Origin: Ruania halotolerans
GTDB lineage: Bacteria; Actinomycetota; Actinomycetes; Actinomycetales; Beutenbergiaceae
Assembly: GCF_021049285.1 (NCBI RefSeq)
Contig: NZ_CP088017.1
Location: forward strand, 1,116,001 to 1,180,000
DNA length: 64,000 nt
Direction: 5' to 3'
In this document: positions 1 through 64,000 of the stretch, piece by piece
Position numbering within the stretch: position 1 is the stretch's first letter
How the letters are laid out: each line of letters opens with the position of its first letter
Translations under genes and position numbers: made by a program
The notes under the pieces: model-generated
Databases searched by the model: none
Seen by the model: only the letters and a program-made list of their open reading frames with translations
What the model was told of the DNA's origin: nothing

Positions 1-142
1 CTTCGACACGATCCACAAGGGTGTGCAGAACGGACTGCCGCGCAAGTTCGCGTGGGCGGCCGCATTCGGCATCACGGTCACCCTCATCTGGCTGTACATC
101 GAGTTCCTCCGCCTGCTCGCGATCCTGCGCGGCGGCGACTGA
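1..142 (+). CDS. Bax inhibitor-1/YccA family membrane protein (3' end only)
   Basis: Only the last 46 codons are inside the window, read in the frame starting at base 2 and ending in TGA at 140-142. The peptide contains a hydrophobic helix (WAAAFGITVTLIWLYIEFLR) and ends LLAILRGGD, which matches the usual end of actinobacterial Bax1-I/YccA proteins: a last transmembrane helix followed by LAILRG and acidic residues. Known family members are seven-helix inner-membrane proteins of uncertain role, some acting as pH-sensitive calcium leak channels. The identification rests on this tail alone. Confidence 0.7.
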   Translation, partial: FDTIHKGVQNGLPRKFAWAAAFGITVTLIWLYIEFLRLLAILRGGD

Positions 143-159
143 GCTGCGCCCCTCCTGCT

Positions 160-208
160 GAACGGCACGTGGCGGGTTCCGCTTCGGAACCCGCGGAACG
201 TGCCGTTC
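160..208 (+). terminator. Long hairpin after the YccA-like gene
   Basis: An outer 11-bp stem (160-170 with 198-208) and an inner 9-bp stem (172-180 with 186-194) close a 5-nt loop, separated only by a small asymmetric bulge. It starts 18 nt after the stop codon. There is no T-tract, as is common for terminators in high-GC actinobacteria. Confidence 0.7.
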
Positions 209-269
209 GGCATGTCGGCGACCGAAACCTGTATGTCTGCACACCGAACCACGATTGGACGATTCACCG

Positions 270-671
270 ATGACTGCTCTGCCCACGGCTTCTGGCTCCT
301 TTGGCGACAAGCCGACTCTGACCTTCCCGGACAGCTCCGCCCCGGCAGAGCTCGCCGTCGAGGTACTCAGCGCCGGTGATGGGCCGCTCGTGGAGGCCGG
401 CCAGACGATCGACGTGAACTACTACGGCCAGGTCTGGAACGGGTCGATGTTCGACAACTCCTACGACCGGGGGTCCTCGATTCAGTTCCCCATCGGTGTG
501 GGCACCGTGATCGCCGGCTGGGACAACAGCCTCGTCGGACAGCCGATCGGGTCGCGAGTCCTCGTTTCGATCCCGCCGCACGAAGGCTACGGCCCGAACG
601 GCGTGCCGCAGGCAGGAATCGGCGGTGACGACACCCTCGTGTTCGTGGTGGATATCCTCGGCGCCTCCTGA
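270..671 (+). CDS. FKBP-type peptidyl-prolyl cis-trans isomerase
   Basis: A 133-residue single-domain FKBP, predicted cytosolic because no signal peptide or lipobox is present. The sequence shows the FKBP core in order: VNYYGQVWNG, MFDNSYDRG, a central GTVIAGWDNSLVGQ, IPPHEGYG and FVVDIL. The aromatic residues and the Asp that line the FKBP active site are kept. Members catalyse Xaa-Pro isomerisation and act as folding helpers. ATG 270 is preferred over an in-frame TTG at 255, because GACGAT lies 6 nt upstream of the ATG in the position seen for leaderless genes here. It stands alone between two hairpins. Confidence 0.9.
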   Translation: MTALPTASGSFGDKPTLTFPDSSAPAELAVEVLSAGDGPLVEAGQTIDVNYYGQVWNGSMFDNSYDRGSSIQFPIGVGTVIAGWDNSLVGQPIGSRVLVSIPPHEGYGPNGVPQAGIGGDDTLVFVVDILGAS

Positions 672-718
672 CGCGAGTGCGCCCCTTCTCGCTCACTGGG
701 TGAGATATACGCGAGATC

Positions 719-748
719 GCCCGCACTCGATGGCGTTCGAGTGCGGGC
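719..748. terminator. Hairpin between convergent genes
   Basis: A perfect 11-bp stem (719-729 with 738-748) around an 8-nt loop lies between the FKBP gene and the oppositely oriented acyltransferase gene. It could end transcription from both sides. Confidence 0.6.
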
Positions 749-776
749 AGCCGCGGCCTGAGCAGAGAACCTTCGG

Positions 777-2462
777 TCAGCGCGCCCAGGGGCGGTGCAC
801 TCCGCGCGGCTCGTACCCAAGCCCGCCAGCTCCACCGAGCAAGTCGGCCAGGTACCAGCTGATCGCGAGCCACATCTCCGTCCCCTGCAGACCGGGGGCG
901 GCCTTGTCTACCACGTCCTCGCGCTGGGCGAACCCGAACCCCTGGCCCGGCCGCCAGGCAGCCGCCAGGGATGGCACCTGGGCGGCGGCCCAAGCACGGA
1001 CCTCCGCGCGCCGGTGATCGGTCTGCTGACCGGCCAGCCAGAGCGGGTGGGCGATGTCGAGCACGTCACAGGCGGTTGCTCGTCCGGGGCCGAACCGGCG
1101 CTGGTCCTTGGTATGCGCGAGCGTGGTGTCGATCGCGCGCTCGGGTTCGGGAAGGCCCAGACCGAACTGGGCGAACGTACCGCGGGTGAGCCGGTAGAAG
1201 CCGTTCACCGGCTGGCGCAGCCCGTCCGAGGCGTGCGCCTGACCCCACATGCCGGAAGTGCGGTCCACGTGCAGGTGCAACCAGCCGATCAGGGTGTCCA
1301 GCCCGCCGGGACGATCGAACCAGAGCCGGTTCCACAACAGGCCAGTGCCCACGCAGTCGACCCAGTCGCCGGCACCCCAGGCGCGCTCTCCCCACGGCTG
1401 GGCTTCCAGCGCTGAAACCATCGCGTCCCCACGGAGGGCGTCTACGGCAGTGATGGGATGCGGGAGCCGGGCACCGAGCAGATCGAGGGCGTAACCCACG
1501 CTCAGCAGGTGGTACCGCACGGCCCCGCCGCCGAGGTCGGGTCCGTCCTGGACAACTGAATCCTTGCCGTAGGTGGGGATCAGCCCGGTGTGCGGGTCCT
1601 GCCGGGAGGTCAGCGCGGCAACGATCTCGTCGCCGCAGATGTGCGGCGGGGTGCCCAGGCCGAGGAGGTCGGCGATCTCTACGGCGTCACACAGGGCACG
1701 CACTGTGGGAGCCGCCCCGGGCGTGTCGGTGAACCAGCCTGCTGAATCGTCCCAGCAGCGGTCCAGGACGTCCGCGGCATCCATGCGCGCTCGTTCGGCG
1801 AGCGCCTGCAGCGTCTGCAGAGCGTCCTCGTTCGCTGTCGAGCCGGTTCGCGCGGAGGGAGTGGGCGTCGTTGTCCGCTCGTCTCGGCGGTCTCGCACCC
1901 TGCGGGCCGGGTTGCCGACCATGATTGACCACTCCGGAACGTCTTTGGTGACCACCGCACCGGCGCCGATCACGCTGTGCGCCCCGATCGTGACGCCGTC
2001 GACGACCATCACGTGCGAACCGATATAGACATCGTCGCCCACCGTGATCCCGCGGCTGGTCAGCGGTTGGGTGTGGGTGGGGCGATCAGGGGCGAAGGTG
2101 TGGTCGAAGCCGAGCAACGACGTGTGTGCGCCGATCCGGACGCCGTTTCCGATCCGGACCGTGCCGCGCACCACGGCGTAGGCGTTCACCGAGGAATTGG
2201 CGCCGATGTGCACCTCACCGGTGAGATAGGTGAAGGCAGCGAGGTAGGAGCCCTCGCCGAGGGAGAGCGCGCTCGGGAAGCATGCGGCCCACTCCGAGAC
2301 GAAACTGCGTTCGGCGAGATCTGCACCGCGGGCAGTGAGGACCTGCTGATACTGGCGTTGCGCCGCACGGCCCGATTCGTCCGCCTCCTCCCAGAAGGCC
2401 CAGGCGTTGAAGTCGAGTTCGGCTCCGGTCAGTCCCAGAGCGGTGGCGTCACGCTCGTCCAT
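777..2462 (-). CDS. Hexapeptide-repeat acyltransferase fused to an alpha/alpha-type C-terminal domain
   Basis: A 561-residue protein with two parts. Residues about 75-195 are a left-handed beta-helix O-acyltransferase of the NodL/maltose acetyltransferase class: repeated hexapeptides (IGANSSV, IGNGVRI, VGDDVYI, IGAHSVIGAGAVVTKDVP) and the typical ending VGNPARRVR. A polar linker follows, then about 340 residues (about 215-555) rich in Trp, His and paired helices, such as WGAGDWVDCVGTGLLWNR and HPLWLAGQQ, resembling an alpha/alpha toroid. Single-domain relatives are about 200 residues long, so the C-terminal part more than doubles the size. The second part is not assigned to a family; it might bind or modify a glycan. 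AGGAG lies 11 nt before the ATG. Neighbours give no pathway clue. Confidence 0.7.
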   Translation of the reverse strand: MDERDATALGLTGAELDFNAWAFWEEADESGRAAQRQYQQVLTARGADLAERSFVSEWAACFPSALSLGEGSYLAAFTYLTGEVHIGANSSVNAYAVVRGTVRIGNGVRIGAHTSLLGFDHTFAPDRPTHTQPLTSRGITVGDDVYIGSHVMVVDGVTIGAHSVIGAGAVVTKDVPEWSIMVGNPARRVRDRRDERTTTPTPSARTGSTANEDALQTLQALAERARMDAADVLDRCWDDSAGWFTDTPGAAPTVRALCDAVEIADLLGLGTPPHICGDEIVAALTSRQDPHTGLIPTYGKDSVVQDGPDLGGGAVRYHLLSVGYALDLLGARLPHPITAVDALRGDAMVSALEAQPWGERAWGAGDWVDCVGTGLLWNRLWFDRPGGLDTLIGWLHLHVDRTSGMWGQAHASDGLRQPVNGFYRLTRGTFAQFGLGLPEPERAIDTTLAHTKDQRRFGPGRATACDVLDIAHPLWLAGQQTDHRRAEVRAWAAAQVPSLAAAWRPGQGFGFAQREDVVDKAAPGLQGTEMWLAISWYLADLLGGAGGLGYEPRGVHRPWAR

Positions 2463-2571
2463 GTGCTTGCGGGCTCCTGTGGGTGGCGTGGCTGAGCCGC
2501 TCGGTCGTGATGACTCGCTCGGCTGTGGATGATCTCACGCTACACGGCAATGAATCGATCCATCCGGACGG

Positions 2572-3255
2572 TCAGTTGGTATCAGTGGCCTTTGAGGACC
2601 AGATCCCCACCAGGCGTGCCACCACCACGGTCAGATACAGCGTTCCGATGACGGCGACGAACGAGCCGAGCGAACGGGCCCAGGTGGTGACCGGCAGCAC
2701 GTCGCCGTATCCGAGGGTGGCGAGCGTGACGTAGGAGTAGTAGAGGGTCTGATGCCATCCGAGCGGTCCGCCGTCGCCCTGGGGATCCATGAAACTGCCC
2801 GGCGATGCGATCTCCAGCAGTGCGAACGTGGCGCCGAAGAACCCGCCCATGACGAGGTACGCACTCACGCTGGCAAGCACCAAATTCACCCCCGGAGCCC
2901 GCTCGCGCCGGAAGACGAAACGCAGCAACGCATAGATCAATACCGCCATCGAGAGAGCCACCGACGTCAGCATCGCCACCGTTGCATGGACGGAATGCTG
3001 GGCAAACGAGAACCACGTTCCGCACACGAGAAAGACGACGGTCGCGGCGACCATCGGTATCAGCCGGCCGCTCTCATCACGAACGGTCACGATGCCGAAT
3101 CCGAGCATCGCGGCGTATGCAGCCATATAGACCGCTGTCCATGCCGGGCCGAGCCCGGAGATCGGGTAGCCGAACTGCAGCACCACGATCAAGGTGAGCA
3201 GCGTACCCAGGGTGCGGGTCCGTCGTCGGGTATTGGCGGGCGGGGCAAAGCTCAT
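2572..3255 (-). CDS. Two-pore-helix potassium channel family protein
   Basis: A 227-residue membrane protein with several N-terminal helices and a C-terminal pore module. The selectivity filter reads TLATLGYGDVLPVT (consensus TxGYGD), preceded by the pore helix QTLYYSYV and followed by a last helix (FVAVIGTLYLTVVVARLVG). This indicates a K+ channel of the Ion_trans_2 class. No RCK/TrkA regulatory domain follows, so gating is unknown. AGGAG lies 5 nt before the ATG. The gene is divergent from the AI-2E transporter gene, with about 80 bp shared upstream. Confidence 0.85.
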   Translation of the reverse strand: MSFAPPANTRRRTRTLGTLLTLIVVLQFGYPISGLGPAWTAVYMAAYAAMLGFGIVTVRDESGRLIPMVAATVVFLVCGTWFSFAQHSVHATVAMLTSVALSMAVLIYALLRFVFRRERAPGVNLVLASVSAYLVMGGFFGATFALLEIASPGSFMDPQGDGGPLGWHQTLYYSYVTLATLGYGDVLPVTTWARSLGSFVAVIGTLYLTVVVARLVGIWSSKATDTN

Positions 3256-3337
3256 CGATACTCCTGACCGGGCGCGGCGTCGGATTTCACCGCTCTGACG
3301 TTATCCTGAGGAAACCGTAAGGAGGGTGAGATCGATC

Positions 3338-4615
3338 GTGACGAGTTCTGGTAGCAGCAACGCGCCCACCAGCACCGATGCGCTCGATCACGCTCCCGAG
3401 ACCGGCGATGAGCAGGGCCCGGATACGGAGGGCAGTAGCTCGAGGTCGGCCGAGCCGGAGCGCGGGCCGCTCGTCCCGGACCCGGACCCGAACTCCCCGG
3501 TCACGCGCACAGTGCGTGGTGCAGCGGCTTGGTCCTGGCGGTTCGTGCTGATCGTCCTCGCTGTCGCTGTGGCAGTCGTGGGGCTCGTGCAGATCAAAAC
3601 CGTCGTCATACCCGTGCTGGTGGCCACATTGGTGGCCTCGTTGCTGATGCCGGCGGTGGACCGGCTGCACCGGCACCGGGTGCCCCGTGCGCTCGCTGCG
3701 ATCCTGGCCCTGTTGGGCGCCGTCGGGGTGGTCGGGGGCCTGCTCACCCTGGTCGGTGCCTCGATCGCGACCGGTATTCGCGACCTCGCGAACACCGCAT
3801 GGGAGGGCATCCAGGAACTACTCTCCTGGCTCAGCACGGGTCCTTTGCAGCTTTCGCGGACTGACATTGACGCCTATGTCACGCAAATTCAGGAATCCCT
3901 GGAGGGCAACGCCCAGCAGATCCTCAATGGCGCCCTCTCGGTGGGGACCTCTGTGGGGCACGTGTTCGCCGGGGCACTGATCGCCCTGTTCTGCCTGTTC
4001 TTCTTTCTCAAAGAAGGCCGCCTCATCTGGAATTGGCTCGTGGGGCTGTTTCCAGCCACCACTCGCGAGCGCGTGGACGGCGCCGGCCAGCGCGGGTGGG
4101 CGAGCCTGAGCAGCTACGCCCGGACTCAACTGCTGGTCGCCCTGATCGACGGCGTCGGCATCGGGCTCGGCGCGTGGATTCTCGGTGTTCCGCTCGCTCT
4201 CCCGCTCGGCGTCCTGGTCTTCGTGGGCTCGTTCATCCCGATCGTCGGTGCGGTGGTGACCGGCTTCATCGCCGTGGTGGTCGCCCTCGTGGACCAGGGT
4301 CCGCTGATCGCGGTGGTGATGCTCGGGGTGGTCCTGCTCGTCCAGCAGGCCGAGAGCAACCTGCTCCAGCCGTTGTTGATGAGCAGGGCCCTCAAGCTAC
4401 ATCCGGTGGCTGTGCTACTCGCCGTCGCCACAGGCACGATCATCGGCGGGGTGGTGGGTGCTCTGTTCGCGGTACCGCTCGTGGCCGTGGCGAACACAGT
4501 CGTGCGGTACCTCACCGGGAGCCCGAACCCGTTCATCGAGGAACGGCCACGGCTCAAGCCCCGGCTCCGGCGCCGCCGAGAGGTGCCCGACAAGACTGCC
4601 ACGGCCGAAACCTGA
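3338..4615 (+). CDS. AI-2E family (PerM/YdiK-type) transporter
   Basis: A 425-residue polytopic membrane protein. A charged Pro/Ser-rich N-terminal tail of about 55 residues precedes the first helices. The body has the AI-2E/UPF0118 pattern: paired N-terminal helices, a soluble amphipathic middle (GIQELLSWLSTG to NGALSVGTSVG), then FFFLKEGRLIW and the C-terminal helices with FIPIVGAVVTG and ESNLLQPLLMSRALKLHP, which is the family hallmark. Members export autoinducer-like molecules or act as Na+/H+ antiporters, so the substrate here is unknown. GTG 3338 is chosen because the strong AAGGAGGG at 3319-3326 fits it; the GTG at 3326 overlaps that site. Confidence 0.9.
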   Translation: MTSSGSSNAPTSTDALDHAPETGDEQGPDTEGSSSRSAEPERGPLVPDPDPNSPVTRTVRGAAAWSWRFVLIVLAVAVAVVGLVQIKTVVIPVLVATLVASLLMPAVDRLHRHRVPRALAAILALLGAVGVVGGLLTLVGASIATGIRDLANTAWEGIQELLSWLSTGPLQLSRTDIDAYVTQIQESLEGNAQQILNGALSVGTSVGHVFAGALIALFCLFFFLKEGRLIWNWLVGLFPATTRERVDGAGQRGWASLSSYARTQLLVALIDGVGIGLGAWILGVPLALPLGVLVFVGSFIPIVGAVVTGFIAVVVALVDQGPLIAVVMLGVVLLVQQAESNLLQPLLMSRALKLHPVAVLLAVATGTIIGGVVGALFAVPLVAVANTVVRYLTGSPNPFIEERPRLKPRLRRRREVPDKTATAET

Positions 4616-4718
4616 GCAGGCCCTAGCCGGCCAGTCAGCGCGACCCGCTTCCGATTCTGTGCCCAGGAATTGAGCGGCGACGCTCCGGTCCCAGGCCGCT
4701 GGACGCCGTCGGGCGATC

Positions 4719-4757
4719 AGCGATGCCCGTGGCGATCAGATCGCCACGGGCATCGCT
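4719..4757. terminator. Perfect 19-bp hairpin between convergent genes
   Basis: Bases 4719-4737 are exactly complementary to 4739-4757, so the whole element is one uninterrupted inverted repeat. It sits between the stop codons of the AI-2E gene and greA and probably serves both directions. Confidence 0.8.
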
Positions 4758-4773
4758 GGTGTGCTGAGGTACC

Positions 4774-5253
4774 TCAGGCCTTGAACGGCTTCGCCTTCTT
4801 GATCGCAACGGTGATCGACGTACCCGCCGGCGTGTCATAGGAGGTCTTCTCGCCGACCTTCTTGCCGAGGATCGCCTGGCCGAGCGGAGAACCGGACGAG
4901 TACACGTCCAGGTCGGTGTCCCCGGCGACCTCACGGGAACCGAGCAGGAACGTCATCTCCTCACCGGCAACGGTGGCCGTCACGACCATGCCGGGTTCGA
5001 CGATGCCGTCGTCCGGGGGAGCTTCGCCGACCTCGGCAGTGCGGAGGAGGTCGTCGAGCTGGCGGATCCGGGCCTCCTGTTTGGCCTGCTCCTCGCGGGC
5101 TGCGTGGTAGCCGCCGTTCTCCTTGAGATCGCCCTCATCCCGTGCGGCCTCGATCCGATCGGCGATCTCGGTCCGGCCCACGGTCACGAGGTGGTCGTAC
5201 TCAGCCTGGAGTCGATCGAATGCATCCTTGGTGAGCCACGTGGTTGGGGACAC
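4774..5253 (-). CDS. greA: Transcription elongation factor GreA
   Basis: A 159-residue protein with the two GreA modules: an N-terminal antiparallel coiled coil (residues about 1-80), whose tip DEGDLKENGGYHAAREEQ carries the acidic residues that reach into the RNA polymerase channel, and a C-terminal FKBP-like domain ending with SPLGQAILGKKVGE. GreA stimulates cleavage of backtracked transcripts so that stalled RNA polymerase can resume. GTG 5253 is the start because AAGGAGGA lies 4 nt upstream; reading further gives a non-conserved extension. The gene order greA-DUF4307-mca is conserved in actinobacteria. Confidence 0.96.
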   Translation of the reverse strand: MSPTTWLTKDAFDRLQAEYDHLVTVGRTEIADRIEAARDEGDLKENGGYHAAREEQAKQEARIRQLDDLLRTAEVGEAPPDDGIVEPGMVVTATVAGEEMTFLLGSREVAGDTDLDVYSSGSPLGQAILGKKVGEKTSYDTPAGTSITVAIKKAKPFKA

Positions 5254-5375
5254 GGTTCCTCCTTCGTACTGCGTGTGTCGGTCTCGACCGCATCGCAATT
5301 CAGCGGATATGCGGGAGTACCTGCCCCCGGGCTGGCTAGCCGATGCGGCCGCACCGGGGCGGCGGGAAAAGAATC

Positions 5376-5403
5376 ATCATAGCGCTTGGGCCGACTATGT
5401 CAC
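5376..5403 (-). promoter_or_regulatory. Sigma-70-type promoter of greA
   Basis: On the minus strand GTGACA (5403-5398) and TATGAT (5381-5376) are separated by 16 bp, close to the TTGACA/TATAAT consensus. It lies about 120 bp before the greA start and after the end of the DUF4307 gene, so greA can be transcribed independently. Confidence 0.6.
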
Positions 5404-5439
5404 ATCTTTACATTCGTGAATCGAACGTACTCGGGCGAC

Positions 5440-5907
5440 TCAATCGAGGAGTGCACACTCGCGCACCACGCCCGTCGTGGCGAGTTCCGTCGTGGCTACC
5501 GCCACGGTGTGGCGTGTGGTCGGGCCGTCCGATGGCGGTATGACAACGTCGAGCAGGCCCACCTGGCCGAAGCCGGTATTGAGTGCCTCCACGGTGCAGA
5601 CGGCACTCCGGTCAGCGGGTTTGGTGACATCGAAGATCACCCGCACCTGCGCCTCGTCGGGCACGGCGAAGCCGACATCCCGGGCCGTTGCTGCGGGCCG
5701 GAGCAAGGTGATGCTGATCAGTACGAGGACGACGAGTCCGGCGGCCGTGCAGGCCGCTGCCACCATCCACATCTGCCGGCGTGAGCGGCCCTCCTGGTCA
5801 GCTGAACGTCCGTACCGCTCGGCAAGCAGAGCCGAGACGTCGGTCGCACCAGCGTGCGCCCGTGCAGAGGTCCCCTCACCAGCAGGTGCTGAGGTCACAC
5901 GTGCCAT
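5440..5907 (-). CDS. DUF4307 membrane protein
   Basis: A 155-residue protein with a soluble N-terminus containing LLAERYGR, one transmembrane helix (about residues 48-70) and an extracytoplasmic beta-rich domain containing VRVIFDVTKP and VCTVEALN. This matches the actinobacterial DUF4307 family (Rv1081c in M. tuberculosis), whose function is unknown. Like its relatives it lies between greA and the divergently transcribed mca. The shared upstream region is about 100 bp and includes TAGACT/AGTCTA on both strands near 5913. Confidence 0.85.
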   Translation of the reverse strand: MARVTSAPAGEGTSARAHAGATDVSALLAERYGRSADQEGRSRRQMWMVAAACTAAGLVVLVLISITLLRPAATARDVGFAVPDEAQVRVIFDVTKPADRSAVCTVEALNTGFGQVGLLDVVIPPSDGPTTRHTVAVATTELATTGVVRECALLD

Positions 5908-6009
5908 CCTTAGACTAGGAGTGCGTTTCGATCTCGCCCGCGTGCACCAGTGCGTGCCCGCGGGGGAGCGTCACTATTGTCCCTCATCATTCCCCGGAGG
6001 ATGCAGCAC

Positions 6010-6879
6010 GTGTCTGGCGAGAACTTACGGCTGATGGCCGTGCATGCGCACCCGGACGACGAGTCCAGCAAGGGTGCGGCCACGATGGCGCGGTACGCCG
6101 CCGAAGGGGTGGAGGTGCTGGTGGTCACGTGTACCGGTGGCGAACGCGGTGACATCCTCAATCCCCGCCTCCAGGACGATCCCGAGGTGCAGCGGGATAT
6201 GCCCGGATACCGGCGCCGGGAGATGGCAGCAGCGGCCGCCGCCCTTGGCGTCTCACAACGCTGGCTCGGTTTCGTTGACTCCGGTCTCCCCGAAGGGGAT
6301 CCGTTGCCGCCGCTGCCGGAGGGCTCGTTCGCACTCGAGCCGCTCGAGGTGGCCACGGAAGCACTGATGCGGGTGGTGCGCGAGTTCCGCCCGCACGTGA
6401 TGACCACGTACAACGAGAATGGTGGATATCCGCACCCCGACCACATCATGACCCACCGGGTCTCGGTGGCGGCATTCGAAGCTTCCGCGGACCCGGCGGC
6501 CTATCCGGGTGCGGGGGAACCGTGGGAGGTTTCGAAGCTCTATTACGACCATGGCTTCTCTAAGGCCCGGATCACCGCGGTGCACGAGGCGATCGTGGCC
6601 AGCGGAGCCGAATCGCCGTTCGCGGAGTGGATGGATCGCTGGGACCGCGACGACCGCGCTGAGAAAGTCACCACCCGGATCGAATGCAGCGACTACTTCG
6701 GCCATCGTGACCGGGCCCTGCTCGCCCACGCCACGCAGATCGACCCGGATGGGTTCTTCTTCGCGATCCCGAGGGATCTGGAGCGGGAGGTGTGGCCGGT
6801 GGAGGAGTATGAGCTGGTGGCCTCGCGAGTTCCGACGCAGACGCCCGAGGACGACCTGTTCGCCGGGCTCCGCTCATGA
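6010..6879 (+). CDS. mca: Mycothiol S-conjugate amidase
   Basis: A 289-residue zinc amidase of the LmbE/PIG-L fold. The metal-binding motif [13 protein letters not shown] near the N-terminus and the second motif [10 protein letters not shown] (about residue 140) are intact. Mca cleaves mycothiol conjugates of toxins or drugs to release a mercapturic acid and GlcN-inositol, and so works in mycothiol-dependent detoxification in the cytosol. Length agrees with characterised Mca (about 290 residues). GTG 6010 is preferred to ATG 6001: GGAGG at 5996-6000 touches that ATG but is 9 nt from the GTG. The stop overlaps the next gene by ATGA. Confidence 0.95.
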
Positions 6880-7160
6880 CCGTCCGTGCCGAGGACGTCG
6901 ACCCGAATCTCGTGAGTCCGGGGATCGGGGCATTCGTGACGTTCTTCGTCCTTGCCCTCGTGGTGATCCTGATCGCGCGGTCGTTCACCGTCCACATGCG
7001 CCGGATCAAGGCGCGCGCCGCGCTCGATGAGAAGGCCGCCGGCCGCGAGGGCGCGGCAGACAGCGGGGACGGCGCTCCCGGCCTGGGGACGGGCGATCGT
7101 CCTGCGGCAGGTGCACCGGACGGCCAGAATGGTGACACGCCCCCTACCGATCGGACCTGA
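6876..7160 (+). CDS. Small single-pass membrane protein coupled to mca
   Basis: A 94-residue protein with one transmembrane helix ([18 protein letters not shown], about residues 18-36), a short basic stretch ([10 protein letters not shown]) that should lie on the cytosolic side, and a Gly/Asp/Pro-rich, probably disordered tail. It overlaps mca by 4 nt, so translation is probably coupled. A small membrane protein in this position is common next to mca (Rv1083 in M. tuberculosis); its role is unknown. Confidence 0.8.
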
Positions 7161-7161
7161 C

Positions 7162-7965
7162 ATGACTCTCACGGTCGCCGTCGTGCAGCTCACCGCCGGG
7201 CAGGACGGTGAAACGAACACACGCGCGGCGGTCGAACACGTGCGTGGCGCTGCTCGTGCTGGCGCGCAGCTGGTGGTCTTGCCTGAGTACTCCGGAGGAT
7301 GGGCACCGCGCCTGAGCGCCGATCTCGCCCAGCCGGCCGACGGACCGTTCCACCGCGCCATGTCTGCGGTGGCCGCCGAGTGCGCAGTCGATCTCGTGGT
7401 CGGCTCGATGGAACCTGCCGACGGCGCAGGTGGGCGTTGTGTGAACGTCGCCTTGGCGTTCGGGCCCGATGGCCGCCAGCGCGGACGATACGAGAAGGTG
7501 CACCTCTTCGATGCGTTCGGTGTGCGGGAGTCGGATGTGCTCGATGCCGGGGCTCCTGGCGCGCACCAGGCCCTCGTGCTGGACGTCGCCGGCGTGCGTG
7601 TGGGGGTGGCCACGTGTTACGACCTCCGGTTCCCGGAGTCGTTTCGGGTGCTCGTCGACGCCGGAGCGCAGGTTCTGGTGGTGATGGCGGCGTGGGCCGA
7701 TGGTCCGGGGAAGGCCGACCAACTGGAGGTGCTGGTGCGTGCTCGTGCCATCGAGAACACGGCGTACCTCGCGCTCGCGAGCCAGCACGGGAGCGGTCGC
7801 ACCGGGCGGTCTCAGGTCGTGGATCCGCTCGGCCGGCAGCTGGCGGTCGCACAGGAGGGTGATGCCGTCCTGCTCGTCGATCTCGATGAGGAGTTGGTCG
7901 CGGACGTGCGGGGAAAGATCCCGAGCTTGGAACACCGCCGGTACACGGTGGTGCCACGCGACTGA
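7162..7965 (+). CDS. Carbon-nitrogen (nitrilase-family) hydrolase
   Basis: A 267-residue amidase of the nitrilase superfamily. The catalytic triad is visible: Glu in VLPEYSGG, Lys in RYEKVHLFD and Cys in VATCYDLRFPE, plus the supporting RARAIENTAY. LFDAFG followed by the CYDLRFPE motif resembles the Nit/omega-amidase and deaminated-glutathione amidase groups, but the substrate cannot be fixed from sequence. The start lies 1 nt after the stop of the preceding membrane-protein gene, so mca, the small membrane protein and this hydrolase probably form one operon. A link to thiol turnover is inference. Confidence 0.88.
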   Translation: MTLTVAVVQLTAGQDGETNTRAAVEHVRGAARAGAQLVVLPEYSGGWAPRLSADLAQPADGPFHRAMSAVAAECAVDLVVGSMEPADGAGGRCVNVALAFGPDGRQRGRYEKVHLFDAFGVRESDVLDAGAPGAHQALVLDVAGVRVGVATCYDLRFPESFRVLVDAGAQVLVVMAAWADGPGKADQLEVLVRARAIENTAYLALASQHGSGRTGRSQVVDPLGRQLAVAQEGDAVLLVDLDEELVADVRGKIPSLEHRRYTVVPRD

Positions 7966-7990
7966 TCGACTCGGCGAGCGAGCGCGCGCG

Positions 7991-8905
7991 TTACTTCTTC
8001 TTCTTCTTCTTCTTCTTCGCACCCTTCGTGGCCTTCGCCGGCTTGGCATTGCTGCGCGCGGTGGCAGTGAGCAGCCGACGCTGCTCCTCCACGTCGAAGT
8101 CGGCCTCCGGCCAGGTCAGATCGAGGGACTCCAGGGCATCGAGCAGCAGCTGTGTCACAGCGAGCCTTGCGTACCACTTGCGATCGGCCGGCACCACGTA
8201 CCAGGGGGCCTCATCGGTGGAGGTTCGCTCGAAGATCTGCTGGTATGCGGCCTGGTACTCATCCCACTTGGAGCGCGTGGCGAGGTCGCTGGGGTTGTAC
8301 TTCCAGTGCTTGTCGTGCCGGTCGAGCCGCTCGGCGAGACGCTCGCCCTGTTCGCCGTGGGAGACCATCAACGCCACCTTGATGACGGTGGTGTCTGCGG
8401 CCACGGTCTTCTGGTCGAAACGCACCAGCTCGTCGTACCGCGTCGCAGTGGTCTCGGCAGGTTCGAGGCCCTCCACCTTGACCACCAGTACCTGTTCATA
8501 GTGGGAGCGGTCGAACACACCGATCTGGCCAGGCTTGGGCAGTGCGCGGCGAATCCGCCACAGGTGGTGGTGCTTCTCCTCCTCCGGAGTGGGGACCCCG
8601 AAGGAGGCGAGGTCTACCCCTTGCGGATCCACCATGCCGAGTACGTGGCGCACGATCCCGCCCTTCCCGGCGGTGTCCAGACCCTGCAGGATCAACAGCA
8701 CGGAGCGGGTGCCGCCCGTGCGACCTTCGGCGAACAGGCGTTCCTGGAGGTCGGAGAGGCGCTCGCCACGCTCAGTCAGCGCCTTCTTGGCGGCCTTCTT
8801 CCCGTGCTTCCAGCCTGGCGTGCTGCGCCGATCGAGCGCGCTGAGATCGAAGCCGTCGCCGACTCGGAGCAAATCGGCGACGGGGGTCTCGAAGTCGTGC
8901 GCCAT
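7991..8905 (-). CDS. ppk2: Polyphosphate kinase 2 (polyphosphate:nucleotide phosphotransferase) with a poly-lysine tail
   Basis: A 304-residue PPK2. The P-loop kinase motifs are present: Walker A-like LQGLDTAGKGG (about residues 73-83), VFDRSHYEQVLV containing the DRS lid/base motif, and the lysine-rich KHWKYNPSDLATRSKWDEY helix. PPK2 enzymes move phosphate between polyphosphate and nucleotides (class I with NDP, class III with NMP and NDP). The class is not certain. The C-terminus is unusual: NAKPAKATKGA followed by eight lysines before the stop, all AAG codons. The gene is convergent with the hydrolase gene and only 25 nt from it. Confidence 0.93.
   Translation of the reverse strand: MAHDFETPVADLLRVGDGFDLSALDRRSTPGWKHGKKAAKKALTERGERLSDLQERLFAEGRTGGTRSVLLILQGLDTAGKGGIVRHVLGMVDPQGVDLASFGVPTPEEEKHHHLWRIRRALPKPGQIGVFDRSHYEQVLVVKVEGLEPAETTATRYDELVRFDQKTVAADTTVIKVALMVSHGEQGERLAERLDRHDKHWKYNPSDLATRSKWDEYQAAYQQIFERTSTDEAPWYVVPADRKWYARLAVTQLLLDALESLDLTWPEADFDVEEQRRLLTATARSNAKPAKATKGAKKKKKKKK
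7994..8017 (-). repeat. (AAG)8 microsatellite coding for a poly-lysine tail
   Basis: Eight perfect CTT units on the plus strand are the last eight codons of the PPK2 gene. All eight lysines use AAG. Such a run can change length by slippage without shifting the frame. Confidence 0.95.
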
Positions 8906-9006
8906 GGGATTCCTCTCGCTCGGAAGGACTCCACCCTAAGGGGGCCGGTAGATCGTCGCCATCACTCAGGGTGCCCGTGCATGGACGGTTGGTGGGTGAG
9001 GGACAG

Positions 9007-9702
9007 TCAGTGACCGATTGCGGCGATACCGATGGCCGCTGCGTGGCAGAGGTATCCCACCACTGTTCCGGTGTGGAACAACTCGTGAAATCCGAACCAG
9101 TCCGGAACGGGGTTCGGGCGCTTGAATGCGTAGGCGAGGGCACCGACCGTGTAGCCGACTCCGCCGGCGATGACGAGCAGCGCGATCGCGGGGCTACCCA
9201 CGGCCCAGAAGTCCGGCAGGAACCAGAGCGCCACCCAGCCAAGTGCGACGTAGACCGGCACGTAGAACCAACGGGGTGCGCCGAGCCAGAAGATGCGTGC
9301 GAGCAGTCCGATGAGCGCTCCGGACCAGACCACGATGAGCAGCACTCGTGCGGTGGACTCCGGCAGGAGCAGGGCGGCCAGCGGCGTATACGTGCCAGCA
9401 ATCACCAAGAAGATGTTCGAGTGATCGATCCGGCGGAGCGTGTTGTGCACCGGCGGTGACCATGTGCCGCGGTGGTAGATGGCACTGGTGGTGAACAGCA
9501 GCACCGTGGTGAACCCGAAGATGGCAGTGGTGACCGTGCCCGGGGTCGTCGATGTGCCGATCACCAGGACCACAGCCACGACGAGCGAGAGGGGAGCCAT
9601 CACGGCGTGGATCCAGCCACGTAATCGCGGAGTGGCCGCATGACTGGGCTGGTCCCCGGTCGGCGGGGCCGATCCGTCCCGTGCCGGCGGTGCGGGGGCC
9701 AT
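9007..9702 (-). CDS. Hemolysin III family (PAQR-like) membrane protein
   Basis: A 231-residue protein with seven predicted helices and the HlyIII/YqfA signatures: SAIYHRGTW, RRIDHSNIFLVIAGTYTPLA, and C-terminal FGFHELFHTGTVVGYLCH. The conserved His and Ser/Asp residues correspond to the metal site of the PAQR/CREST superfamily. Bacterial members are linked to membrane homeostasis, and haemolytic activity is rarely shown. It is divergent from the prenyltransferase gene, as Rv1085c is from Rv1086 in M. tuberculosis. Confidence 0.9.
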   Translation of the reverse strand: MAPAPPARDGSAPPTGDQPSHAATPRLRGWIHAVMAPLSLVVAVVLVIGTSTTPGTVTTAIFGFTTVLLFTTSAIYHRGTWSPPVHNTLRRIDHSNIFLVIAGTYTPLAALLLPESTARVLLIVVWSGALIGLLARIFWLGAPRWFYVPVYVALGWVALWFLPDFWAVGSPAIALLVIAGGVGYTVGALAYAFKRPNPVPDWFGFHELFHTGTVVGYLCHAAAIGIAAIGH

Positions 9703-9744
9703 GGTGCGCTCCTGACGTGGAGGTCGGATGGGTTCTTACGCCAT

Positions 9745-9766
9745 CGTAGGTTACGCAACCGTAGGT
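9745..9766. promoter_or_regulatory. Direct CGTAGGT repeats in the hlyIII/uppS intergenic region
   Basis: Two identical heptamers (9745-9751 and 9760-9766) start 15 bp apart and flank TACGCAAC. GGTT and AACC at 9749-9752 and 9757-9760 form a small inverted repeat inside. The site lies about 45 bp upstream of the HlyIII start, where a TetR-type regulator could bind. No matching regulator is in the window. Confidence 0.35.
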
Positions 9767-9864
9767 ATTTGAGTGTTCCTGTGAAGGTACGGTGTGCACG
9801 GCGGCGCGGATTTGGCCGATGGTGTCCGGCCGACGATCCTGGGAGCGAAGGAGGTCGCCCACCG

Positions 9865-10626
9865 ATGCGCCCACCCGCATTCCTCTACGGACTCTACGAA
9901 CGCCGGCTCACCCGCTCACTCGACCATGCCCGGCTACCTCATCACGTCGGCGTGATGCTTGATGGCAACCGCCGATGGGCTCGTTCAGCTGGACTCGAGC
10001 CCGCGCAAGGACATCAGGCCGGTGCGGACCGGATCGTTGACCTGCTCGGCTGGTGTGAGGACGTCGACATCAAGCTGGTCACCCTGTGGATGCTGTCCAC
10101 GAACAATCTCGATCGGGACTCCCGGGAAGTGGAGGACCTCCTGGAGATCATCGCGGCCACGGTGGCCACCCTCGCCACGACGCGGCGCTGGCGCTTGCAA
10201 CTCGTGGGCGAGCTGGATCTCCTGCCTGAGGACATCACAGGAAGAATGCGGGCCTCGGAGGCTCTCACCCGTGATGTGGACGGGATTCATGTGAACATCG
10301 CCGTGGGCTATGGCGGGCGGCACGAGATTGCCGGGGCGGTGCGCGCGCTCATCGCCGAGTACGTGGAGTCCGGGCGACCGCTCAGTGACCTGGAGGAGAC
10401 GGTCACGCCGGAGACCATCGCGAAGCACCTCTACACCAAGGGCCAACCGGACCCGGACCTGGTGATCCGCACCTCCGGTGAGCAGCGCCTCGGTGGCTTC
10501 CTGCTCTGGCAGAGTGCGCAGAGCGAGTTCTACTTCTGCGAGGCCTTCTGGCCGGACTTCCGCCGGGTGGACTTCTTGCGTGCGCTGCGTTCCTACGGCG
10601 GCCGCGAACGGCGGCTCGGCCGGTAG
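9865..10626 (+). CDS. uppS: Short-chain cis-prenyl (isoprenyl) diphosphate synthase
   Basis: A 253-residue cis-prenyltransferase. MLDGNRRWAR holds the catalytic Asp and Arg cluster, and the C-terminal motif RTSGEQRLGGFLLWQSAQSEFY contains the IPP-binding residues. LYERRLTRSLDHARLPHHVGV and the RLGGFLLWQ spelling resemble actinobacterial Rv1086-type enzymes, which make short Z-prenyl diphosphates such as Z-farnesyl-PP. A classical undecaprenyl/decaprenyl synthase role cannot be excluded. Product feeds polyprenyl carrier lipids for the cell wall. ATG 9865 has GAAGGAGG 10 nt upstream; the reading frame continues further upstream without support. Confidence 0.92.
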   Translation: MRPPAFLYGLYERRLTRSLDHARLPHHVGVMLDGNRRWARSAGLEPAQGHQAGADRIVDLLGWCEDVDIKLVTLWMLSTNNLDRDSREVEDLLEIIAATVATLATTRRWRLQLVGELDLLPEDITGRMRASEALTRDVDGIHVNIAVGYGGRHEIAGAVRALIAEYVESGRPLSDLEETVTPETIAKHLYTKGQPDPDLVIRTSGEQRLGGFLLWQSAQSEFYFCEAFWPDFRRVDFLRALRSYGGRERRLGR

Positions 10627-10779
10627 GTTCAGTGAACGATGTGGTTCGGCTGCGCATCGCGCCGGTGAACTCTTCTCTCGATTGCCTGCCACGGCGCGCC
10701 GATGGCGCAAACACACGCTCCGTCGTCGTACGTTGGGCGCACCGGACGACATCCCGGTCGTTCGCCGGAAGGCCAGCCC

Positions 10780-10926
10780 ATGATGCAGAAATGTCGGCAG
10801 ATCCGCCGTCAGATCTGTCGCGATGCGGGGCTGTCGGCCCCGGCTGCTCATGGTGGGCCGACCGCCCTCACCCCGCCCCCGCCGCTCTCACCTGAGCTGC
10901 GGAGAAGGCCCGCCAGGAGGAGCTAG
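10780..10926 (+). CDS. Candidate small upstream protein of phoH (PhoAT-like position)
   Basis: A 48-codon frame starts at ATG 10780 with a good GGAAGG 7 nt upstream and ends 2 nt before the phoH start, overlapping the phoH ribosome binding site. The peptide is basic at both ends ([22 protein letters not shown]) and Pro-rich between. In mycobacteria phoH2 is cotranscribed with a small upstream gene, phoAT, described as its antitoxin. Position fits; sequence similarity cannot be judged for so short and biased a peptide. Confidence 0.35.
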
Positions 10927-10928
10927 CC

Positions 10929-12335
10929 GTGAGCCGAGAGTCCCTCACGTTCGACACCCCGGAGACCGATGTGCCGGAGGGTGGTGAGGGACAGCCCGGA
11001 TCGCTTCCGGTCGGTGGCCCCACACCCGACGGCGAACACACCACCTACGTACTCGATACGTCGGTGTTGCTGTCGGATCCCCGCGCAATCTTCCGGTTCG
11101 CCGAACACGATGTGGTCCTGCCGATCGTGGTGGTCACTGAACTCGAAGCCAAACGTCACCACCCGGAGCTCGGCTACTTTGCGCGCAGTGCGCTGCGCCA
11201 CCTCGACGATCTTCGGATCGCCCACGGCTTCCTCGACAGGCCGGTGCCGGTGGGGGAAGCCGGTGGCACGATCCGCGTGGAGCTGAACCATTCCGATCCC
11301 ACGGTCCTGCCGTCCGGGATGCGCCTGGGGGACAACGACACCCGGATCCTCTCAGTGGCCGCGAACCTGCGTGCGGAGGGTGCTGCGGTAGTAGTGGTCT
11401 CCAAGGACCTGCCGATGCGGGTGAAGGCCTCCGCCGTCGGGATGCGGGCTGAGGAGTACCGCGCTCAGCTTGCCGTGGACTCCGGGTTTCGCGGGATGGC
11501 CGAGGGAACGCTCTCGGAGCAGGAGATGGGTCAGCTCTTCGGTGAGGAGTCGATCGCCGTGGCCGATGTGGCTGCCGGGGAATCGCTGCGCGACCTGCCC
11601 TGCCACACCGGGTTGGTGCTGCACTCTCCGCGCGGTTCTGCATTGGGCCGGATCACGCCGGACAAGCAGATCAAGGTGGTTCGCGGCGATCGGGACCTGT
11701 TCGGGATGCACGGTCGCAGCGCTGAGCAGCGGATCGCGATCGATCTGTTGCTCGACCCTGAGATCGGGATTGTTTCCTTGGGTGGGCGAGCGGGAACGGG
11801 GAAGTCCGCGCTCGCCCTTTGCGCCGGCCTGGAGGCGGTGCTTGAACGGCGTGAGCACCGCAAGGTGATGGTGTTCCGTCCGCTGTACGCGGTGGGTGGG
11901 CAGGAGCTCGGCTACCTGCCCGGGAGTGAGTCCGAGAAGATGAACCCCTGGGCCCAGGCAGTCTTCGACACGCTCGGCGCTGTGGTCTCCTCTGACGTGG
12001 TTGAGGAGGTGATGGACCGCGGGATGCTCGAAGTGCTACCGCTGACTCATATCCGGGGTAGGTCGCTGCACGATGCGTTCGTGATCGTGGACGAGGCCCA
12101 GTCACTGGAGCGGAACGTGCTGCTGACGGTGCTCTCCCGGATCGGGCAGAGTTCACGGGTGATCCTCACTCACGATGTGGCGCAGCGGGATAATCTGCGG
12201 GTCGGCCGGCACGACGGCGTTGCGGCCGTGATCGAGTCACTCAAGGGCCACCCGCTGTTCGCGCATGTCACCTTGACCCGAAGCGAGCGTTCGCCCGTGG
12301 CGGCATTGGTGACCGAGATGCTCGAAGGGGCCTGA
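10929..12335 (+). CDS. phoH2: PIN-PhoH fusion protein (PhoH2 family ATPase/ribonuclease)
   Basis: A 468-residue protein. The N-terminal PIN nuclease domain (about 35-170) has its acidic residues in [21 protein letters not shown] and [12 protein letters not shown]. The C-terminal PhoH ATPase (about 240-465) has Walker [14 protein letters not shown], Walker [12 protein letters not shown] and the sensor-like TRSERSPVA. Characterised PhoH2 proteins unwind and cut RNA in an ATP-dependent way and are discussed as toxin-antitoxin relatives or RNA-quality factors. GTG 10929 has AGGAGG 8 nt upstream. A small gene precedes it and a large hairpin follows. Confidence 0.94.
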
Positions 12336-12337
12336 CA

Positions 12338-12410
12338 CGCCTTCGCGGACCTGTCGCAGCGGTGATGCGGAATGCCTGCAGGAGCCGCATGTGCCAGGTC
12401 CGCGAAGGCG
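12338..12410 (+). terminator. Bipartite hairpin after phoH
   Basis: A perfect 16-bp outer stem (12338-12353 with 12395-12410) encloses a second 6-bp stem (12365-12370 with 12385-12390). It begins 3 nt after the phoH stop codon. Confidence 0.75.
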
Positions 12411-12498
12411 CCGCCCAGCGCGCGCGCCCACGGAGTCCTATGCTGAATACGGGTGCGGATGTCGTGAAGATTCTGTGATTGCCCTCTCTTTCGATGGC

Positions 12499-12522
12499 GA
12501 TATCTCAGATCCGAGATATCTT
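12499..12522 (+). promoter_or_regulatory. Palindromic operator overlapping the -10 box of the HTH-MurA gene
   Basis: GATATCTC (12499-12506) and GAGATATC (12513-12520) form a perfect 8-bp inverted repeat with a 6-bp spacer. The right arm overlaps TATCTT (12517-12522), which is a good -10 box 7 nt before ATG 12530. A protein bound here would block the promoter. The downstream protein itself carries an XRE-type HTH domain, so autoregulation is a reasonable inference. Confidence 0.6.
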
Positions 12523-12529
12523 GGATGGC

Positions 12530-14071
12530 ATGACGGTGATTGACGACACTCAGACCTCACTCGCGGAGATTGGCACGCTGATCCGTGGTGCACGCCAGAA
12601 CCGGGGCCTCACGCAGACCCAGCTCGCCGACCGGCTGAGCACGAGCCAGAGTGCGATCGCGAGGATCGAGCAGGGTAGTCAGAATCTCTCCGTGGAGTTG
12701 CTCTCCCGGATCAACGCCGCGCTGGACGCGGATCTGCTGTCCATCGGTACGCCTCGCGCTTCACACTTGCGAGTGACGGGCGGGCAGCAGCTCTCCGGGA
12801 CGATCACCGTGAAGTCGTCCAAGAACGGGGCCGTCGCGTTGTTGTGTGCGTCGCTGCTGAACCGTGGCCGGACCACCCTGCGCCAGGTGGCCCGAATCGT
12901 TGAGGTGGACCGGATCGTGGATGTGTTGCGCTCCATCGGAGTACGCGCCACCTGGTCCGCCGATGGCAAGGACCTCGAGATCGTTCCACCCGCTGAACTC
13001 GATCTGGGCTCCATCGATGAAGAAGCAGCCCGCCGCACCCGCAGCATCATCATGTTCCTCGGCCCGCTACTCGGCAGGGAGCGCTCTTTCGATCTGCCCT
13101 ACGCCGGTGGCTGTGACCTCGGCACTCGCACTGTGGAGCCGCACATGATCGCCCTGCGGCCGTTCGGCCTGGACGTGGTGGCGACCGCTGGGCAGTACCA
13201 GGCCACGGTGCAGCCGGACCGACCCAGCGAGATCACGGTGGTGCTCACCGAGCGCGGGGACACGGTGACCGAGAACGCCCTGATGGCTGCGGCCCGCCAC
13301 CCCGGGCTCACCACCATCCGCAATGCCAGCCCGAACTACATGGTGCAGGACCTGTGCTTCTACCTTGAGCTGCTGGGTGTGCGGATCGAGGGGATCGGGA
13401 CCACGACCTTGCGCGTGCATGGCCTTGCCGACATCGACCGGGACGTGGAGTACGCCCCCGGTGAGGACCCGGTGGAGGCGATGAGCCTGCTCACCGCCGG
13501 GATCGTCACGGACTCGGAGATCACCGTGGCCCGGGTGCCGGTGGAGTTCATGGAGATCGAGCTCGCCACCCTTGCCGAAATGGGCCTGCGGTACACCCTC
13601 TCCCCGGAGTATCAGGCGGCGAACGGACGGACGCGCTTGGCGGACGTGACCGTACACCCGAGTGAGTTGCGCGCACCGATCGACAAGATCCACCCGATGC
13701 CGTTCCCGGGCCTGAACATCGACAATCTGCCGTTCTTCGTGGTGATCGCCGCGACCGCGTCGGGCACCACGCTGATCCACGACTGGGTCTACGACAACCG
13801 AGCCATCCACCTCAGTGATCTCACCCGGCTGGGCGCAGACGTGCGGCTCCTCGACCCGCACCGACTCGACGTGACCGGCCCGACCCGGTGGTCCGGCGCT
13901 GAGGTGAGTTGCCCGCCGGCGCTGCGCCCCGCCGTCGTCATCCTGCTCGGCATGTTGGCGGCCAAGGGAACGTCGGTGCTGCGCAACGTTGACATCATCG
14001 CGCGTGGCTATGAGCAACTGCAGGAGCGCCTGATCGAGCTCGGTGCGCAGATCGAGACCTTCCGCGACTGA
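12530..14071 (+). CDS. XRE-type HTH domain fused to a MurA-like enolpyruvyl transferase
   Basis: A 513-residue protein. Residues about 10-70 are a helix-turn-helix of the Cro/XRE class (LIRGARQNRGLTQTQLADRL, TSQSAIARIEQG). Residues about 78-510 are an EPSP/MurA-type inside-out barrel. Catalytic features of MurA remain: KSSKNGA (Lys98, Asn99) and a Cys in the loop YAGGCDLGTRTVEPHM (Cys195, the PEP-binding and fosfomycin-target position), plus FPGLNIDNLPF for the conserved Asp loop. MurA adds enolpyruvate to UDP-GlcNAc, the first step of peptidoglycan precursor synthesis. Whether this protein is the main enzyme, a paralogue or a sensor-repressor is open. No Shine-Dalgarno sequence precedes the ATG. 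Confidence 0.88.
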   Translation: MTVIDDTQTSLAEIGTLIRGARQNRGLTQTQLADRLSTSQSAIARIEQGSQNLSVELLSRINAALDADLLSIGTPRASHLRVTGGQQLSGTITVKSSKNGAVALLCASLLNRGRTTLRQVARIVEVDRIVDVLRSIGVRATWSADGKDLEIVPPAELDLGSIDEEAARRTRSIIMFLGPLLGRERSFDLPYAGGCDLGTRTVEPHMIALRPFGLDVVATAGQYQATVQPDRPSEITVVLTERGDTVTENALMAAARHPGLTTIRNASPNYMVQDLCFYLELLGVRIEGIGTTTLRVHGLADIDRDVEYAPGEDPVEAMSLLTAGIVTDSEITVARVPVEFMEIELATLAEMGLRYTLSPEYQAANGRTRLADVTVHPSELRAPIDKIHPMPFPGLNIDNLPFFVVIAATASGTTLIHDWVYDNRAIHLSDLTRLGADVRLLDPHRLDVTGPTRWSGAEVSCPPALRPAVVILLGMLAAKGTSVLRNVDIIARGYEQLQERLIELGAQIETFRD

Positions 14072-14072
14072 G

Positions 14073-14732
14073 TCAGATCGAGCCGATGACCTCCACCTCG
14101 CGGGCGGTGCCGTCGGCCAGGGCGTACTCGAGTCCAACGATGGCGCAGCGGCCCTCGGCCACGGCGTTCGCCAGGGTTGCTGAGTAGGAATGCAGCATCC
14201 GAACCGTGGCGCGCACGTGCTCGGACTGCAGGTTCTCGGGTGCCGGAAGGCGGATACTGCGCGGGTCCCCTGCGTCGCTACGTGATCCGTTCGGGCTTCC
14301 GGCACCCGTGACCAGGCTGGGAATCACGCGATCCACCACCGCGCGTACGAAGTTGTCCGGGAGGTTGCCCGTGGTCAGCGCCGCACTGGCCGCGGCGATC
14401 GCACCGCAGCTGTCGTGTCCGAGGACCACGACAAGCGGGGCGCCGAGGACATCAACTCCGTACTCGATCGAGCCGATCACGGTGGTGTCCACCACGTGCC
14501 CGGCCGTCCGTACCACAAACAGGTCTCCGAGTCCGCGGTCGAAGATGATCTCGGCGGCTACGCGCGAATCCGAGCACCCGAAGAGCACCGCGAAGGGATG
14601 CTGGGAGGAGGAAAGCTCCGCCCGCCTCTGGACATCCTGACTGGGATGGGCCATCTCCCCGGAGACGAACCGTGCATTGCCCTCCTGGAGCGCTGCCCAA
14701 GCCTGCGCGGGTGTGCTGGGACGTTCACTCAT
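14073..14732 (-). CDS. Beta-class carbonic anhydrase
   Basis: A 219-residue beta-carbonic anhydrase. The zinc ligands are visible as Cys and Asp in LFGCSDSRV and His and Cys in VLGHDSCGAI. FVVRTAGHV and SIEYGVDVLG are also typical. It interconverts CO2 and bicarbonate in the cytosol. The start overlaps the stop of the upstream kinase gene by ATGA, so it is the last gene of the xseA-xseB-pfkB-carbonic anhydrase chain. Its stop lies 1 nt from the stop of the convergent MurA-like gene, with no hairpin between them, so read-through antisense RNA is possible. Confidence 0.93.
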   Translation of the reverse strand: MSERPSTPAQAWAALQEGNARFVSGEMAHPSQDVQRRAELSSSQHPFAVLFGCSDSRVAAEIIFDRGLGDLFVVRTAGHVVDTTVIGSIEYGVDVLGAPLVVVLGHDSCGAIAAASAALTTGNLPDNFVRAVVDRVIPSLVTGAGSPNGSRSDAGDPRSIRLPAPENLQSEHVRATVRMLHSYSATLANAVAEGRCAIVGLEYALADGTAREVEVIGSI

Positions 14733-15655
14733 GAGTGGGCCTCGCGTTCGAGTTCTTGGAGGGTTGGCGGGTTCGCGCCGGCTCGCGAGACGACGATTGC
14801 CGCGATCCGTCCGGCGTGCTCCATCGCCGAGCGCAGCGTCTGGGCATCGACGAGGGTGAGGGCGTCCCGGCGTTTCGCACCGAGCAGGCGGGATGACCAG
14901 AGGGCGTCCAGGAGGCCGCTCATGTAGGAGTCGCCGGCGCCGACGGTGTCCACGACCTGCACGCGCGGTGCCGGGACCTCCACTTCGACACCGGTGGCAG
15001 TGACCCCGACCGAGCCTGTGCCACCGCGGGTGAGAATCACGACGGCTGGCCCCGAGCGCGACCATCGGCGGATCGCGTCGATGTCGCTCTCACCCGGGTA
15101 GAGCCAGGTGATGTCCTCATCGGAAACCTTGACCACGTCGGCGAGACTCACGAGATGCTCGATCTGCGGACGCACGGCCTCGGCTGCGCCCATGATGGTC
15201 GGGCGCACATTCGGGTCGTAACTGATGGTGGCGTGCTCTCGGGCTGCCGCTGCGATCTCTGCCACGGCTGCGCCGCCAGGGGTGAGCGTGGCGCCGATCG
15301 ACCCGGCGTGCACGACGGCAACGGTGTCGTCCAGAGCGACCTCGGGTACCCGCCAGGTGAGGTCAAAGGTGTAGGTGGCGCTGCCGTCCGCGGCGAGGGT
15401 GGCCTGTGCAGTGGAGGTGCGTTCGGCATGGTCGGAACCGGGCACCAGGCGCACATTGCTGGAGGTGAGGTGGTTGCTGACCAGCTCCCCCCGTGGATCC
15501 TTGCCCAGCCAGGTGGCGAGCTCGGTATGCCGCCCGAGCCGGGCCAGGCCGAGCGCCACATTGGCCGGGGAGCCGCCCGGGTGCTCGGTCACTGTGCCGT
15601 CGGCAGCGTGCACGACATCGACCAGCGCCTCACCGATCACCAACGCGTGCGTCAT
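14729..15655 (-). CDS. PfkB-family carbohydrate kinase (fructokinase-like)
   Basis: A 308-residue ribokinase-fold sugar kinase. The N-terminal [15 protein letters not shown] and the C-terminal [16 protein letters not shown] motif, with the catalytic Asp and the anion hole, are intact. FTFDL-type and WLGKDPRGE segments resemble fructokinases, so an ATP-dependent fructose or similar sugar kinase is likely, but no sugar genes are nearby. ATGA overlaps link it to xseB upstream and to the carbonic anhydrase gene downstream. Confidence 0.88.
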
Positions 15656-15981
15656 CGCTGTGCCTCCTCGGTCTGATCCGGTGCACCGCCGGAGCGGGCG
15701 CCGGCGCCGGCGGTCTGGGCTGCTGGCCCCTCGGCAGCGTCGCCTGCGTCGTCGGGGTCTGCGGTGTCGCCGGACACCTGCGCTGCAACGAGCCGGTCGC
15801 GAGCGCTGTCGAGCCATGTCTGGCAACGATCGGCGAGCGCTTCGCCTCGTTCCCACAGCGCCAGCGACTCCTCCAGGGAGGCGGCGCCACTCTCCAGCTT
15901 CGCAACCACCTCGACGAGTTCGTCGCGTGCTTGCTCATAGCTGAGCGCGGAGACATCGGGTGCAGCAGTCACGGGGGCCAT
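15652..15981 (-). CDS. xseB: Exodeoxyribonuclease VII small subunit
   Basis: A 109-residue protein with the XseB helical hairpin at residues about 12-72 ([38 protein letters not shown]), followed by an Ala/Gly/Asp-rich tail. It binds the large subunit XseA to form exonuclease VII, which degrades single-stranded DNA from both ends. The start at 15981 lies 4 nt after the xseA stop, and the stop overlaps the pfkB start by ATGA. The tail of about 40 residues is longer than in the usual 70-80 residue family members. Confidence 0.93.
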
Positions 15982-15985
15982 CCAA

Positions 15986-17260
15986 TCACGTCGCAGACTC
16001 GTTGGCCGGGCCGGTGTCACTGACCGAAACGGTCAGTTCACCATGAGCCACCAGGGCCTGCAGAGATTCTCCGACGACGACGTCTTGAGGTGAGCGGACA
16101 ACGCCGCCAGTACGCGTGCGCAGGACCGCGTACCCGCGACGCAAGGTGGCATCGGGGGAGAGGGTGCGCAACGCCGTCCGGAGATGACCGACCTCGCTGC
16201 TGCCGCGGTCAAGACGTGCCCCGAATGCTGCCCGCGCGTGGCCCCGGAGCCTGTCCAGATGCTCGCTGCGGGTGCTCACCAGCACCTCGGGTTGCGCGAG
16301 CACAGGTCGGGACCGCAGCGTGGCCAGCCGCTCGGATTCGAGCGCGATCCGGCGCGTGAGGGCCTGTGCCATCCGATCGCGTGCCTGATCGATTCGGGCA
16401 CGTTCGGCAACAACGTCCGGCACGATGCGTTTCGCTGCGTCTGTCGGGGTGGAGGCGCGAAAGTCCGCCACGAGGTCGAGTAGCGGGCAGTCTGTCTCAT
16501 GCCCGATAGCGGCCACGAGCGGCGTACGGCAGGCGGCTGCGGCCCGCACCATGGCCTCGTTCGAGAACGGCAGCAGGTCCTCCACGGAGCCGCCACCGCG
16601 GGCCACCACGATCACATCCACCTGCGGGTCGGCATCCAGCTCGGCGATCGCGGCGGTCACCTCACGCACACAGTTCGGTCCCTGGACGGCCACCTCTCGC
16701 AGTTCGAACTGCACCTGCGGCCACCGGGCGCGCGCATTCACGAGCACGTCATGCTGTGCTTTCGCGTCCTGGCCGCTGATCAGCCCTACCCGGGCTGGAA
16801 GGAACGGCAACGGGACCTTGCGGTCGGCGTCGAAAAGGCCCTCGGCGGCGAGCACGCGCTTGAGGTGCTCGATCCGAGCGAGGAGCTCACCGAGGCCGAT
16901 CGCGCGCAGGTCGGTAGCGCGCAGGCTGAGCGTGCCCCGTTTCGTCCAGAATGAGGGCCTGGCGTGAACCACCACATGTGCGCCCTCTTCCACGGGGGTC
17001 GTCATGCCGTGGAGGATGCGCTTGAGTATCGTCACGTTCAGGGACATGTCGACGTCGGTGTCTCGCAGGGTGAGGTACGCCGTCGCGGAGGCGTTGTGGC
17101 GATTGACCTGCACGAGCTGACCCTCCACCCAGACCGGCGCCATCTTGCTGACGTAGTCGGCGATCTTCGAGGAGAGCAGCCGGACCGGCCACGGGCGTTC
17201 AGCCGTTGTCTCCAGGGCTCGCGCGGGGAGGTCGCTCACGGGGGGATCGGTCGCGCTCAT
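15986..17260 (-). CDS. xseA: Exodeoxyribonuclease VII large subunit
   Basis: A 424-residue XseA. An N-terminal OB-fold (about 20-125; [24 protein letters not shown]) is followed by the nuclease domain with [20 protein letters not shown], the conserved [17 protein letters not shown] and [16 protein letters not shown], then a coiled-coil region. It degrades single-stranded DNA together with XseB in repair. ATG 17260 is chosen because AGGGGG lies just upstream and the domain begins there; the open frame continues upstream as non-conserved sequence. Confidence 0.95.
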
Positions 17261-17402
17261 CCCCCTAGCCTGCCGCATCCCACCGACGGCGACCGCGGAG
17301 CCGGTGGTGCCCGTCCCGAGTTCGACCGCGCTGGGAGGACGAGGACCGCTATCCGCCGAGCGACGGAGGGGCTGACAACGGGCCCGCTGGCACGATGAAC
17401 CC

Positions 17403-18623
17403 ATGACATCGCACATCTCCTCGGGTGCCCACCGCGGTCCGGTCAGCGCGTCCGAGCGTGCGCTGGCTCCGGACCTTGCGCGTGGCTTCATGTTGCTCCT
17501 GATCGCGCTGGCCAACACGCCCTGGTACCTGTACGGGCAGGCATCCGGGGCATCGTCGGCACACCCAGTAGATGGATCGATCCTCGATCGGGTCGTGCAG
17601 TTCGTGCTGATCGTGGCCGTGGATGCGCGGATCTATCCGCTGTTCGCGTTCCTGTTCGGCTACGGGATCGTGCAGTTGTACCGGCGGCAGATCCAGGCTG
17701 GGGTGGCCGACGGCGCCGCACGGGCAATTCTGCGGCGCCGGCACTGGTGGATGATCATCGTCGGCGCCGTGCACGCAGCGTTGTTGTGGTTCGGGGACAT
17801 CGTGGGGGCGTACGGACTCGTGGGGCTGGTGATGGTGGCGATCTTCTTCCGCAGAATGGACCGCACGCTGATTGTCTGGGCGATCGTGCTCACTACGGTG
17901 CTCGCCGCTGTGACCGTATTGGCGGTGATCTCCCTGCCCTTCATTCCGGAAGACCAGGGGTTCGACGACGCCTCCTTCATGGATACAGCAGCCATCAGCG
18001 GCGAGCAGAATTACGCCACCTCGGTGCTGATGCGGCTGGCGACGTGGCCGCTGATCGCGGTCGCTCAGGGACTCATCGGCCTCGTGGTGCCCACGATGGT
18101 CCTCCTGGCATTCTGGGCGAGCCGCCGCCAGATCCTCGAGCATCCGCAGGAGCACCGCCGGTTGCTGCGCCGCACCGCGGCGATCGGGGTGAGCATCGGC
18201 ATGGTCGGTGGGCTCCCGAACGCACTTTCGCACGTGGGCGTCGTGGAGGTCGGCGCACACCATGGGTGGATCTTCCAGCTCACCCAGTCCTTCACGGGCC
18301 TATTCGGCGGGCTCGGCTATGTCGCCCTGTTCACCCTCATCGCCGACCGCTTGCAGCGGTCGTCGGCGGCTCGACGGGCGCCCGTGGTGGCGATCCAGGC
18401 CGTGGGCAAGCGATCCCTCTCGAGTTACCTGGGGCAGTCGATCCTATTCGCGCCGTTGCTCAGCGCATGGGGATTCGGCCTCGGCGGGAACCTGAACAGT
18501 GCTGGTATGGCAGCGATCGCGTGCGCCGGCTGGCTGCTGCTCGCCGCCGGAGCATTTGTGCTCGAACGGCGTGGAACGCGCGGGCCAGCAGAGTCGGTGC
18601 TGCGCAGGCTCGCCTACCGCTGA
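17403..18623 (+). CDS. DUF418 family membrane protein
   Basis: A 406-residue polytopic membrane protein. The N-terminal LAPDLARGFMLLLIALANTP resembles the start of DUF418/YeiB-type and acyltransferase-3-like proteins, and the C-terminal part (GKRSLSSYLGQSILFAPLL followed by three helices and LERRGTRGPAESVLRRLAYR) is the DUF418 signature. Function is unknown; roles in membrane transport or lipid handling are only proposed. Upstream CACGAT lies 6 nt before the ATG and no Shine-Dalgarno is evident. It is divergent from xseA. Confidence 0.85.
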   Translation: MTSHISSGAHRGPVSASERALAPDLARGFMLLLIALANTPWYLYGQASGASSAHPVDGSILDRVVQFVLIVAVDARIYPLFAFLFGYGIVQLYRRQIQAGVADGAARAILRRRHWWMIIVGAVHAALLWFGDIVGAYGLVGLVMVAIFFRRMDRTLIVWAIVLTTVLAAVTVLAVISLPFIPEDQGFDDASFMDTAAISGEQNYATSVLMRLATWPLIAVAQGLIGLVVPTMVLLAFWASRRQILEHPQEHRRLLRRTAAIGVSIGMVGGLPNALSHVGVVEVGAHHGWIFQLTQSFTGLFGGLGYVALFTLIADRLQRSSAARRAPVVAIQAVGKRSLSSYLGQSILFAPLLSAWGFGLGGNLNSAGMAAIACAGWLLLAAGAFVLERRGTRGPAESVLRRLAYR

Positions 18624-18717
18624 CGGCGGGTCCACGCTTGCATCGCCACTGCCCCGGACCTTCACTCAGGGTGGCTGATCCCACACCTGCGGCCGGGTCT
18701 GGCCTGGACCCGGCACG

Positions 18718-18723
18718 TAGACT
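18718..18723 (+). promoter_or_regulatory. -10 box of leaderless ispH
   Basis: TAGACT ends 6 nt before GTG 18730 and no Shine-Dalgarno sequence is present, so the transcript probably begins at the start codon. Confidence 0.55.
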
Positions 18724-18729
18724 GAGGCA

Positions 18730-19746
18730 GTGACCACCTCCACTAAGCGCATCCTGCTCGCCGCCCCTCGTGGCTACTGCGCGGGGGTCGATCGGGCTGT
18801 CGAAGCAGTGGAGCAGGCGCTCGATCACTACGGTGCGCCGATCTACGTGCGCAAGGAGATCGTCCACAACAAGTACGTGGTGGAGACACTCAGTAAGCGT
18901 GGGGCGATCTTCGTGCACGAGACCGACGAGGTGCCCGAGGGTGCCCGGGTGATCTTCTCCGCGCACGGTGTCTCCCCGGCGGTGCATGCGCAGGCTGCCG
19001 AGCGTCGTCTCGACACGATCGATGCCACCTGCCCGTTGGTGACGAAGGTGCACAAGGAGGCGGTGCGCTTCGCCAAGGACGAGTTCGACATCCTCCTCAT
19101 CGGCCACGACGGCCACGAGGAAGTTGAGGGGACGGCGGGGGAGGCCCCGGAGCACATCCAGCTCGTGGACGGCCCGGACGCTGTGGAGCATGTGACCGTG
19201 CGTGACCCGGACAAGGTGGTCTGGCTCTCCCAGACGACGCTCTCGGTGGACGAGACCATGGAGACCGTGCGCCGGTTGCGGGAGAAGTTCCCCTCCTTGC
19301 AGGATCCGCCCAGCGATGACATTTGCTACGCCACCCAGAACCGCCAGGTGGCCGTGAAGAAGATCGCCCCGGATGCGGATGTGCTGATCGTGGTGGGTTC
19401 GGCGAACTCCTCGAACTCGGTGCGACTGGTGGAAGTCGCCCTCGAGGCAGGCGCGCGGTCCGCGTATCGCGTGGATACCGCCGCGGATCTGGATCCGGCG
19501 TGGTTCGAGGGCGCGACCAGCGTAGGACTGAGTTCGGGTGCTTCAGTGCCGGAGATCCTCGTGCGCGACGTGATCACCCAACTCGGCGAGTGGGGCTTCG
19601 GTGAGGTGGAAGAGATCCGTACCGCCACCGAGGACCTGATGTTCTCCTTGCCGCGTGAATTGCGCGCCGACCTGAAGAAGGCGGGCCAGCCGGTCACCCG
19701 GCCGGGCCAGGGGACGCGCCGCTCCTTGAATGTCACGCCCGCCTGA
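18730..19746 (+). CDS. ispH: 4-hydroxy-3-methylbut-2-enyl diphosphate reductase
   Basis: A 338-residue IspH/LytB. Three cysteines that hold the iron-sulfur cluster are in [23 protein letters not shown] and [18 protein letters not shown] and GSANSSNS are substrate-binding motifs. The enzyme makes IPP and DMAPP in the last step of the MEP pathway, which supplies the prenyltransferase encoded earlier in the window. The gene lies opposite the xseA chain, an arrangement seen in many actinobacteria. No Shine-Dalgarno is present. Confidence 0.96.
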
Positions 19747-19855
19747 GACCACGAGACGAGGGCTCGCAGCCCTGCGGCCCTGACGTTCGATCGGTGTTGA
19801 CCCACCGCACCGCGTGGGTACGTGCTGATGGACTCAGCCATGCCGTTCTCGGCTG

Positions 19856-21484
19856 TCAGGCCTTCTTGCGACTGCCCCTCGCCGGCGCGCCGGCAGATCC
19901 GTGATCAGACGTGCCAGCACGGTCCGCGTCCCGAATGGACTCCTGCACAAGTGAGGTGATCTCGCGATCGGTCTCGATCGCGAGACCGTCGATGGGAAGC
20001 GTGGCACTCGTGTGCAGAGGAAGCGGGGCCGGTCCCTGCTCCTCGCGAGCTTTCGGCGTCTCGTAGACGTCCGGCTTCTGCGGCGGCGTCGCAAGGACCT
20101 CCAGCGGCGGGTGGCTGGCGAACTCCTGGTCCAGACCCTGCAGTGCGCTGAACCTGCGCGCCTGCGTGATCACCTGCGAGTCCAGGGAACGGTTGAAGGC
20201 GTTGTAGGCCTCCACGGTGGAGTTCAGGCGTTTGCCGAGCGTGGTCAGGTGTTTGCCCAGGGTGCCAAGGCGCTTGTGCAGTTCGCGACCTACTTGGAAC
20301 ACCTGCTCCGCCTCCGCCGCGAGCAGCTCCTGGCGCCAGGTGTACGCCACAGTGCGCAGCAGCGCTACCAACGTGGCCGGGGTGGCGAGGACGACGTTGC
20401 GCTCGAAGGCACGTTCCATCAGGCCCGGATCCTGTTCGAGGGCCGCTTGCAGGAACGACTCCGCGGGCAGGAACATCACCACGAACTCCGGCGTGTGCTC
20501 GAAATGCTCCCAGTACGCCTTGGCACCTAGGGCATCCACGTGCTCGCGCACGTGCCGGGCGTGAGCCTTGAGCCGTTCCGTGCGCACCGAATCCTCGCGC
20601 GACTCCATGGCCTCGAGGTAGCCGCTGAACGCCACCTTGGCATCCACCACCACCCGCTTCTCGCCCGGAAGGGTGACGATCATGTCCGGGCGGAGGACGC
20701 CGTCGTCAGTGGTGACGCTTTCCTGCTCCACGAAGTCAACGTGCTCAAGCATCCCGGCCGCCTCGACGACCCGGCGCAACTGCAGTTCGCCCCAACGACC
20801 GCGCACCTGAGGTGCACGCAATGCGGTGACCAGTTGACTGGTCTCCTGGCGCAGGTACTCCGAATCCGAGCGCATCTGGGTGACCTGCTCGGCCAATGTG
20901 GCGTGCGCTTCGGTGCGTGATTTCTCCGCGGCGTCCATCCCGGACTTCACCTCGGTGAGTGTGCGGGTGAGCGGCTCCACCAGCGTGCGGACAGCTTCCT
21001 CCCGCTTGGCGAGCTCCGCTGCCGAGACTTCCTGCGCGCGGGCGAACCGCTCCTCCGCCTGTGTGAAGAACGCCTCCTGCGTCTGTGCCAGCACCTTCGC
21101 TGAAAGCGCCTCGAACTCGTCCGACATCCGCTTGGCGTCCGCGCGCATCTCATCGAGCCGCTCCGTGGCGCGCTTGCGCTCGACATCGACCTCGTCGCGC
21201 AGCGCCTGGCGCTCCCGCTCGAAGGCGACCCGTTCCAGATCGGAACGCTCATCGGCCGCCCGCTCGGCCGCCGTCAGCGCCCGAGCGTGTGACTCGCGCT
21301 CGGCAGCGAGCCGTTCGGTCAGTGCCGGTACCTGCGCCGCTGCCGCGTCAGCGGTCTCCAGACGGGCAGTGAGCCTGGCGATCTCGTCGGCACCGGGCGC
21401 CATGCGTCGGGTCAGCAGCACACCGCCGACCCCTCCGAGGGCGAGCCCTACGAGAGTGGCGAGAATGACGAGCAGGATGTCCAT
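19856..21484 (-). CDS. rmuC: DNA recombination protein RmuC
   Basis: A 542-residue protein. An N-terminal transmembrane helix (MDILLVILATLVGLALGGVG) is followed by a long coiled coil rich in Ala, Glu and Arg (about 35-210), then the RmuC nuclease-like domain with QVRGRWGELQLRRVVEAAGM, DVIVTLPGEK-type strand (DMIVTLPGEKRVVVDAKV) and VVMFLPAE. RmuC limits recombination at inverted repeats in E. coli; a PD-(D/E)xK-like nuclease core has been proposed. The poorly conserved C-terminus ends in a basic SRKKA tail. ATG 21484 is the start that begins at the membrane helix. Confidence 0.93.
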   Translation of the reverse strand: MDILLVILATLVGLALGGVGGVLLTRRMAPGADEIARLTARLETADAAAAQVPALTERLAAERESHARALTAAERAADERSDLERVAFERERQALRDEVDVERKRATERLDEMRADAKRMSDEFEALSAKVLAQTQEAFFTQAEERFARAQEVSAAELAKREEAVRTLVEPLTRTLTEVKSGMDAAEKSRTEAHATLAEQVTQMRSDSEYLRQETSQLVTALRAPQVRGRWGELQLRRVVEAAGMLEHVDFVEQESVTTDDGVLRPDMIVTLPGEKRVVVDAKVAFSGYLEAMESREDSVRTERLKAHARHVREHVDALGAKAYWEHFEHTPEFVVMFLPAESFLQAALEQDPGLMERAFERNVVLATPATLVALLRTVAYTWRQELLAAEAEQVFQVGRELHKRLGTLGKHLTTLGKRLNSTVEAYNAFNRSLDSQVITQARRFSALQGLDQEFASHPPLEVLATPPQKPDVYETPKAREEQGPAPLPLHTSATLPIDGLAIETDREITSLVQESIRDADRAGTSDHGSAGAPARGSRKKA

Positions 21485-21637
21485 ACGAACACCGTGCCAC
21501 GAGGCACTGACATCGCTGGTCCGGGCGCGCCGCAGCGGCCTGTTCACGTGCCCTCCCTGCCCCCTGCTCGCCTACGAGGATGAGCCGAACAGCGCATCTC
21601 ATTCCCGCGATGGATCCGCGTGCACCTGTATGGCACG

Positions 21638-21643
21638 TACGTT
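21638..21643 (+). promoter_or_regulatory. -10 box of the ABC exporter operon
   Basis: TACGTT ends 7 nt before ATG 21651, in the spacing expected for a leaderless transcript. A weak GGAG also lies in between, so a very short leader is possible. Confidence 0.4.
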
Positions 21644-21650
21644 GGAGTCC

Positions 21651-22520
21651 ATGTCCGATCCGTTCACACCGCCACCTGCCGGGGCTCCGGTGGCTGCTGG
21701 CGAAACCGCACCGGCCCCGCACGCTTCGATGGCACCACCTACACCACCGGACTCCTCCGCTGCGCTCTCGATCCGCGGCCTGTGGAAGCGGTTCGGGCAG
21801 AAGGCCGCCGTGGCGGGTATCGACCTGGATGTCCCCCGCGGATCCTTCTTCGGATTCGTCGGCCCCAACGGGGCAGGCAAGACCACCACGCTCTCCATGG
21901 CGACCGGCCTGTTGCGCCCCGACGCCGGCACTGTGATGGTCAACGGCGCCGACTTCTGGAGCGACCCGGACACCGGCAAGGCCCAACTCGGCGTACTCCC
22001 CGATGGTGTGCGGTTGTTCGATCGGCTCACCGGCCTGCAGCTGCTGACGTATTCCGGCCTGCTCCGCGGGATGGACCGGGAGACGGTTGCCGAACGCTCC
22101 GCGGACCTGCTGCGCGCCCTCGACCTGACCGAGGACAAGAACACCTTCGTCGTGGATTACTCGGCGGGTATGACCAAGAAGATCGCCCTCGGCTGCGCAC
22201 TGATCCACGCACCACGGATCCTGGTGCTCGATGAGCCGTTCGAGGCCGTGGACCCCATCTCGGCGGCCAACATCCGGGACATGCTCGCTGACTACGTGCG
22301 CTCCGGTGGCACAGTGATCGTCTCCTCGCACGTGATGGACCTCGTGCAGCGGATGTGTGACCACGTGGCCGTGATCGCCGAAGGGACGATCCGCGCCGCG
22401 GGAACTGTGGAGGACGTGCGCGCCGGGCAGAGCCTGGAAGACCGCTTCGTTGAACTCGTCGGTGGCCGCCAGCAGACGGAGGGATTGGCGTGGTTGCGCA
22501 CTTCGTCCGACTCCGACTGA
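21651..22520 (+). CDS. ABC transporter ATP-binding protein
   Basis: A 289-residue ATPase of the ABC-2 type exporter group. After a Pro/Ala-rich N-terminal 40 residues come Walker A GPNGAGKTTTLS, a Q-loop region (LGVLPDGVRLFDRLTG), the signature DYSAGMTKKIALGCAL in which SAGM replaces the usual LSGGQ, Walker B ILVLDEPFEAVDP and the switch His in VSSHVMD. SAGMTKK signatures are typical for this exporter subgroup. It overlaps the permease gene by 31 nt. Substrate unknown. Confidence 0.93.
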   Translation: MSDPFTPPPAGAPVAAGETAPAPHASMAPPTPPDSSAALSIRGLWKRFGQKAAVAGIDLDVPRGSFFGFVGPNGAGKTTTLSMATGLLRPDAGTVMVNGADFWSDPDTGKAQLGVLPDGVRLFDRLTGLQLLTYSGLLRGMDRETVAERSADLLRALDLTEDKNTFVVDYSAGMTKKIALGCALIHAPRILVLDEPFEAVDPISAANIRDMLADYVRSGGTVIVSSHVMDLVQRMCDHVAVIAEGTIRAAGTVEDVRAGQSLEDRFVELVGGRQQTEGLAWLRTSSDSD

Positions 22521-24073
22521 CCCTGCTGGCGAACACGTTCCGCAAGAGCGTCTGGCAGACCATCGGCTACATCCTCGCGATCCTCTATGCCCTCGGCGTG
22601 ATCGGGACGGCGACCGCGGGTGCCATCGCCGGGGGTGGCGTGGATGCCGAGCTCACCGGGCAGGTGATCATGGTTGCTGGGGCCGTGGTGGTGCTCGGCT
22701 GGTGGGTGATCCCGATTTTCGCCTTCGGTACGGACGCCACCTTGGATCCGCAGCGGTTCGTGTCCTTCGGTATCCCGCGGCGCAGGCTGCTCACCGGCCT
22801 CACGGCCGCGGGCCTGACGTCGATTCCGGGTGCGGCGACGTTGCTGGCTGCGGCGGGCCTGGCACTGGCGTGGTGGCGTACTCCGGCCATCGCGGCGGTG
22901 GCGCTGATCGGCGGTGTCTTGGCTGTTGCATGTTGCGTACTGGGTTCACGGGCGCTGACGACGGCGCTCGCCCCGCTGCTGGATTCGCGCCGGTATCGCG
23001 AGGTGCTCGCCGTGGTGGCGCTGGTCCCGTTGGTGATGTTCGGTCCCCTCATTGCCTCGATCCCGGCGTTTTTCGCCGACGGCGGCAGCACCCCTGATCA
23101 GGTGCGTGGACTGGTCGGCGAGATCGCCATGATCGCTGGATGGACACCGTTCGGCGCGCCGTGGGGTATCGCCGTCGCCGTGCACGAGGGCGCATGGGCC
23201 CTGGCCGGGGCCCGACTCGTCATCGTGGCGGCCACCCTGGTAGTGGCGTGGACGGTCTGGGACCGGGCCCTGGCTCGTGCCCTGGTCTCCCCGCCCACGG
23301 CCGGTTCGGGCGGGCACGGTAAGGGGTTGGGCTGGTTCGACCGCTTCCCTGCCACGCCCACGGGCGCGGTGGCGGCGCGCGCTCTGACCTACTGGTTCCG
23401 GGACCCGCGGTACTCCTCCTCGCTCACCGTCCTGGCGCTGATGCCGGTCATCCTGATGGTGGCCAGCCGCGGCGGAAGTGCCGAGATCCTGCTGATTCTG
23501 GGCCCCCTTGCAGGGTGGATCCTGGGCTTCATGATCTCGGGTGACATCTCCTTCGACCACACGGCGTTCGCCCTCCACGTGGCCACCGGTACCCCGGGAC
23601 GTGCCGACCGGGCCGGGCGCGCGCTCGCGGTCGGAGTGCCCGGCGCACTCGTGGTGACGATCTTTGCCATCGCTACCTTCGCCGTCACCGGTCGATGGGA
23701 TCTCGCGCCGCTCGTGCTCGGCGTCTCCTACGGAATGCTCGGCGTCGGGCTGGGCGTCTCCAGCGTGGCGTCCGCGCGGATGATCTATCCCGTGGTCAAG
23801 CCGGGGGAGAGCCCACTGAAGCAGCCGCAGGGCTCAGCGATGGCCACGATGGTGTCTCAGGGACTGGGGATGCTCGCGATCATGGCGATCTCGATTCCGT
23901 TCCTGGTGACGGCGGTGCTCACCCTCGCCGTCTCGCTCACCTTCGGTTGGGTGACGCTGCTGCTGGGGATCGTCATCGGGGCAGTGGTCTGTGTGCTGGG
24001 GATCCGGATCGGAGGCCGGTGGTACGACCGCCGCACGCCGGAGATCCTGCAGCAGGTCCTCGCCCAGGCATAG
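22490..24073 (+). CDS. ABC transporter permease
   Basis: A 527-residue membrane protein with about ten to twelve hydrophobic helices, in two similar halves separated by a cytosolic region with FDRFPATPTGAVAARALTYWFRDPRY. This motif before the second half is typical for the actinobacterial ABC-2-like permeases that pair with the preceding ATPase. GTG 22490 lies inside the ATPase gene, indicating translational coupling. The cargo cannot be inferred; lipids, peptides or drugs are all possible. Confidence 0.88.
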   Translation: MVAHFVRLRLTLLANTFRKSVWQTIGYILAILYALGVIGTATAGAIAGGGVDAELTGQVIMVAGAVVVLGWWVIPIFAFGTDATLDPQRFVSFGIPRRRLLTGLTAAGLTSIPGAATLLAAAGLALAWWRTPAIAAVALIGGVLAVACCVLGSRALTTALAPLLDSRRYREVLAVVALVPLVMFGPLIASIPAFFADGGSTPDQVRGLVGEIAMIAGWTPFGAPWGIAVAVHEGAWALAGARLVIVAATLVVAWTVWDRALARALVSPPTAGSGGHGKGLGWFDRFPATPTGAVAARALTYWFRDPRYSSSLTVLALMPVILMVASRGGSAEILLILGPLAGWILGFMISGDISFDHTAFALHVATGTPGRADRAGRALAVGVPGALVVTIFAIATFAVTGRWDLAPLVLGVSYGMLGVGLGVSSVASARMIYPVVKPGESPLKQPQGSAMATMVSQGLGMLAIMAISIPFLVTAVLTLAVSLTFGWVTLLLGIVIGAVVCVLGIRIGGRWYDRRTPEILQQVLAQA

Positions 24074-24080
24074 TCGCCCG

Positions 24081-24086
24081 TAGACT
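24081..24086 (+). promoter_or_regulatory. -10 box of leaderless ychF
   Basis: TAGACT ends 8 nt before GTG 24095, and the sequence between has no Shine-Dalgarno motif. Confidence 0.5.
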
Positions 24087-24094
24087 CGTCTCCC

Positions 24095-25180
24095 GTGGCT
24101 CTCACTATCGGTATCGCTGGTCTGCCCAACGTCGGCAAGTCCACCCTGTTCAACGCGCTCACCCGCGCCACCGCTCTTGCGGCGAACTATCCGTTCGCCA
24201 CGATTGAGCCCAATGTGGGTGTGGTCCCGTTGCCGGACGAGCGATTGGGCACCCTGGCGGAGATCTTCTCCAGCGAGAAGATCATCCCTGCCACGGTCTC
24301 CTTCGTCGATATCGCAGGCATCGTCAAGGGCGCGAGCGAGGGGGAAGGACTCGGGAACAAGTTCCTCGCCAACATCCGTGAGGCGGATGCGATCTGCCAG
24401 GTGACCCGTGCGTTCGCCGACCCCGACGTGGTGCACGTGGACGGCAAGGTCTCGCCGAAGGATGACATCGAGACCATCAATACTGAACTGATTCTCGCCG
24501 ATCTGCAGACTCTGGAGAAGGCGTTGCCGCGGCTGGAGAAGGAGGTCCGCGGGAAGAAGACCGAAGCGGCTGTGCTGGACACCGCCAAAGGAGCGATGGC
24601 CCTGCTCGAGGAGGGCACCACGATCGCTGCCGGCGGTGCAGCGGCCGGGCTGGACCCGCAGATCGTGGCGCAGTTCGGGCTGATGACGGCCAAGCCGTTC
24701 ATCTACGTCTTCAACACCGACGATGCTGGTCTTGCGGATGAGGCCATGCAGGCCGAACTGCGCGAGCTCGTGGCGCCCGCGCAGGCGATCTTCCTGGACG
24801 CGAAGTTCGAGGCCGAACTGGTGGAACTGGAGCCGGACGAGGCCGCGGAGATGCTTGCCGAGTCCGGTCAGGCCGAGTCCGGCATGGACCAGCTGGCCCG
24901 GGCCGGCTTCGACACCCTCGGCCTGCAGACGTACCTCACCGCCGGGCCTAAGGAGTCCCGTGCGTGGACCATCGGCAAGGGCTGGACGGCACCCCAGGCG
25001 GCCGGGGTGATCCACACCGACTTCGAACGCGGATTCATCAAGGCCGAGGTGGTCTCCTTCGGTGATCTGGTGGACGCCGGGTCGATGGCCGAGGCGAAGG
25101 CGCGAGGCCGGGTGCGTATCGAAGGTAAGGACTACGTGATGGCTGACGGCGATGTGGTGGAGTTCCGGTTCAACGTGTGA
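24095..25180 (+). CDS. ychF: Redox-regulated ATPase YchF
   Basis: A 361-residue Obg-family P-loop protein. GLPNVGKSTLFNALT is G1, SFVDIAGIVKGASEGEGLGNKFL is the G3 region, and the G4 position reads FNTD instead of NKxD, which explains the ATP preference of YchF over GTP. A coiled-coil insert and the C-terminal TGS domain (TYLTAGPKESRAWTI, ending DGDVVEFRFNV) complete it. YchF binds ribosomes and affects stress responses. Its last 25 bases are partly repeated 3 kb downstream, at the far side of a small accessory island. Confidence 0.96.
   Translation: MALTIGIAGLPNVGKSTLFNALTRATALAANYPFATIEPNVGVVPLPDERLGTLAEIFSSEKIIPATVSFVDIAGIVKGASEGEGLGNKFLANIREADAICQVTRAFADPDVVHVDGKVSPKDDIETINTELILADLQTLEKALPRLEKEVRGKKTEAAVLDTAKGAMALLEEGTTIAAGGAAAGLDPQIVAQFGLMTAKPFIYVFNTDDAGLADEAMQAELRELVAPAQAIFLDAKFEAELVELEPDEAAEMLAESGQAESGMDQLARAGFDTLGLQTYLTAGPKESRAWTIGKGWTAPQAAGVIHTDFERGFIKAEVVSFGDLVDAGSMAEAKARGRVRIEGKDYVMADGDVVEFRFNV
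25156..25178 (+). repeat. 3' end of ychF, left copy of an imperfect direct repeat
   Basis: These 23 bases, ending just before the ychF stop, match 28115-28137 in 21 of 23 positions. The shared reading frame encodes VEFRFN in both copies. A further TGACGG is shared at the same distance upstream. The pair brackets the accessory genes between them. Confidence 0.6.
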
Positions 25181-25200
25181 GGTCCGCCTCGAACCATCGG

Positions 25201-25206
25201 TACCCT
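25201..25206 (+). promoter_or_regulatory. -10 box before the first island gene
   Basis: TACCCT ends 7 nt before GTG 25214. The ATG at 25208 lies too close to the box to be the start of a leaderless transcript. Confidence 0.4.
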
Positions 25207-25213
25207 GATGCAG

Positions 25214-25705
25214 GTGAGCGTCACACAGTTGCTCGAGGAGATCGAGCGGATCAATGGCGACGATCTGGACGCAGCAGCAGAGTTCGGCCCTCTCAAACTT
25301 GGTCCGCGCGGTGTCGTGCTCGAGGAATTGGTGTGCGCTGATCGGCGTACGCGCGTCGTGCCGTCGCCACAGGTTCGGGAGTTCTATGCGTACGCAGCCT
25401 GGTGGGAGCACTGCTCGGTGCAGCTCGAGTGGTGCAACCAGGCGACGATCGAGGAGTTGTACGCTCACAGCCCGGTGCAGGACATGCTCGCTGCCGATTG
25501 TGCGCCGGGGTTCCTGACGACGTCCGGCCTCTCGCCATCGTCGATTGTGCTGTTCGCCATCGACGACCGAGACGCACCGTTCGAACGCGCATACTTCAAC
25601 GTCGACGGAGGTGGGGAACCGCAGGTCGTCTACGCCGGGTCCGAGGTGAGCGTCTTCGATGACCTTGCCGGATACCTGCAGTCGTGGCTTGACAGCTTGA
25701 GCTGA
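25214..25705 (+). CDS. SUKH-like (SMI1/KNR4-fold) protein, possible immunity protein
   Basis: A 163-residue acidic cytosolic protein. The C-terminal half has the pattern of SUKH proteins: a strand and turn IVLFAIDDRD, a second strand pair AYFNVDGGGEPQVVYAG, then VFDDLAGYLQSWLDSL as the closing helix. The N-terminal half is less typical. SUKH proteins often serve as immunity proteins against nuclease or deaminase toxins, and frequently occur as orphans without a toxin. The next two small genes, one also SUKH-like, support this. No toxin gene is nearby. Start GTG 25214 is preferred from the -10 spacing; ATG 25208 is in frame. Confidence 0.6.
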   Translation: MSVTQLLEEIERINGDDLDAAAEFGPLKLGPRGVVLEELVCADRRTRVVPSPQVREFYAYAAWWEHCSVQLEWCNQATIEELYAHSPVQDMLAADCAPGFLTTSGLSPSSIVLFAIDDRDAPFERAYFNVDGGGEPQVVYAGSEVSVFDDLAGYLQSWLDSLS

Positions 25706-25791
25706 CTCTGAGCTGCTCTGGTTCTTGTTCCGACGTCTTTTGCGGACTCGGGAGTCGAGAGTGGCCCTGCGTAGCCTTCCGTCGGGGCAGC

Positions 25792-26130
25792 GTGAGCGAG
25801 ACTGTGAGCATGAAGATGCTTCTCGGCGAGGTGTTGTGGACCGCGGGCGATCTGCCATGGACCCATGCGCTGTATGCCCCCGCGGACCGTCGGTTCGACG
25901 ACGAGTCCTTGCCGGTGTTGGTGTGGGACGTGGACGACGTCGCGGACGACGCCACAGATCTACCATCGGAGGCGAGCGCTCTCGGCTACGAGTACGTGCT
26001 CGGGATCGACGATGTGCAGAGCATCGTCGCCAACGCACGAGCACAGAGGCCGGGAGCGACTACCGCCGACCTCCTCCTCGCATTCCAGCACTATCTCGCC
26101 CGAGATGCGTTCATCGTGTGGGATCGTTGA
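25792..26130 (+). CDS. Small acidic protein, DUF7716-like, in the immunity-like cluster
   Basis: A 112-residue acidic protein. Recognisable features are WTAGDLPWTHALYAP, DVDDVADD, and a C-terminal block VQSIVANARAQRPGATTADLLLAFQHYLARDAFIVW. This block resembles, from memory, the DUF7716 family, whose members lie among polymorphic-toxin immunity genes; this assignment is not certain. GTG 25792, GTG 25804 and ATG 25810 are possible starts. It ends 3 nt before the next SUKH gene, so the two are probably cotranscribed. Confidence 0.55.
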   Translation: MSETVSMKMLLGEVLWTAGDLPWTHALYAPADRRFDDESLPVLVWDVDDVADDATDLPSEASALGYEYVLGIDDVQSIVANARAQRPGATTADLLLAFQHYLARDAFIVWDR

Positions 26131-26133
26131 ACG

Positions 26134-26538
26134 ATGGTGTCGCGAAGCGCGCTGAGCGAGAGGTTCACTCTCTTTCCTCCTGCATCACGCTCCGCCATCG
26201 AGCGTGAAGAGGACGAGTATGGCGGTTCGTTGCCCCGAGAGTACGTGGCGCTGCTTCGAATGTCAGACGGGCTGCACTCCGACGGGAACCTGAGCATCCT
26301 CGGCGCTGAGGGTGTCGTGCGGCGAAACAACGACTACGAGGTGCAGACCTACCTACCGGACTTCTTCATGATCGGCGACGACGGCGGCGGGAACGCGATC
26401 CTGCTGAACCTCAGTGACCGCCGTATCTACGAGGTGGGCATGGGGGTCATGGATGAGGAGAGCCTGGAGCTCAGTGCCGGCTCCCTCGACGAGCTTCTCG
26501 CGCTTGGTACGTGCTTGGCAGAGCGAGGTGGCGGATAA
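26134..26538 (+). CDS. SMI1/KNR4 (SUKH) family protein
   Basis: A 134-residue protein with clear SUKH features in order: an acidic helix (SAIEREEDEYGGSLPREYVALLRMSDGL, the LPxxY..L...DG hallmark, at residues about 19-46), a strand with RNNDYEVQTYLPDFFMIGDDGGGNAILLN, and a final SLDELLALG helix. Such proteins commonly neutralise secreted toxins of competing bacteria or contact-dependent systems. It is unusual in having no toxin, WXG100 or LXG gene nearby. It follows the DUF7716-like gene after 3 nt. Confidence 0.8.
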   Translation: MVSRSALSERFTLFPPASRSAIEREEDEYGGSLPREYVALLRMSDGLHSDGNLSILGAEGVVRRNNDYEVQTYLPDFFMIGDDGGGNAILLNLSDRRIYEVGMGVMDEESLELSAGSLDELLALGTCLAERGGG

Positions 26539-26585
26539 GAGTGGCCCGTGACATGTGACGCGAACGTGTATCGGAGCCTGCGAGG

Positions 26586-26831
26586 ATGGCGATATGGGCG
26601 TTTTTCGACGCGATCACACCCCTCGCGCCCGGCGCTGGCGGGCCGGGTATGGAGGTGGTGATCCACGTTGCCGGTCCGGCGGCTCCGGGACGTTCGGAAC
26701 ACATGCGGGGCACGGGAATCGTCCGCATCGCACGTGTGTCGAAGGAGCGCACCGAGGTGTTCGCGGATGACCGGCTGATCGCGACTTTTGACGACCTGAC
26801 GACCGCTGACGTTTTCGGTACAGAGTGGTAG
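26586..26831 (+). CDS. Hypothetical protein, 81 residues
   Basis: Not recognised. The peptide starts MAIWAFFDAITPLAPG and continues as alternating hydrophobic/polar strands (MEVVIHVAGPA, GIVRIARVSKERTEVFADDRLIATFDDL), consistent with a small beta-sheet protein. Codon use looks coding, with G or C in most third positions. GAGCCT lies 6 nt before the ATG. It belongs to the island after ychF and may be another small effector-binding or immunity-like protein, but nothing in the sequence proves it. Confidence 0.45.
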   Translation: MAIWAFFDAITPLAPGAGGPGMEVVIHVAGPAAPGRSEHMRGTGIVRIARVSKERTEVFADDRLIATFDDLTTADVFGTEW

Positions 26832-26922
26832 CGGGATTCAAGACACGCTCGAGGCCAGCTCCGTATCCGGATGCTGCTCAGGCCGGTGTGTCGCCGAAGT
26901 CCTGTCGCCACGACCCACGGCG

Positions 26923-27036
26923 AGGTTGCTTCGCGACGACCCCGTCCAACGGGAATTCACCGCCGATGACGTCAACGAACTCTGGCCGACAGACATCACT
27001 GAGCCCACGATGAGGAGACGTTGTATCTCCGTCTAG
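26923..27036 (+). pseudogene. Possible 3' remnant of a lost gene
   Basis: A frame without a start codon reads RLLRDDPVQREFTADDVNEL and ends WPTDITEPTMRRRCISV. Its codons have high third-position GC and the peptide looks protein-like, with charged helices, while the upstream part of the frame does not. It overlaps the stop of the oppositely oriented SnoaL-like gene. It may be the end of a truncated gene. Confidence 0.25.
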
Positions 27037-27389
27037 ACCTCGATCGTGAGGCGGGTGATGCCTTGATCGTCGAGTTCGAAGTGGTAGCGCAGCGTGACCG
27101 TGCCGCCCGGGAAGTTGCCGTCTAGCCGGATCTGCACGGTGATGTGCGCGTCGTCTTCCTGGCGCTGTCCGATGCGGGTGCTGGTGTACTCGTACTCGCC
27201 GGAGGCGCGCTCGATCCACTCACCGATCTCGTCGACGCCGCGGTACGTGTTCCCGTCGTCCACGACGGTGGGGGCCAGCGAGAAGCAACTCCGCGCGTCG
27301 TCGTGACGGCCTTCGTCGTGGGCATCGAGGTAGCTGAGCACGGGCGCGGGGAGTTGTGCGGGGTCGTAGGCGGTGAAGTCGTTGGTCAT
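27033..27389 (-). CDS. SnoaL/NTF2-like protein
   Basis: A 118-residue protein of the SnoaL-like NTF2 fold: an N-terminal helix pair (PAPVLSYLDAHDEGRHDDARSC), then APTVVDDGNTYRGVDEIGEWIERA, the typical sheet-plus-helix pocket, and long strands (DDAHITVQIRLDGNFPGG, TLRYHFELDDQGITRLTIEV). Such proteins bind or isomerise small polar compounds, or are polyketide-cyclase-like; the substrate is unknown. ATG 27389 is preceded by AGAAGGA. The sequence in front of the start is a fragment of an SDR gene, so the gene probably uses the promoter of the deleted SDR. Confidence 0.75.
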   Translation of the reverse strand: MTNDFTAYDPAQLPAPVLSYLDAHDEGRHDDARSCFSLAPTVVDDGNTYRGVDEIGEWIERASGEYEYTSTRIGQRQEDDAHITVQIRLDGNFPGGTVTLRYHFELDDQGITRLTIEV

Positions 27390-27422
27390 GGGCTCAGTCC
27401 TTCTGTTCGTTGCGGAGTGGAT

Positions 27423-27527
27423 CGAGAGGACGGGCATGCCCCCATTCCGGAGACGGCGAACCATCGCGGCACCAGTTCCGCGCGCGCCTCCGGTGACGGC
27501 AGCCCGCGGGGCCGGCGAAGATGGCAC
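27423..27527 (-). pseudogene. 5' stub of a short-chain dehydrogenase gene
   Basis: From GTG 27527 the minus strand reads about 35 codons that form a good SDR start: PAPRAAVTGGARGTGAAMVR (the TGxxxGxG cofactor motif) and RRLRNGGMPVLS, after which similarity stops. The remaining 200 or more codons of an SDR are absent, and the frame runs on into the SnoaL-like gene. The stub begins directly beside the HxlR operator, so a regulated SDR was probably removed by deletion. Confidence 0.55.
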
Positions 27528-27534
27528 CGTAGTA

Positions 27535-27575
27535 ACTGCTGATTTAGAAGTAGCAACGACTGCTAGATTAGCAGT
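27535..27575. promoter_or_regulatory. HxlR-type operator in an AT-rich divergent promoter
   Basis: ACTGCTGATTTAG (27535-27547) and CTAGATTAGCAGT (27563-27575) form an inverted repeat with 11 of 13 pairs around a 15-nt centre. AGTAACTG occurs twice as a direct repeat at 27531 and 27573. The region is AT-rich in a GC-rich genome and lies between the SDR stub and the HxlR gene, the usual position for HxlR autoregulation. Confidence 0.55.
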
Positions 27576-27625
27576 AACTGAGGGTGCGTCGTTCGACGCC
27601 TCTGCGACGAGCCGATGGAGGGACT

Positions 27626-28105
27626 GTGTCCGCACACATTCGCGCCGAGGACAGGGAGTGTCCGTTGTCGACGGCGATGTCCTACGTCGGCGAGTGGTGG
27701 ACGATCCTGATCCTCCACGATTGTTTTGACGGCTACACCCGCTTCGATCAGTTCGAGGTGAACATTGGCCTGTCCTCCAGCATGCTTACCTCGCGTCTCA
27801 AAACTCTGGTTGACAGCGGCATTCTGGAGAAGCAGGTCTATCAGGAGCGCCCGGTGCGACACGAGTACGTCCTCACCGACTTCGGCCGATCGCTGCGGCC
27901 GATCCTCGTAGCGATGGCCGCATGGAGGAATGCGCAACTTGCGCCGGAGGACCGGGCGATGATCCTCATCGATTCCGAGACTGGGCTCGAGATCGAGCCC
28001 GAGGTCGTAGACCCCGTGACGGGGCGATGCGCCTCCGATCCGCGCTACGTGTTCACTGCCGGTCCGTCAGCCGGAGAGCAGATGCGCGCACGATACAGGT
28101 CGTGA
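27626..28105 (+). CDS. HxlR family transcriptional regulator
   Basis: A 159-residue winged-helix regulator. The N-terminal Cys in RECPLSTAMSYVGEWWTIL is the conserved HxlR cysteine, often redox- or electrophile-sensing. GYTRFDQFEVNIGLSSSMLTSRLK is the recognition region and RHEYVLTDFGRSLRPIL the wing. HxlR proteins sense quinones, aldehydes or reactive species and usually control a divergently transcribed oxidoreductase. Here only an SDR stub is left opposite it. GTG 27626 has GGAGGG just upstream. A copy of the ychF 3' end begins 10 nt after the stop. Confidence 0.88.
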   Translation: MSAHIRAEDRECPLSTAMSYVGEWWTILILHDCFDGYTRFDQFEVNIGLSSSMLTSRLKTLVDSGILEKQVYQERPVRHEYVLTDFGRSLRPILVAMAAWRNAQLAPEDRAMILIDSETGLEIEPEVVDPVTGRCASDPRYVFTAGPSAGEQMRARYRS

Positions 28106-28114
28106 CGGGCAGCC

Positions 28115-28137
28115 GGTGGAGTTCCGTTTCAACGCGT
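28115..28137 (+). repeat. Right copy of the ychF 3'-end repeat
   Basis: It matches 25156-25178 in 21 of 23 positions; the two differences are CGG/CGT and GTG/GCG in the ychF frame. In that frame the sequence encodes DGQPVEFRFNA, compared with DGDVVEFRFNV at the real end of YchF. Confidence 0.55.
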
Positions 28138-28422
28138 ATCTGACTCCCGCCGCGGATCAACTCTCGCGGGAAGAAGTGTGCGAGGGCGAAATCATCGTTC
28201 AGGTTCAGGTCAGGGTCAGGCATGGCAGCATTGGGCGGCGGTGCGCCAGGCTTCGAGCCGCTATGGCGCCCCACCGCCACGATGACGACCGACCGGCAAG
28301 AATCGTGATGCCGGGACCAAGGCCTGCTGTTCCGAGTACACGCGTAACGTTCAGGCTGGTGTAAGGAAGGCCGAGGCATCGTCCGCCCCTCTGCGGGGCG
28401 ACGGCCAGGAGAGCGCCGAGGA
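28138..28422. other. Stretch without a recognisable gene
   Basis: About 285 bp between the island boundary and the acyltransferase gene. An 82-codon open frame crosses it but has no family features and biased composition. A short imperfect run of CAGGT/CAGGG units lies at about 28198-28220. Nothing else was identified. Confidence 0.5.
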
Positions 28423-28998
28423 TCAATACTCCCGGTTCTCCTCCTGCAAGCGCGGTTCGACCCGATGCTGTGGGTGGAAGCCCGCCTTGTCGTCATAGAA
28501 CGCGCGGATCCGGTCCATATCGGCAGCAACGTCACCAGTGAGATGGAACGTCTGGCCTAGTCCGGAGGTCATCGTGGTGCGGTCCATGAAGCCGAGCGTG
28601 ACCGGCATGCCGGTCTCACGGGCGATCCGGTAGAAGCCCGACTTCCAGTGGGTGTGACCCTTGCGTGTGCCATCTGGTGTGACGACGAGGCTGAAAACTT
28701 CACCGGAGGCGATCCGCTGCACGACTTCAGTGACGACACGGCTCGGGTCCGCACGGTCGACCGGGATACCGCCGAGTGCCCGCATGATCGGCCCCTTCCA
28801 CCCTCGGAACAAGCTGGCTTTGCCCAGCCAGCGGATCGGAATGCCCAGGCGCCATGCGATAGCGAGCATGAACGCGAAATCCCAGTTAGACGTGTGTGGC
28901 GCGCCGATCAGGAGGCTCGGCTGGTCGGGCCGGGAGTGGGAGACCATCCGCCATCGGCTGACCGACCAGAACGCGCGAGCAAGCAGTCGCCGGAGCAT
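28423..28998 (-). CDS. Lysophospholipid acyltransferase family protein
   Basis: A 191-residue acyltransferase of the PlsC/LPLAT superfamily. Motif I is a variant, GAPHTSNWDFAF, with the HxxxxD catalytic pair His and Asp; WLGKASLF, GGIPVDRA (motif III) and SLVVTPDGTRKGHTHWKSGF follow. The HTSNWD spelling marks the short 1-acyl-glycerol-3-phosphate acyltransferase-like subgroup, whose acceptor is not known. It is probably membrane-associated at the cytosolic face. ATG 28998 is supported by TACAGT 6 nt upstream on the minus strand. Confidence 0.88.
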   Translation of the reverse strand: MLRRLLARAFWSVSRWRMVSHSRPDQPSLLIGAPHTSNWDFAFMLAIAWRLGIPIRWLGKASLFRGWKGPIMRALGGIPVDRADPSRVVTEVVQRIASGEVFSLVVTPDGTRKGHTHWKSGFYRIARETGMPVTLGFMDRTTMTSGLGQTFHLTGDVAADMDRIRAFYDDKAGFHPQHRVEPRLQEENREY

Positions 28999-29004
28999 TC
29001 CACC

Positions 29005-29010
29005 ACTGTA
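29005..29010 (-). promoter_or_regulatory. -10 box of the leaderless acyltransferase gene
   Basis: On the minus strand TACAGT ends 6 nt before ATG 28998, without a Shine-Dalgarno sequence between. Confidence 0.45.
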
Positions 29011-29113
29011 GGGCGCCTCGAGTTCGGCTCGGTGCACCGCCGTCACCTGACCAGGCCGCCGGTGGTGGGAGATCGATGGACCTTGACGTCGTTCCACCGT
29101 CTGATCTCCGGCG

Positions 29114-29240
29114 CTACAGCCTTGGTGTGCCGTGTGCGATCACGAGGACTGGGCCGTCGGGGTCAAGCGCGTTGACCGTGGCAGTCACATCGTCCACCTG
29201 AGGATCCAGGGGGCCGGGCAGGTTCCGGAGAAGTGAATCC
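29114..29240 (-). pseudogene. Possible gene remnant downstream of the kinase-like gene
   Basis: The minus strand has a coding-like run reading LRNLPGPLDPQVDDVTATVN and ending ALDPDGPVLVIAHGTPRL before a stop. It has no good start and no recognised family. It may be a fragment or chance. Confidence 0.2.
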
Positions 29241-29951
29241 CTACCCGTCCAAGGTGCTGGTGGCCTCGACACAGTGCCCGTTCGCATCGGCCTGGCGAAG
29301 TTTCTCGCGCAGATCATCGCGGTCACGCTGCTCCCAGGGGCCCGAGCAGGCGAGCGGGATCTCGGTCATGAACCGCCGCTGATCCTGCCGAATCTGCGTG
29401 ACGAAGCGATCCGGGTCGCGTTGGGCGGTGGCGTACAGGTTCGGGCCATCCGCGTAGTACGGGTCGGTGAGGACCAGTCGCCCGTCGGCAGTTCGCATGA
29501 CGTTGGAAGGATTGTCGTCGAGCGGGCCGCACCAGGGGAGGTCACGTCGAGCGTCGCGGTGCACGCGAGCAACGATCTCGGCGAGCGCCTTCAGCTCCAG
29601 TTCGGGGACTGCGAGTCGCGCCAGGAATGCGGCCGCCTCTGGAATCGGTACTGCGGTGAGCCGCTCCATCACCTGGAGGTCGCCCCCGCCGGCGAGCCGC
29701 CGGTGCGCGTACAGCCGAGGCGTCTGGTTGGTCGCCGCCGCGTCGCGGTAGAGCCGAGCGGTATATGGCCCTACCGGATCGAAAGGGCTGATCCGCGCCA
29801 CCATGTCCTCCTCGGGTGCGATGAGCGCGAATGCCCAGTCTCCGCTGCCGCAGGGCGTCCAGCCGGATCCGAGCAGCAGATGCTCGACGTCGCGATGGGT
29901 TGCTCTCGCGTCGATCGCATCGAGGGCAGCGGGCAGGGAGCGCTCGGGCAT
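29241..29951 (-). CDS. Kinase-fold protein, aminoglycoside-phosphotransferase-like
   Basis: A 236-residue cytosolic protein with the rough layout of a small protein-kinase-like fold: an N-lobe (WAFALIAPEEDMVARISPFD), a hinge QVMERL, and a C-lobe block WCGPLDDNPSNVMRTADGRLVLTDPY. The last segment resembles the catalytic HGDxxxxN...DP arrangement, but the catalytic HGD is replaced by LDDNPSN, so activity is doubtful or altered. The target is unknown. TAGGCT lies 8 nt before the ATG on the minus strand. Confidence 0.55.
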   Translation of the reverse strand: MPERSLPAALDAIDARATHRDVEHLLLGSGWTPCGSGDWAFALIAPEEDMVARISPFDPVGPYTARLYRDAAATNQTPRLYAHRRLAGGGDLQVMERLTAVPIPEAAAFLARLAVPELELKALAEIVARVHRDARRDLPWCGPLDDNPSNVMRTADGRLVLTDPYYADGPNLYATAQRDPDRFVTQIRQDQRRFMTEIPLACSGPWEQRDRDDLREKLRQADANGHCVEATSTLDG

Positions 29952-29959
29952 GTGACAGG

Positions 29960-29965
29960 AGCCTA
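29960..29965 (-). promoter_or_regulatory. -10 box of the kinase-like gene
   Basis: On the minus strand TAGGCT ends 8 nt before ATG 29951, fitting a leaderless start. Confidence 0.4.
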
Positions 29966-30037
29966 GCTGCGCACGCGAGAACGATGACCGCAGTGACGCC
30001 TACCGAGTTCGGGTGTGCCCGTGTGAGTATGTGCGGC

Positions 30038-30532
30038 ATGGATGGGCGAGAGCGAGGTCAGGCACTTCAGATGCGCTCGGCCCGCACCGATGAGGCGAGT
30101 GCACTCTCCGCTCTCGCCCTGCGTTCCAAGGGCCACTGGGGATACCCGCAGGACTTCCTGGATGCCTGCCGCGAGGAACTGACCATCACGCCCGAGAGAT
30201 GTGACTCCGAAGTCGTGACCGTGGCGCTTCTCGAGGACCGAATCGCGGGGTTCTATACGGTGGACGGCTCCCCTCCCGAGGGTGAGCTCGGTGCGCTGTT
30301 CGTCGATCTCGATCTCATCGGCTCGGGTGTCGGCGGCTCGCTGCTGCGCCATGCCCTCGCCTCGGCGGCCAGCCGGGGGTTCCGCCGCCTGGTTCTCGAT
30401 GCCGATCCGGGTGCTGAGGCCTTCTACGTGAGGTACGGGGCCGAGCGGATCGGGGAAGTGCCCAGCGGTTCGGTCCCCGGAAGGATGTTGCCGCACATGC
30501 GGTTCGACCTGACTCGGCCGGTTCGGGACTGA
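30038..30532 (+). CDS. GNAT family N-acetyltransferase
   Basis: A 164-residue acetyltransferase. The N-terminal RSARTDEASALSALALRSKGHWGY, the acetyl-CoA loop region LFVDLDLIGSGVGGSLLRHAL (Q/RxxGxG/A type, with GSGVGG) and the C-terminal LDADPGAEAFYVRYGAERIG are all GNAT features. The substrate is unknown; this subgroup includes small-molecule acetyltransferases. ATG 30038 is chosen because GAGTAT lies 7 nt upstream; ATG 30071 would shorten the protein by 11 residues. Confidence 0.88.
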   Translation: MDGRERGQALQMRSARTDEASALSALALRSKGHWGYPQDFLDACREELTITPERCDSEVVTVALLEDRIAGFYTVDGSPPEGELGALFVDLDLIGSGVGGSLLRHALASAASRGFRRLVLDADPGAEAFYVRYGAERIGEVPSGSVPGRMLPHMRFDLTRPVRD

Positions 30533-30593
30533 TCCTGCCAAGGACGAAGCGCCACCTCAGCCTGCCCGACGACACGCCCATTGAGCGGGAAAG

Positions 30594-30938
30594 TCAGAGG
30601 TGCGTTCCGACGTTGACCACCCGGCCGGAGCCGTCTCGATAGAAGAACCGGCGGACGCCCCATTCCTCATCGGTCAGCGGATGAACGATCTCGAGCCCGG
30701 ACTCGGTTGCGCGCCGGTGCGCGGCCTCCACGTCGTCCACGAACACCGACACATCCGGGTTCACTGGGGCCGATGCGTCAGCGGTCATCAGGCCGAGCTG
30801 ATGACCGTCACCATCTGCGAGGAACGCAATCCAGCCGTTGTCCATCACCACTTCCATTCCGAGCACCGCGCTGTGCTCGTGGATGGCTTCGGCGAGGTCT
30901 GTGACGGTCAGGATCGGAGTGATTCGGTCGATGCGCAT
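30594..30938 (-). CDS. VOC family (glyoxalase/bleomycin-resistance fold) protein
   Basis: A 114-residue single VOC module: the first beta-alpha-beta unit is RITPILTVTDLAEAIHEHSAVLGM with WIAFLADGDGHQLGLM, and the second is DVSVFVDDVEAAHRRATESG with RRFFYRDGSGRVVNVGTHL. Metal ligands of true glyoxalases cannot be assigned with certainty. Such single modules dimerise to bind small ligands or give drug resistance. It is convergent with the GNAT gene and stands alone. Confidence 0.85.
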   Translation of the reverse strand: MRIDRITPILTVTDLAEAIHEHSAVLGMEVVMDNGWIAFLADGDGHQLGLMTADASAPVNPDVSVFVDDVEAAHRRATESGLEIVHPLTDEEWGVRRFFYRDGSGRVVNVGTHL

Positions 30939-31023
30939 ACCTGCAGGTAATCACCGAGTACGGCGATGCGTCCACAGCAAGCACGACGGCGTAAGTCGCC
31001 ACCGCGATGATGGTCACCGTGGC

Positions 31024-31029
31024 TACAGT
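31024..31029 (+). promoter_or_regulatory. -10 box of the leaderless SDR gene
   Basis: TACAGT ends 6 nt before GTG 31036, and no ribosome binding site precedes the GTG. Confidence 0.5.
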
Positions 31030-31035
31030 CGGACT

Positions 31036-31929
31036 GTGCCCACTCCCGCCGCGACCGAGCGTCCCGATGTCGGCGATCAGGCAGGTCGGACATGGCTGAT
31101 CACTGGTGCTACCAGTGGCGTCGGTCGTGAGGTCGCACGAGCCGCAGCGCGGGCCGGAGCCCGGGTGATCGCACCGGCTCGTGACGCAGACCGCGGCCAG
31201 CGGCTCCTCAACGAACTGCACCAGGCGCGCGCAGACGCCGTCGGGGGCTCTCTCGACCTGGCCGATCTCTCCTCTGTTCGCGCGTTCTGCGCAACACTCG
31301 AGGAGCCGATCGACGTGCTCGTGAACAATGCTGGCGTCATCACGCCCCGCCGTCGGGAGAGTGCCGAGGGGTCCGAATTGATGCTCGGCACCAATTTCCT
31401 CGGTCCGTTCGCCCTGACCAACCTGCTCGCTAGCCGGGTGCGCGGGCGCATCGTGGTGGTCGCCTCGAATGCGCATCGAAGCGGACACGTCGACGCCGCC
31501 GACCCGCACTTCCGGTACCGCCGGTGGACCACTGCCGCCGCGTACGCGCAGTCGAAACTGTGCGACATGCTCTGGGCACGTGCGCTGCAACGCCGCCTCG
31601 GCTCGGGCGGGCCCGATGTGGACGTTCAGCTGGCCCACCCGGGCTGGGCCTTCACGAACATTCAGAACGTCACGGGGGTGCGCGTCCTGGACCGCGCGGT
31701 CAGCGCGGTGTGCTCGGTCTTCGCACAACCGGCCGCGACCGGCGCACTCCCGGTGCTGACGGCGGCGACCGCCGACCTGCCCGTGCTCAGCTTCATCGGA
31801 CCGGACGGGTTCCGGCAACTGCGTGGCCGCCCGGAGCGTCAGCGTCCCTCCGATCTTGCTCTGGACAACGACGCAGCCGAGGCAGTGTGGCAGTTGGGTG
31901 TCCGCGAGACCGGCACCGATGTGCCCTGA
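31036..31929 (+). CDS. SDR family oxidoreductase (retinol-dehydrogenase-like)
   Basis: A 297-residue classical SDR. The cofactor motif TGATSGVGREVARAA, the acidic-residue position after LDLADLSS, VLVNNAGVITP and the active-site YAQSK are present, with the catalytic Ser in VVVASNAHRSG less certain. The motif at the second strand, PARDADRGQRLL with an Arg, suggests NADP(H). The long C-terminal part resembles retinol dehydrogenase-like/WWOX-type SDRs. Substrate unknown. It lies next to the convergent TetR gene but probably has its own leaderless promoter. Confidence 0.9.
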   Translation: MPTPAATERPDVGDQAGRTWLITGATSGVGREVARAAARAGARVIAPARDADRGQRLLNELHQARADAVGGSLDLADLSSVRAFCATLEEPIDVLVNNAGVITPRRRESAEGSELMLGTNFLGPFALTNLLASRVRGRIVVVASNAHRSGHVDAADPHFRYRRWTTAAAYAQSKLCDMLWARALQRRLGSGGPDVDVQLAHPGWAFTNIQNVTGVRVLDRAVSAVCSVFAQPAATGALPVLTAATADLPVLSFIGPDGFRQLRGRPERQRPSDLALDNDAAEAVWQLGVRETGTDVP

Positions 31930-31956
31930 TCACTTCTCCATATGCCTGGCTGAGAG

Positions 31957-32595
31957 TCACTGAGCACGGTCATGTGATTCGTGTGCGGCGTACTCGCGCA
32001 CCAGATCGTCGTAGTCCGAGGCGATCCCTCGGAGCATCGTGGAGACGACGGTCTCGATCTCCACGGTCGTCATCGGGGCGCGGCCGAACAGTTGACGATA
32101 GAACGTCAGCGAGGCGAGGACGTCGACCGTCAGCGGCAGGTCGACGTCCTCCCTGAGATCGCCCCGTTGCCGGGCTGCGAACAGCGTACGGTGGACTGCT
32201 CGCCGCGGTGGTTCGATGACGACCTCGAGGAGTTCCTCGTGCAGGGTCGCCTCGCCGGCGCTCTCGGCGGTGAGCTGGGCGAGCGTTCCGGCGCCGAGGA
32301 GGCAGATGGCCCGGGTGATCAGCACGAGGCACTCATGCAGGTCGCACATGGTGCAGCCCGTCGATGGCGCCTCGATGCGGCCCAGACGGTCCGCCAGGAC
32401 CGCCAACACGAGCCGACGGCGATTCGGCCAGCGGCGGTAGACAGCCGATTTGCTCACCCCGGCCCGGCGGGCGACGTCCTCGATGGCGACCTCTCGATAG
32501 CCGCCGTCATCCAACGTCCGAGCGGTGGCGTGCAATACCGCCGCATCAATGTGCTCATCACGGGGCCGACCTCGGGTCGATGCACGTGTGTTCAT
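31957..32595 (-). CDS. TetR family transcriptional regulator
   Basis: A 212-residue repressor. The N-terminal HTH is EVAIEDVARRAGVSKSAVYR with RWPNRRRLVLAVL; the C-terminal ligand-binding helices follow with RRAVHRTLFAARQRGDLREDVD, a common stretch in TetR proteins. It is divergent from a DHA2-type efflux gene, so it probably represses that operon and its own gene until a drug or metabolite binds. ATG 32595 is chosen where the domain begins (MNTRASTRGRPRD). Confidence 0.9.
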   Translation of the reverse strand: MNTRASTRGRPRDEHIDAAVLHATARTLDDGGYREVAIEDVARRAGVSKSAVYRRWPNRRRLVLAVLADRLGRIEAPSTGCTMCDLHECLVLITRAICLLGAGTLAQLTAESAGEATLHEELLEVVIEPPRRAVHRTLFAARQRGDLREDVDLPLTVDVLASLTFYRQLFGRAPMTTVEIETVVSTMLRGIASDYDDLVREYAAHESHDRAQ

Positions 32596-32609
32596 CTCAG
32601 GACCTTCTT

Positions 32610-32636
32610 CGATAAAATCGATACGGTACGTAGCGT
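32610..32636. promoter_or_regulatory. Promoter/operator between the TetR and efflux genes
   Basis: CGATAAAATCG (32610-32620) is a perfect 4-bp-arm palindrome, and ATACG-GT-ACGTA forms a second imperfect one beside it (32621-32632). TTCGAT (32608-32613) and TAGCGT (32631-32636), 17 bp apart, could be the -35 and -10 of the efflux gene. The repeats lie in the spacer, where a TetR repressor would act. Confidence 0.5.
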
Positions 32637-32662
32637 AGCGAAAACATCGAATGGAGGCAAAC

Positions 32663-34294
32663 ATGCAGATCCATGCCACCGCGTCAGCAGGTCGTCAGGC
32701 CACGAAGGCCGGCGCCGCCGCATGGGTGGGGCTCGGTGTGCTCTCGGTGCCCATATTCATGACAGCAGTGGACATGTCCGTCCTTTTCCTGGCGATACCC
32801 ACGATCGCCGCAGATCTGCTGCCCTCTGGTACGCAACAGCTCTGGGTACTGCACATCGGCGACATCGCCGGGGCGAGCCTGGTGCTGACGGCCGGTCGTC
32901 TCGTGGATCAGTTCGGGCCGCGACGATTGCTGATGCTCGGGTTGGTGGGTTATGCGCTGGCGTCGTCCCTGGCTGCGCTTGCACCGACGATCGAGGTGCT
33001 GATCCTGGCCCGCATGCTGCTGGGCGCCTCCGCGGTGACCATCGCCCCTGCCGGTGCGGCCCTGCTGCGCTCGCTGTTCCCGCTCAATCGCCAGTTCTCG
33101 GTGGCGATTGCCCTGTTCATGGCCGCGTTCTCCGGTGGGATGGCGCTTGGACCTCCGCTTGGCGGGTTGGTGCTCGAGCACTTCTGGTGGGGCGCCATCT
33201 TCTTGTTCAATGTTCCGATCGCGATCGGCGTCGTGGGTCTGTGGTGGCTGTTGCCGAAAGTCGATGGCAACGGCAGTGGTCGTATCGATGGGCTGAGCAT
33301 CGCACTCTCGGCCCTCGGAATCGCCGGACTGGTCTACGGAGGGCAGGAACTTGCCGCCGGTGGTTGGAGTCCATGGCATGCACTCGCCGTCGTGGCCGGC
33401 GTCTCGCTGATGGCCGCGTTCATCCGGCGCCAGAGAACGCTCGACGTGCCGATGCTGGACCTGTCCCTGTTCCGGTCGGTGCCGCTCACGCTCGCTCTGA
33501 TCAGCATCTGGCTCGTCATCACGGCGGGCGCCGGGGCCGATATGCAGTTCGCGCAGCACCTGCAGGTGGTGATGGGACACGGTCCGCTGGGTGCCGGAAT
33601 GCTGCTCGTGGTACCGGCCTTGTTCTCGATGGGGGCCACTGCAGCCTCACCGATCCTGTTGCGCTGGCTCCGCCCCGGATTCGCGATCGGCGCAGGAGCA
33701 GGAGTGGCCGTCGTTGGAGCCGCGCTCATGGTGGTCGCTGTCAGCGCCGGACCTGAGGCCTCGATCGTGTTCTTGATCGGTGCTGCGTGCCTCGTGGCGA
33801 TTGGCATGGCACCGGTATTCGCGATCGGAACCACCGTCGTGCTGGCCAATGCGCCCCCCGCGCAGACCGGTTCCGCCCAGGGGATGCAGGAGGTCAGCGG
33901 CAGTCTGGGCAACACGGCCGGGCTTGCTCTGGGCGGGTCCGTGGCCTACGTCAGCTACTCCGGCGCGATGAGCGTGCGGCTGCCCGCGGGTCTCGACAAG
34001 GCGACAGCGCACCAGAGCGTGGAAAGTGTCGGCGGAGCGCTCGCAGGAGCCGCCCACCTGCCGCCAGACGCGGCCGCGCTACTTGTTCGCGCGATCACCG
34101 AGTCCTTCACGGTGGCCACTCGTGACACCTACTTCGTCGCAGTGCTCGGGTTCGCGGTCGCGGCCACTCTCGCCTTCGTGGGGCTGCGCACCGCGAGGAT
34201 CGATGGTGACGAGGGCGAGACGCCGACCGCCGGTACCGATGAGGCCACCGCCGGGGGATCCGAGCAACTGACAACCCACCGAGACAGGAGGTGA
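32663..34294 (+). CDS. DHA2-type MFS multidrug efflux transporter
   Basis: A 543-residue MFS protein with 14 predicted helices. Motif A-like GRLVDQFGPRRLLMLG, motif C-like FMAAFSGGMALGPPLGG and the early acidic TAVDMSVLFLAIP in helix 1 mark the DHA2 (QacA/SmvA-type) group, proton-driven exporters of cationic drugs and dyes. ATG 32663 is the start, with GGAGG 5 nt upstream; that GGAGG follows another ATG at 32651. It is controlled in all likelihood by the divergent TetR. The downstream cupin gene is translationally coupled. Confidence 0.92.
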   Translation: MQIHATASAGRQATKAGAAAWVGLGVLSVPIFMTAVDMSVLFLAIPTIAADLLPSGTQQLWVLHIGDIAGASLVLTAGRLVDQFGPRRLLMLGLVGYALASSLAALAPTIEVLILARMLLGASAVTIAPAGAALLRSLFPLNRQFSVAIALFMAAFSGGMALGPPLGGLVLEHFWWGAIFLFNVPIAIGVVGLWWLLPKVDGNGSGRIDGLSIALSALGIAGLVYGGQELAAGGWSPWHALAVVAGVSLMAAFIRRQRTLDVPMLDLSLFRSVPLTLALISIWLVITAGAGADMQFAQHLQVVMGHGPLGAGMLLVVPALFSMGATAASPILLRWLRPGFAIGAGAGVAVVGAALMVVAVSAGPEASIVFLIGAACLVAIGMAPVFAIGTTVVLANAPPAQTGSAQGMQEVSGSLGNTAGLALGGSVAYVSYSGAMSVRLPAGLDKATAHQSVESVGGALAGAAHLPPDAAALLVRAITESFTVATRDTYFVAVLGFAVAATLAFVGLRTARIDGDEGETPTAGTDEATAGGSEQLTTHRDRR

Positions 34295-34298
34295 CATC

Positions 34299-34655
34299 GT
34301 GGACGATTCCGCGCCCACAGTGCGCGCGTTCGGCACGCACGGCATCGATGGAACGGACGGCTCAAGCCTGCAGTTTGGCGATCGCCAGCTCTTCATCAGG
34401 CCAGCCGTGGACACGTCCGAGGGGAGGTTGTTCAGTGCGTACTCAGCGCGCTTCGGGCGTGGCGAGAGAGCCGATCTCCCGGCGCCGTACGAGGAAGTGT
34501 GGGTGGTCGTGCAGGGCTGGCTCCGGATCCACACGGCGTGCACGGACATCACCGCTGGGGCCGGAGACTATCTCCATGTTCCGAAGAACACACCAGGTGA
34601 GGTCGAGGCGCTCGAGGAGACCACGCTCGTCTGCATCTCTGTACCTGCGCACTGA
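34299..34655 (+). CDS. Cupin domain protein coupled to the efflux gene
   Basis: A 118-residue single-cupin protein. Recognisable strands are SAYSARFGRGERADLPAPYEEVWVVVQGWLRIH (cupin motif 1, with Pro/Tyr/Glu in place of most His ligands) and GAGDYLHVPKNTPGEVEALEE (motif 2). Loss of most metal-binding His residues suggests a binding or sensory role instead of a dioxygenase. Its ribosome binding site GGAGGTGA overlaps the end of the efflux gene, and GTG 34299 follows after 4 nt. It might bind the efflux substrate. Confidence 0.8.
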   Translation: MDDSAPTVRAFGTHGIDGTDGSSLQFGDRQLFIRPAVDTSEGRLFSAYSARFGRGERADLPAPYEEVWVVVQGWLRIHTACTDITAGAGDYLHVPKNTPGEVEALEETTLVCISVPAH

Positions 34656-34684
34656 ACACAACGATGTACTGAACGCAACGGTGT
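34651..34684. repeat. Two tandem 17-bp repeats
   Basis: ACTGAACACAACGATGT (34651-34667) is followed at once by ACTGAACGCAACGGTGT (34668-34684), 15 of 17 identical; ACTGAAC and CAACG are shared. The first unit contains the cupin stop codon. The element lies 45 bp upstream of the -10 box of the next gene. Confidence 0.85.
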
Positions 34685-34728
34685 ACCGGAGGCGTCGCCG
34701 TCTCGCTCGAGGAAGCGGCGGGGCCGCC

Positions 34729-34734
34729 TAGACT
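34729..34734 (+). promoter_or_regulatory. -10 box of the leaderless DUF1905 gene
   Basis: TAGACT ends 7 nt before ATG 34742, with no ribosome binding site between. Confidence 0.5.
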
Positions 34735-34741
34735 CACCGGT

Positions 34742-35032
34742 ATGGAGTGGGAGTTCGACGGCGAGGTCATCGAGTGGCGCGGTCCGGCGCCGTTCGTCTT
34801 CGTTGACATCGCCGAAGAACTTAGTGATGCGATCAAGGAAGCGGCTCGCGATCTCATCTACTGGGGGCAGGTGCCGGTGGAGGCGACGATCGGGCGCACC
34901 ACATTCACCACTGCCCTTTTCCCCAAGGACGGCCGGTATCTGCTTCCGGTGAAGGTGGCCGTCCAGCGCGCCGAGCAGGTGGCCGAAGGGGACGTTGTGG
35001 ATGTCGCTATGACATTACGGCGCTCGCGATGA
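34742..35032 (+). CDS. DUF1905 domain protein
   Basis: A 96-residue protein matching DUF1905: WEFDGEVIEWRGPAPFVFV at the start, then VEATIGRTTFTTALFPKDGRYLLPVKVAVQRAE and GDVVDVAMTLRR at the end. The fold is a small beta barrel. DUF1905 proteins are found alone or fused with the YdeI/OmpD-associated module, and no activity is established. The stop overlaps the start of the next gene by ATGA. Confidence 0.85.
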   Translation: MEWEFDGEVIEWRGPAPFVFVDIAEELSDAIKEAARDLIYWGQVPVEATIGRTTFTTALFPKDGRYLLPVKVAVQRAEQVAEGDVVDVAMTLRRSR

Positions 35033-35493
35033 ACCTGCGTGAGGTGCACGTCCCGCCACCGGTCGTCCTCCTGGCCGCTGGCCTCGCCCAGCGGGCGCTC
35101 AGCCGGAATGCACCGCGTCCCGGCCGGTGGCGTCAAGTCGCCTCTCTCGCCCTGGCCGCGGGCTCGGCCGCACTGCCCGTGACGGCGGCCCTCACCTTCA
35201 TCTCGCAACGCACCACGGTGAGTCCGCTCGCTCCGGAGCATGCCACCTCCCTGATCACCTCTGGCCCGAACGCGCTGACTCGCAACCCGATGTATCTCGG
35301 GATGGCGGGCCTGCTGGCCGCGCACGCTGTGCAGCGTGGCTCATGGGCAGCCGTCGGGCCCCTCGGGCTCTTCGTGCTCACCGTCGACCGCTGGCAGATT
35401 CGGGGTGAGGAAGAGGCCCTGCGCAGGCTGTTCGGCGCCGAGTATGGGGCGTACTGCGCACGGGTGCCGCGCTGGCTCGGCCGCGTCCGCTGA
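35029..35493 (+). CDS. Isoprenylcysteine carboxyl methyltransferase-like membrane protein
   Basis: A 154-residue membrane protein of the ICMT/PEMT-like family. Features are three or four hydrophobic helices, RNPMYLGMAGLL, and the C-terminal block QIRGEEEALRRLFGAEYGAYCARVPRWL, in which the Glu and Tyr-x-x-Tyr pattern belongs to the SAM-binding region. Bacterial members methylate lipids or unknown substrates at the membrane. It is coupled to the DUF1905 gene. Confidence 0.88.
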   Translation: MNLREVHVPPPVVLLAAGLAQRALSRNAPRPGRWRQVASLALAAGSAALPVTAALTFISQRTTVSPLAPEHATSLITSGPNALTRNPMYLGMAGLLAAHAVQRGSWAAVGPLGLFVLTVDRWQIRGEEEALRRLFGAEYGAYCARVPRWLGRVR

Positions 35494-35557
35494 ACCGACG
35501 TTTGCTGAAACGGCAATCGCTGTTGCTCGCTGCTGGCGGGCATTGCAGGATGTGGCC

Positions 35558-36235
35558 ATGACCACGACCTCGCACCAGCATGACGATCACCAGTCCTCGC
35601 CCAGCGCGGAGGACGCAGCGACCTACTTCGAACCGCCCGCTTGGGAGGAGCGCTACGCCGGCAACGGCTCCCATTGGAGTGGCAACCCGAACACTCAGCT
35701 GGTCGCGGAAGTCTCCGGGCTCACCCCGGGAACTGCCCTGGATGTCGGCTGCGGCGAGGGCGGTGACGTGATCTGGTTGGCGCAGCAGGGCTGGCAGGTG
35801 ACCGGTGCCGACTTCTCCGCCAACGGCCTCGCCCGCGCCGCCCACCACGCTGATGCGGCGGGCGTCGCCGAACGGGTCGACTTCTGGCAAGTGGACGCAC
35901 GCGCCTTCCAGGCCGAGGGGCGCCAGTACGACCTGGTGACCACGCACTATCTGCACCCACCCGACGGCGGAATGGTCGCCGTCATGGGACGCCTCGCCGA
36001 GGCCGTGGCTCCGGGCGGGCAGCTGCTGATCGTGGGGCACGCTCCCTCTGAAGGGCACCCGGCGGCGTCCAAGGCCCATCAGCAGGCGATGTTCCTCGCG
36101 GCGGACCTGGTGGCCGGGGTGCCGGACGGGTTCGAGGTGCTCGTGGCCGAGCAACGGCCCCGCACCGTGGTGCGCGAGGGGCGCACCTTCGAGATCGACG
36201 ACTCGGTCCTCATGGCTCGCCGCATCGCTGCCTAA
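35558..36235 (+). CDS. Class I SAM-dependent methyltransferase
   Basis: A 225-residue Rossmann methyltransferase. Motif I is ALDVGCGEGGDVIWLAQQGW, motif II WQVTGADFSANGLARA, and motif IV YDLVTTHYLHPP. The spacing and the N-terminal PPAWEERYAG, with WSGNPN, resemble thiopurine/tellurite-type (TehB-like) methyltransferases that act on small thiols or metalloids, but the substrate is inferred only. It follows the membrane methyltransferase by 64 nt, with a weak -10-like CAGGAT 6 nt before its ATG. Confidence 0.88.
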   Translation: MTTTSHQHDDHQSSPSAEDAATYFEPPAWEERYAGNGSHWSGNPNTQLVAEVSGLTPGTALDVGCGEGGDVIWLAQQGWQVTGADFSANGLARAAHHADAAGVAERVDFWQVDARAFQAEGRQYDLVTTHYLHPPDGGMVAVMGRLAEAVAPGGQLLIVGHAPSEGHPAASKAHQQAMFLAADLVAGVPDGFEVLVAEQRPRTVVREGRTFEIDDSVLMARRIAA

Positions 36236-36249
36236 GCGTGTGTGGTGGG

Positions 36250-36255
36250 TACGGT
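36250..36255 (+). promoter_or_regulatory. -10 box before the helicase gene
   Basis: TACGGT ends 7 nt before GTG 36263. Other in-frame GTG codons at 36242, 36245 and 36254 lie before or within the box. Confidence 0.35.
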
Positions 36256-36262
36256 GAGCACC

Positions 36263-38638
36263 GTGCCGGCCGATCTTGTCCTCACCGAGGAGTTCACTCA
36301 CGCTCTCGGGTTGCTCGAGCGAGGCGAGAGCCTGTTTCTCACCGGGAAGGCCGGCACCGGTAAGTCCACTCTGATCCGGCACTTCCTGCGCACCACTGAT
36401 CGTCGCGCGGTGGTGGCGGCGCCCACCGGGATCGCCGCGCTCAACGTGCAGGGCTACACGATCCACCGGTTGTTCGGATTCACGCCGACCACCAGCCTTG
36501 CCGATGTGCGCGGCGGCGCCTACCGGCCGGGCCGGTTCGCGAGCACTCTGGCCCGCGTTGACACCCTCGTGGTGGACGAGGCCTCGATGATCCGCGCCGA
36601 CACCTTCGACATGCTCGCCGCGGCGCTGACCCGGTTCGGCCCGCGGCCGGGTGAACCATTCGGCGGTGTCCAGCTGGTGCTCGTCGGGGACCTGTACCAG
36701 CTCCCGCCGGTAGTCACGGCCGACGAAGCGGACTACTTCGCCACCCGGTACGAGACCCCCTATTTCTTCTCTGCCGATTCGTTCGACGCTGACCGGTTCC
36801 CGACCGTGGCCCTGACCACCGTGTTCCGCCAACTCGGCGACGACGAACTCACCGGGACGCTCAACGCCATCCGCGAGGGCGTCCTGGTGGGGCACGCGAT
36901 GGACGCGCTCAACGCCCGCACGGACGCCGCGTTCGAGCCGCCCGAGGACGAGTTCTGGTTGACGCTGGCCCCGACCAATCGGCTCGTTGCCGCGCGTAAC
37001 CGGCAGCGACTCGAACGCCTCGAGACGCCCGAACATGTCAGCCACGCCGCCCGGTATGGGGACCTCTCACTGTTGGATCCGCCCGCGGACGAGGTGCTGC
37101 GATTCAAGGTCGGCGCCCAGGTGATGATGCTCACGAACGATCCCAGTGATCGCTGGGTGAACGGCACGCTCGGGCGGATCGACGCCATCGAGGCCGAATC
37201 CGACGGGTACGCCGTCACGGTGACCTTCAACGATGGCGAGTCGGCGCGCGTACGCGACCACACGTGGGATTCCACCCGCCCGGTGATCGAGCACGGTGCC
37301 ATGCACCACGAGCTGGTCGGCACCTTCACCCAGCTGCCGTTCCGACTTGCATGGGCGATCACCATCCACAAGAGCCAGGGCCAGACCCTGGACCGGATGG
37401 TGGTCGATCTGACCGGTGGCGTGTTCTCCCACGGTCAGGTCTACGTGGCGCTGAGCCGGTGCACCTCGTTGGACGGCCTGGTGTTGCACCGCCCGGTGCT
37501 CGCCAAGGATCTGCGCACCGATCGACGGATCACCCGATTCCTCCGCACGGCGAGCGCCGACAGCACCCACGCCCGCTTCTGCGGGATCGGGATCCTCACC
37601 GTGGGGGACGAGGGGCGGATGTCGCGCCCGCGTCCGGTGGAGATCGCCGTGGCCTTCGAGGACGGCACGGCGGTGAGCACGTTGGTGAATCCGCAGCGCG
37701 ATCTGGCGGGTGCTCGTTCGCAGTACGGCATCACGACGGCGGACGTCGCCTTGGCTCCGACGCTCGCGGAGGCGTGGGCGATCCTCGCCCCGCTTCTCGA
37801 GGGATGCACTCCGGTCGGCGCCCGGGTCGACGAGACCATGGCGCTCATCGACTTCGAGCTCAAGCGGCTGGGGACGGCGTGCGTTCTTCCGCTCGGCATC
37901 ACTGTGCCGGCATCAGTGCTCGAGGCAGGGGCAGCGGTGAGCGCGCTGAGCCATGCCCGCCAGGCGCTGCGCTCGTTACGGGCGATGCGGATGACGCCGG
38001 GCGGTATGGATGCCTTCGGCGAGCCGACGATGGACCAGAGCGCGTACGCCTACCTGCTCAGTCAGGATGACGTTCCACCACCGGAGGTCCCGCATCTTCC
38101 TGCGCTCACGGAACTGCTGCGTGCGAGTGTGCCGATCGGCGCAGCGCTGCTCGGGCGGGAGCCGGAACCGCCCGGCGACAGGGACTCCGGTGTCCTCGGC
38201 CCGGTGGCGGCGACCGTGGCCGCGCAAGTGGCGCGCGCCGTCGCACGGGTACCGGTGACCGATGACCTGGTGCGACGGGTCCGGGCCGTCGATGCGGTAC
38301 TCGGCACGCGGCTCGCCGACGAGCTTGAGGCTCAGTCCATCGCCCGGCCCGATCCGGCGGACGCCCTCGCCGAGGGAGCCCGCGTGTGCTTTACCGGTGA
38401 GGTGCTCACGCCGTCGGGGCGCCCACTGGGCCGGGACGAGATGGAGGCACTCGCAATCCGTGGCGGCTTACGCCCGGTGCCCTCAGTGACGAAGACACGG
38501 ACCGACGTTCTCGTCACGGCGGAGGCTGGCACCCAGTCCGGTAAGGCGCGCAAGGCCCGGGAGTTGGGCAAAGCCGTCATCGACGCCGAGGTGTTCCTCG
38601 CCTGGCTGGCCGCGCGCGGGGTCTCGGCCCCGTCATGA
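36263..38638 (+). CDS. Pif1/RecD-type helicase with DnaQ-like middle domain and BRCT C-terminus
   Basis: A 791-residue protein with three modules. Residues about 5-430 form an SF1B helicase: Walker A GKAGTGKSTLI, APTGIAALN, Walker B LVVDEASM, GDLYQLPPV, and late motifs AITIHKSQGQTLDRM and VYVALSRCTSLDGLVL, typical for Pif1. Residues about 455-545 look like a DnaQ-type exonuclease fold (VEIAVAFEDGTAVSTLVNP, ITTADVALAPTLAEA) but lack a recognisable DxE motif. Residues about 705-790 are a BRCT domain (EGARVCFTGEVLTPSGRPLG to AEVFLAWLAARG). It probably unwinds DNA in repair or replication. GTG 36242 or 36254 are alternative starts. Confidence 0.88.
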   Translation: MPADLVLTEEFTHALGLLERGESLFLTGKAGTGKSTLIRHFLRTTDRRAVVAAPTGIAALNVQGYTIHRLFGFTPTTSLADVRGGAYRPGRFASTLARVDTLVVDEASMIRADTFDMLAAALTRFGPRPGEPFGGVQLVLVGDLYQLPPVVTADEADYFATRYETPYFFSADSFDADRFPTVALTTVFRQLGDDELTGTLNAIREGVLVGHAMDALNARTDAAFEPPEDEFWLTLAPTNRLVAARNRQRLERLETPEHVSHAARYGDLSLLDPPADEVLRFKVGAQVMMLTNDPSDRWVNGTLGRIDAIEAESDGYAVTVTFNDGESARVRDHTWDSTRPVIEHGAMHHELVGTFTQLPFRLAWAITIHKSQGQTLDRMVVDLTGGVFSHGQVYVALSRCTSLDGLVLHRPVLAKDLRTDRRITRFLRTASADSTHARFCGIGILTVGDEGRMSRPRPVEIAVAFEDGTAVSTLVNPQRDLAGARSQYGITTADVALAPTLAEAWAILAPLLEGCTPVGARVDETMALIDFELKRLGTACVLPLGITVPASVLEAGAAVSALSHARQALRSLRAMRMTPGGMDAFGEPTMDQSAYAYLLSQDDVPPPEVPHLPALTELLRASVPIGAALLGREPEPPGDRDSGVLGPVAATVAAQVARAVARVPVTDDLVRRVRAVDAVLGTRLADELEAQSIARPDPADALAEGARVCFTGEVLTPSGRPLGRDEMEALAIRGGLRPVPSVTKTRTDVLVTAEAGTQSGKARKARELGKAVIDAEVFLAWLAARGVSAPS

Positions 38639-38684
38639 GACCAAAGCGGTGACGGCTGTCGGTTCCGACTGGGACACTCCCGTC

Positions 38685-39056
38685 ATGGAAACTTCTCCGA
38701 TCCTCACGTGGACGCTGCAGAACGAGATCCAGACTCCTGACGACGTTGCGCAGTTGCTGGTTCCCGGCGAGCAGGCAGTTGCGTCCTTCAAGACCTTCCG
38801 CGATTCGGCCACGTTCACGACCAAGCGGCTCATTGTCCGTGATGCGCAGGGCATCACTGGAAAGAAGGTTGAGGTGTACTCGTTGCCGTACTCGTCGATC
38901 TCGATGTGGTCCTCGGAGAATGCGGGAAGGTTCGATGTCAGCTCCGAGATCGAGCTGTGGACCCGGGCTGGACACATCAAGGTCAAACTCGCCAAGGGAG
39001 CGGACGTTCGCCGGCTCGATAGCCTGTTCGCGTGGGCTGCCCTGCATGACCACTGA
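38685..39056 (+). CDS. Bacterial PH-domain protein
   Basis: A 123-residue protein made of one bacterial pleckstrin-homology module: VPGEQAVASFKTFRDSATFT, TTKRLIVRDAQG with KKVEVYSLPYSSISMWSSE, and the C-terminal LAKGADVRRLDSLFAWAAL helix. The TxxRLI...YSLPYSSI pattern is the hallmark of the family. These proteins form ring oligomers; their function is unknown. A start at ATG 38685 matches the usual family length of about 124. Confidence 0.88.
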   Translation: METSPILTWTLQNEIQTPDDVAQLLVPGEQAVASFKTFRDSATFTTKRLIVRDAQGITGKKVEVYSLPYSSISMWSSENAGRFDVSSEIELWTRAGHIKVKLAKGADVRRLDSLFAWAALHDH

Positions 39057-39097
39057 TCCGACCGTTTCTGGGACGTTTCGATATTTGAGAAGGTGTG

Positions 39098-39592
39098 ATG
39101 AGCCGACACAGTGACGACGCGCTGGTGGCCGTGCCGCGGATCCTCGTCCTGCGCGTGTTCGCGGTGGTCACCGCGGTCCTGGTGGTCCTAGGCGTCAGCG
39201 TGCGGATCTTCACTGCGAGCCACGCCGGTGAACTCGAGTCGGTCAGCATCCTCACGATCCCAGGGAAGTGGCAGCCTACCGACGACGATCCGATGGATAT
39301 CGCGACCGTGGTCGGCTTCGTCGGGCTCAGCGTCTGTGCAGCAGTTGCTGCCGTCCTCTCGCTCGCACAGTGGGGAGGGCGACTCGGTCGCCGCACTCGG
39401 GTGATCGGCCTGACCGTCGGAGTGCTCCTGGCGGTCGGGGGACTGGTGCCGTTGACACTGGTGCTGGTGGCCGCCACGAGGTCGATCACCGGGGAGACTG
39501 CCGGTCCAGGGATGCTGTTCTATTACCTTGGCGTGCTCGGCTTCATGCTGCTGATGTCCCGTGTGAGCGATCCGCTCCGCAGGCAGCGCTAA
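39098..39592 (+). CDS. Four-helix membrane protein, unknown
   Basis: A 164-residue protein not assigned to a family. Four hydrophobic helices are visible at residues about 14-38, 67-92, 101-126 and 136-156, with a loop of about 30 residues between the first two (GELESVSILTIPGKWQPTDD) predicted outside, and a basic C-terminus. AGAAGG precedes the start region; GTG 39095 and ATG 39098 are adjacent. The gene lies between the PH-domain gene and the YjbR-HhH gene. Confidence 0.7.
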   Translation: MSRHSDDALVAVPRILVLRVFAVVTAVLVVLGVSVRIFTASHAGELESVSILTIPGKWQPTDDDPMDIATVVGFVGLSVCAAVAAVLSLAQWGGRLGRRTRVIGLTVGVLLAVGGLVPLTLVLVAATRSITGETAGPGMLFYYLGVLGFMLLMSRVSDPLRRQR

Positions 39593-39599
39593 GCCTGCC

Positions 39600-39605
39600 T
39601 ACGAT
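39600..39605 (+). promoter_or_regulatory. -10 box of the YjbR-HhH gene
   Basis: TACGAT ends 6 nt before ATG 39612, in leaderless spacing. Confidence 0.45.
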
Positions 39606-39611
39606 CGGAGA

Positions 39612-40151
39612 ATGACGACTGCGGCACAACTGCGCAAGGGTGCGCTCGACCTTCCCGAGACCGAGCAGATCATTCTCAGTGGGATGCCGGCCTTCGCCGT
39701 CGCCGGTGCGACGTTCGCCTGGCTGAGCACCGACAAGAAGGCCGCCAACCTACGGATGGCGCCGGACGCCGTCGACCGGGTTCTTTCCGAGCATCCCACC
39801 GCCGCGGCGATCACGCGCAGCCAGGAGGTGATCGGGGTACGGCTCCCGCTCGCCGACGTGAACGGCATGGTGCTGAACAACATGGTGGCCCAGGCCTGGC
39901 GGCATCGCGCGCCCACGCGGCTGCGCGCTGCGTTCGACGCCGCAATGAGCGGCGAGGAGGTCACCGACCTGCCCGCGATCGGACGGCCCGCCACCCGTGC
40001 CCTTGGTGCTGCCGGAATTTCGAGTCTGGGCCAGGTGGCCACCCGCACCGAGGCCGAGCTGAGCGCACTCCACGGCGTGGGCCCACGAGCCGTCCGCATC
40101 CTCGGCGAAGCGCTCGCTGAACGCGGGCTCACGTTCGCGCCGGACGAGTAG
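39612..40151 (+). CDS. MmcQ/YjbR-like protein with C-terminal helix-hairpin-helix domain
   Basis: A 179-residue protein in two parts. The first 110 residues have the YjbR/MmcQ layout: VAGATFAWLSTDKKAANLRM, the central Leu-rich helix, and IGVRLPLADVNGMVLNNMVAQAWRHRAP; the related fold is CyaY-like and can bind DNA or nucleotides. The last 60 residues contain a helix-hairpin-helix module: DLPAIGRPATRALGAAGISSLGQVATRTEAELSALHGVGPRAVRIL, similar to the alpha-CTD/HhH type that binds DNA or acts in protein contact. The combination suggests a DNA-associated role. Most YjbR proteins are single-domain. Confidence 0.75.
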   Translation: MTTAAQLRKGALDLPETEQIILSGMPAFAVAGATFAWLSTDKKAANLRMAPDAVDRVLSEHPTAAAITRSQEVIGVRLPLADVNGMVLNNMVAQAWRHRAPTRLRAAFDAAMSGEEVTDLPAIGRPATRALGAAGISSLGQVATRTEAELSALHGVGPRAVRILGEALAERGLTFAPDE

Positions 40152-40167
40152 GAATGGAAGTACGGGT

Positions 40168-41421
40168 TCAGTCACCTGGCTCGTCGATGGGTCGGATTCT
40201 CGCCGCCCGGAACGGGCTGAACCACAGGCCGATGGCGGCCACCGCGAAGAGCACAGCGGCCGCTCCCAGAACCAGGTTCAGGTCCGTCCATTCGGCGAGG
40301 GCGCCGGCCAATGGCGCCACGAGCACGATGACGGCCCGGTTCATCGAGCGCATGGTGGTGTTGGTGCGGGCCTGGAGACCATCAGGTGTGATCGCCTGCC
40401 GGTAGGCCATCTCGTGGGAGTTGCCCGCGCCCATCGCGAAGCCGTGTAACCCCTGCCCCACGCAGAGCAGTGCGATTCCCGCCCACGCTGGCCCGGCGTA
40501 CTGCGCGCTGAGCATCGTGAGCATCCCCGCTGCGCTGAGGGAGTGTGCCAGGATCACTGTGCGGCCAGTTCCGAGCCTGCGCCCCAGAGGGAGTGACGCC
40601 ATGGCTCCGCCCAGCGCCCCCACCCCGGCGACCGCCGTCACCAGTCCGAACCACAGGTAGCTCAGGTTCATCGTGGTGAGCAGGTACACCGCGAGCACGG
40701 CACCGAGTGCCGCCTGACCGGCGAACCAGACGTGGGTCCACACCGCCAGATGCCGTAGCGCTCGGGTGCGGTACACCCAGCGCAGACCCTCGCCGATCTC
40801 GCGCCGCAGGTGGGTGTGGGTGTTGGTGGCCCGGGCGGGTTCGTCCACACGGGTCAGGGCCACCATGGCCGCCGAGAAGAGGAAGGTGCCGGCGTTGATC
40901 AGCACCGCCAACGGCGCGCCGATGAGCCCAAGGAGCGCGCCGCCAGTGGCCGGACCCGCCGTCTCGGCGACGGCGTTCGTTCCGTCGATCCGAGCATGCG
41001 CGCCCTGCAGCTGGGCCCGCGGCACCAGCCGCGGAACGAACGACTGCGAGGCGCTGTCGTTCATCAGCGTCGCGGCACCGAAGGAGAAGACGATGGCGAG
41101 TAGTACCGGGAGGGAGAGCAGGCCGGCCCACCAGGTCAGTGGGATGAGCACGAGCAGCACGGCGCGCACCAGATCGGTGGCGATCATCACCGGGCGGCGT
41201 GCCCGTCGATCGATCAGGGCGCCCAGGAGGAGCCCGAAGAGGAGGTACGGGAGCCAGCGTGCCGCACTCAGGAGGCCGGTGCCTGTAGTTCCGGCCTGGA
41301 GATGGGTCACTACCAGTGCCTGCAACGCCAGCAGTGTGATCCACCCGCCGAATCCGGAGACTGCCTCACCGGCCCAGAACCACCGGAACGCCCGTGGCAG
41401 CGGTTCGGAGTGCTCACTCAT
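40168..41421 (-). CDS. MFS transporter (enterobactin/macrolide-exporter-like)
   Basis: A 417-residue MFS protein with twelve predicted helices. Motif A appears in GALIDRRARRPVMIATD, and MNDSASQSFVPRLVPRAQLQGAHARIDGTNAVAETAGPATGG is the helix 4-5 block common in the MefA/EntS-type group, which exports macrolides or siderophores. Its substrate is unknown. ATG 41421 starts at the N-terminal MSEHSEPLPRAFRWFWAG. It is divergent from the RidA-methyltransferase gene. Confidence 0.9.
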   Translation of the reverse strand: MSEHSEPLPRAFRWFWAGEAVSGFGGWITLLALQALVVTHLQAGTTGTGLLSAARWLPYLLFGLLLGALIDRRARRPVMIATDLVRAVLLVLIPLTWWAGLLSLPVLLAIVFSFGAATLMNDSASQSFVPRLVPRAQLQGAHARIDGTNAVAETAGPATGGALLGLIGAPLAVLINAGTFLFSAAMVALTRVDEPARATNTHTHLRREIGEGLRWVYRTRALRHLAVWTHVWFAGQAALGAVLAVYLLTTMNLSYLWFGLVTAVAGVGALGGAMASLPLGRRLGTGRTVILAHSLSAAGMLTMLSAQYAGPAWAGIALLCVGQGLHGFAMGAGNSHEMAYRQAITPDGLQARTNTTMRSMNRAVIVLVAPLAGALAEWTDLNLVLGAAAVLFAVAAIGLWFSPFRAARIRPIDEPGD

Positions 41422-41580
41422 ACCCGCAGCGTTCCATAGCCCGGCCCAGGGTCCAGCGGTGCCCTCCAGGCTCTCGATCTGCATTGGTGGGGTGCATAGG
41501 CGCCGCAGAATTGCGCACTTGCGACGAGAACGCACTCCACGAGTGCGAAAATTGGCTCGGTGGGTCCGTCGTGGTGGCCG

Positions 41581-41586
41581 TAACGT
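41581..41586 (+). promoter_or_regulatory. -10 box of the leaderless RidA-methyltransferase gene
   Basis: TAACGT ends 7 nt before ATG 41594, and there is no Shine-Dalgarno motif between. Confidence 0.45.
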
Positions 41587-41593
41587 CACCGGT

Positions 41594-42736
41594 ATGACCG
41601 TCCAACTGCACCGCAGCCCGTCCCTTGCCGAGACCGACTACGCCTACGCTGCCTCTGTTCCCGCCACCGCCCGAGTGGTCCACCTGGCCGGGGCGTGTCC
41701 GCTGGATGCCGATGGCGCCACCGTGGCTCCCGGCGACTATGAGGCCCAGGCCCACGCCGTCGTGGCGAATCTGCGCCAGACATTGGCGGATCTGGGCGCG
41801 GACCTCACGGACGTCATCTCCCATCGTGTGCTCGTGGCCTCCACGGATCAGGCCGATCTGGTGCGGGTGTGGGACGTCATCCATGCTGCATTCGGTGAGC
41901 ATGACGTGCCCTCCACGTTGATGGGGGTCACGGTGCTCGGCTATGACGATCAGTTGGTGGAGCTGGAGTCCGTCGCCGTGCTGCCCGAGCAACCGCCGGC
42001 AGCGGACGGCGTGTTCGACGATCCGCGCCTGGCTGCCGTGTATGACTCGCTCGACCCGGACCGCTCCGACCTGGACCACTATGTCGCGATCGCGGGCGAG
42101 TTGGGCGCACGCTCGGTGCTCGACGTCGGGTGCGGCACGGGCACGTTCGCCACCATGCTCGCTGCGCGCGGACACGAGGTGGTGGGCGTCGACCCGGCCG
42201 GCGCGTCGCTTGACGTGGCGCGCACGAAACCGCGCGCCGATGAGGTCCATTGGATTCACGGCGACGCACCTGCTGCCCGGCGCGAGCTTCCGGACCTTCG
42301 GGCCGACCTTGCGACGATGACCGCGAACGTGGCGCAGGTCTTCGTCACCGATGACGCCTGGGAGGAGAACCTGCGCGCGATCGCAGCGCTGCTGCGTCCC
42401 GGTGGTCACCTCGTCTTCGAGACCCGGGTACCGGAGTACCGGGCCTGGGAGTCCTGGAACTCGCGCGACTCGTTCACGGCGGCCGAGGTGCCCGGGATCG
42501 GCCGCGTCGAGTCGTGGCACGAGTTGCTGGATGTGCGTAGTGAGACCGTCTCGTTCCGCAGCCACACACGGTTTCCCGACGGCGTCACGATCCCTGCCGA
42601 ATCCACGCTGCGGTTCCGTAATCGCGAGCAGGTGACAGCGTCCCTCACCCGGTGCGGGTTCGCCGTCCGGGACGTGCGGGACGCGCCCGACCGGCCGGGC
42701 CGCGAGCATGTCTTCCTGGCCGAGCGGATGGGGTGA
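41594..42736 (+). CDS. RidA (YjgF)-SAM methyltransferase fusion
   Basis: A 380-residue two-domain protein. Residues about 1-130 are a RidA module: SLAETDYAYAASVP, VVHLAGACPLDADG, AQAHAVVANLRQTLADLGADLTDVISHRV and VTVLGYDDQLVELESVAV. The Arg that defines active RidA imine hydrolases should be in the strand before helix 3; here the matching position reads HRVLV, so activity is possible but unproven. Residues about 145-378 are a class I methyltransferase: SVLDVGCGTGTFATML, VVGVDPAGASLDVA, and LRPGGHLVFETRVPE. Coupling suggests methylation of a compound with reactive enamine chemistry. It has a leaderless promoter. Confidence 0.85.
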   Translation: MTVQLHRSPSLAETDYAYAASVPATARVVHLAGACPLDADGATVAPGDYEAQAHAVVANLRQTLADLGADLTDVISHRVLVASTDQADLVRVWDVIHAAFGEHDVPSTLMGVTVLGYDDQLVELESVAVLPEQPPAADGVFDDPRLAAVYDSLDPDRSDLDHYVAIAGELGARSVLDVGCGTGTFATMLAARGHEVVGVDPAGASLDVARTKPRADEVHWIHGDAPAARRELPDLRADLATMTANVAQVFVTDDAWEENLRAIAALLRPGGHLVFETRVPEYRAWESWNSRDSFTAAEVPGIGRVESWHELLDVRSETVSFRSHTRFPDGVTIPAESTLRFRNREQVTASLTRCGFAVRDVRDAPDRPGREHVFLAERMG

Positions 42737-42826
42737 GCCCGGCTCCGGACGGTGTTTGCCCGAAACGACGTGAAGCCGCTACGGTGCGAGGGAACGATTT
42801 TCATCAAGGTAACGGAGCCGCTGAAA

Positions 42827-45265
42827 ATGAATTTCACACCCTCTCGCCGGACCTTCGTCCTCGGCGCTACTGCAGCGATCGCAGCCGCGAGCACGACCGG
42901 GATCGCCACCGCCGCCGTCGCGGCCGACCCGTACACCGACCTCATCGATCGGCGCCGGGCGTTCCTCACCGGTGGTGACGTGGCCGCCACTCACCCCGCG
43001 CTGCAGGAGAAGCGCGAGACGATCGACGACGACGTCGATGAGCTGGTCGCGACGTTCTACCGCGAGTCCGGACGTACCTATCTCTGGCCCGACCTGCCGG
43101 TCAACGCCGCGTCGAACACCGCCGAGGTCGGGAACATGGGGGTGACCGCCAACCGCATCACCACGCTGGCCACCGCGTGGGCCTCCGGCGGAAGCTCCTA
43201 CTACCAGGACCCCGACCTGCTCACCGACCTGCAGGGAGCGCTGTGGTTCCTCTCTGGCCAGTACCGGGCCGACCGGTGGCGCCCAGGGAACTGGTGGTTC
43301 TGGGAGATCGGACTGCCACGCCGGATCGCCGACACACTGATCCTGCTGGGCGACGCGGCACCCGCGGAGGCCTCCGCGCTGCTGATTGAGGCCGTGCGCT
43401 TCCACGCCCCGGACCCGAACGTGCGCCGGGACTACTCGTGGCTGAAGGAGACCGGAGCGAACCGGGTGGACAAGGCCCTCTCGTGCATCATGCGTGGGCT
43501 GCTCAGCGGCACCGAGAGCGAGGTCGTACTGGGCCGGGATGCGCTCTCCGATGTGGCCGACGGCGGCCGCAACAGCGTGTTCGGCCGGGTCACCTCAGGC
43601 GACGGCTTCTACGACGACGGCTCGTTCGTTCAGCACGGCCGGCTGCCGTATTCCGGCACCTACGGCGGTGTGGCGATCACCGGTGTGGCGGAGGTGCTCG
43701 CGCTCCTGGCCGGGAGCCAGTGGGCGGTCACCGATCCACAGATGGGAAACCTGCTCGAGTCGATCGACATCACCTTCGCGCCCTTCCAGTGGGACGTGCG
43801 CACGATGGACACCACCCGCGGCCGCGCCGTCTCCCGTCAGCACGGCCAGGACTTCCACTCCGGGTTCGCCATCGTCTCGGCGATCATCGTGCTCGCCGAT
43901 TCCGCGCCGGCCGCGGACGCCGCCCGCTACCGCGCCATGGTGAAAGGGTGGCTCGAGCGGACTGAGGACCAGGACGTTGCCACGAACAGCCAGACCCTGG
44001 CGGCCACGGCACGCAGCGTGGCCGTGCTGGAGGACCCGGCGATCGCCGTCGCGCCGCCCAGGACCGGGACCACGAACACGTACCACCAGGAACGGATCGT
44101 GCACCACCAGGGGAGCTGGGCGGCCGTTGTGAACACTTCCTCGTCGCGAATCGGCCGTTACGAGTGGGGTAACCGGGAGAACAATCTCGGCTGGTACCAG
44201 GGGGACGGGATGATGTTCCTGTACCACCGCGAAGACTCCGCACAGTTCTCGGCCGACTTCTGGCCGACGGTCGACCCGTACGCACTTCCGGGCATCACCG
44301 TGACGGGGGAGGAGCGCACCTCAGGGCTCGGCGACGGGACAGGTATCCCACGTGCGCAGAACTCCTATGCCGGTGGACTGACCATTGCGGGCGATCGAGG
44401 GACGACCGCGATGAATCTGGAGAACTTCTCCGGCAACCTGCGGGCGAACAAGTCCTGGTTCTATCTTGAGGACCGGATCGTCTGTGTCGGCTCGGCGATC
44501 ACCGATACCTCGGGTACGGGTGCTCGCACGATTGCGGAGAACCGGTCTTTCCCGGTGGGGGAGATTCCGGCTATCCACGTCGACGGTGAAGGTGCCACTC
44601 TTTCCGACGCTCCGTCGCCGGCGACGTCCGTGCACGTGGCCGGTCATGCCGGCGTGGTTGCCCTGGCGCCCGAGGGCGGCGAGATTGTGCCGTTCGCGGT
44701 GCGCTCCGAGCGCAGGACCGGCACCTGGAAGACCATCAACGACGGTTCCGACACCGGGGGTTCGGACGACGAGGTCAGCCGCGATTATGTGCGGATCGAG
44801 CAGGAGCACAGCGGCAGTGACAGCTCCTACGCCTACCAGATCCTTCCCTTGGCTGATGCCCAGACCACGGCAGCGGAAGCGGCCGAACCAGACGTCGCCG
44901 TCGTGCTCGCCGGCTCTTCGGCACATGTGATCGAGGCCTCGGACGGGACCCGGATGGCGCACTTCTTCGCCGAGGGGACCCATGGTGGATACACGGTCAG
45001 CGGACCATGCGCCGTCGGGCACCGGCAGACGCCACCCCCGCACAGCCGCGCTAATCCTCGAGCGAAGCGGCAGGTCGAGGTCGTCATCTCCCAGCCCACC
45101 AAGACTGGTGGCACGGTCACGGTGACGTTCCCCATCGACGTACCAGACGCCGTGGTCGAGCCGGATGAGTCGGTGACCGTGGTCTCGACGTCGCCGCTCG
45201 TGCTTTCGGTCGACGCCGGGCAGCGACGCGGTGGTGAGCACCGGGTGGCCTTCGCCAGTCGATAG
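42827..45265 (+). CDS. Secreted polysaccharide lyase family 8 (hyaluronate/chondroitin/xanthan lyase type)
   Basis: A 812-residue protein with a Tat signal (SRRTFVLGATAAIAAASTTG and ATAAVAADP as the likely cleavage area). The alpha/alpha toroid carries the PL8 residues: Asn in NWWFWEIGLPRRI, His and Tyr in DGSFVQHGRLPYSGTYGG. The central beta-sandwich has YEWGNRENNLGWYQGDGMMFLY. PL8 enzymes cleave acidic polysaccharides by beta-elimination. The exact polymer is not clear. ATG 42827 has GGAG 9 nt upstream. No oligosaccharide transporter or hydrolase lies beside it. A long hairpin follows. Confidence 0.92.
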   Translation: MNFTPSRRTFVLGATAAIAAASTTGIATAAVAADPYTDLIDRRRAFLTGGDVAATHPALQEKRETIDDDVDELVATFYRESGRTYLWPDLPVNAASNTAEVGNMGVTANRITTLATAWASGGSSYYQDPDLLTDLQGALWFLSGQYRADRWRPGNWWFWEIGLPRRIADTLILLGDAAPAEASALLIEAVRFHAPDPNVRRDYSWLKETGANRVDKALSCIMRGLLSGTESEVVLGRDALSDVADGGRNSVFGRVTSGDGFYDDGSFVQHGRLPYSGTYGGVAITGVAEVLALLAGSQWAVTDPQMGNLLESIDITFAPFQWDVRTMDTTRGRAVSRQHGQDFHSGFAIVSAIIVLADSAPAADAARYRAMVKGWLERTEDQDVATNSQTLAATARSVAVLEDPAIAVAPPRTGTTNTYHQERIVHHQGSWAAVVNTSSSRIGRYEWGNRENNLGWYQGDGMMFLYHREDSAQFSADFWPTVDPYALPGITVTGEERTSGLGDGTGIPRAQNSYAGGLTIAGDRGTTAMNLENFSGNLRANKSWFYLEDRIVCVGSAITDTSGTGARTIAENRSFPVGEIPAIHVDGEGATLSDAPSPATSVHVAGHAGVVALAPEGGEIVPFAVRSERRTGTWKTINDGSDTGGSDDEVSRDYVRIEQEHSGSDSSYAYQILPLADAQTTAAEAAEPDVAVVLAGSSAHVIEASDGTRMAHFFAEGTHGGYTVSGPCAVGHRQTPPPHSRANPRAKRQVEVVISQPTKTGGTVTVTFPIDVPDAVVEPDESVTVVSTSPLVLSVDAGQRRGGEHRVAFASR

Positions 45266-45273
45266 CCCGCCCG

Positions 45274-45333
45274 TAGACGGAAAATCCCTCGTCGACCTGG
45301 TCGCAACCGGATCGACGAGGGATTTCTCGTCTA
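45274..45333. terminator. Double hairpin between the PL8 lyase and icd
   Basis: A perfect 14-bp stem (45282-45295 with 45312-45325) lies inside an outer 6-bp pair (45274-45279 with 45328-45333). It separates two convergent genes and begins 8 nt after the lyase stop. Confidence 0.8.
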
Positions 45334-45381
45334 TGGCGATCGGCCTGGCGGGCCGTGTGCGGGGCCGCCAGGCCGCCGCGA

Positions 45382-47657
<2,276 letters not shown>

Positions 47658-48203
47658 ATATCGCCTCAACGCAGATCTGTGCTGAGGAGGCTCACGCCGA
47701 GCGAGATGTCGGCTCCCAGGCGGGAGGCCAGGTGGAGGCGCGTCGGTCAGCTGCGGCGATTTCCTAACGGGTGTGGTAAAAGGCCCGAGTGCGGCGCGCT
47801 GCATGATTCCCGACGGAGTGAAATCTCCATTCGAGGCGAGCTGGCGTGCTATTTGTCTCGCCTGTCAGAACGACGGCCCACATAGTGAGATGCATGTTGC
47901 CTGGATGCTCTGACCTGCGGCGACGTCAGCGCAGGGTGTGGAGCGGAATCCAGGGATTGCGCCATCGCCGGTACGGACGAACGTGAGGGCGCTTTCTAAT
48001 GTGCGGGCTGATTGGCCGCTATAGACATGCACATGTCGGTTAGGTAACGATGCGGATACAAGATTGTTAGTTGGGGGCCGCAGCGCTTCGGTGCGTGTGT
48101 ACAGTTCCCGTGTCCATGGCGGATGCTCAGGTCGTCCGACCCACGAGGTCGATCCGGACTTCGTTCCGGGGGGACCGGCTCCACGCCATCCAAAGGAGGA
48201 ACA
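47658..48203. other. Long shared upstream region of icd and the peptide importer
   Basis: About 545 bp without a convincing gene. The part near 48000-48075 is less GC-rich and includes ACATGCACATGT (48028-48039), a near-perfect palindrome, and GGTTAGGTAACG at 48041, where the promoter of the importer may lie. The leader of the importer mRNA might be over 100 nt, but no known riboswitch was recognised. Confidence 0.4.
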
Positions 48204-50102
48204 GTGAAGATCAGGCGAATCACCGCCGTCGCTGCCACGATGGCAGCAGGAGCGCTCGTACTGAGCGCGTGCGAAACACCGGAGACAGATGGGGGATCTG
48301 CTGGTATCGATGAGGGCACTGCCCTCAACATCGGCTGGAACCAGTCGTTCTACGAGTACAACGATGACAGCGCCACGGGTAATGCCACGGCGAATGCCAT
48401 GGTGTTGTACCTGATGAAGTCCGACTTCAACTACTACGACGAGGACCTCAATCTCGTCCAGGACACCTCGTTCGGGAGCTACGAGAAGACCAGCGATGAC
48501 CCGCTGACGGTCGAGTACACGTTCAATGACGACGCGGCTTGGTCGGACGGCACCCCGGTGGACGCAGCGGACCTGGTCCTGTACTGGGCGGCGCTCAGCG
48601 GGAACTTCAACACCGAGGAGTTCGCCAGCGACGATGAGGGCGTGACCGTCTACCCCGAGGATCACGAAGAAGCCGGCGAACCGGTGCCCGAGGATGTGCT
48701 GAACAACCAGGTCTTCTTCAACTTCACCAGCCCCAACGTGGGCCTGATCGATGACATGGCGGTCTCCGAGGACCACAAGCAGGTCACGGTCACCTACGCC
48801 GAGCCGTTCGTGGACTGGGAAGTCAACCTCGGCGTGGGCGTTCCCGCGCACGTGGTGGCCCAGAACGCCCTCGATATCGAGGACCCGACGGAGGCCAAGC
48901 AGGCCCTCCTCGACGCTGTCGCGAACGAGGACGCAGCCGCTCTCGCCCCCATCTCCAACTTCTGGAACACCGGGTTCCAGTTCGGGGACACCCTCCCCGA
49001 GGATGAGTCGCTCTACCTCTCCAGCGGCGCGTACCTGATGACGGACTTCCGCCGCGATCAGTCCGTGACGCTCGAGGCCAACCCGGACTACACCGGTGAC
49101 CACCAGGCCAGCATCGAGACCATCACGATCCGGTACAACGAGGACCCGATGGCGTCGGTGCAGGCGCTTCAGAACGGTGAGATCGACCTGATCCAGCCGC
49201 AGGCGAGTGCGGACACCCTGCAGGCACTGGAAGCCCTGGGTGACGAATTCGCGGTCATCACCGGTGACGGAGCCACCTATGAGCACGTGGACCTCGCGTT
49301 CGCCAACGGTGGACCCTTCGATCCGGCGACCTACGACGGTGACGAGGACACGGCGCTGGCCGTGCGCCAGGCGTTCCTGAAGTTGATCCCCCGGCAGGAC
49401 ATCGTGGACCGCATCATCAGCCCGTTGAACCCGGAAGCCTCGGTGCGTAGTGCCTACACCGCGATCCCCGGCGCTCCGAACTACGGCCCGATCACCGAGG
49501 TCAACGGGATGGACGAGATGTTCCCGCTCGAACTCGACCGCGAGGGCGCCGCGCAGCTCCTCGATGATGCCGGAGTGGAAACCCCGATCGAGGTGCGCTT
49601 GCTCACCGCTGCGGACAACACCCGTAGGCAGGACCAGCTCGCATTGATCACCGAATCGGTGGAGGCGGACGGTCTGTTCGAGATCGTCGATGCCTCCAGC
49701 GCCGAGTGGGGCTCGCTCCTGGCCGACCCGAGTGGCTACGACGCCTCCATGTTCGGATGGCAGTCCACCTCCACGGCCGTGGCCGAGTCGCGGGCGAACT
49801 TCGAGACCGGTGGGGGGAACAACTTCGGTGCGTTCTCCGATCCGCGGGTGGACGAGTTGTACACCGAGTTGGTTGTCACCACGGATCCGGACCGTCAGGC
49901 CGAGATTCTCGGTGAGGTGGAGGCGATCCTGGTGGAGAGCGCCTTTGGCGTCACGATCTACCAGCACCCCGCCATCACCGGGTACAACGCCGAACTCCAG
50001 AACGTGAGCTCCATTCAGGTGAGCCCCACCATGTTCTGGAACTTCTGGGAGTGGGAGACCACCCTCACGGGTGATGAGGCAGCGGAGGACGGCGACTCCT
50101 GA
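48204..50102 (+). CDS. Peptide/dipeptide ABC transporter substrate-binding lipoprotein
   Basis: A 632-residue family 5 solute-binding protein. The N-terminal basic KIRRITAVAATMAAGALVLSAC is cut at the LSAC lipobox, giving a lipid-anchored protein on the outer face of the membrane. VEYTFNDDAAWSDGTPVDAADLV is the family signature. It captures oligopeptides or similar solutes for the two permeases downstream. GTG 48204 is fixed by AAAGGAGGA 3 nt upstream. It is richer in Asp and Glu than its neighbours, common for exported proteins of salt-tolerant species. A long hairpin separates it from the permease genes. Confidence 0.93.
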   Translation: MKIRRITAVAATMAAGALVLSACETPETDGGSAGIDEGTALNIGWNQSFYEYNDDSATGNATANAMVLYLMKSDFNYYDEDLNLVQDTSFGSYEKTSDDPLTVEYTFNDDAAWSDGTPVDAADLVLYWAALSGNFNTEEFASDDEGVTVYPEDHEEAGEPVPEDVLNNQVFFNFTSPNVGLIDDMAVSEDHKQVTVTYAEPFVDWEVNLGVGVPAHVVAQNALDIEDPTEAKQALLDAVANEDAAALAPISNFWNTGFQFGDTLPEDESLYLSSGAYLMTDFRRDQSVTLEANPDYTGDHQASIETITIRYNEDPMASVQALQNGEIDLIQPQASADTLQALEALGDEFAVITGDGATYEHVDLAFANGGPFDPATYDGDEDTALAVRQAFLKLIPRQDIVDRIISPLNPEASVRSAYTAIPGAPNYGPITEVNGMDEMFPLELDREGAAQLLDDAGVETPIEVRLLTAADNTRRQDQLALITESVEADGLFEIVDASSAEWGSLLADPSGYDASMFGWQSTSTAVAESRANFETGGGNNFGAFSDPRVDELYTELVVTTDPDRQAEILGEVEAILVESAFGVTIYQHPAITGYNAELQNVSSIQVSPTMFWNFWEWETTLTGDEAAEDGDS

Positions 50103-50128
50103 TCGTCAGGATCCGCTGAACCGTGCGT

Positions 50129-50173
50129 GTTCGTGGGGGTGCCGGCCAACACCGGTTGGGCACCCCCACGAAC
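50129..50173 (+). terminator. Hairpin between the binding-protein and permease genes
   Basis: A perfect 15-bp stem (50129-50143 with 50159-50173) encloses a loop that itself can pair (CCAAC with GTTGG). It may terminate part of the transcripts, or protect the 3' end of the binding-protein mRNA, so that binding protein is made in excess over permease. Confidence 0.7.
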
Positions 50174-50275
50174 ATTGGCACGCCACCGCTTCGCCCCACC
50201 TTGAGCGTTCGCGCCGGGGTCAACGTAGACTCCCCGACACGGCCGCTCGAGCCGCCCATCCGAGGGACCTGACAC

Positions 50276-51808
50276 ATGCTGACTTTTATCGTGCGCCGCA
50301 CGCTGATCGGCCTCGGCATCCTGCTGATCTCATCGCTGATCATGTACGTGCTCGTCGACTTCACGATCGACCCGCTCGAGAACTTGAGACAGAGCACCGC
50401 TCCGAATAAGGAGATGCAGATCGAGCAGCGGATCGACCTGCTGCAGCTCGATGAACCTGTACTCCTGCGCTACGTCTGGTGGCTCGGGGCCTTCGTGACC
50501 GGTGATCTAGGCACGGCCTGGACCACGAACCGCGAGGTGATCGACATCCTCGGGGGCGCCATCGTCTCCACCATCCAGCTCGTGACGGCGTCCACCGTGC
50601 TGGCGATCTTCCTCGGCATCGCCGTGGGGATCGTCTCCGCGCTGCGGCAGTACACCACGTTCGATTACCTGATCACCTTCATCTCGTTCCTGATGTACTC
50701 GTTGCCGTCCTTCTGGATAGCCGTGCTACTCAAACAGTGGGGGGCGATCGGGTTCAACGACTTCCTTCGCGATCCGGTAGTCGCGATCCCAGTGATACTC
50801 GGGATAGCGGTGGTCATGGGGTTCTTGTGGTCGCTCGCCTTCGGCGGGGACGCCAGGCGCCGGTTGATCACCGGCGGATCGGCGGCGGGGGTCACGATCG
50901 CGGTGCTGCTCTACATTCAGCTCTCCGGTTGGTGGCTCGAGCCGAACATCGGTCCGGTGCTGTTGATCATCAGTTCACTGGCTATCGCGTTCACGGTCAC
51001 CACCCTCTCGACCGGGCTGAAGAACCGGCGCTCGCTCTACACCGCACTCACCGTGGCGGCGCTCGGTATCGCTCTGTGGTATCCGATGCAGTTCGCCTTC
51101 TACTACCTCACCCCGATGATGAACTGGGCGATCGTGATCGGGCTGGGCGTGCTCGCGGCGATCGTGGGCGGCGTCGTCGGGGCGCTCTACCGGGGCCCGG
51201 ACTGGCGCCAGTCGGTGCGCACGGGTGCACTCACCGCGGTCCCGGTGGCGGCCCTGATCTTCATCGATCGGGTGATGCAGGTGTGGCCGGCCTACTCGAA
51301 TGCAAACGCCATCGACGGGCGCCCGATCCCCACCTTCGGTGACCGCACCCCGAACCTCGGCGGCGACTTCTGGGTGGTCACGCTGGACCAATACACCCAC
51401 CTGCTGCTGCCGACCATCTCACTGATGTTGCTCTCGTTCGCCGGATACACGCGTTACGCGCGCGGCAGCATGCTCGAAGTGATGAACCAGGATTACATCC
51501 GCACCGCGCGCGCCAAGGGGCTCACGGAACGGACCGTCGTGATGCGGCATGGGTTCCGCAACTCACTCATCCCGATGGCCACCATCGTTCCGATCGACAT
51601 CATCACCCTGATCGGCGGGGCCATCATCACCGAGAACATCTTCGCTCGACCCGGTATGGGGCAGATGTTCATCCGGCACTTGGATGAGAACGATATCGAG
51701 CCAGTGATGGCCTATCTCCTGATCGTCGCCTTCCTTGCGATTGTCGCGAACATCGTGGCGGACCTGATCTATGCCGTCCTCGACCCACGGATCCGGGTGA
51801 ACGCATGA
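50276..51808 (+). CDS. Peptide ABC transporter permease (DppB/OppB type) with a large membrane insert
   Basis: A 510-residue permease; usual DppB proteins have 310-340 residues. The N-terminal helix and the first part (GAFVTGDLGTAWTTNREVIDIL, TVLAIFLGIAVGIVSALRQY) are followed by about 180 extra residues (about 165-345) containing roughly five hydrophobic helices, before the usual C-terminal part with the EAA loop NQDYIRTARAKGLTERTVVMRHGFRNSLIP. The EAA motif contacts the ATPase. The extra part might be a feature of an actinobacterial subfamily. It overlaps the next permease by 4 nt. Confidence 0.9.
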   Translation: MLTFIVRRTLIGLGILLISSLIMYVLVDFTIDPLENLRQSTAPNKEMQIEQRIDLLQLDEPVLLRYVWWLGAFVTGDLGTAWTTNREVIDILGGAIVSTIQLVTASTVLAIFLGIAVGIVSALRQYTTFDYLITFISFLMYSLPSFWIAVLLKQWGAIGFNDFLRDPVVAIPVILGIAVVMGFLWSLAFGGDARRRLITGGSAAGVTIAVLLYIQLSGWWLEPNIGPVLLIISSLAIAFTVTTLSTGLKNRRSLYTALTVAALGIALWYPMQFAFYYLTPMMNWAIVIGLGVLAAIVGGVVGALYRGPDWRQSVRTGALTAVPVAALIFIDRVMQVWPAYSNANAIDGRPIPTFGDRTPNLGGDFWVVTLDQYTHLLLPTISLMLLSFAGYTRYARGSMLEVMNQDYIRTARAKGLTERTVVMRHGFRNSLIPMATIVPIDIITLIGGAIITENIFARPGMGQMFIRHLDENDIEPVMAYLLIVAFLAIVANIVADLIYAVLDPRIRVNA

Positions 51809-52854
51809 CCTCTCAACCAGACTCCGGCATGGAGCAGACCGAGAACGCGATCGAGATGCGCGCCGTCGAGGGCAAGTCTCAGGGCAAGATCGTCCGCGAG
51901 CGCTTCTTGCGCCACCGCGGGGCGATCATCGGCCTTGCGGTGCTGCTGTTCATCGCCGTGCTCGCCCTCACTTCTATCGGGTTCCCCGTCTTCGGTTGGT
52001 ATCTCGGTGGATGGTGGAAGTGGAATGCCGTGGAGACGATGTCGGTGGTCAATCCCGGTGGCGCACCGACGTTGACCATGCCGTGGAGCGATGAGGGTTT
52101 CGCCATCGGGGACCACCCGTTCGGTCAGGACACCATCGGCCGGGACATCTTCGCGCGCACGATGCGTGGCGTGCAGACGTCTCTGGTGGTGATGGTGGTC
52201 GTCGGCGGAGTGGCCACTCTGGTCGGTGTACTGGTGGGGGCCCTGTCCGGGTTCTTCCGCGGGTTCACCGACACGTTCCTGATGCGGATCACCGATCTGT
52301 TCATCACCATGCCCCTGCTCGTGATCGGCGCGGTGCTCGGCAAGTTGGTCGGCAGCGCCGATCCGCTCCCGCTGGCCCTCGCTCTCGGGTTCATCTCGTG
52401 GACCACTCTCGCGCGTCTCGTCCGTGGTGATTTCCTCTCGCTCCGGGAGCGTGAGTTCGTTGACGCCGCGCGGGTAGCCGGTGCGAGCAACTCGCGGATC
52501 ATTTTCAAGCACATCCTGCCCAATGCCATGGGCGTGATCATCGTGACCGTCACGCTCCTGATGAGCGCGGCCATCCTGCTGGAGACGGCTCTGAGCTATC
52601 TCGGCTTCGGCATCAGTTCGCCCAACGTCTCTCTCGGCACGATGATCAGCGAATATCAGAGTGCGTTCGGCACTAGGCCGTGGCTGTTCTGGTGGCCGGG
52701 TCTGTTCATCATCGCGATCGCGCTGTGCATCAACTTCATCGGAGATGGCCTTCGTGACGCGTTCGACCCGCGGCAGAAGCAACTGCCGTCGGCACGCAAG
52801 ATGGCGCGGGCCACGCGCCGCGAGCACCAGAGCTCTCCGGCGGCGACGCACTAG
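51805..52854 (+). CDS. Peptide ABC transporter permease (DppC/OppC type)
   Basis: A 349-residue permease. N-terminal MRAVEGKSQGKIVRERFLRHRG is the usual cytosolic start, followed by FGQDTIGRDIFARTMRGVQTSL, the DppC hallmark, and the EAA loop REFVDAARVAGASNSRIIFKHILPN. Six helices are predicted. It forms the import channel together with the preceding permease, with which its start overlaps by ATGA. A small oppositely oriented PH-domain gene separates it from the ATPase gene. Confidence 0.93.
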   Translation: MTSQPDSGMEQTENAIEMRAVEGKSQGKIVRERFLRHRGAIIGLAVLLFIAVLALTSIGFPVFGWYLGGWWKWNAVETMSVVNPGGAPTLTMPWSDEGFAIGDHPFGQDTIGRDIFARTMRGVQTSLVVMVVVGGVATLVGVLVGALSGFFRGFTDTFLMRITDLFITMPLLVIGAVLGKLVGSADPLPLALALGFISWTTLARLVRGDFLSLREREFVDAARVAGASNSRIIFKHILPNAMGVIIVTVTLLMSAAILLETALSYLGFGISSPNVSLGTMISEYQSAFGTRPWLFWWPGLFIIAIALCINFIGDGLRDAFDPRQKQLPSARKMARATRREHQSSPAATH

Positions 52855-52919
52855 TGGCCGGCACAAGGCAGCCGACGATCTCGGACGGGCAGAGCACGCG
52901 CTCAGTCCGGCTGCGTGCC

Positions 52920-53525
52920 TTAGCCGACCCAGGAGGCGGTAGTCAGCACCGCTGTGATGCCGAGCGCCACGATGACCGGCACGTGCCAGGTCGTCGCGAC
53001 GGGAAGTGTTCCGCGGCGGACGCCCCTCAGGTGCCCGGCACTCGTCAGACGATCGTGGCGCTCGCCGATGGCGAGAGCCGCGGCCTCAGCGGTGCCGTGA
53101 CCGGACAGGCGGTGGTCCTCGCCCGGGGACTGCGATTCTGCGCGGATCTGCCGGCTGCGGCGCGGAGCTGCCAGACGAGCCCCCGTACCGCTTCCAGCCG
53201 GGACGCCCCACGCACTGACAGTCCTGCCCCCGGCATGAACCTGCAACGACCAGCGGGCCTCGGCGCCGGTGTATTCCGGCCAGGGCACATGGACCGTGCG
53301 CAGCACGTTCATCACGGTGACCCCACCGTCGGAGACTTCCGCGCCTGGACCCCAGAACAAGGCCCACATCACCACGATCACGAGGGCCGCCGTCGGGCCG
53401 GAACGCCACAGTTCGACGACACCGCCGACCGAGACGAAGTACGTCAGAGCCGCCACACACACCACGGCCACGGCCACGGCAAGTGGGCGTGCGACGCGGG
53501 ATCGGAACGTCAACGTTTCACCCAT
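52920..53525 (-). CDS. PH-domain membrane protein (CFP6/low-molecular-weight antigen 6-like), antisense in the importer operon
   Basis: A 201-residue protein with two N-terminal helices (ARPLAVAVAVVCVAALTYFV, TAALVIVVMWALFWG), a PH-like strand block (GAEVSDGGVTVMNVLRTVHVPWPEYTGAEARWSLQVHAGG with SAWGVP), an Arg/Ser-rich middle and a final helix. It matches the actinobacterial PH_6/CFP6-like group of unknown function. Its location on the opposite strand between the second permease and the ATPase of the importer is odd. Transcription through the importer would run antisense to it. Confidence 0.8.
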   Translation of the reverse strand: MGETLTFRSRVARPLAVAVAVVCVAALTYFVSVGGVVELWRSGPTAALVIVVMWALFWGPGAEVSDGGVTVMNVLRTVHVPWPEYTGAEARWSLQVHAGGRTVSAWGVPAGSGTGARLAAPRRSRQIRAESQSPGEDHRLSGHGTAEAAALAIGERHDRLTSAGHLRGVRRGTLPVATTWHVPVIVALGITAVLTTASWVG

Positions 53526-53602
53526 GAACCCATGCTCTCACCAGCAGCGAGCCACGCCGATTGCGCAAGCGCCGGCGTCGTAGGAAGGAACGGTGATCGC
53601 GC

Positions 53603-55399
53603 GTGACCACGCAGACTGCCACGCCGGAGTCCGCCCGCACCGGCGAGCCGATCATCAGCGTGCGAGACCTCAGCATCGACTTCTTCGTCGAGGGTGAGTG
53701 GTTTCCCGCTGCCACCAACGTCTCCTACGACGTGCATCCCGGTGAGGTGCTCGCGATCGTGGGTGAATCCGGTTCGGGGAAGTCACAGTCCTCGATGTCG
53801 CTCCTTGGTCTGTTACCTCCGAACGGGCGCGCCACCGGGAGCGCCAAGCTGGGGGAGACCGAACTGATCGGCCTCACCGGCGCCCCGATGCGCAAGATCC
53901 GTGGCAATGACGTGGCGGTGATCTTCCAGGAGCCGATGACGGCGCTCAACCCGGTGTACCCGGTGGGCTTTCAGATCGTGGAGACCCTGCGCACGCACTT
54001 CGATATGGGCCCCTCGGCGGCGAAGGAGCGCGCCATCGAGCTGCTCACGATGGTGGAGATGCCCAATCCCGCCACCCGCTATCACTCCTACCCGCACCAG
54101 CTCTCCGGTGGGCAGCGCCAGCGCGCGATGATCGCGCAGTCGTTGGCCTGCGAACCGAAGTTGCTGATCGCCGACGAGCCCACCACCGCCCTGGACGTGA
54201 CCGTTCAGGCGGAGATCCTCAAGCTCATGCGTGACCTGCGCAACCGGATCAACGCGGGAATCATCCTCATCACCCACGATATGGGCGTGGTGGCGGATAT
54301 GGCCGACAAGATCGTGGTGATGCGCCGCGGTGAGGTGGTCGAGCACGGCACGGCCGAGGAGATTTTCACCCGCCCGCAGCACGAGTACACCCGTGAACTG
54401 CTCACCTCGGTTCCGCACCTGGGCGGCACCAGCACCCGAGCCGGCGGCGCGCGAGTTCCCACGCAGCAACAACCTGGCGCGGCAGCAGCACCCTCGATCT
54501 CCGGCGAACCGGTGCTGGTGGCCGAGAACATGGAGATCGAGTACCCCGGGCGAGGGCGCACTCCGGCATTCAAAGCCGTCGACCAGGTGAGTCTGACCAT
54601 CGGCGCCGGCGAGGTGGTGGGGCTGGTCGGTGAGTCCGGCTCCGGTAAGACCACGATCGGTCGCGCAGTGGTGGGGTTGCTCCCAGTCACCGGTGGCAGC
54701 CTGCGTATTGACGGTCGCGACATGGTCGGCATCGACCCGAAGGAACTGCGTGCTCTGCGCAAGCGGGTTGGCATCGTCTTCCAGGATCCGGGGTCCTCGC
54801 TGAACCCGCGGTTGCCGATCGGCGAATCGATCGGCGAGCCGCTCTACCTGCACACCGGCATCAAGGGCGCCGAGCTCACGAAGAAGATCGACGTGCTCCT
54901 GGACCAGGTGGAGCTGCCGCGCTCGATGCGCAACCGCTACCCACACGAGCTCTCCGGCGGACAGCGCCAGCGCGTGGGCATCGCTCGTGCGCTGAGCCTG
55001 GAACCGAGCATCTTGGTGGCGGATGAGCCCACCTCGGCGCTGGACGTCTCGGTGCAGGCGCACGTGCTGGAGCTGTTCTCCGAACTGCAACGTGAACACG
55101 GATTCGCCTGCCTGTTCATCAGCCACGACCTTGCCGTGGTGGAGATGCTCGCCACCCGGATCGCGGTGATGCACCACGGAAAGCTGGCCGAGGTGGGACC
55201 CACCGAGCAGATCGTGCAGAACCCGCAGGACCCGTACACGCAGCGGCTCATCGCAGCGGTGCCGGTCCCCGATCCCGCCGAGCAGAAGATCCGGCGGGAG
55301 CGCCGGGACGCACTGCTCGCGGAGGCAGCCGCCGAGCTCGCCGCCGAGGAGCAGTACGAGGTGGAGCACCGGCGGGACCCGCGCTCGGGCCTGGGTTAG
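53603..55399 (+). CDS. Peptide ABC transporter double ATP-binding protein (DppD-DppF fusion)
   Basis: A 598-residue protein with two complete ABC ATPase halves. Half one: Walker [14 protein letters not shown], signature [16 protein letters not shown], Walker [15 protein letters not shown]. Half two: [42 protein letters not shown]. Each half ends with an oligopeptide/dipeptide C-terminal segment ([26 protein letters not shown]). It powers the import by the two permeases. The start is GTG 53603, with AGGAAGG about 14 nt upstream. Confidence 0.94.
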
Positions 55400-55534
55400 C
55401 TCGCCTTCGCTCGCAGGCCCGGGGCGCCAGGCGCGGCGGCCCACAGGTGGGGTGTCCCCAGGGCGCAGTCACGGCGGCGCGCGGTGGTGACGGCCGTTAC
55501 TCGCCCTGCCCTGGGGCGATTCGCCCGCGGCCAG

Positions 55535-55540
55535 TAGACT
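55535..55540 (+). promoter_or_regulatory. Possible -10 box of typA
   Basis: TAGACT lies 91 nt before the typA start and is the same hexamer seen at other genes here, but this transcript would carry a leader of about 85 nt. The leader contains a GC-rich palindrome around GCGCGCGAAACCGCGCG. Confidence 0.35.
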
Positions 55541-55631
55541 AAACCCGAAGCGCCCCGGCCGAGCGCGCGCGAAACCGCGCGATCACCCACCCGCGATCTG
55601 GCGCTGACCCACCGACAGAGAAGATCTTCGA

Positions 55632-57545
55632 ATGAGTGTGCCCACCCTTGCGCAGCGCAGTGACCTGCGCAATGTGGCGATCGTCGCCCACGTCGACCAC
55701 GGCAAGACCACCCTGGTGGACGCCATGCTGTGGCAGTCCGGTGCCTTCGGCGCCCACGATCACGTGGACGAACGGGCGATGGACTCCGGCGATCTGGAGC
55801 GCGAGAAGGGGATCACCATCCTCGCGAAGAACACGGCGGTGGCCTACTCCGGCCCCTCAGCCGTGGCCGCTGGGCACAAGCAGGTCATCATCAACGTGAT
55901 CGACACCCCCGGGCACGCCGACTTCGGTGGCGAGGTGGAGCGCGGCCTGTCGATGGTGGACGGTGTGGTGCTGCTCGTGGACTCCTCCGAGGGTCCGCTG
56001 CCGCAAACCCGGTTCGTGCTCCGCAAGGCACTGGCCGCACACCTGCCGGTCATTCTCGTGGTGAACAAGGTGGACCGGCCCGACTCCCGCATCTCCGAAG
56101 TGGTCTCGGAGTCGCAGGACCTGCTGCTCTCCCTCGCCTCGGACATGTCCGACGACGTCCCCGACCTGGACCTGGACGCCGTGCTGGACGTGCCGGTGGT
56201 CTACGCCTCCGCGAAGGCCGGCCGCGCCTCGACCAACCAGCCGGCCGACGGCGAGTTGCCCGACTCCGAGGATCTCGAGCCGCTGTTCGCGACGATCCTC
56301 GAGAAGATCCCGGCTCCCAGCTACGACGAGAACGCGCCGCTGCAGGCGCATGTGACGAACCTGGATGCCTCCCCGTTCCTGGGCCGGCTGGCGTTGCTGC
56401 GCGTGCGCGGCGGCACCATTCGTAAGGGCCAGACGGTGGCCTGGGCCCGCCGGGACGGCACCATGAAGAACGTCCGTATTAGCGAGCTGCTGCGCACCCA
56501 GGCCCTCGATCGGGTCCCGGCCGAGTCCGCGAGCGCCGGTGACATCGTGGCCGTGGCCGGGATCGAGGACATCACGATCGGGGAGACCCTCACCGACCCG
56601 GACAACCCGCAGCCGTTGCCGTTGATCACCGTGGATGACCCGGCGATCTCGATGACCATCGGGATCAACACCTCCCCGCTGGCTGGGCGGGTCAAGGGTG
56701 CGAAGGTGACGGCCCGCCAGGTCAAGGACCGGCTGGACCGTGAGCTGATCGGCAACGTCTCCCTCAAGGTGCTGCCCACTGAGCGTCCGGACGCCTGGGA
56801 AGTGCAGGGGCGCGGCGAGCTGGCGCTGGCCATCCTGGTGGAGCAGATGCGCCGCGAAGGCTTCGAGCTGACCGTGGGCAAGCCGCAGGTGGTGACCAAG
56901 GAGGTTGACGGCAAGCTGCACGAGCCGATGGAGCGGCTGACCATCGATGTGCCCGAGGAGTACCTGGGAGCCGTGACCCAGTTGCTCGCCTCGCGCAAGG
57001 GCCGGATGGAAACGATGACCAACCACGGCACCGGCTGGGTCCGGATGGAGTTCGTGGTGCCCGCCCGCGGTCTGATCGGTTTCCGTACCCGCTTCCTCAC
57101 CGACACCCGCGGCACGGGGATCGCCCACTCGATCTCCGAAGGGTACGAGCCGTGGGCCGGAGCCATCGAGTTCCGCACGTCCGGTTCTCTGGTGGCCGAC
57201 CGCGCCGGCGCTGCCACTCCGTTCGCGATGTTGAACCTGCAGGAACGCGGGAACTTCTTCATTCAACCCACCTCCGAGGTGTACGAGGGCATGATCGTCG
57301 GGGAGAACTCCCGGGGAGACGACATGGACGTCAACATCACCAAGGAGAAGAAGCTCAACAACATCCGCTCCGCCACCTCCGAATCGTTCGAGAACCTCAC
57401 ACCGCCGCGCACCCTCACCCTCGAGGAGTCCCTGGAGTTCGCCCGGGAGGACGAGTGCGTGGAGGTCACGCCGGAGTCAGTGCGGATCCGCAAGGTGATC
57501 CTGGACCAGAACGATCGTTCCAAGGCCGCCCGCCGCAAGGACTGA
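55632..57545 (+). CDS. typA: Translational GTPase TypA/BipA
   Basis: A 637-residue translational GTPase. G1 [13 protein letters not shown]2 region [14 protein letters not shown]3 [15 protein letters not shown]4 NKVDRPD and G5 YASAKAG are intact. EF-G-like domains III and V and the unique C-terminal domain follow ([26 protein letters not shown]). TypA binds ribosomes and is needed for growth under stress and for ribosome assembly at low temperature. It follows the importer operon after a 232-bp gap and ends in a large hairpin. Confidence 0.97.
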
Positions 57546-57558
57546 GACCCAGGGGCTA

Positions 57559-57619
57559 CGCCGAACGCAAAGTTCTACGGCGTTCCGGCGACAGGCGCCG
57601 CAGAACTTTGCGTTCGGCG
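57559..57619 (+). terminator. Large bipartite hairpin after typA
   Basis: A perfect 18-bp stem (57559-57576 with 57602-57619) continues after one mismatch into a 5-bp inner stem (57578-57582 with 57596-57600). It starts 14 nt after the typA stop and ends 28 nt before the next gene. Confidence 0.8.
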
Positions 57620-57646
57620 CGGGCCCGGGTGGGAGAGGATGGATGG

Positions 57647-59146
57647 GTGAGCACTACCCAGCCCGTATCTGACCACGAGAGCGAGTCTGCGTCGTCGGAC
57701 GTGCTTCGTGTGCTCGGTGCCTTTGCACACCCCGATGATGAGACGCTCGTGGCCGGTGGCCTGCTCGCGTGGCTCGCCCGCAGTGCCGAGGTGCACGTGG
57801 TGACCGCGACCCGAGGGGAACGTGGCGAGGTGATCCCGGGAGACATTGCACATCTGGAAGGTGACGGTCCCGGGCTGGCGGCGGTGCGCGAGGCCGAGCT
57901 CACCGAAGCGCTCGAGGCCCTGGGCGTGGCAACGCACCACTTCCTGGACTCTCTACCAGGCCCTGCCGGCAGGAGACCGCAGCGGTATGTGGACTCCGGG
58001 ATGCAGTGGGATGGTGACTCGCGAGTGCGTGCCGTGCCCGATCCGGCAGCGGGGCGCGACGCTTTCTCCCGTGCGGACGCCGAGACGGCTGCGCAGGTCC
58101 TCGCCGCACATCTGCGTACGGTACGCCCGCACCTGGTGCTCATCGATGAACCGGACGGCGGATACGGGCACCCTGATCATGTGCGGATGCACCAGGTCAC
58201 CATGCGTGCCGCGGAATTGGCCGCCAATGATCGAGCACCGATGCCCGTTGCGCAGAGCCCGAACGCTGACGAGGCGCCGTGGACCGTGCCGGTGGTGGCC
58301 TGGGTGGTCCGCCCCGAATCAGCGGTGCGGGCCGCGGAGCGCTGGCTCGCCGACGCGCCCGAGCGGCCGCGTCTGACCACCTTGGGTCGCTCGTTGAGCG
58401 TGCCCGAGCCCGACGGTGACCTGGCCAGCATCGTCAAACCCGACGGCGCGGTCGACCTGGTGGTCGATACGACGGCTGTGTCCGATCGCGTGGTGGGTGC
58501 CCTGCGTGCGCACCGCAGCCAGGTGCAGGACGCCACGCTGCTCACCGAAGTGTCAGCGCCCGACGGCGCAGGTCGGGCTGCGGAGCGGGGCGGCGCCGTG
58601 GGGTGGTTCGCCCTGAGCAACGAGGTGCTCCAGCCTCTGCACGCTCGCATCGGTCTGCGTGTGGCGCCCGGGTGGGGGAGTCCCGCTGCGTTGCGTGGTG
58701 CTCTCGCTGCGGCTGAGGCACACGAGGCGATCGAGTCAGGTGCCGTGAGCGCGGGCGCGGCTGACGGTTCGGACCCACGCCCGGATCCGGGTGACCCGCC
58801 CGGCTGGTACCTGGGGCTCATGCGCGCCTTCACCGCTCTGATGGGCGTGGTGGTGACGGCGGCCGGAACCGCCTTCCACCGTTGGGAACCGCCCTTCGGG
58901 CTACTCATCGCCCTCGTCGTGGTGATCTCTTCGGGTGTGCTTGCCCGCAGTTTCGCTGATCGACTCGGCGTGCTCGTGCACGGGGCAGCGGTGGCAGCGA
59001 CCGCGCTTGCGATTGCCTACCTGCGACCAGGTGGGGACGTGATCGTCACTGACGAGCCGATCGGCACAGTCTGGTTGGTGGGCGTACTGGTGGCTGCGGC
59101 CGCTCCGATGGTGGCCCCGGGGAGCTGGTTCCGTGACGGACGCTGA
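57647..59146 (+). CDS. mshB: MshB-type GlcNAc-inositol deacetylase fused to a membrane domain (DUF6113-like)
   Basis: A 499-residue protein. Residues about 18-360 are an LmbE/PIG-L zinc deacetylase: AFAHPDDETLVAGG (His28, Asp31 region), GERGEVIPGD and GYGHPDHVRMHQ, with MshB-like features throughout. MshB removes the acetyl group of GlcNAc-inositol in mycothiol synthesis. Residues about 385-497 contain four hydrophobic helices (YLGLMRAFTALMGVVVTAAG to LVAAAAPMVAPGSWF), resembling the DUF6113 membrane protein that is usually a separate neighbour of mshB. The fusion would anchor the enzyme to the membrane. GTG 57647 is preceded by GGGAGAGGA. Confidence 0.88.
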   Translation: MSTTQPVSDHESESASSDVLRVLGAFAHPDDETLVAGGLLAWLARSAEVHVVTATRGERGEVIPGDIAHLEGDGPGLAAVREAELTEALEALGVATHHFLDSLPGPAGRRPQRYVDSGMQWDGDSRVRAVPDPAAGRDAFSRADAETAAQVLAAHLRTVRPHLVLIDEPDGGYGHPDHVRMHQVTMRAAELAANDRAPMPVAQSPNADEAPWTVPVVAWVVRPESAVRAAERWLADAPERPRLTTLGRSLSVPEPDGDLASIVKPDGAVDLVVDTTAVSDRVVGALRAHRSQVQDATLLTEVSAPDGAGRAAERGGAVGWFALSNEVLQPLHARIGLRVAPGWGSPAALRGALAAAEAHEAIESGAVSAGAADGSDPRPDPGDPPGWYLGLMRAFTALMGVVVTAAGTAFHRWEPPFGLLIALVVVISSGVLARSFADRLGVLVHGAAVAATALAIAYLRPGGDVIVTDEPIGTVWLVGVLVAAAAPMVAPGSWFRDGR

Positions 59147-59621
59147 CCCTGAACAGTTTCGGACGACGATGGCGCACCTCGCCGCCGGCGTGAGCGTGGT
59201 GACCATCCGGGACCGCCACGATCTTGCCTTCACGGCCAACTCGGTGGTCTCGGTCTCGCTGGAGCCCCCGACGGTGCTGTTCTGCGTGCATGAGGACTCC
59301 CGCATCAGGGAGGCGTTGGAGACCGCCTCCCGGTGGGCGGTGAGCATCATGGGAGCAGATGGTCTCGGCGCTGCGGATTGGCTCGCGAGCCCGGGCCGGC
59401 CGACGCGCGGGCAACTCGATCGGGTGCCGCACCGGCGCGGTGCGCACAGTGGGGCCGCGATCCTCGATGCAGCGAGCGCCTGGGTGGAGTGTGAGACGGA
59501 CTGGATTCGTACAGCCGGATCTCACGCCGTGGTGGTGGGGCGGGTGCTGGAGTCGGGGACACACCCGCGGCACGCCGGTGCGATCGTGCACCGGCTTGGC
59601 CGGATGGTCGCGCTGCCGTGA
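59133..59621 (+). CDS. Flavin reductase-like protein
   Basis: A 162-residue protein of the flavin reductase (FMN-binding split barrel) family: HLAAGVSVVTIRDRHDLAFTANSVVSVSLEPPTVLFCV, then SRWAVSIMGADG and HAVVVGRVLE. These enzymes reduce FMN or FAD with NAD(P)H to supply monooxygenases, and some members bind flavin only. No monooxygenase is nearby. GTG 59133 lies 14 nt inside the end of the MshB fusion gene, so translation is coupled to it. Confidence 0.88.
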   Translation: MTDADPEQFRTTMAHLAAGVSVVTIRDRHDLAFTANSVVSVSLEPPTVLFCVHEDSRIREALETASRWAVSIMGADGLGAADWLASPGRPTRGQLDRVPHRRGAHSGAAILDAASAWVECETDWIRTAGSHAVVVGRVLESGTHPRHAGAIVHRLGRMVALP

Positions 59622-59684
59622 ACGTGATGCGATCGTGACACCGGATGTGCCCCCTCGCGCGCTGAAGGGTGCGGTGGTGGTGGA

Positions 59685-59690
59685 TAGAAT
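59685..59690 (+). promoter_or_regulatory. -10 box of the VanW gene
   Basis: TAGAAT lies 48 nt before the GTG of the VanW gene, so its transcript should have a leader of about 40 nt with the GAAAGGG ribosome site. Confidence 0.35.
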
Positions 59691-59738
59691 GCCCCGGGGT
59701 CACATCGGTGGACGAGGGGCGACCGAAAGGGCGATTGC

Positions 59739-61778
59739 GTGCGTGAGGAAGAGACTCCGGCACCGAATGAGGTGACGGGCGCCGACGGCGTGCCGACTGA
59801 CTCCGGCGCGTCGCCTCCGCATTCCGAGGAGACACCGCATACCGAGCAGACACCGCGCACCGAGGAGGCTCCACGCACCGAGGACGCGGCGGTGACCGAC
59901 CCGCCGGATGAGTCCACGGAGCAGACGGAGCGCGCTGCCGAACCGGCCGAGGAGGCTGCGCCGGCCGATGACCACGCCGGGCCGGCCGATGAACCCGAGA
60001 CGATCGTGCTCCCTGTCACTTCTGAGCCCCCCACGGATGAGGATGCCGTGCCCACCAGCAAGAAGAAGCGGCGCGGCCGTCGAGGCGTGCTCATCGCAGC
60101 CGGCGCGCTTGTGCTGCTCGGCGGAGCCTACGTGGCGGGCGCCTGGTATCTCGGAGACAGGGTGCCCGGAGACACCACCGTTGCCGGAGTGAACCTCTCG
60201 GGCCTGCCTGAGGCCGAAGCCGAACAGGTGCTCACCGAGGGCCTCGCCGATGCGACGACCGAACCGATCGACGTGCGCTTCGGGGACGTCTCGGCTGCGG
60301 TGGATCCGGCGACTGCCGGCCTCGCCCTGGACGCTGAGGCCACCGTGGCCTCATTCACTGGCTTCACGCTCAAGCCTGAGGTCGTCTTCGGTCACATCTT
60401 CGGTCTCGGTGAGCAGGATCCGGCGATCACGGTGGACGCCGACGCGCTCGACGCTGCGCTGCGCACCATCGCCGAAGACCTCGACGAACCGCCCGTTGAA
60501 GGTGCCATCTCCTTCGAGGACGGCGAAGCCGTGATCACCGAACCGGAGGACGGGACCGGCCTTGACGTTGCCGGCGCGGCCGAGGTGATCACCGACGGCT
60601 GGCTCACGGCCACCGGCACACTCGAGCTGCCGGCCACGGTGGTCTCACCCACGGTGGACGATGCCGTGATCGAGGAAGCCATGTCCACCCAGGTCGAGCC
60701 GATGCTCTCCGGCCCGGTCACCGTGGCCGTGAACGACGACAGCACGGAGCTTTCCCCGGCCGAGCTCGCCGCCGCCGCCACCATGGAGGCCGATGGTGCG
60801 AACCTGAGACTCATCCTGGACGGTGAGCAGCTTGCGGGGTTGGTCACTGAGCGCGTGCCATCGGTGGGGGAGAGCCCCAAGGATGCGCAGATCGTCCTTT
60901 CCGACGGCGAGCCGGAGATTGTCCCGGCCGTCACTGGCACCGGCCTCGATCCGGCTGAACTGGCTGAGGCGGTCGCCACCAGCGCAGTGGCCACGAACTC
61001 GGATGAGCGCACGGCCGCCGTCGAGCTGGCTCAGACTGAACCGGAGTTCTCCACCGAGGATGCCGAGGAACTCGGCGTGACCGAGGTGATCGGTACCTTC
61101 CGCACCCCCTACCCGTACGATCCGGTTCGGACCGAGAATCTGCGCGCTGGCACCGCCCACATCAACGGCACCCTCGTGATGCCGGGGGAGCAGTTCTCCC
61201 TGCTCGACGCGTTGCGCCCGATCACCACGGCGAACGGATACACGGTCTCGGGTGTGGTGGTGAATGGCTTCCACAGTGACGCCATCGGCGGCGGCCTTTC
61301 TCAGGTGTCGACGACGACGTTCAATGCTGCCTATGAGTCCGGACTCACCGACGTGACCCACCAGCCGCACTCTCGCTGGTTCTCCCGGTATCCAGAAGGT
61401 CGCGAGGCGACGGTCTTCGATCCGAGCATCGACATGGTGTTCGAGAACAACACCGGCTACGGCGTGCTCATTCAGGCCTACGTCACCGACTCCCACGTGG
61501 TGGTGACCATGTGGGGCACCGACGTCTTCGATGTGAACATCGACGTCAGCGGCCGGTACAACTTCACCCAGCCGCAGACGCTCTACAACCCTGACCCGCA
61601 GTGTCACGCCGAGCCCGGTGGGCAGCAGGGCTTCACCGTGGACGTCAGCCGCACCGTCTCGAAGGGCGGCGACGTGGTGGAGAATGACGCCTATAGCTGG
61701 ACCTACGCGCCCTGGAACAGGGTGATCTGCGGTGAGGAACCCAGTGACGACGACGAGGACTCCGGCGACGACGAGTAG
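59739..61778 (+). CDS. VanW family protein with PG_binding_4 repeats
   Basis: A 679-residue membrane-anchored cell-envelope protein. Order: a disordered acidic N-terminus of about 105 residues with HTEQ/RTEE/RTED repeats, a basic stop SKKKRRGRRG, one transmembrane helix (VLIAAGALVLLGGAYVAG), two PG_binding_4 (YoaR-like) domains (DTTVAGVNLSGLPEAEAEQVL and GTGLDPAELAEAVATS), and the VanW domain (about 445-590; GTFRTPYPYDPVRTENLRAG, LLDALRPITTANGYTVSG, GGGLSQVSTTTFNAAYESGL). VanW proteins occur in vancomycin-resistance operons and envelope maintenance, without known activity. GTG 59739 follows GAAAGGG. Confidence 0.92.
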   Translation: MREEETPAPNEVTGADGVPTDSGASPPHSEETPHTEQTPRTEEAPRTEDAAVTDPPDESTEQTERAAEPAEEAAPADDHAGPADEPETIVLPVTSEPPTDEDAVPTSKKKRRGRRGVLIAAGALVLLGGAYVAGAWYLGDRVPGDTTVAGVNLSGLPEAEAEQVLTEGLADATTEPIDVRFGDVSAAVDPATAGLALDAEATVASFTGFTLKPEVVFGHIFGLGEQDPAITVDADALDAALRTIAEDLDEPPVEGAISFEDGEAVITEPEDGTGLDVAGAAEVITDGWLTATGTLELPATVVSPTVDDAVIEEAMSTQVEPMLSGPVTVAVNDDSTELSPAELAAAATMEADGANLRLILDGEQLAGLVTERVPSVGESPKDAQIVLSDGEPEIVPAVTGTGLDPAELAEAVATSAVATNSDERTAAVELAQTEPEFSTEDAEELGVTEVIGTFRTPYPYDPVRTENLRAGTAHINGTLVMPGEQFSLLDALRPITTANGYTVSGVVVNGFHSDAIGGGLSQVSTTTFNAAYESGLTDVTHQPHSRWFSRYPEGREATVFDPSIDMVFENNTGYGVLIQAYVTDSHVVVTMWGTDVFDVNIDVSGRYNFTQPQTLYNPDPQCHAEPGGQQGFTVDVSRTVSKGGDVVENDAYSWTYAPWNRVICGEEPSDDDEDSGDDE

Positions 61779-62012
61779 TTACCGCGGGCGGCGCGGCGGT
61801 GGCGGTGGGACGTGCTTGGCAAGCACGATATCGGCGGCCTCCACCTCGACGGTTCCGCGCCGGGTGGCCACCGCGAGACCGGTCTCGTCAACACGGGTCA
61901 GTTCACCGAGGGCGTCGGAGAAGCCGCCTTCGGTCAGCCGGTAGCGCACCACCACCCGTTCGCCGGGCGTCCAGGACCGCCACACGGCCTCTCCGCGGGG
62001 TGCTGGGGTCAT
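61779..62012 (-). CDS. Stand-alone SH3-like domain, related to the N-terminus of Rv0428c-type acetyltransferases
   Basis: A 77-residue protein made of short strands: TPGERVVVRYRLTEGGFSDALGELTRVD and ATRRGTVEVEAADIVLAKHVPP, followed by a Pro/Arg tail. This agrees with the N-terminal module of the cg3035/Rv0428c GNAT family, here without the acetyltransferase domain. It may bind small ligands or a partner protein. It is divergent from the ferredoxin gene, with about 145 bp between. Confidence 0.65.
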   Translation of the reverse strand: MTPAPRGEAVWRSWTPGERVVVRYRLTEGGFSDALGELTRVDETGLAVATRRGTVEVEAADIVLAKHVPPPPPRRPR

Positions 62013-62156
62013 GTGTGTCTCATTCCTCGGAGTGGACCGGTGCTGAGATCGCTCGACACCGGGTACATGCTGGATACTAGACAGTGAGCTTGTGTGCACT
62101 CGATGCAGCGCAGTTCTGGCGCTGGTCGGCACTCCCCATGATGGAAGGAATCGCTC

Positions 62157-62477
62157 GTGACGTACGTGATCGCGCAGCCGTGCGTTGATGTCAAGGACAA
62201 GGCCTGCATCGACGAATGCCCCGTCGACTGCATCTACGAAGGTGAACGCTCCCTGTACATCCACCCCGACGAGTGCGTGGACTGCGGGGCGTGCGAACCG
62301 GTCTGCCCGGTGGAGGCGATCTACTACGAGGATGACGTGCCTGAGCAGTGGGCCGAGTACTACAAGGCCAACGTCGACTTCTTCGACGACCTCGGCTCCC
62401 CCGGTGGTGCCGCCAAGCTGGGTCTGATCCCCAAGGACCACCCGATCATCGCCGCGCTGCCGCCGCAGGCGGAGTAG
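62157..62477 (+). CDS. fdxA: 7Fe ferredoxin
   Basis: A 106-residue ferredoxin. [20 protein letters not shown] supplies the [3Fe-4S] ligands and [20 protein letters not shown] the [4Fe-4S] ligands. The C-terminal half ([20 protein letters not shown] and [10 protein letters not shown]) is the usual extension of actinobacterial FdxA. It transfers electrons in the cytosol, often to cytochromes P450 or oxidoreductases. GTG 62157 has GGAAGG 9 nt upstream. The start of dapC follows 8 nt after the stop, as in many actinobacteria. Confidence 0.96.
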
Positions 62478-62485
62478 GCGCACAG

Positions 62486-63622
62486 GTGGGTTTCGTCCAG
62501 CTCTCCGACGCCTACCCGTGGGACAAGGTCGCTCCCTACGCCGAGCGGGCTCGCTCGCACCCCGGCGGGATCGTTGACCTCTCCATCGGGACGCCCGTGG
62601 ACCCCACGCCCGCCGTGGTGCAGCAGGCCCTGAGCGCTGCTGCTGACGCGCCCGGATATCCGACGGCGCACGGCACGCCGGCCCTGCGGGAAGCCGTGGC
62701 CGCATGGTTCCGTGAGCGGCGCGGTGCGCCCGCGCTCGACCCCGACGGCGTGCTGCCGACCGTGGGGTCCAAGGAACTGGTGGCCACGCTCCCGTCGCTG
62801 TTGGGGCTGGGGCCGGACGATGTGGTGGTGGTGCCGTCGGTGGCCTACCCGACCTACGACGTCGGGGCTCGCCTGGCCGGGGCGCAGGTGCTGGTTGCCG
62901 ACGATGTCGAGGCATGGGCGGGCAACTCGGCCGTGCGCCTGGTGTGGGTGAACTCGCCGTCCAACCCCACGGGTGCGGTGCTCGGTGCGGAGCACCTGCG
63001 TCAGGTGGTGACGGCGGCCCGCGACATCGGCGCCGTGGTGGCCTCGGATGAGTGCTACGCCGAGCTGGCCTGGTCGCCGGATCTGACCGAACCGTTCGGT
63101 GACGGCGTCCCTTGTCTCTTGCAGGAGAGTGTCAGCGGAGGGGACCACACCGGGCTGCTGGTGGTGTATTCCCTGTCCAAACAATCGAACCTGGCCGGGT
63201 ACCGGGCGGCCTTCGCTGCCGGGGACGCCGCGTTGGTGCACCGGATTCTGCAGCTGCGCCGGCACATGGGGATGATGGTGCCCGCACCGGTGCAGGCCGC
63301 GACCATCGCCGCCCTGGGGGACCCGGCGCACGTGCAGGAACAGCGCGAACGGTACCGCCGCCGTCGGGAGGCTCTGCTGGGGGCGCTCACCGCGGCCGGG
63401 TACGCCGTGGACCACTCGGAGGCGGGCCTGTACCTGTGGGTGCGGCCGGCCGACGCGGCCAGCGCGGCGGACTGCTGGTCGATGCTGGATGACTTCGCCG
63501 CTCGCGGGATCCTGGTGGGCCCAGGGGAGTTCTACGGCAGCGCGAGCGGTGATCATGTGCGGGTCGCGTTGACCGCCTCCGATGACCGCATCGCCCGCGC
63601 CGTAGAGAGGCTTGCTGTGTGA
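62486..63622 (+). CDS. dapC: Succinyldiaminopimelate transaminase
   Basis: A 378-residue PLP enzyme of the class I/II aminotransferase fold. The PLP-binding Lys is in VYSLSKQSNLAGYR, the Asn/Pro/Tyr region WVNSPSNPTG, and VASDECYAEL holds the Asp for the pyridine nitrogen. FVQLSDAYPWDKVAPYAERA and LSIGTPVDPTP are typical of actinobacterial DapC. It converts N-succinyl-2-amino-6-oxopimelate in lysine/diaminopimelate synthesis. GTG 62486 follows the fdxA stop by 8 nt, with GGAG overlapping that stop. Confidence 0.95.
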   Translation: MGFVQLSDAYPWDKVAPYAERARSHPGGIVDLSIGTPVDPTPAVVQQALSAAADAPGYPTAHGTPALREAVAAWFRERRGAPALDPDGVLPTVGSKELVATLPSLLGLGPDDVVVVPSVAYPTYDVGARLAGAQVLVADDVEAWAGNSAVRLVWVNSPSNPTGAVLGAEHLRQVVTAARDIGAVVASDECYAELAWSPDLTEPFGDGVPCLLQESVSGGDHTGLLVVYSLSKQSNLAGYRAAFAAGDAALVHRILQLRRHMGMMVPAPVQAATIAALGDPAHVQEQRERYRRRREALLGALTAAGYAVDHSEAGLYLWVRPADAASAADCWSMLDDFAARGILVGPGEFYGSASGDHVRVALTASDDRIARAVERLAV

Positions 63623-63629
63623 TGAGTCA

Positions 63630-63668
63630 TACCCGCGAGAATTTCCCCAACTGCGGGATTCGCGGGTA
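63630..63668 (+). terminator. Hairpin after dapC
   Basis: TACCCGCG (63630-63637) pairs with CGCGGGTA (63661-63668), separated by 23 nt with some inner pairing. It begins 7 nt after the dapC stop. Confidence 0.5.
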
Positions 63669-63747
63669 CGTTGTGTAGAGATTCTTTGCCTTCGGACTCG
63701 TGAGGGAGCCCGAGAGACGTTCTTCTTGACGCTAGGAAGGGACACCC

Positions 63748-64000
63748 ATGTCCGACGCCACCCTGACTCCCGCCACGTTCCGCGTGGATGACCATGAGCT
63801 GGAGTTCGCGCGAGTCCCGGCGGTGGAGGGCAACGACGGTGTCCACATCTCCAACTTGCTCAAGGAGACCGGGCTGGTCACCCTCGACTCGGGGTTCATG
63901 AACACCGCGAGCTGCGAGTCCAAGATCACCTACATCGACGGTGACGCAGGCATCCTGCGCTACCGCGGTTACCCGATCGAGCAGCTCGCCGAGCAGTCCT
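63748..64000 (+). CDS. gltA: Citrate synthase (5' part, cut by the window end)
   Basis: The first 84 codons are present. The peptide contains [42 protein letters not shown] and [16 protein letters not shown], which is the conserved start of bacterial type II citrate synthase. The enzyme makes citrate from acetyl-CoA and oxaloacetate. AGGAAGGGA lies 4 nt before ATG 63748. The catalytic His and Asp are outside the window. With icd at 45.4 kb, two TCA-cycle enzymes are in this segment. Confidence 0.95.

Follow-up and report, generated by a model that had tools for sequence, protein, structure and literature searches.

The 3' end of ychF probably serves as a docking site for elements encoding large serine recombinases (LSRs), which stack cassettes behind the gene and swap its tail. 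The broader reading, favoured somewhat over its negation, is that much of the Actinomycetes shares an integron-like exchange, in which serine recombinases of visiting elements would stack and carry small cassettes, and the C-terminus of YchF, a universally conserved ATPase, would itself be mobile and replaced again and again, several alternative tails having spread on mobile DNA. If this is true, Actinomycetes possess a cassette system comparable to integrons, and accessory genes have a simple address, as they can be read behind ychF.

One such region lies in the window, the whole stretch of 64,000 nucleotides that was analysed. Its features are given below, together with similar DNA in G003 and G004, two of the same-genus genomes.

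24095..25180, plus strand: ychF, 361 aa, ending in VEFRFNV*; its end is the candidate docking site (attB-like, B.B')
25157..25180, plus strand: ychF tail GTGGAGTTCCGGTTCAACGTGTGA, with a putative crossover at the first two bases (GT)
25208..25705, plus strand: ORF of 165 aa without a Pfam family; similar DNA (74%) lies inverted past the last site of G003
25792..26130, plus strand: ORF of 112 aa, DUF7716; similar DNA (89%) in the G003 ychF array
26134..26538, plus strand: ORF of 134 aa, SMI1_KNR4 (SUKH-1); similar DNA (82%) in the G003 ychF array
26586..26831, plus strand: ORF of 81 aa without a Pfam family; its G004 relative lies inverted past the last site of the array
27033..27635, minus strand: ORF with a weak SnoaL-like match over 27036-27386 that falls short of the Pfam cut-off
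27584..28105, plus strand: HxlR-type regulator; at its left edge, the second repeat copy overlaps the stop codon of this gene
28090-28115, plus strand: left half of the distal docking site, not recognisable
28116..28139, plus strand: right half of the decayed distal docking site, GTGGAGTTCCGTTTCAACGCGTAT, with V changed to A and the stop lost

In G003, a single weak site (three mismatches) separates the counterparts of the DUF7716 and SUKH-1 ORFs, each of which is bounded on its other side by a good site. A relative of the HxlR-type regulator is found inverted beyond the G004 array.

The interval is bounded by a direct repeat of 35 nt (25144-25178 and 28103-28137; 28/35 identical, spacing 2959) with a core that is identical at 21 of 23 positions (25156-25178 versus 28115-28137). 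The first-pass annotation had taken the 23 bases repeated 2,959 bp downstream to be those before the ychF stop; the match holds, and the stretch takes in the first base of the stop codon. The second copy has TAT instead of a stop. The translations given earlier for both copies agree with the window sequence. One core difference, CGG/CGT, is synonymous and fits the earlier view that a diverged ychF allele could carry both; the other, GTG/GCG, changes V to A and does not. In its own genome (4,270,413 bases), the pattern GTGGAGTTCCGKTTCAACGYGT, built to fit both window copies, occurs with up to three mismatches at two places only, the repeat copies themselves, and its reversed control has zero matches.

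When both strands of the window were scanned with a 50-bp site profile, 28090-28139 came second after ychF, with a score of 16.3 (next -6.2). The right half contributes +25.4 and the left half -9.1, a left-half score that 5.5% of positions reach and that is not significant. The distal copy is a decayed member of a widespread docking-site system. It is improbable that, in the window, the match is an unrelated or chance fragment and the genes following ychF arrived otherwise than through this site. Two interval genes have relatives inside the G003 array, at least two pattern matches occur in five of the seven other same-genus genomes, and the 4.27 Mb hold no further match; a chance origin could still draw on the left half that is not site-like, the lost stop, the lack of a known empty site, and the two interval genes with relatives inverted beyond the G004 array.

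The earlier idea of an accessory island at the ychF end is supported, in a larger form. In agreement with the first-pass annotation, no integrase was seen in the interval; the genome's own PF00589/PF07508 matches lie at 0.57, 1.97, 2.71 and 3.05 Mb, and ychF at 1.14 Mb. Among the six same-genus relatives that were read, what follows ychF varies. As a check, the first-pass annotation had proposed an empty site, in which the sequence from 28138 comes directly after ychF; this is absent in six of seven same-genus genomes, those readable across ychF (G001-G006); G007 has only a partial ychF match. The proposal that foreign DNA enters at the ychF 3' end and brings its own version of that end agrees with the recurrent insertion and tail replacement seen in relatives, but the tails are assigned differently here. 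On the half-site reading, the downstream copy is the displaced old ychF end, and the tail now on ychF is the one swapped in.

Sites of this kind are common beyond the genus. Among 396 genomes from the order, 119 match the ychF-end pattern (VEFRFNV*) two or more times, 61 three or more times and 19 five or more times (counts tallied by eye); the maximum is ten, the number of matches in Demequina soli NBRC 109394. The reversed control gave 0 in every row. All copies in the 36 scanned regions lie on one strand, with no opposite-strand copy at up to two mismatches. The 86 non-ychF copies, from 23 regions and including two offset partial duplicates, share a left half unlike that of ychF, followed by a ychF-coding right half, and are conserved over ~50 bp, from -26 to +23. 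A short inverted repeat is present in the docking site. In 75 sites selected on their left half, synonymous codons account for 230 of 316 nucleotide differences (a fraction of 0.21 for random single substitutions), and 43 of the sites encode exactly VEFRFNV*; 13 of the 88 left-half hits, with a dissimilar right half, were excluded, and the profile was trained on sites from a degenerate right-half pattern, with which 64 of the 75 overlap. Amino-acid changes are more numerous in distal sites, a trend reached by 5 of 10,000 permutations over 19 arrays, with two ychF-type sites of G156 removed, sites less than 40 bp apart merged, and the first sites of G104 and G186 left out, though these are not ychF ends.

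These arrays may be generated as follows. The ychF 3' end would be attB (B.B'), the chromosomal dock of LSR-encoding integrative elements. The attP of the element would be P.P', in which P has an outer CAGAGGT-like arm and P' has the mirror ACCTCTG along with a substitute in-frame YchF tail. Integration would leave ychF with B.P' at the left and create P.B' at the right, the host's old ychF end thereby being displaced to the right edge of the element; such an arrangement of B.P' and P.B' is seen in several genomes. Array junctions would be P.B' sites. An LSR element that pairs its left site with a P.B' site farther away could excise together with neighbouring cassettes, re-integrate elsewhere, and then decay or be lost, so that cassettes without a recombinase remain behind ychF. 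Every round would swap the last ~22 nt of ychF, and hence only tails encoding a working YchF end would persist. In the window, the predicted outcome is a single worn distal site and, before it, ~2.9 kb with small genes of the SUKH-1, DUF7716, SnoaL-like and HxlR types. The ychF end of the host in which a junction arose would be preserved there as a fossil, which would make the question of how small recombinase-less genes turn into mobile units testable. The varied YchF tails also raise the question of whether the tail affects YchF function.

Serine recombinases are the most likely drivers of ychF cassette stacking. Of the ten strongest LSR matches in the 396 genomes, nine are found no more than 15 kb downstream of ychF. 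All ten genomes have a substitute (non-FNV) ychF tail, in most cases accompanied by a mirror half-site, which fits an attB/attP/attL/attR scheme. The LSR gene start adjoins the site or the ychF end in six of these ten, and adjoins the site in 5 of the 12 viral contigs holding it. An LSR with resolvase and recombinase domains at an att site was found in elements, not in the window; the L078 protein matches PF00239 (8e-29) and PF07508 (1.2e-20), and the other LSRs were recognised by alignment. The mirror arm, a motif chosen after some tails had been viewed, occupies position +21 in 11 of the 15 non-FNV tails; of 43 FNV tails, a single one has it at any position from +18 to +26 (chance 0.007). 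By pattern, a CAGAGG-like arm was detected in only 20 of the 86 non-ychF sites. Hybrids of the attL/attR type (a substitute tail at the left; a non-ychF left half joined to an FNV* right half) occur in G015, G261, G221, G222 and G269, and, judged from sequence, differing attB and attP sites with hybrid attL and attR appear to be present. For G155, G116, G300 and G328, the stretches examined held no P.B' site at the far edge. Recombinases with predicted attB and attP halves may serve as tools.

No intact LSR was found in the FNV-tail arrays read, which calls for an enzyme that works in trans or has since disappeared. In the arrays of G104 and G147, an LSR N-terminal fragment lies 42 bp from a site, a placement shared with the intact G261 and G221 elements; a third fragment region, in G186, is weak and off any listed site. 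In a search of 32 genomes, PF07508 had no match in 12, and only G015 had one within 10 kb of ychF. No site was found near the weaker LSRs L182-L201 (20 loci).

Movement of the cassettes by tyrosine recombinases (XerC/XerD or phage integrases), with CGGAAC-8bp-GTTCCG as the inverted-repeat core, is unlikely. Besides the short inverted repeat, this explanation could invoke the viral contigs that pair a ychF end with an ORF of ~250 aa, the one tested (L077) matching Phage_integrase (E = 2e-11), but three of four such contigs have a ychF-like left part, not the array left half. It could also invoke G156 and G186, where PF00589 is hit only twice per genome, by frames of 318-341 aa, a size typical of XerC/XerD. 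However, in the 26 genomes searched, no PF00589 match is closer than 100 kb to an array on its own contig, some arrays reaching contig ends. The association of the site left half and mirror arm with LSR genes, and the LSR fragments inside arrays, likewise point to serine recombinases.

Cassettes recur across genera, and roughly half of the shared ones end at a site. Ends within 30 bp of a site were found for 67 of 128 cross-genus matches, which are not independent of each other, against 7.7 +- 2.6 under random placement; the window, G015, L034, L036-L038 and all same-genus pairs were left out. Abrupt tail changes were found in two close pairs: the ychF genes of G003 and G006 differ at 6/300 nt upstream of the crossover, 0/24 immediately next to it on that side and 6/24 beyond it, and those of G017 and G023 at 8/300, 0/24 and 6/24, respectively. 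The close pair G017/G020 has no tail swap, and all 55 ychF pairs of the family set together show no excess of tail differences. Neither a circular form nor an empty site at ychF was seen. Homologous recombination via ychF and a distal conserved gene, with repeated ends as by-products such as partial ychF duplications, would suit the variable downstream region of the same-genus relatives and the two extra ychF-type 3' ends of G156 (>400 bp of ychF-like sequence), but is the least probable explanation in view of the common non-ychF left half of the 86 copies, conservation limited to ~50 bp, the tail changes in close pairs, and the roughly half of shared cassettes that end at sites.

Systems with related features are known. 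As described in PMC3146451, the ssrA islands of Dehalococcoides stand in tandem behind a single-copy essential gene and are bounded by 20-bp 3'-end repeats with a 15-bp conserved motif just upstream; they have a CcrB-like serine recombinase and a 6-gene integration module, and 15 islands lacking such a module might, according to the authors, be cis-mobilizable elements. Tandem units behind a gene, 3'-end repeats, a serine recombinase and units without an integration module are common to both systems, whereas the target there is a tmRNA gene in one genus and here a protein gene in many genera. The ychF system also swaps the last codons, and its cassettes, which may hold just one or two genes, can be as short as 0.5 kb.

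For the staphylococcal and enterococcal cassette chromosomes (SCC, ECC), PMC6222049, a paper on ECC, describes LSR insertion at the rlmH 3' region, flanking att sites and remnants with attL and attR, and states that ECCs in tandem, with multiple ccr genes, had not been directly observed. The ychF system is alike in having an LSR at the 3' region of a conserved gene, att-flanked elements and remnants; its target is ychF and not, as for Ccr, rlmH. CIMEs (cis-mobilizable elements), according to PMC5704250, a review covering them and the tandem accretion of IMEs/ICEs, are decayed elements that retain att sites and are movable together with another element at the same site. Decayed elements keeping att sites also occur here: att-like sites lie on both sides of units with no functional recombinase, searches for PF00589, PF07508 and the LSR having revealed fragments only, in three array regions. 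Unlike CIMEs, ychF arrays have up to ten junctions with putative serine-recombinase-like half-sites, and joint movement is suggested only indirectly, by cross-genus cassette sharing.

In integrons, small cassettes, with many toxin-antitoxin genes among them, line up at a single docking site, and the older ones lie farther from it. The ychF arrays resemble them in all these respects, but have the end of a coding sequence as their dock, and no IntI-type integrase was found near the arrays of the 26 genomes mentioned above. The literature searched, with subscription journals and preprints outside its scope, yielded nothing on ychF-end cassette arrays. A pneumococcal prophage upstream of ychF affects the ychF promoter, according to PMC6375853.

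Some minor observations concern strands and mobile elements. Pattern matches on both strands occur in 5 of the 396 genomes, their places not being listed. Of 83 stretches reported by one scan, 80 were examined. In viral contigs, a short left-half core matched 53 stretches, 52 of them scoring above a low value; these are probably coincidental similarities within coding sequence, and a motif search revealed no LSR in their vicinity. Plasmids gave no LSR match at 1e-60, and six named phages, all Microbacterium phages, have a related LSR at 40-44% identity. In Percival and Caron, the two of these that were examined, the surroundings of the LSR gene contain no site-like stretch.

The end of ychF recurs 2,959 bp downstream in the window with 21/23 identity, as the first-pass annotation had stated; the matching stretch was placed there entirely before the ychF stop codon, whose first base it takes in. 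Self-comparison of the window also yields a longer match of 28/35. In the second copy, the stop codon is lost and the tail would read FNA, compared with FNV in ychF. At up to three mismatches, only these two places, in the same orientation, match in the 4.27-Mb genome, and a reversed control pattern gave zero matches.

24095-25180, plus strand: ychF
25156-25178, plus strand: repeated end of ychF
27033-28105, divergent: SnoaL-like ORF and HxlR regulator, together resembling a small separate module
28115-28137, plus strand: second copy of the repeat

When six proteins of the interval were scanned against Pfam, three matched above the cut-off (DUF7716, SUKH-1 and HxlR), one had a weak SnoaL-like match below it, and two had no match. 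At its left edge, the second copy overlaps the stop codon of HxlR.

A strong ychF match was found in 55 of 59 genomes searched, the partial one of G007 among them (G and L numbers denote other genomes and the loci or contigs examined), and the remaining four gave weak matches only. About 13 kb 3' of ychF was read in 20 genomes of the genus and family. Counting ychF itself and allowing two mismatches, G004 has five sites, G003 and G009 four, G002 three, and G005, G006 and G023 two; G001 and most other genomes read have one. A coding-degenerate pattern that includes the stop was matched by 22 of 24 family genomes, with every match at a ychF end or no more than about 15 kb downstream of it; the exception is G015 (41 kb downstream). 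Across the order, at least one match occurs in 344 of 396 genomes, at least two in 119, at least three in 61, at least five in 19 and ten in one (counts entered by eye, then tallied); where positions were listed, for part of the genomes, the matches mostly cluster. Both strands carry matches in ten of the 396; positions were listed for five of the ten, and in G078, G169, G242, G354 and G393 the strands lie on different contigs. Named genomes scanned with the internal-type site yielded 83 stretches. Among the 80 examined, a same-strand ychF end lies upstream within the piece in 31, such an end or another same-strand site is present in 58, and an opposite-strand site in none. The genera concerned include Demequina, Arthrobacter, Brevibacterium, Brachybacterium, Kocuria, Microbacterium, Cellulomonas, Intrasporangium, Tessaracoccus, Mycobacterium and Rhodococcus.

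A common left half, roughly CAGAGGTTGNTCGGCTACGGAACGYG, unlike ychF and followed by a ychF-coding right half, characterises the 86 non-ychF copies from 23 regions, two copies being offset partial duplicates; conservation spans -26 to +23 and is low beyond. Although outside ychF, the right half shows mostly synonymous variation. Among 75 sites selected for their left half, synonymous codons hold 230 of the 316 nucleotide differences (0.21 for a random single substitution), a count that leaves out 13 of the 88 left-half hits, those whose right half was dissimilar, and draws 64 of the 75 from the profile's training set, itself found by a degenerate right-half pattern. Exactly VEFRFNV* is encoded by 43 of the 75. 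A simple reason for this coding constraint would be that each right half once was a functional end of ychF or derives from one.

Exchange of the tail can also be followed between genomes. G003 and G006 differ at 6/300 nt before the crossover, which we place at a GT, at 0/24 just before it and at 6/24 after it; for G017 and G023, the values are 8/300, 0/24 and 6/24. Both pairs of close species show the tail swap. G017 and G020 differ at 5/300 nt and at only 1/24 in the tail, and the 55 pairs taken together have no excess of differences in the tail.

Further tails (e.g. VEFRFS[NTK]* and VEFRFAL*) follow a left half of the type described above, several of them followed in turn by ACCTCTG or ACATCTG.

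Sites with further tails (positions in oriented regions)
L040: 5916
L044: 4514
G274: 6810
G227: 6418
G320: 14313
G015: 41096

At several Demequina sites in the G312, G374 and G050 arrays (L057-L059), another partial copy resembling TTCCGGTTCAACCTC comes 18 bp further on and may be an additional binding repeat. One region of G156 (L065-L066) holds three ychF-type 3' ends (oriented 3460, 7493 and 21830); in the extra ones, ychF-like sequence extends over more than 400 bp, so larger pieces of ychF can occur there.

A search for tyrosine recombinases (PF00589) found none within 100 kb of the arrays on the same contig in 26 genomes, and PF07508, used for large serine recombinases (LSRs), matched in 20 of 32 genomes, within 10 kb of ychF in G015 only. 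The full site pattern matches 12 viral contigs, and in five an LSR gene starts beside the site. A profile built from these five LSRs and that of G015 (other rows 40-65% identical to the first) matches 61 of 396 genomes at 1e-80. The ten strongest matches, which include G015 as a profile member itself, exceed 460 bits, the next reaching 390. Nine of the ten lie downstream of ychF, at distances of 43 bp to 14.4 kb, and the tenth (G234) on another contig, near its end; six have their start no more than about 100 bp from a site or ychF end, and the G300 gene has an internal stop. In all ten genomes, the ychF tail is non-FNV*, e.g. VEFRHGGTSGSGAKK*. The far edge is marked by an FNV* end with a left half unlike ychF in G015 (41 kb), G261 (11.8 kb), G221 (8.3 kb), G222 (11.5 kb, FMFNV*) and G269; no such end was seen in the stretches fetched for G155, G116, G300 and G328.

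ACCTCTG or a close form, a motif picked after some tails had been viewed, occurs at +21 in 11 of 15 non-FNV tails and anywhere from +18 to +26 in 1 of 43 FNV tails (chance 0.007). With the GT at 0/+1 as centre, it mirrors a CAGAGGT arm at -26, a layout found in serine-integrase attP sites. By pattern, the CAGAGGT arm is present in 20 of 86 internal sites and 0 of 33 ychF ends. The G104 and G147 arrays retain the first ~55-77 LSR residues 42 bp from a site, positioned and oriented as in the intact elements of G261 and G221, which is evidence that at least some array cassettes are decayed LSR elements. In G186 (oriented 24880-25159), a weak LSR-like stretch (2.7e-6) starts some 40 bp beyond a site-like left half that bears a changed tail.

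Six phage contigs (L077, L080, L082, L083, L087 and L088) carry the ychF end, all except L082 with a ychF-like left part, and L077, L080, L082 and L088 have an ORF of about 250 aa near the site. The L077 protein, the one of these four scanned, matches Phage_integrase (2e-11), so the ychF end may be used by another class of integrase as well.

We propose that ychF serves as attB (B.B') for an element with attP (P.P'), integration giving attL (B.P', ychF with a substitute tail) and attR (P.B'). Internal array sites are mostly P.B', and ychF of array genomes mostly B.B'. An element excising via a more distant P.B' site would take cassettes along, and its later decay elsewhere would leave them behind. 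This model would account for the single orientation, the tail swapping, the lack of intact enzymes and the decay away from ychF, with no unusual reaction needed.

The nearest described system seen is in Dehalococcoides, where tandem islands at ssrA come with a CcrB-like serine recombinase and some islands lack the integration module (PMC3146451), followed by ECC/SCC at rlmH (PMC6222049) and CIMEs (PMC5704250). The ychF system appears to work like these. By the single defining feature tested, it is not an integron. The literature searched on ychF and integration yielded no report of such a system, although one may have been published.

Site decay grows with distance from ychF in 19 arrays (trend reached by 5 of 10,000 permutations): amino-acid changes average 0.21 at the first internal site and 1.16 at the last, and 0 of 16 ychF-end sites are changed. 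This is expected if arrays grow at the ychF side. The downstream copy in the window can be read as a decayed distal site whose inner junctions are lost. Its right half scores 25.4 on the site profile and its left half, now the end of the HxlR gene, -9.1, against a median of 22 in P-type sites. We consider it unlikely that the copy is an unrelated fragment. The LSR family of the ychF site has no match at 1e-80 in this genome, whose single PF07508 match lies at 3.05 Mb.

Nine cassettes of 459 to 1,616 bp, with one or two ORFs each, lie between the sites of Demequina soli (G312); spacing in other arrays reaches about 10 kb or more. Six of ten cassette proteins from four Demequina arrays match Pfam: HTH_3, MFS_1, PIN, HepT-like, DUF7919 and, below the cut-off, Phd/YefM. 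The largest ORF cluster over arrays, presumably a HigA-type antitoxin, is present in 11 regions, with a HigB-like partner in six (ORFs chosen by a simple composition rule, gene calls approximate). Inside arrays, 128 cross-genus matches reach at least 250 bp. An end falls no more than 30 bp from a site in 67 of these, compared with 7.7 ± 2.6 under random placement, and for 66 of the 67 this holds in both partners; many of them come from one HigBA-like cassette family (659 bp, 93.5% identity, G147 versus G274). G104 and G147 share 3,047 bp at 91.6%, ending at a site in both; G156 and G320 share a 2,760-bp block at 93.4% and, nearby, a 458-bp match starting at a site in both. The G003 array holds DNA similar to the SUKH-1 and DUF7716 genes of the window, and a weak site separates the two.
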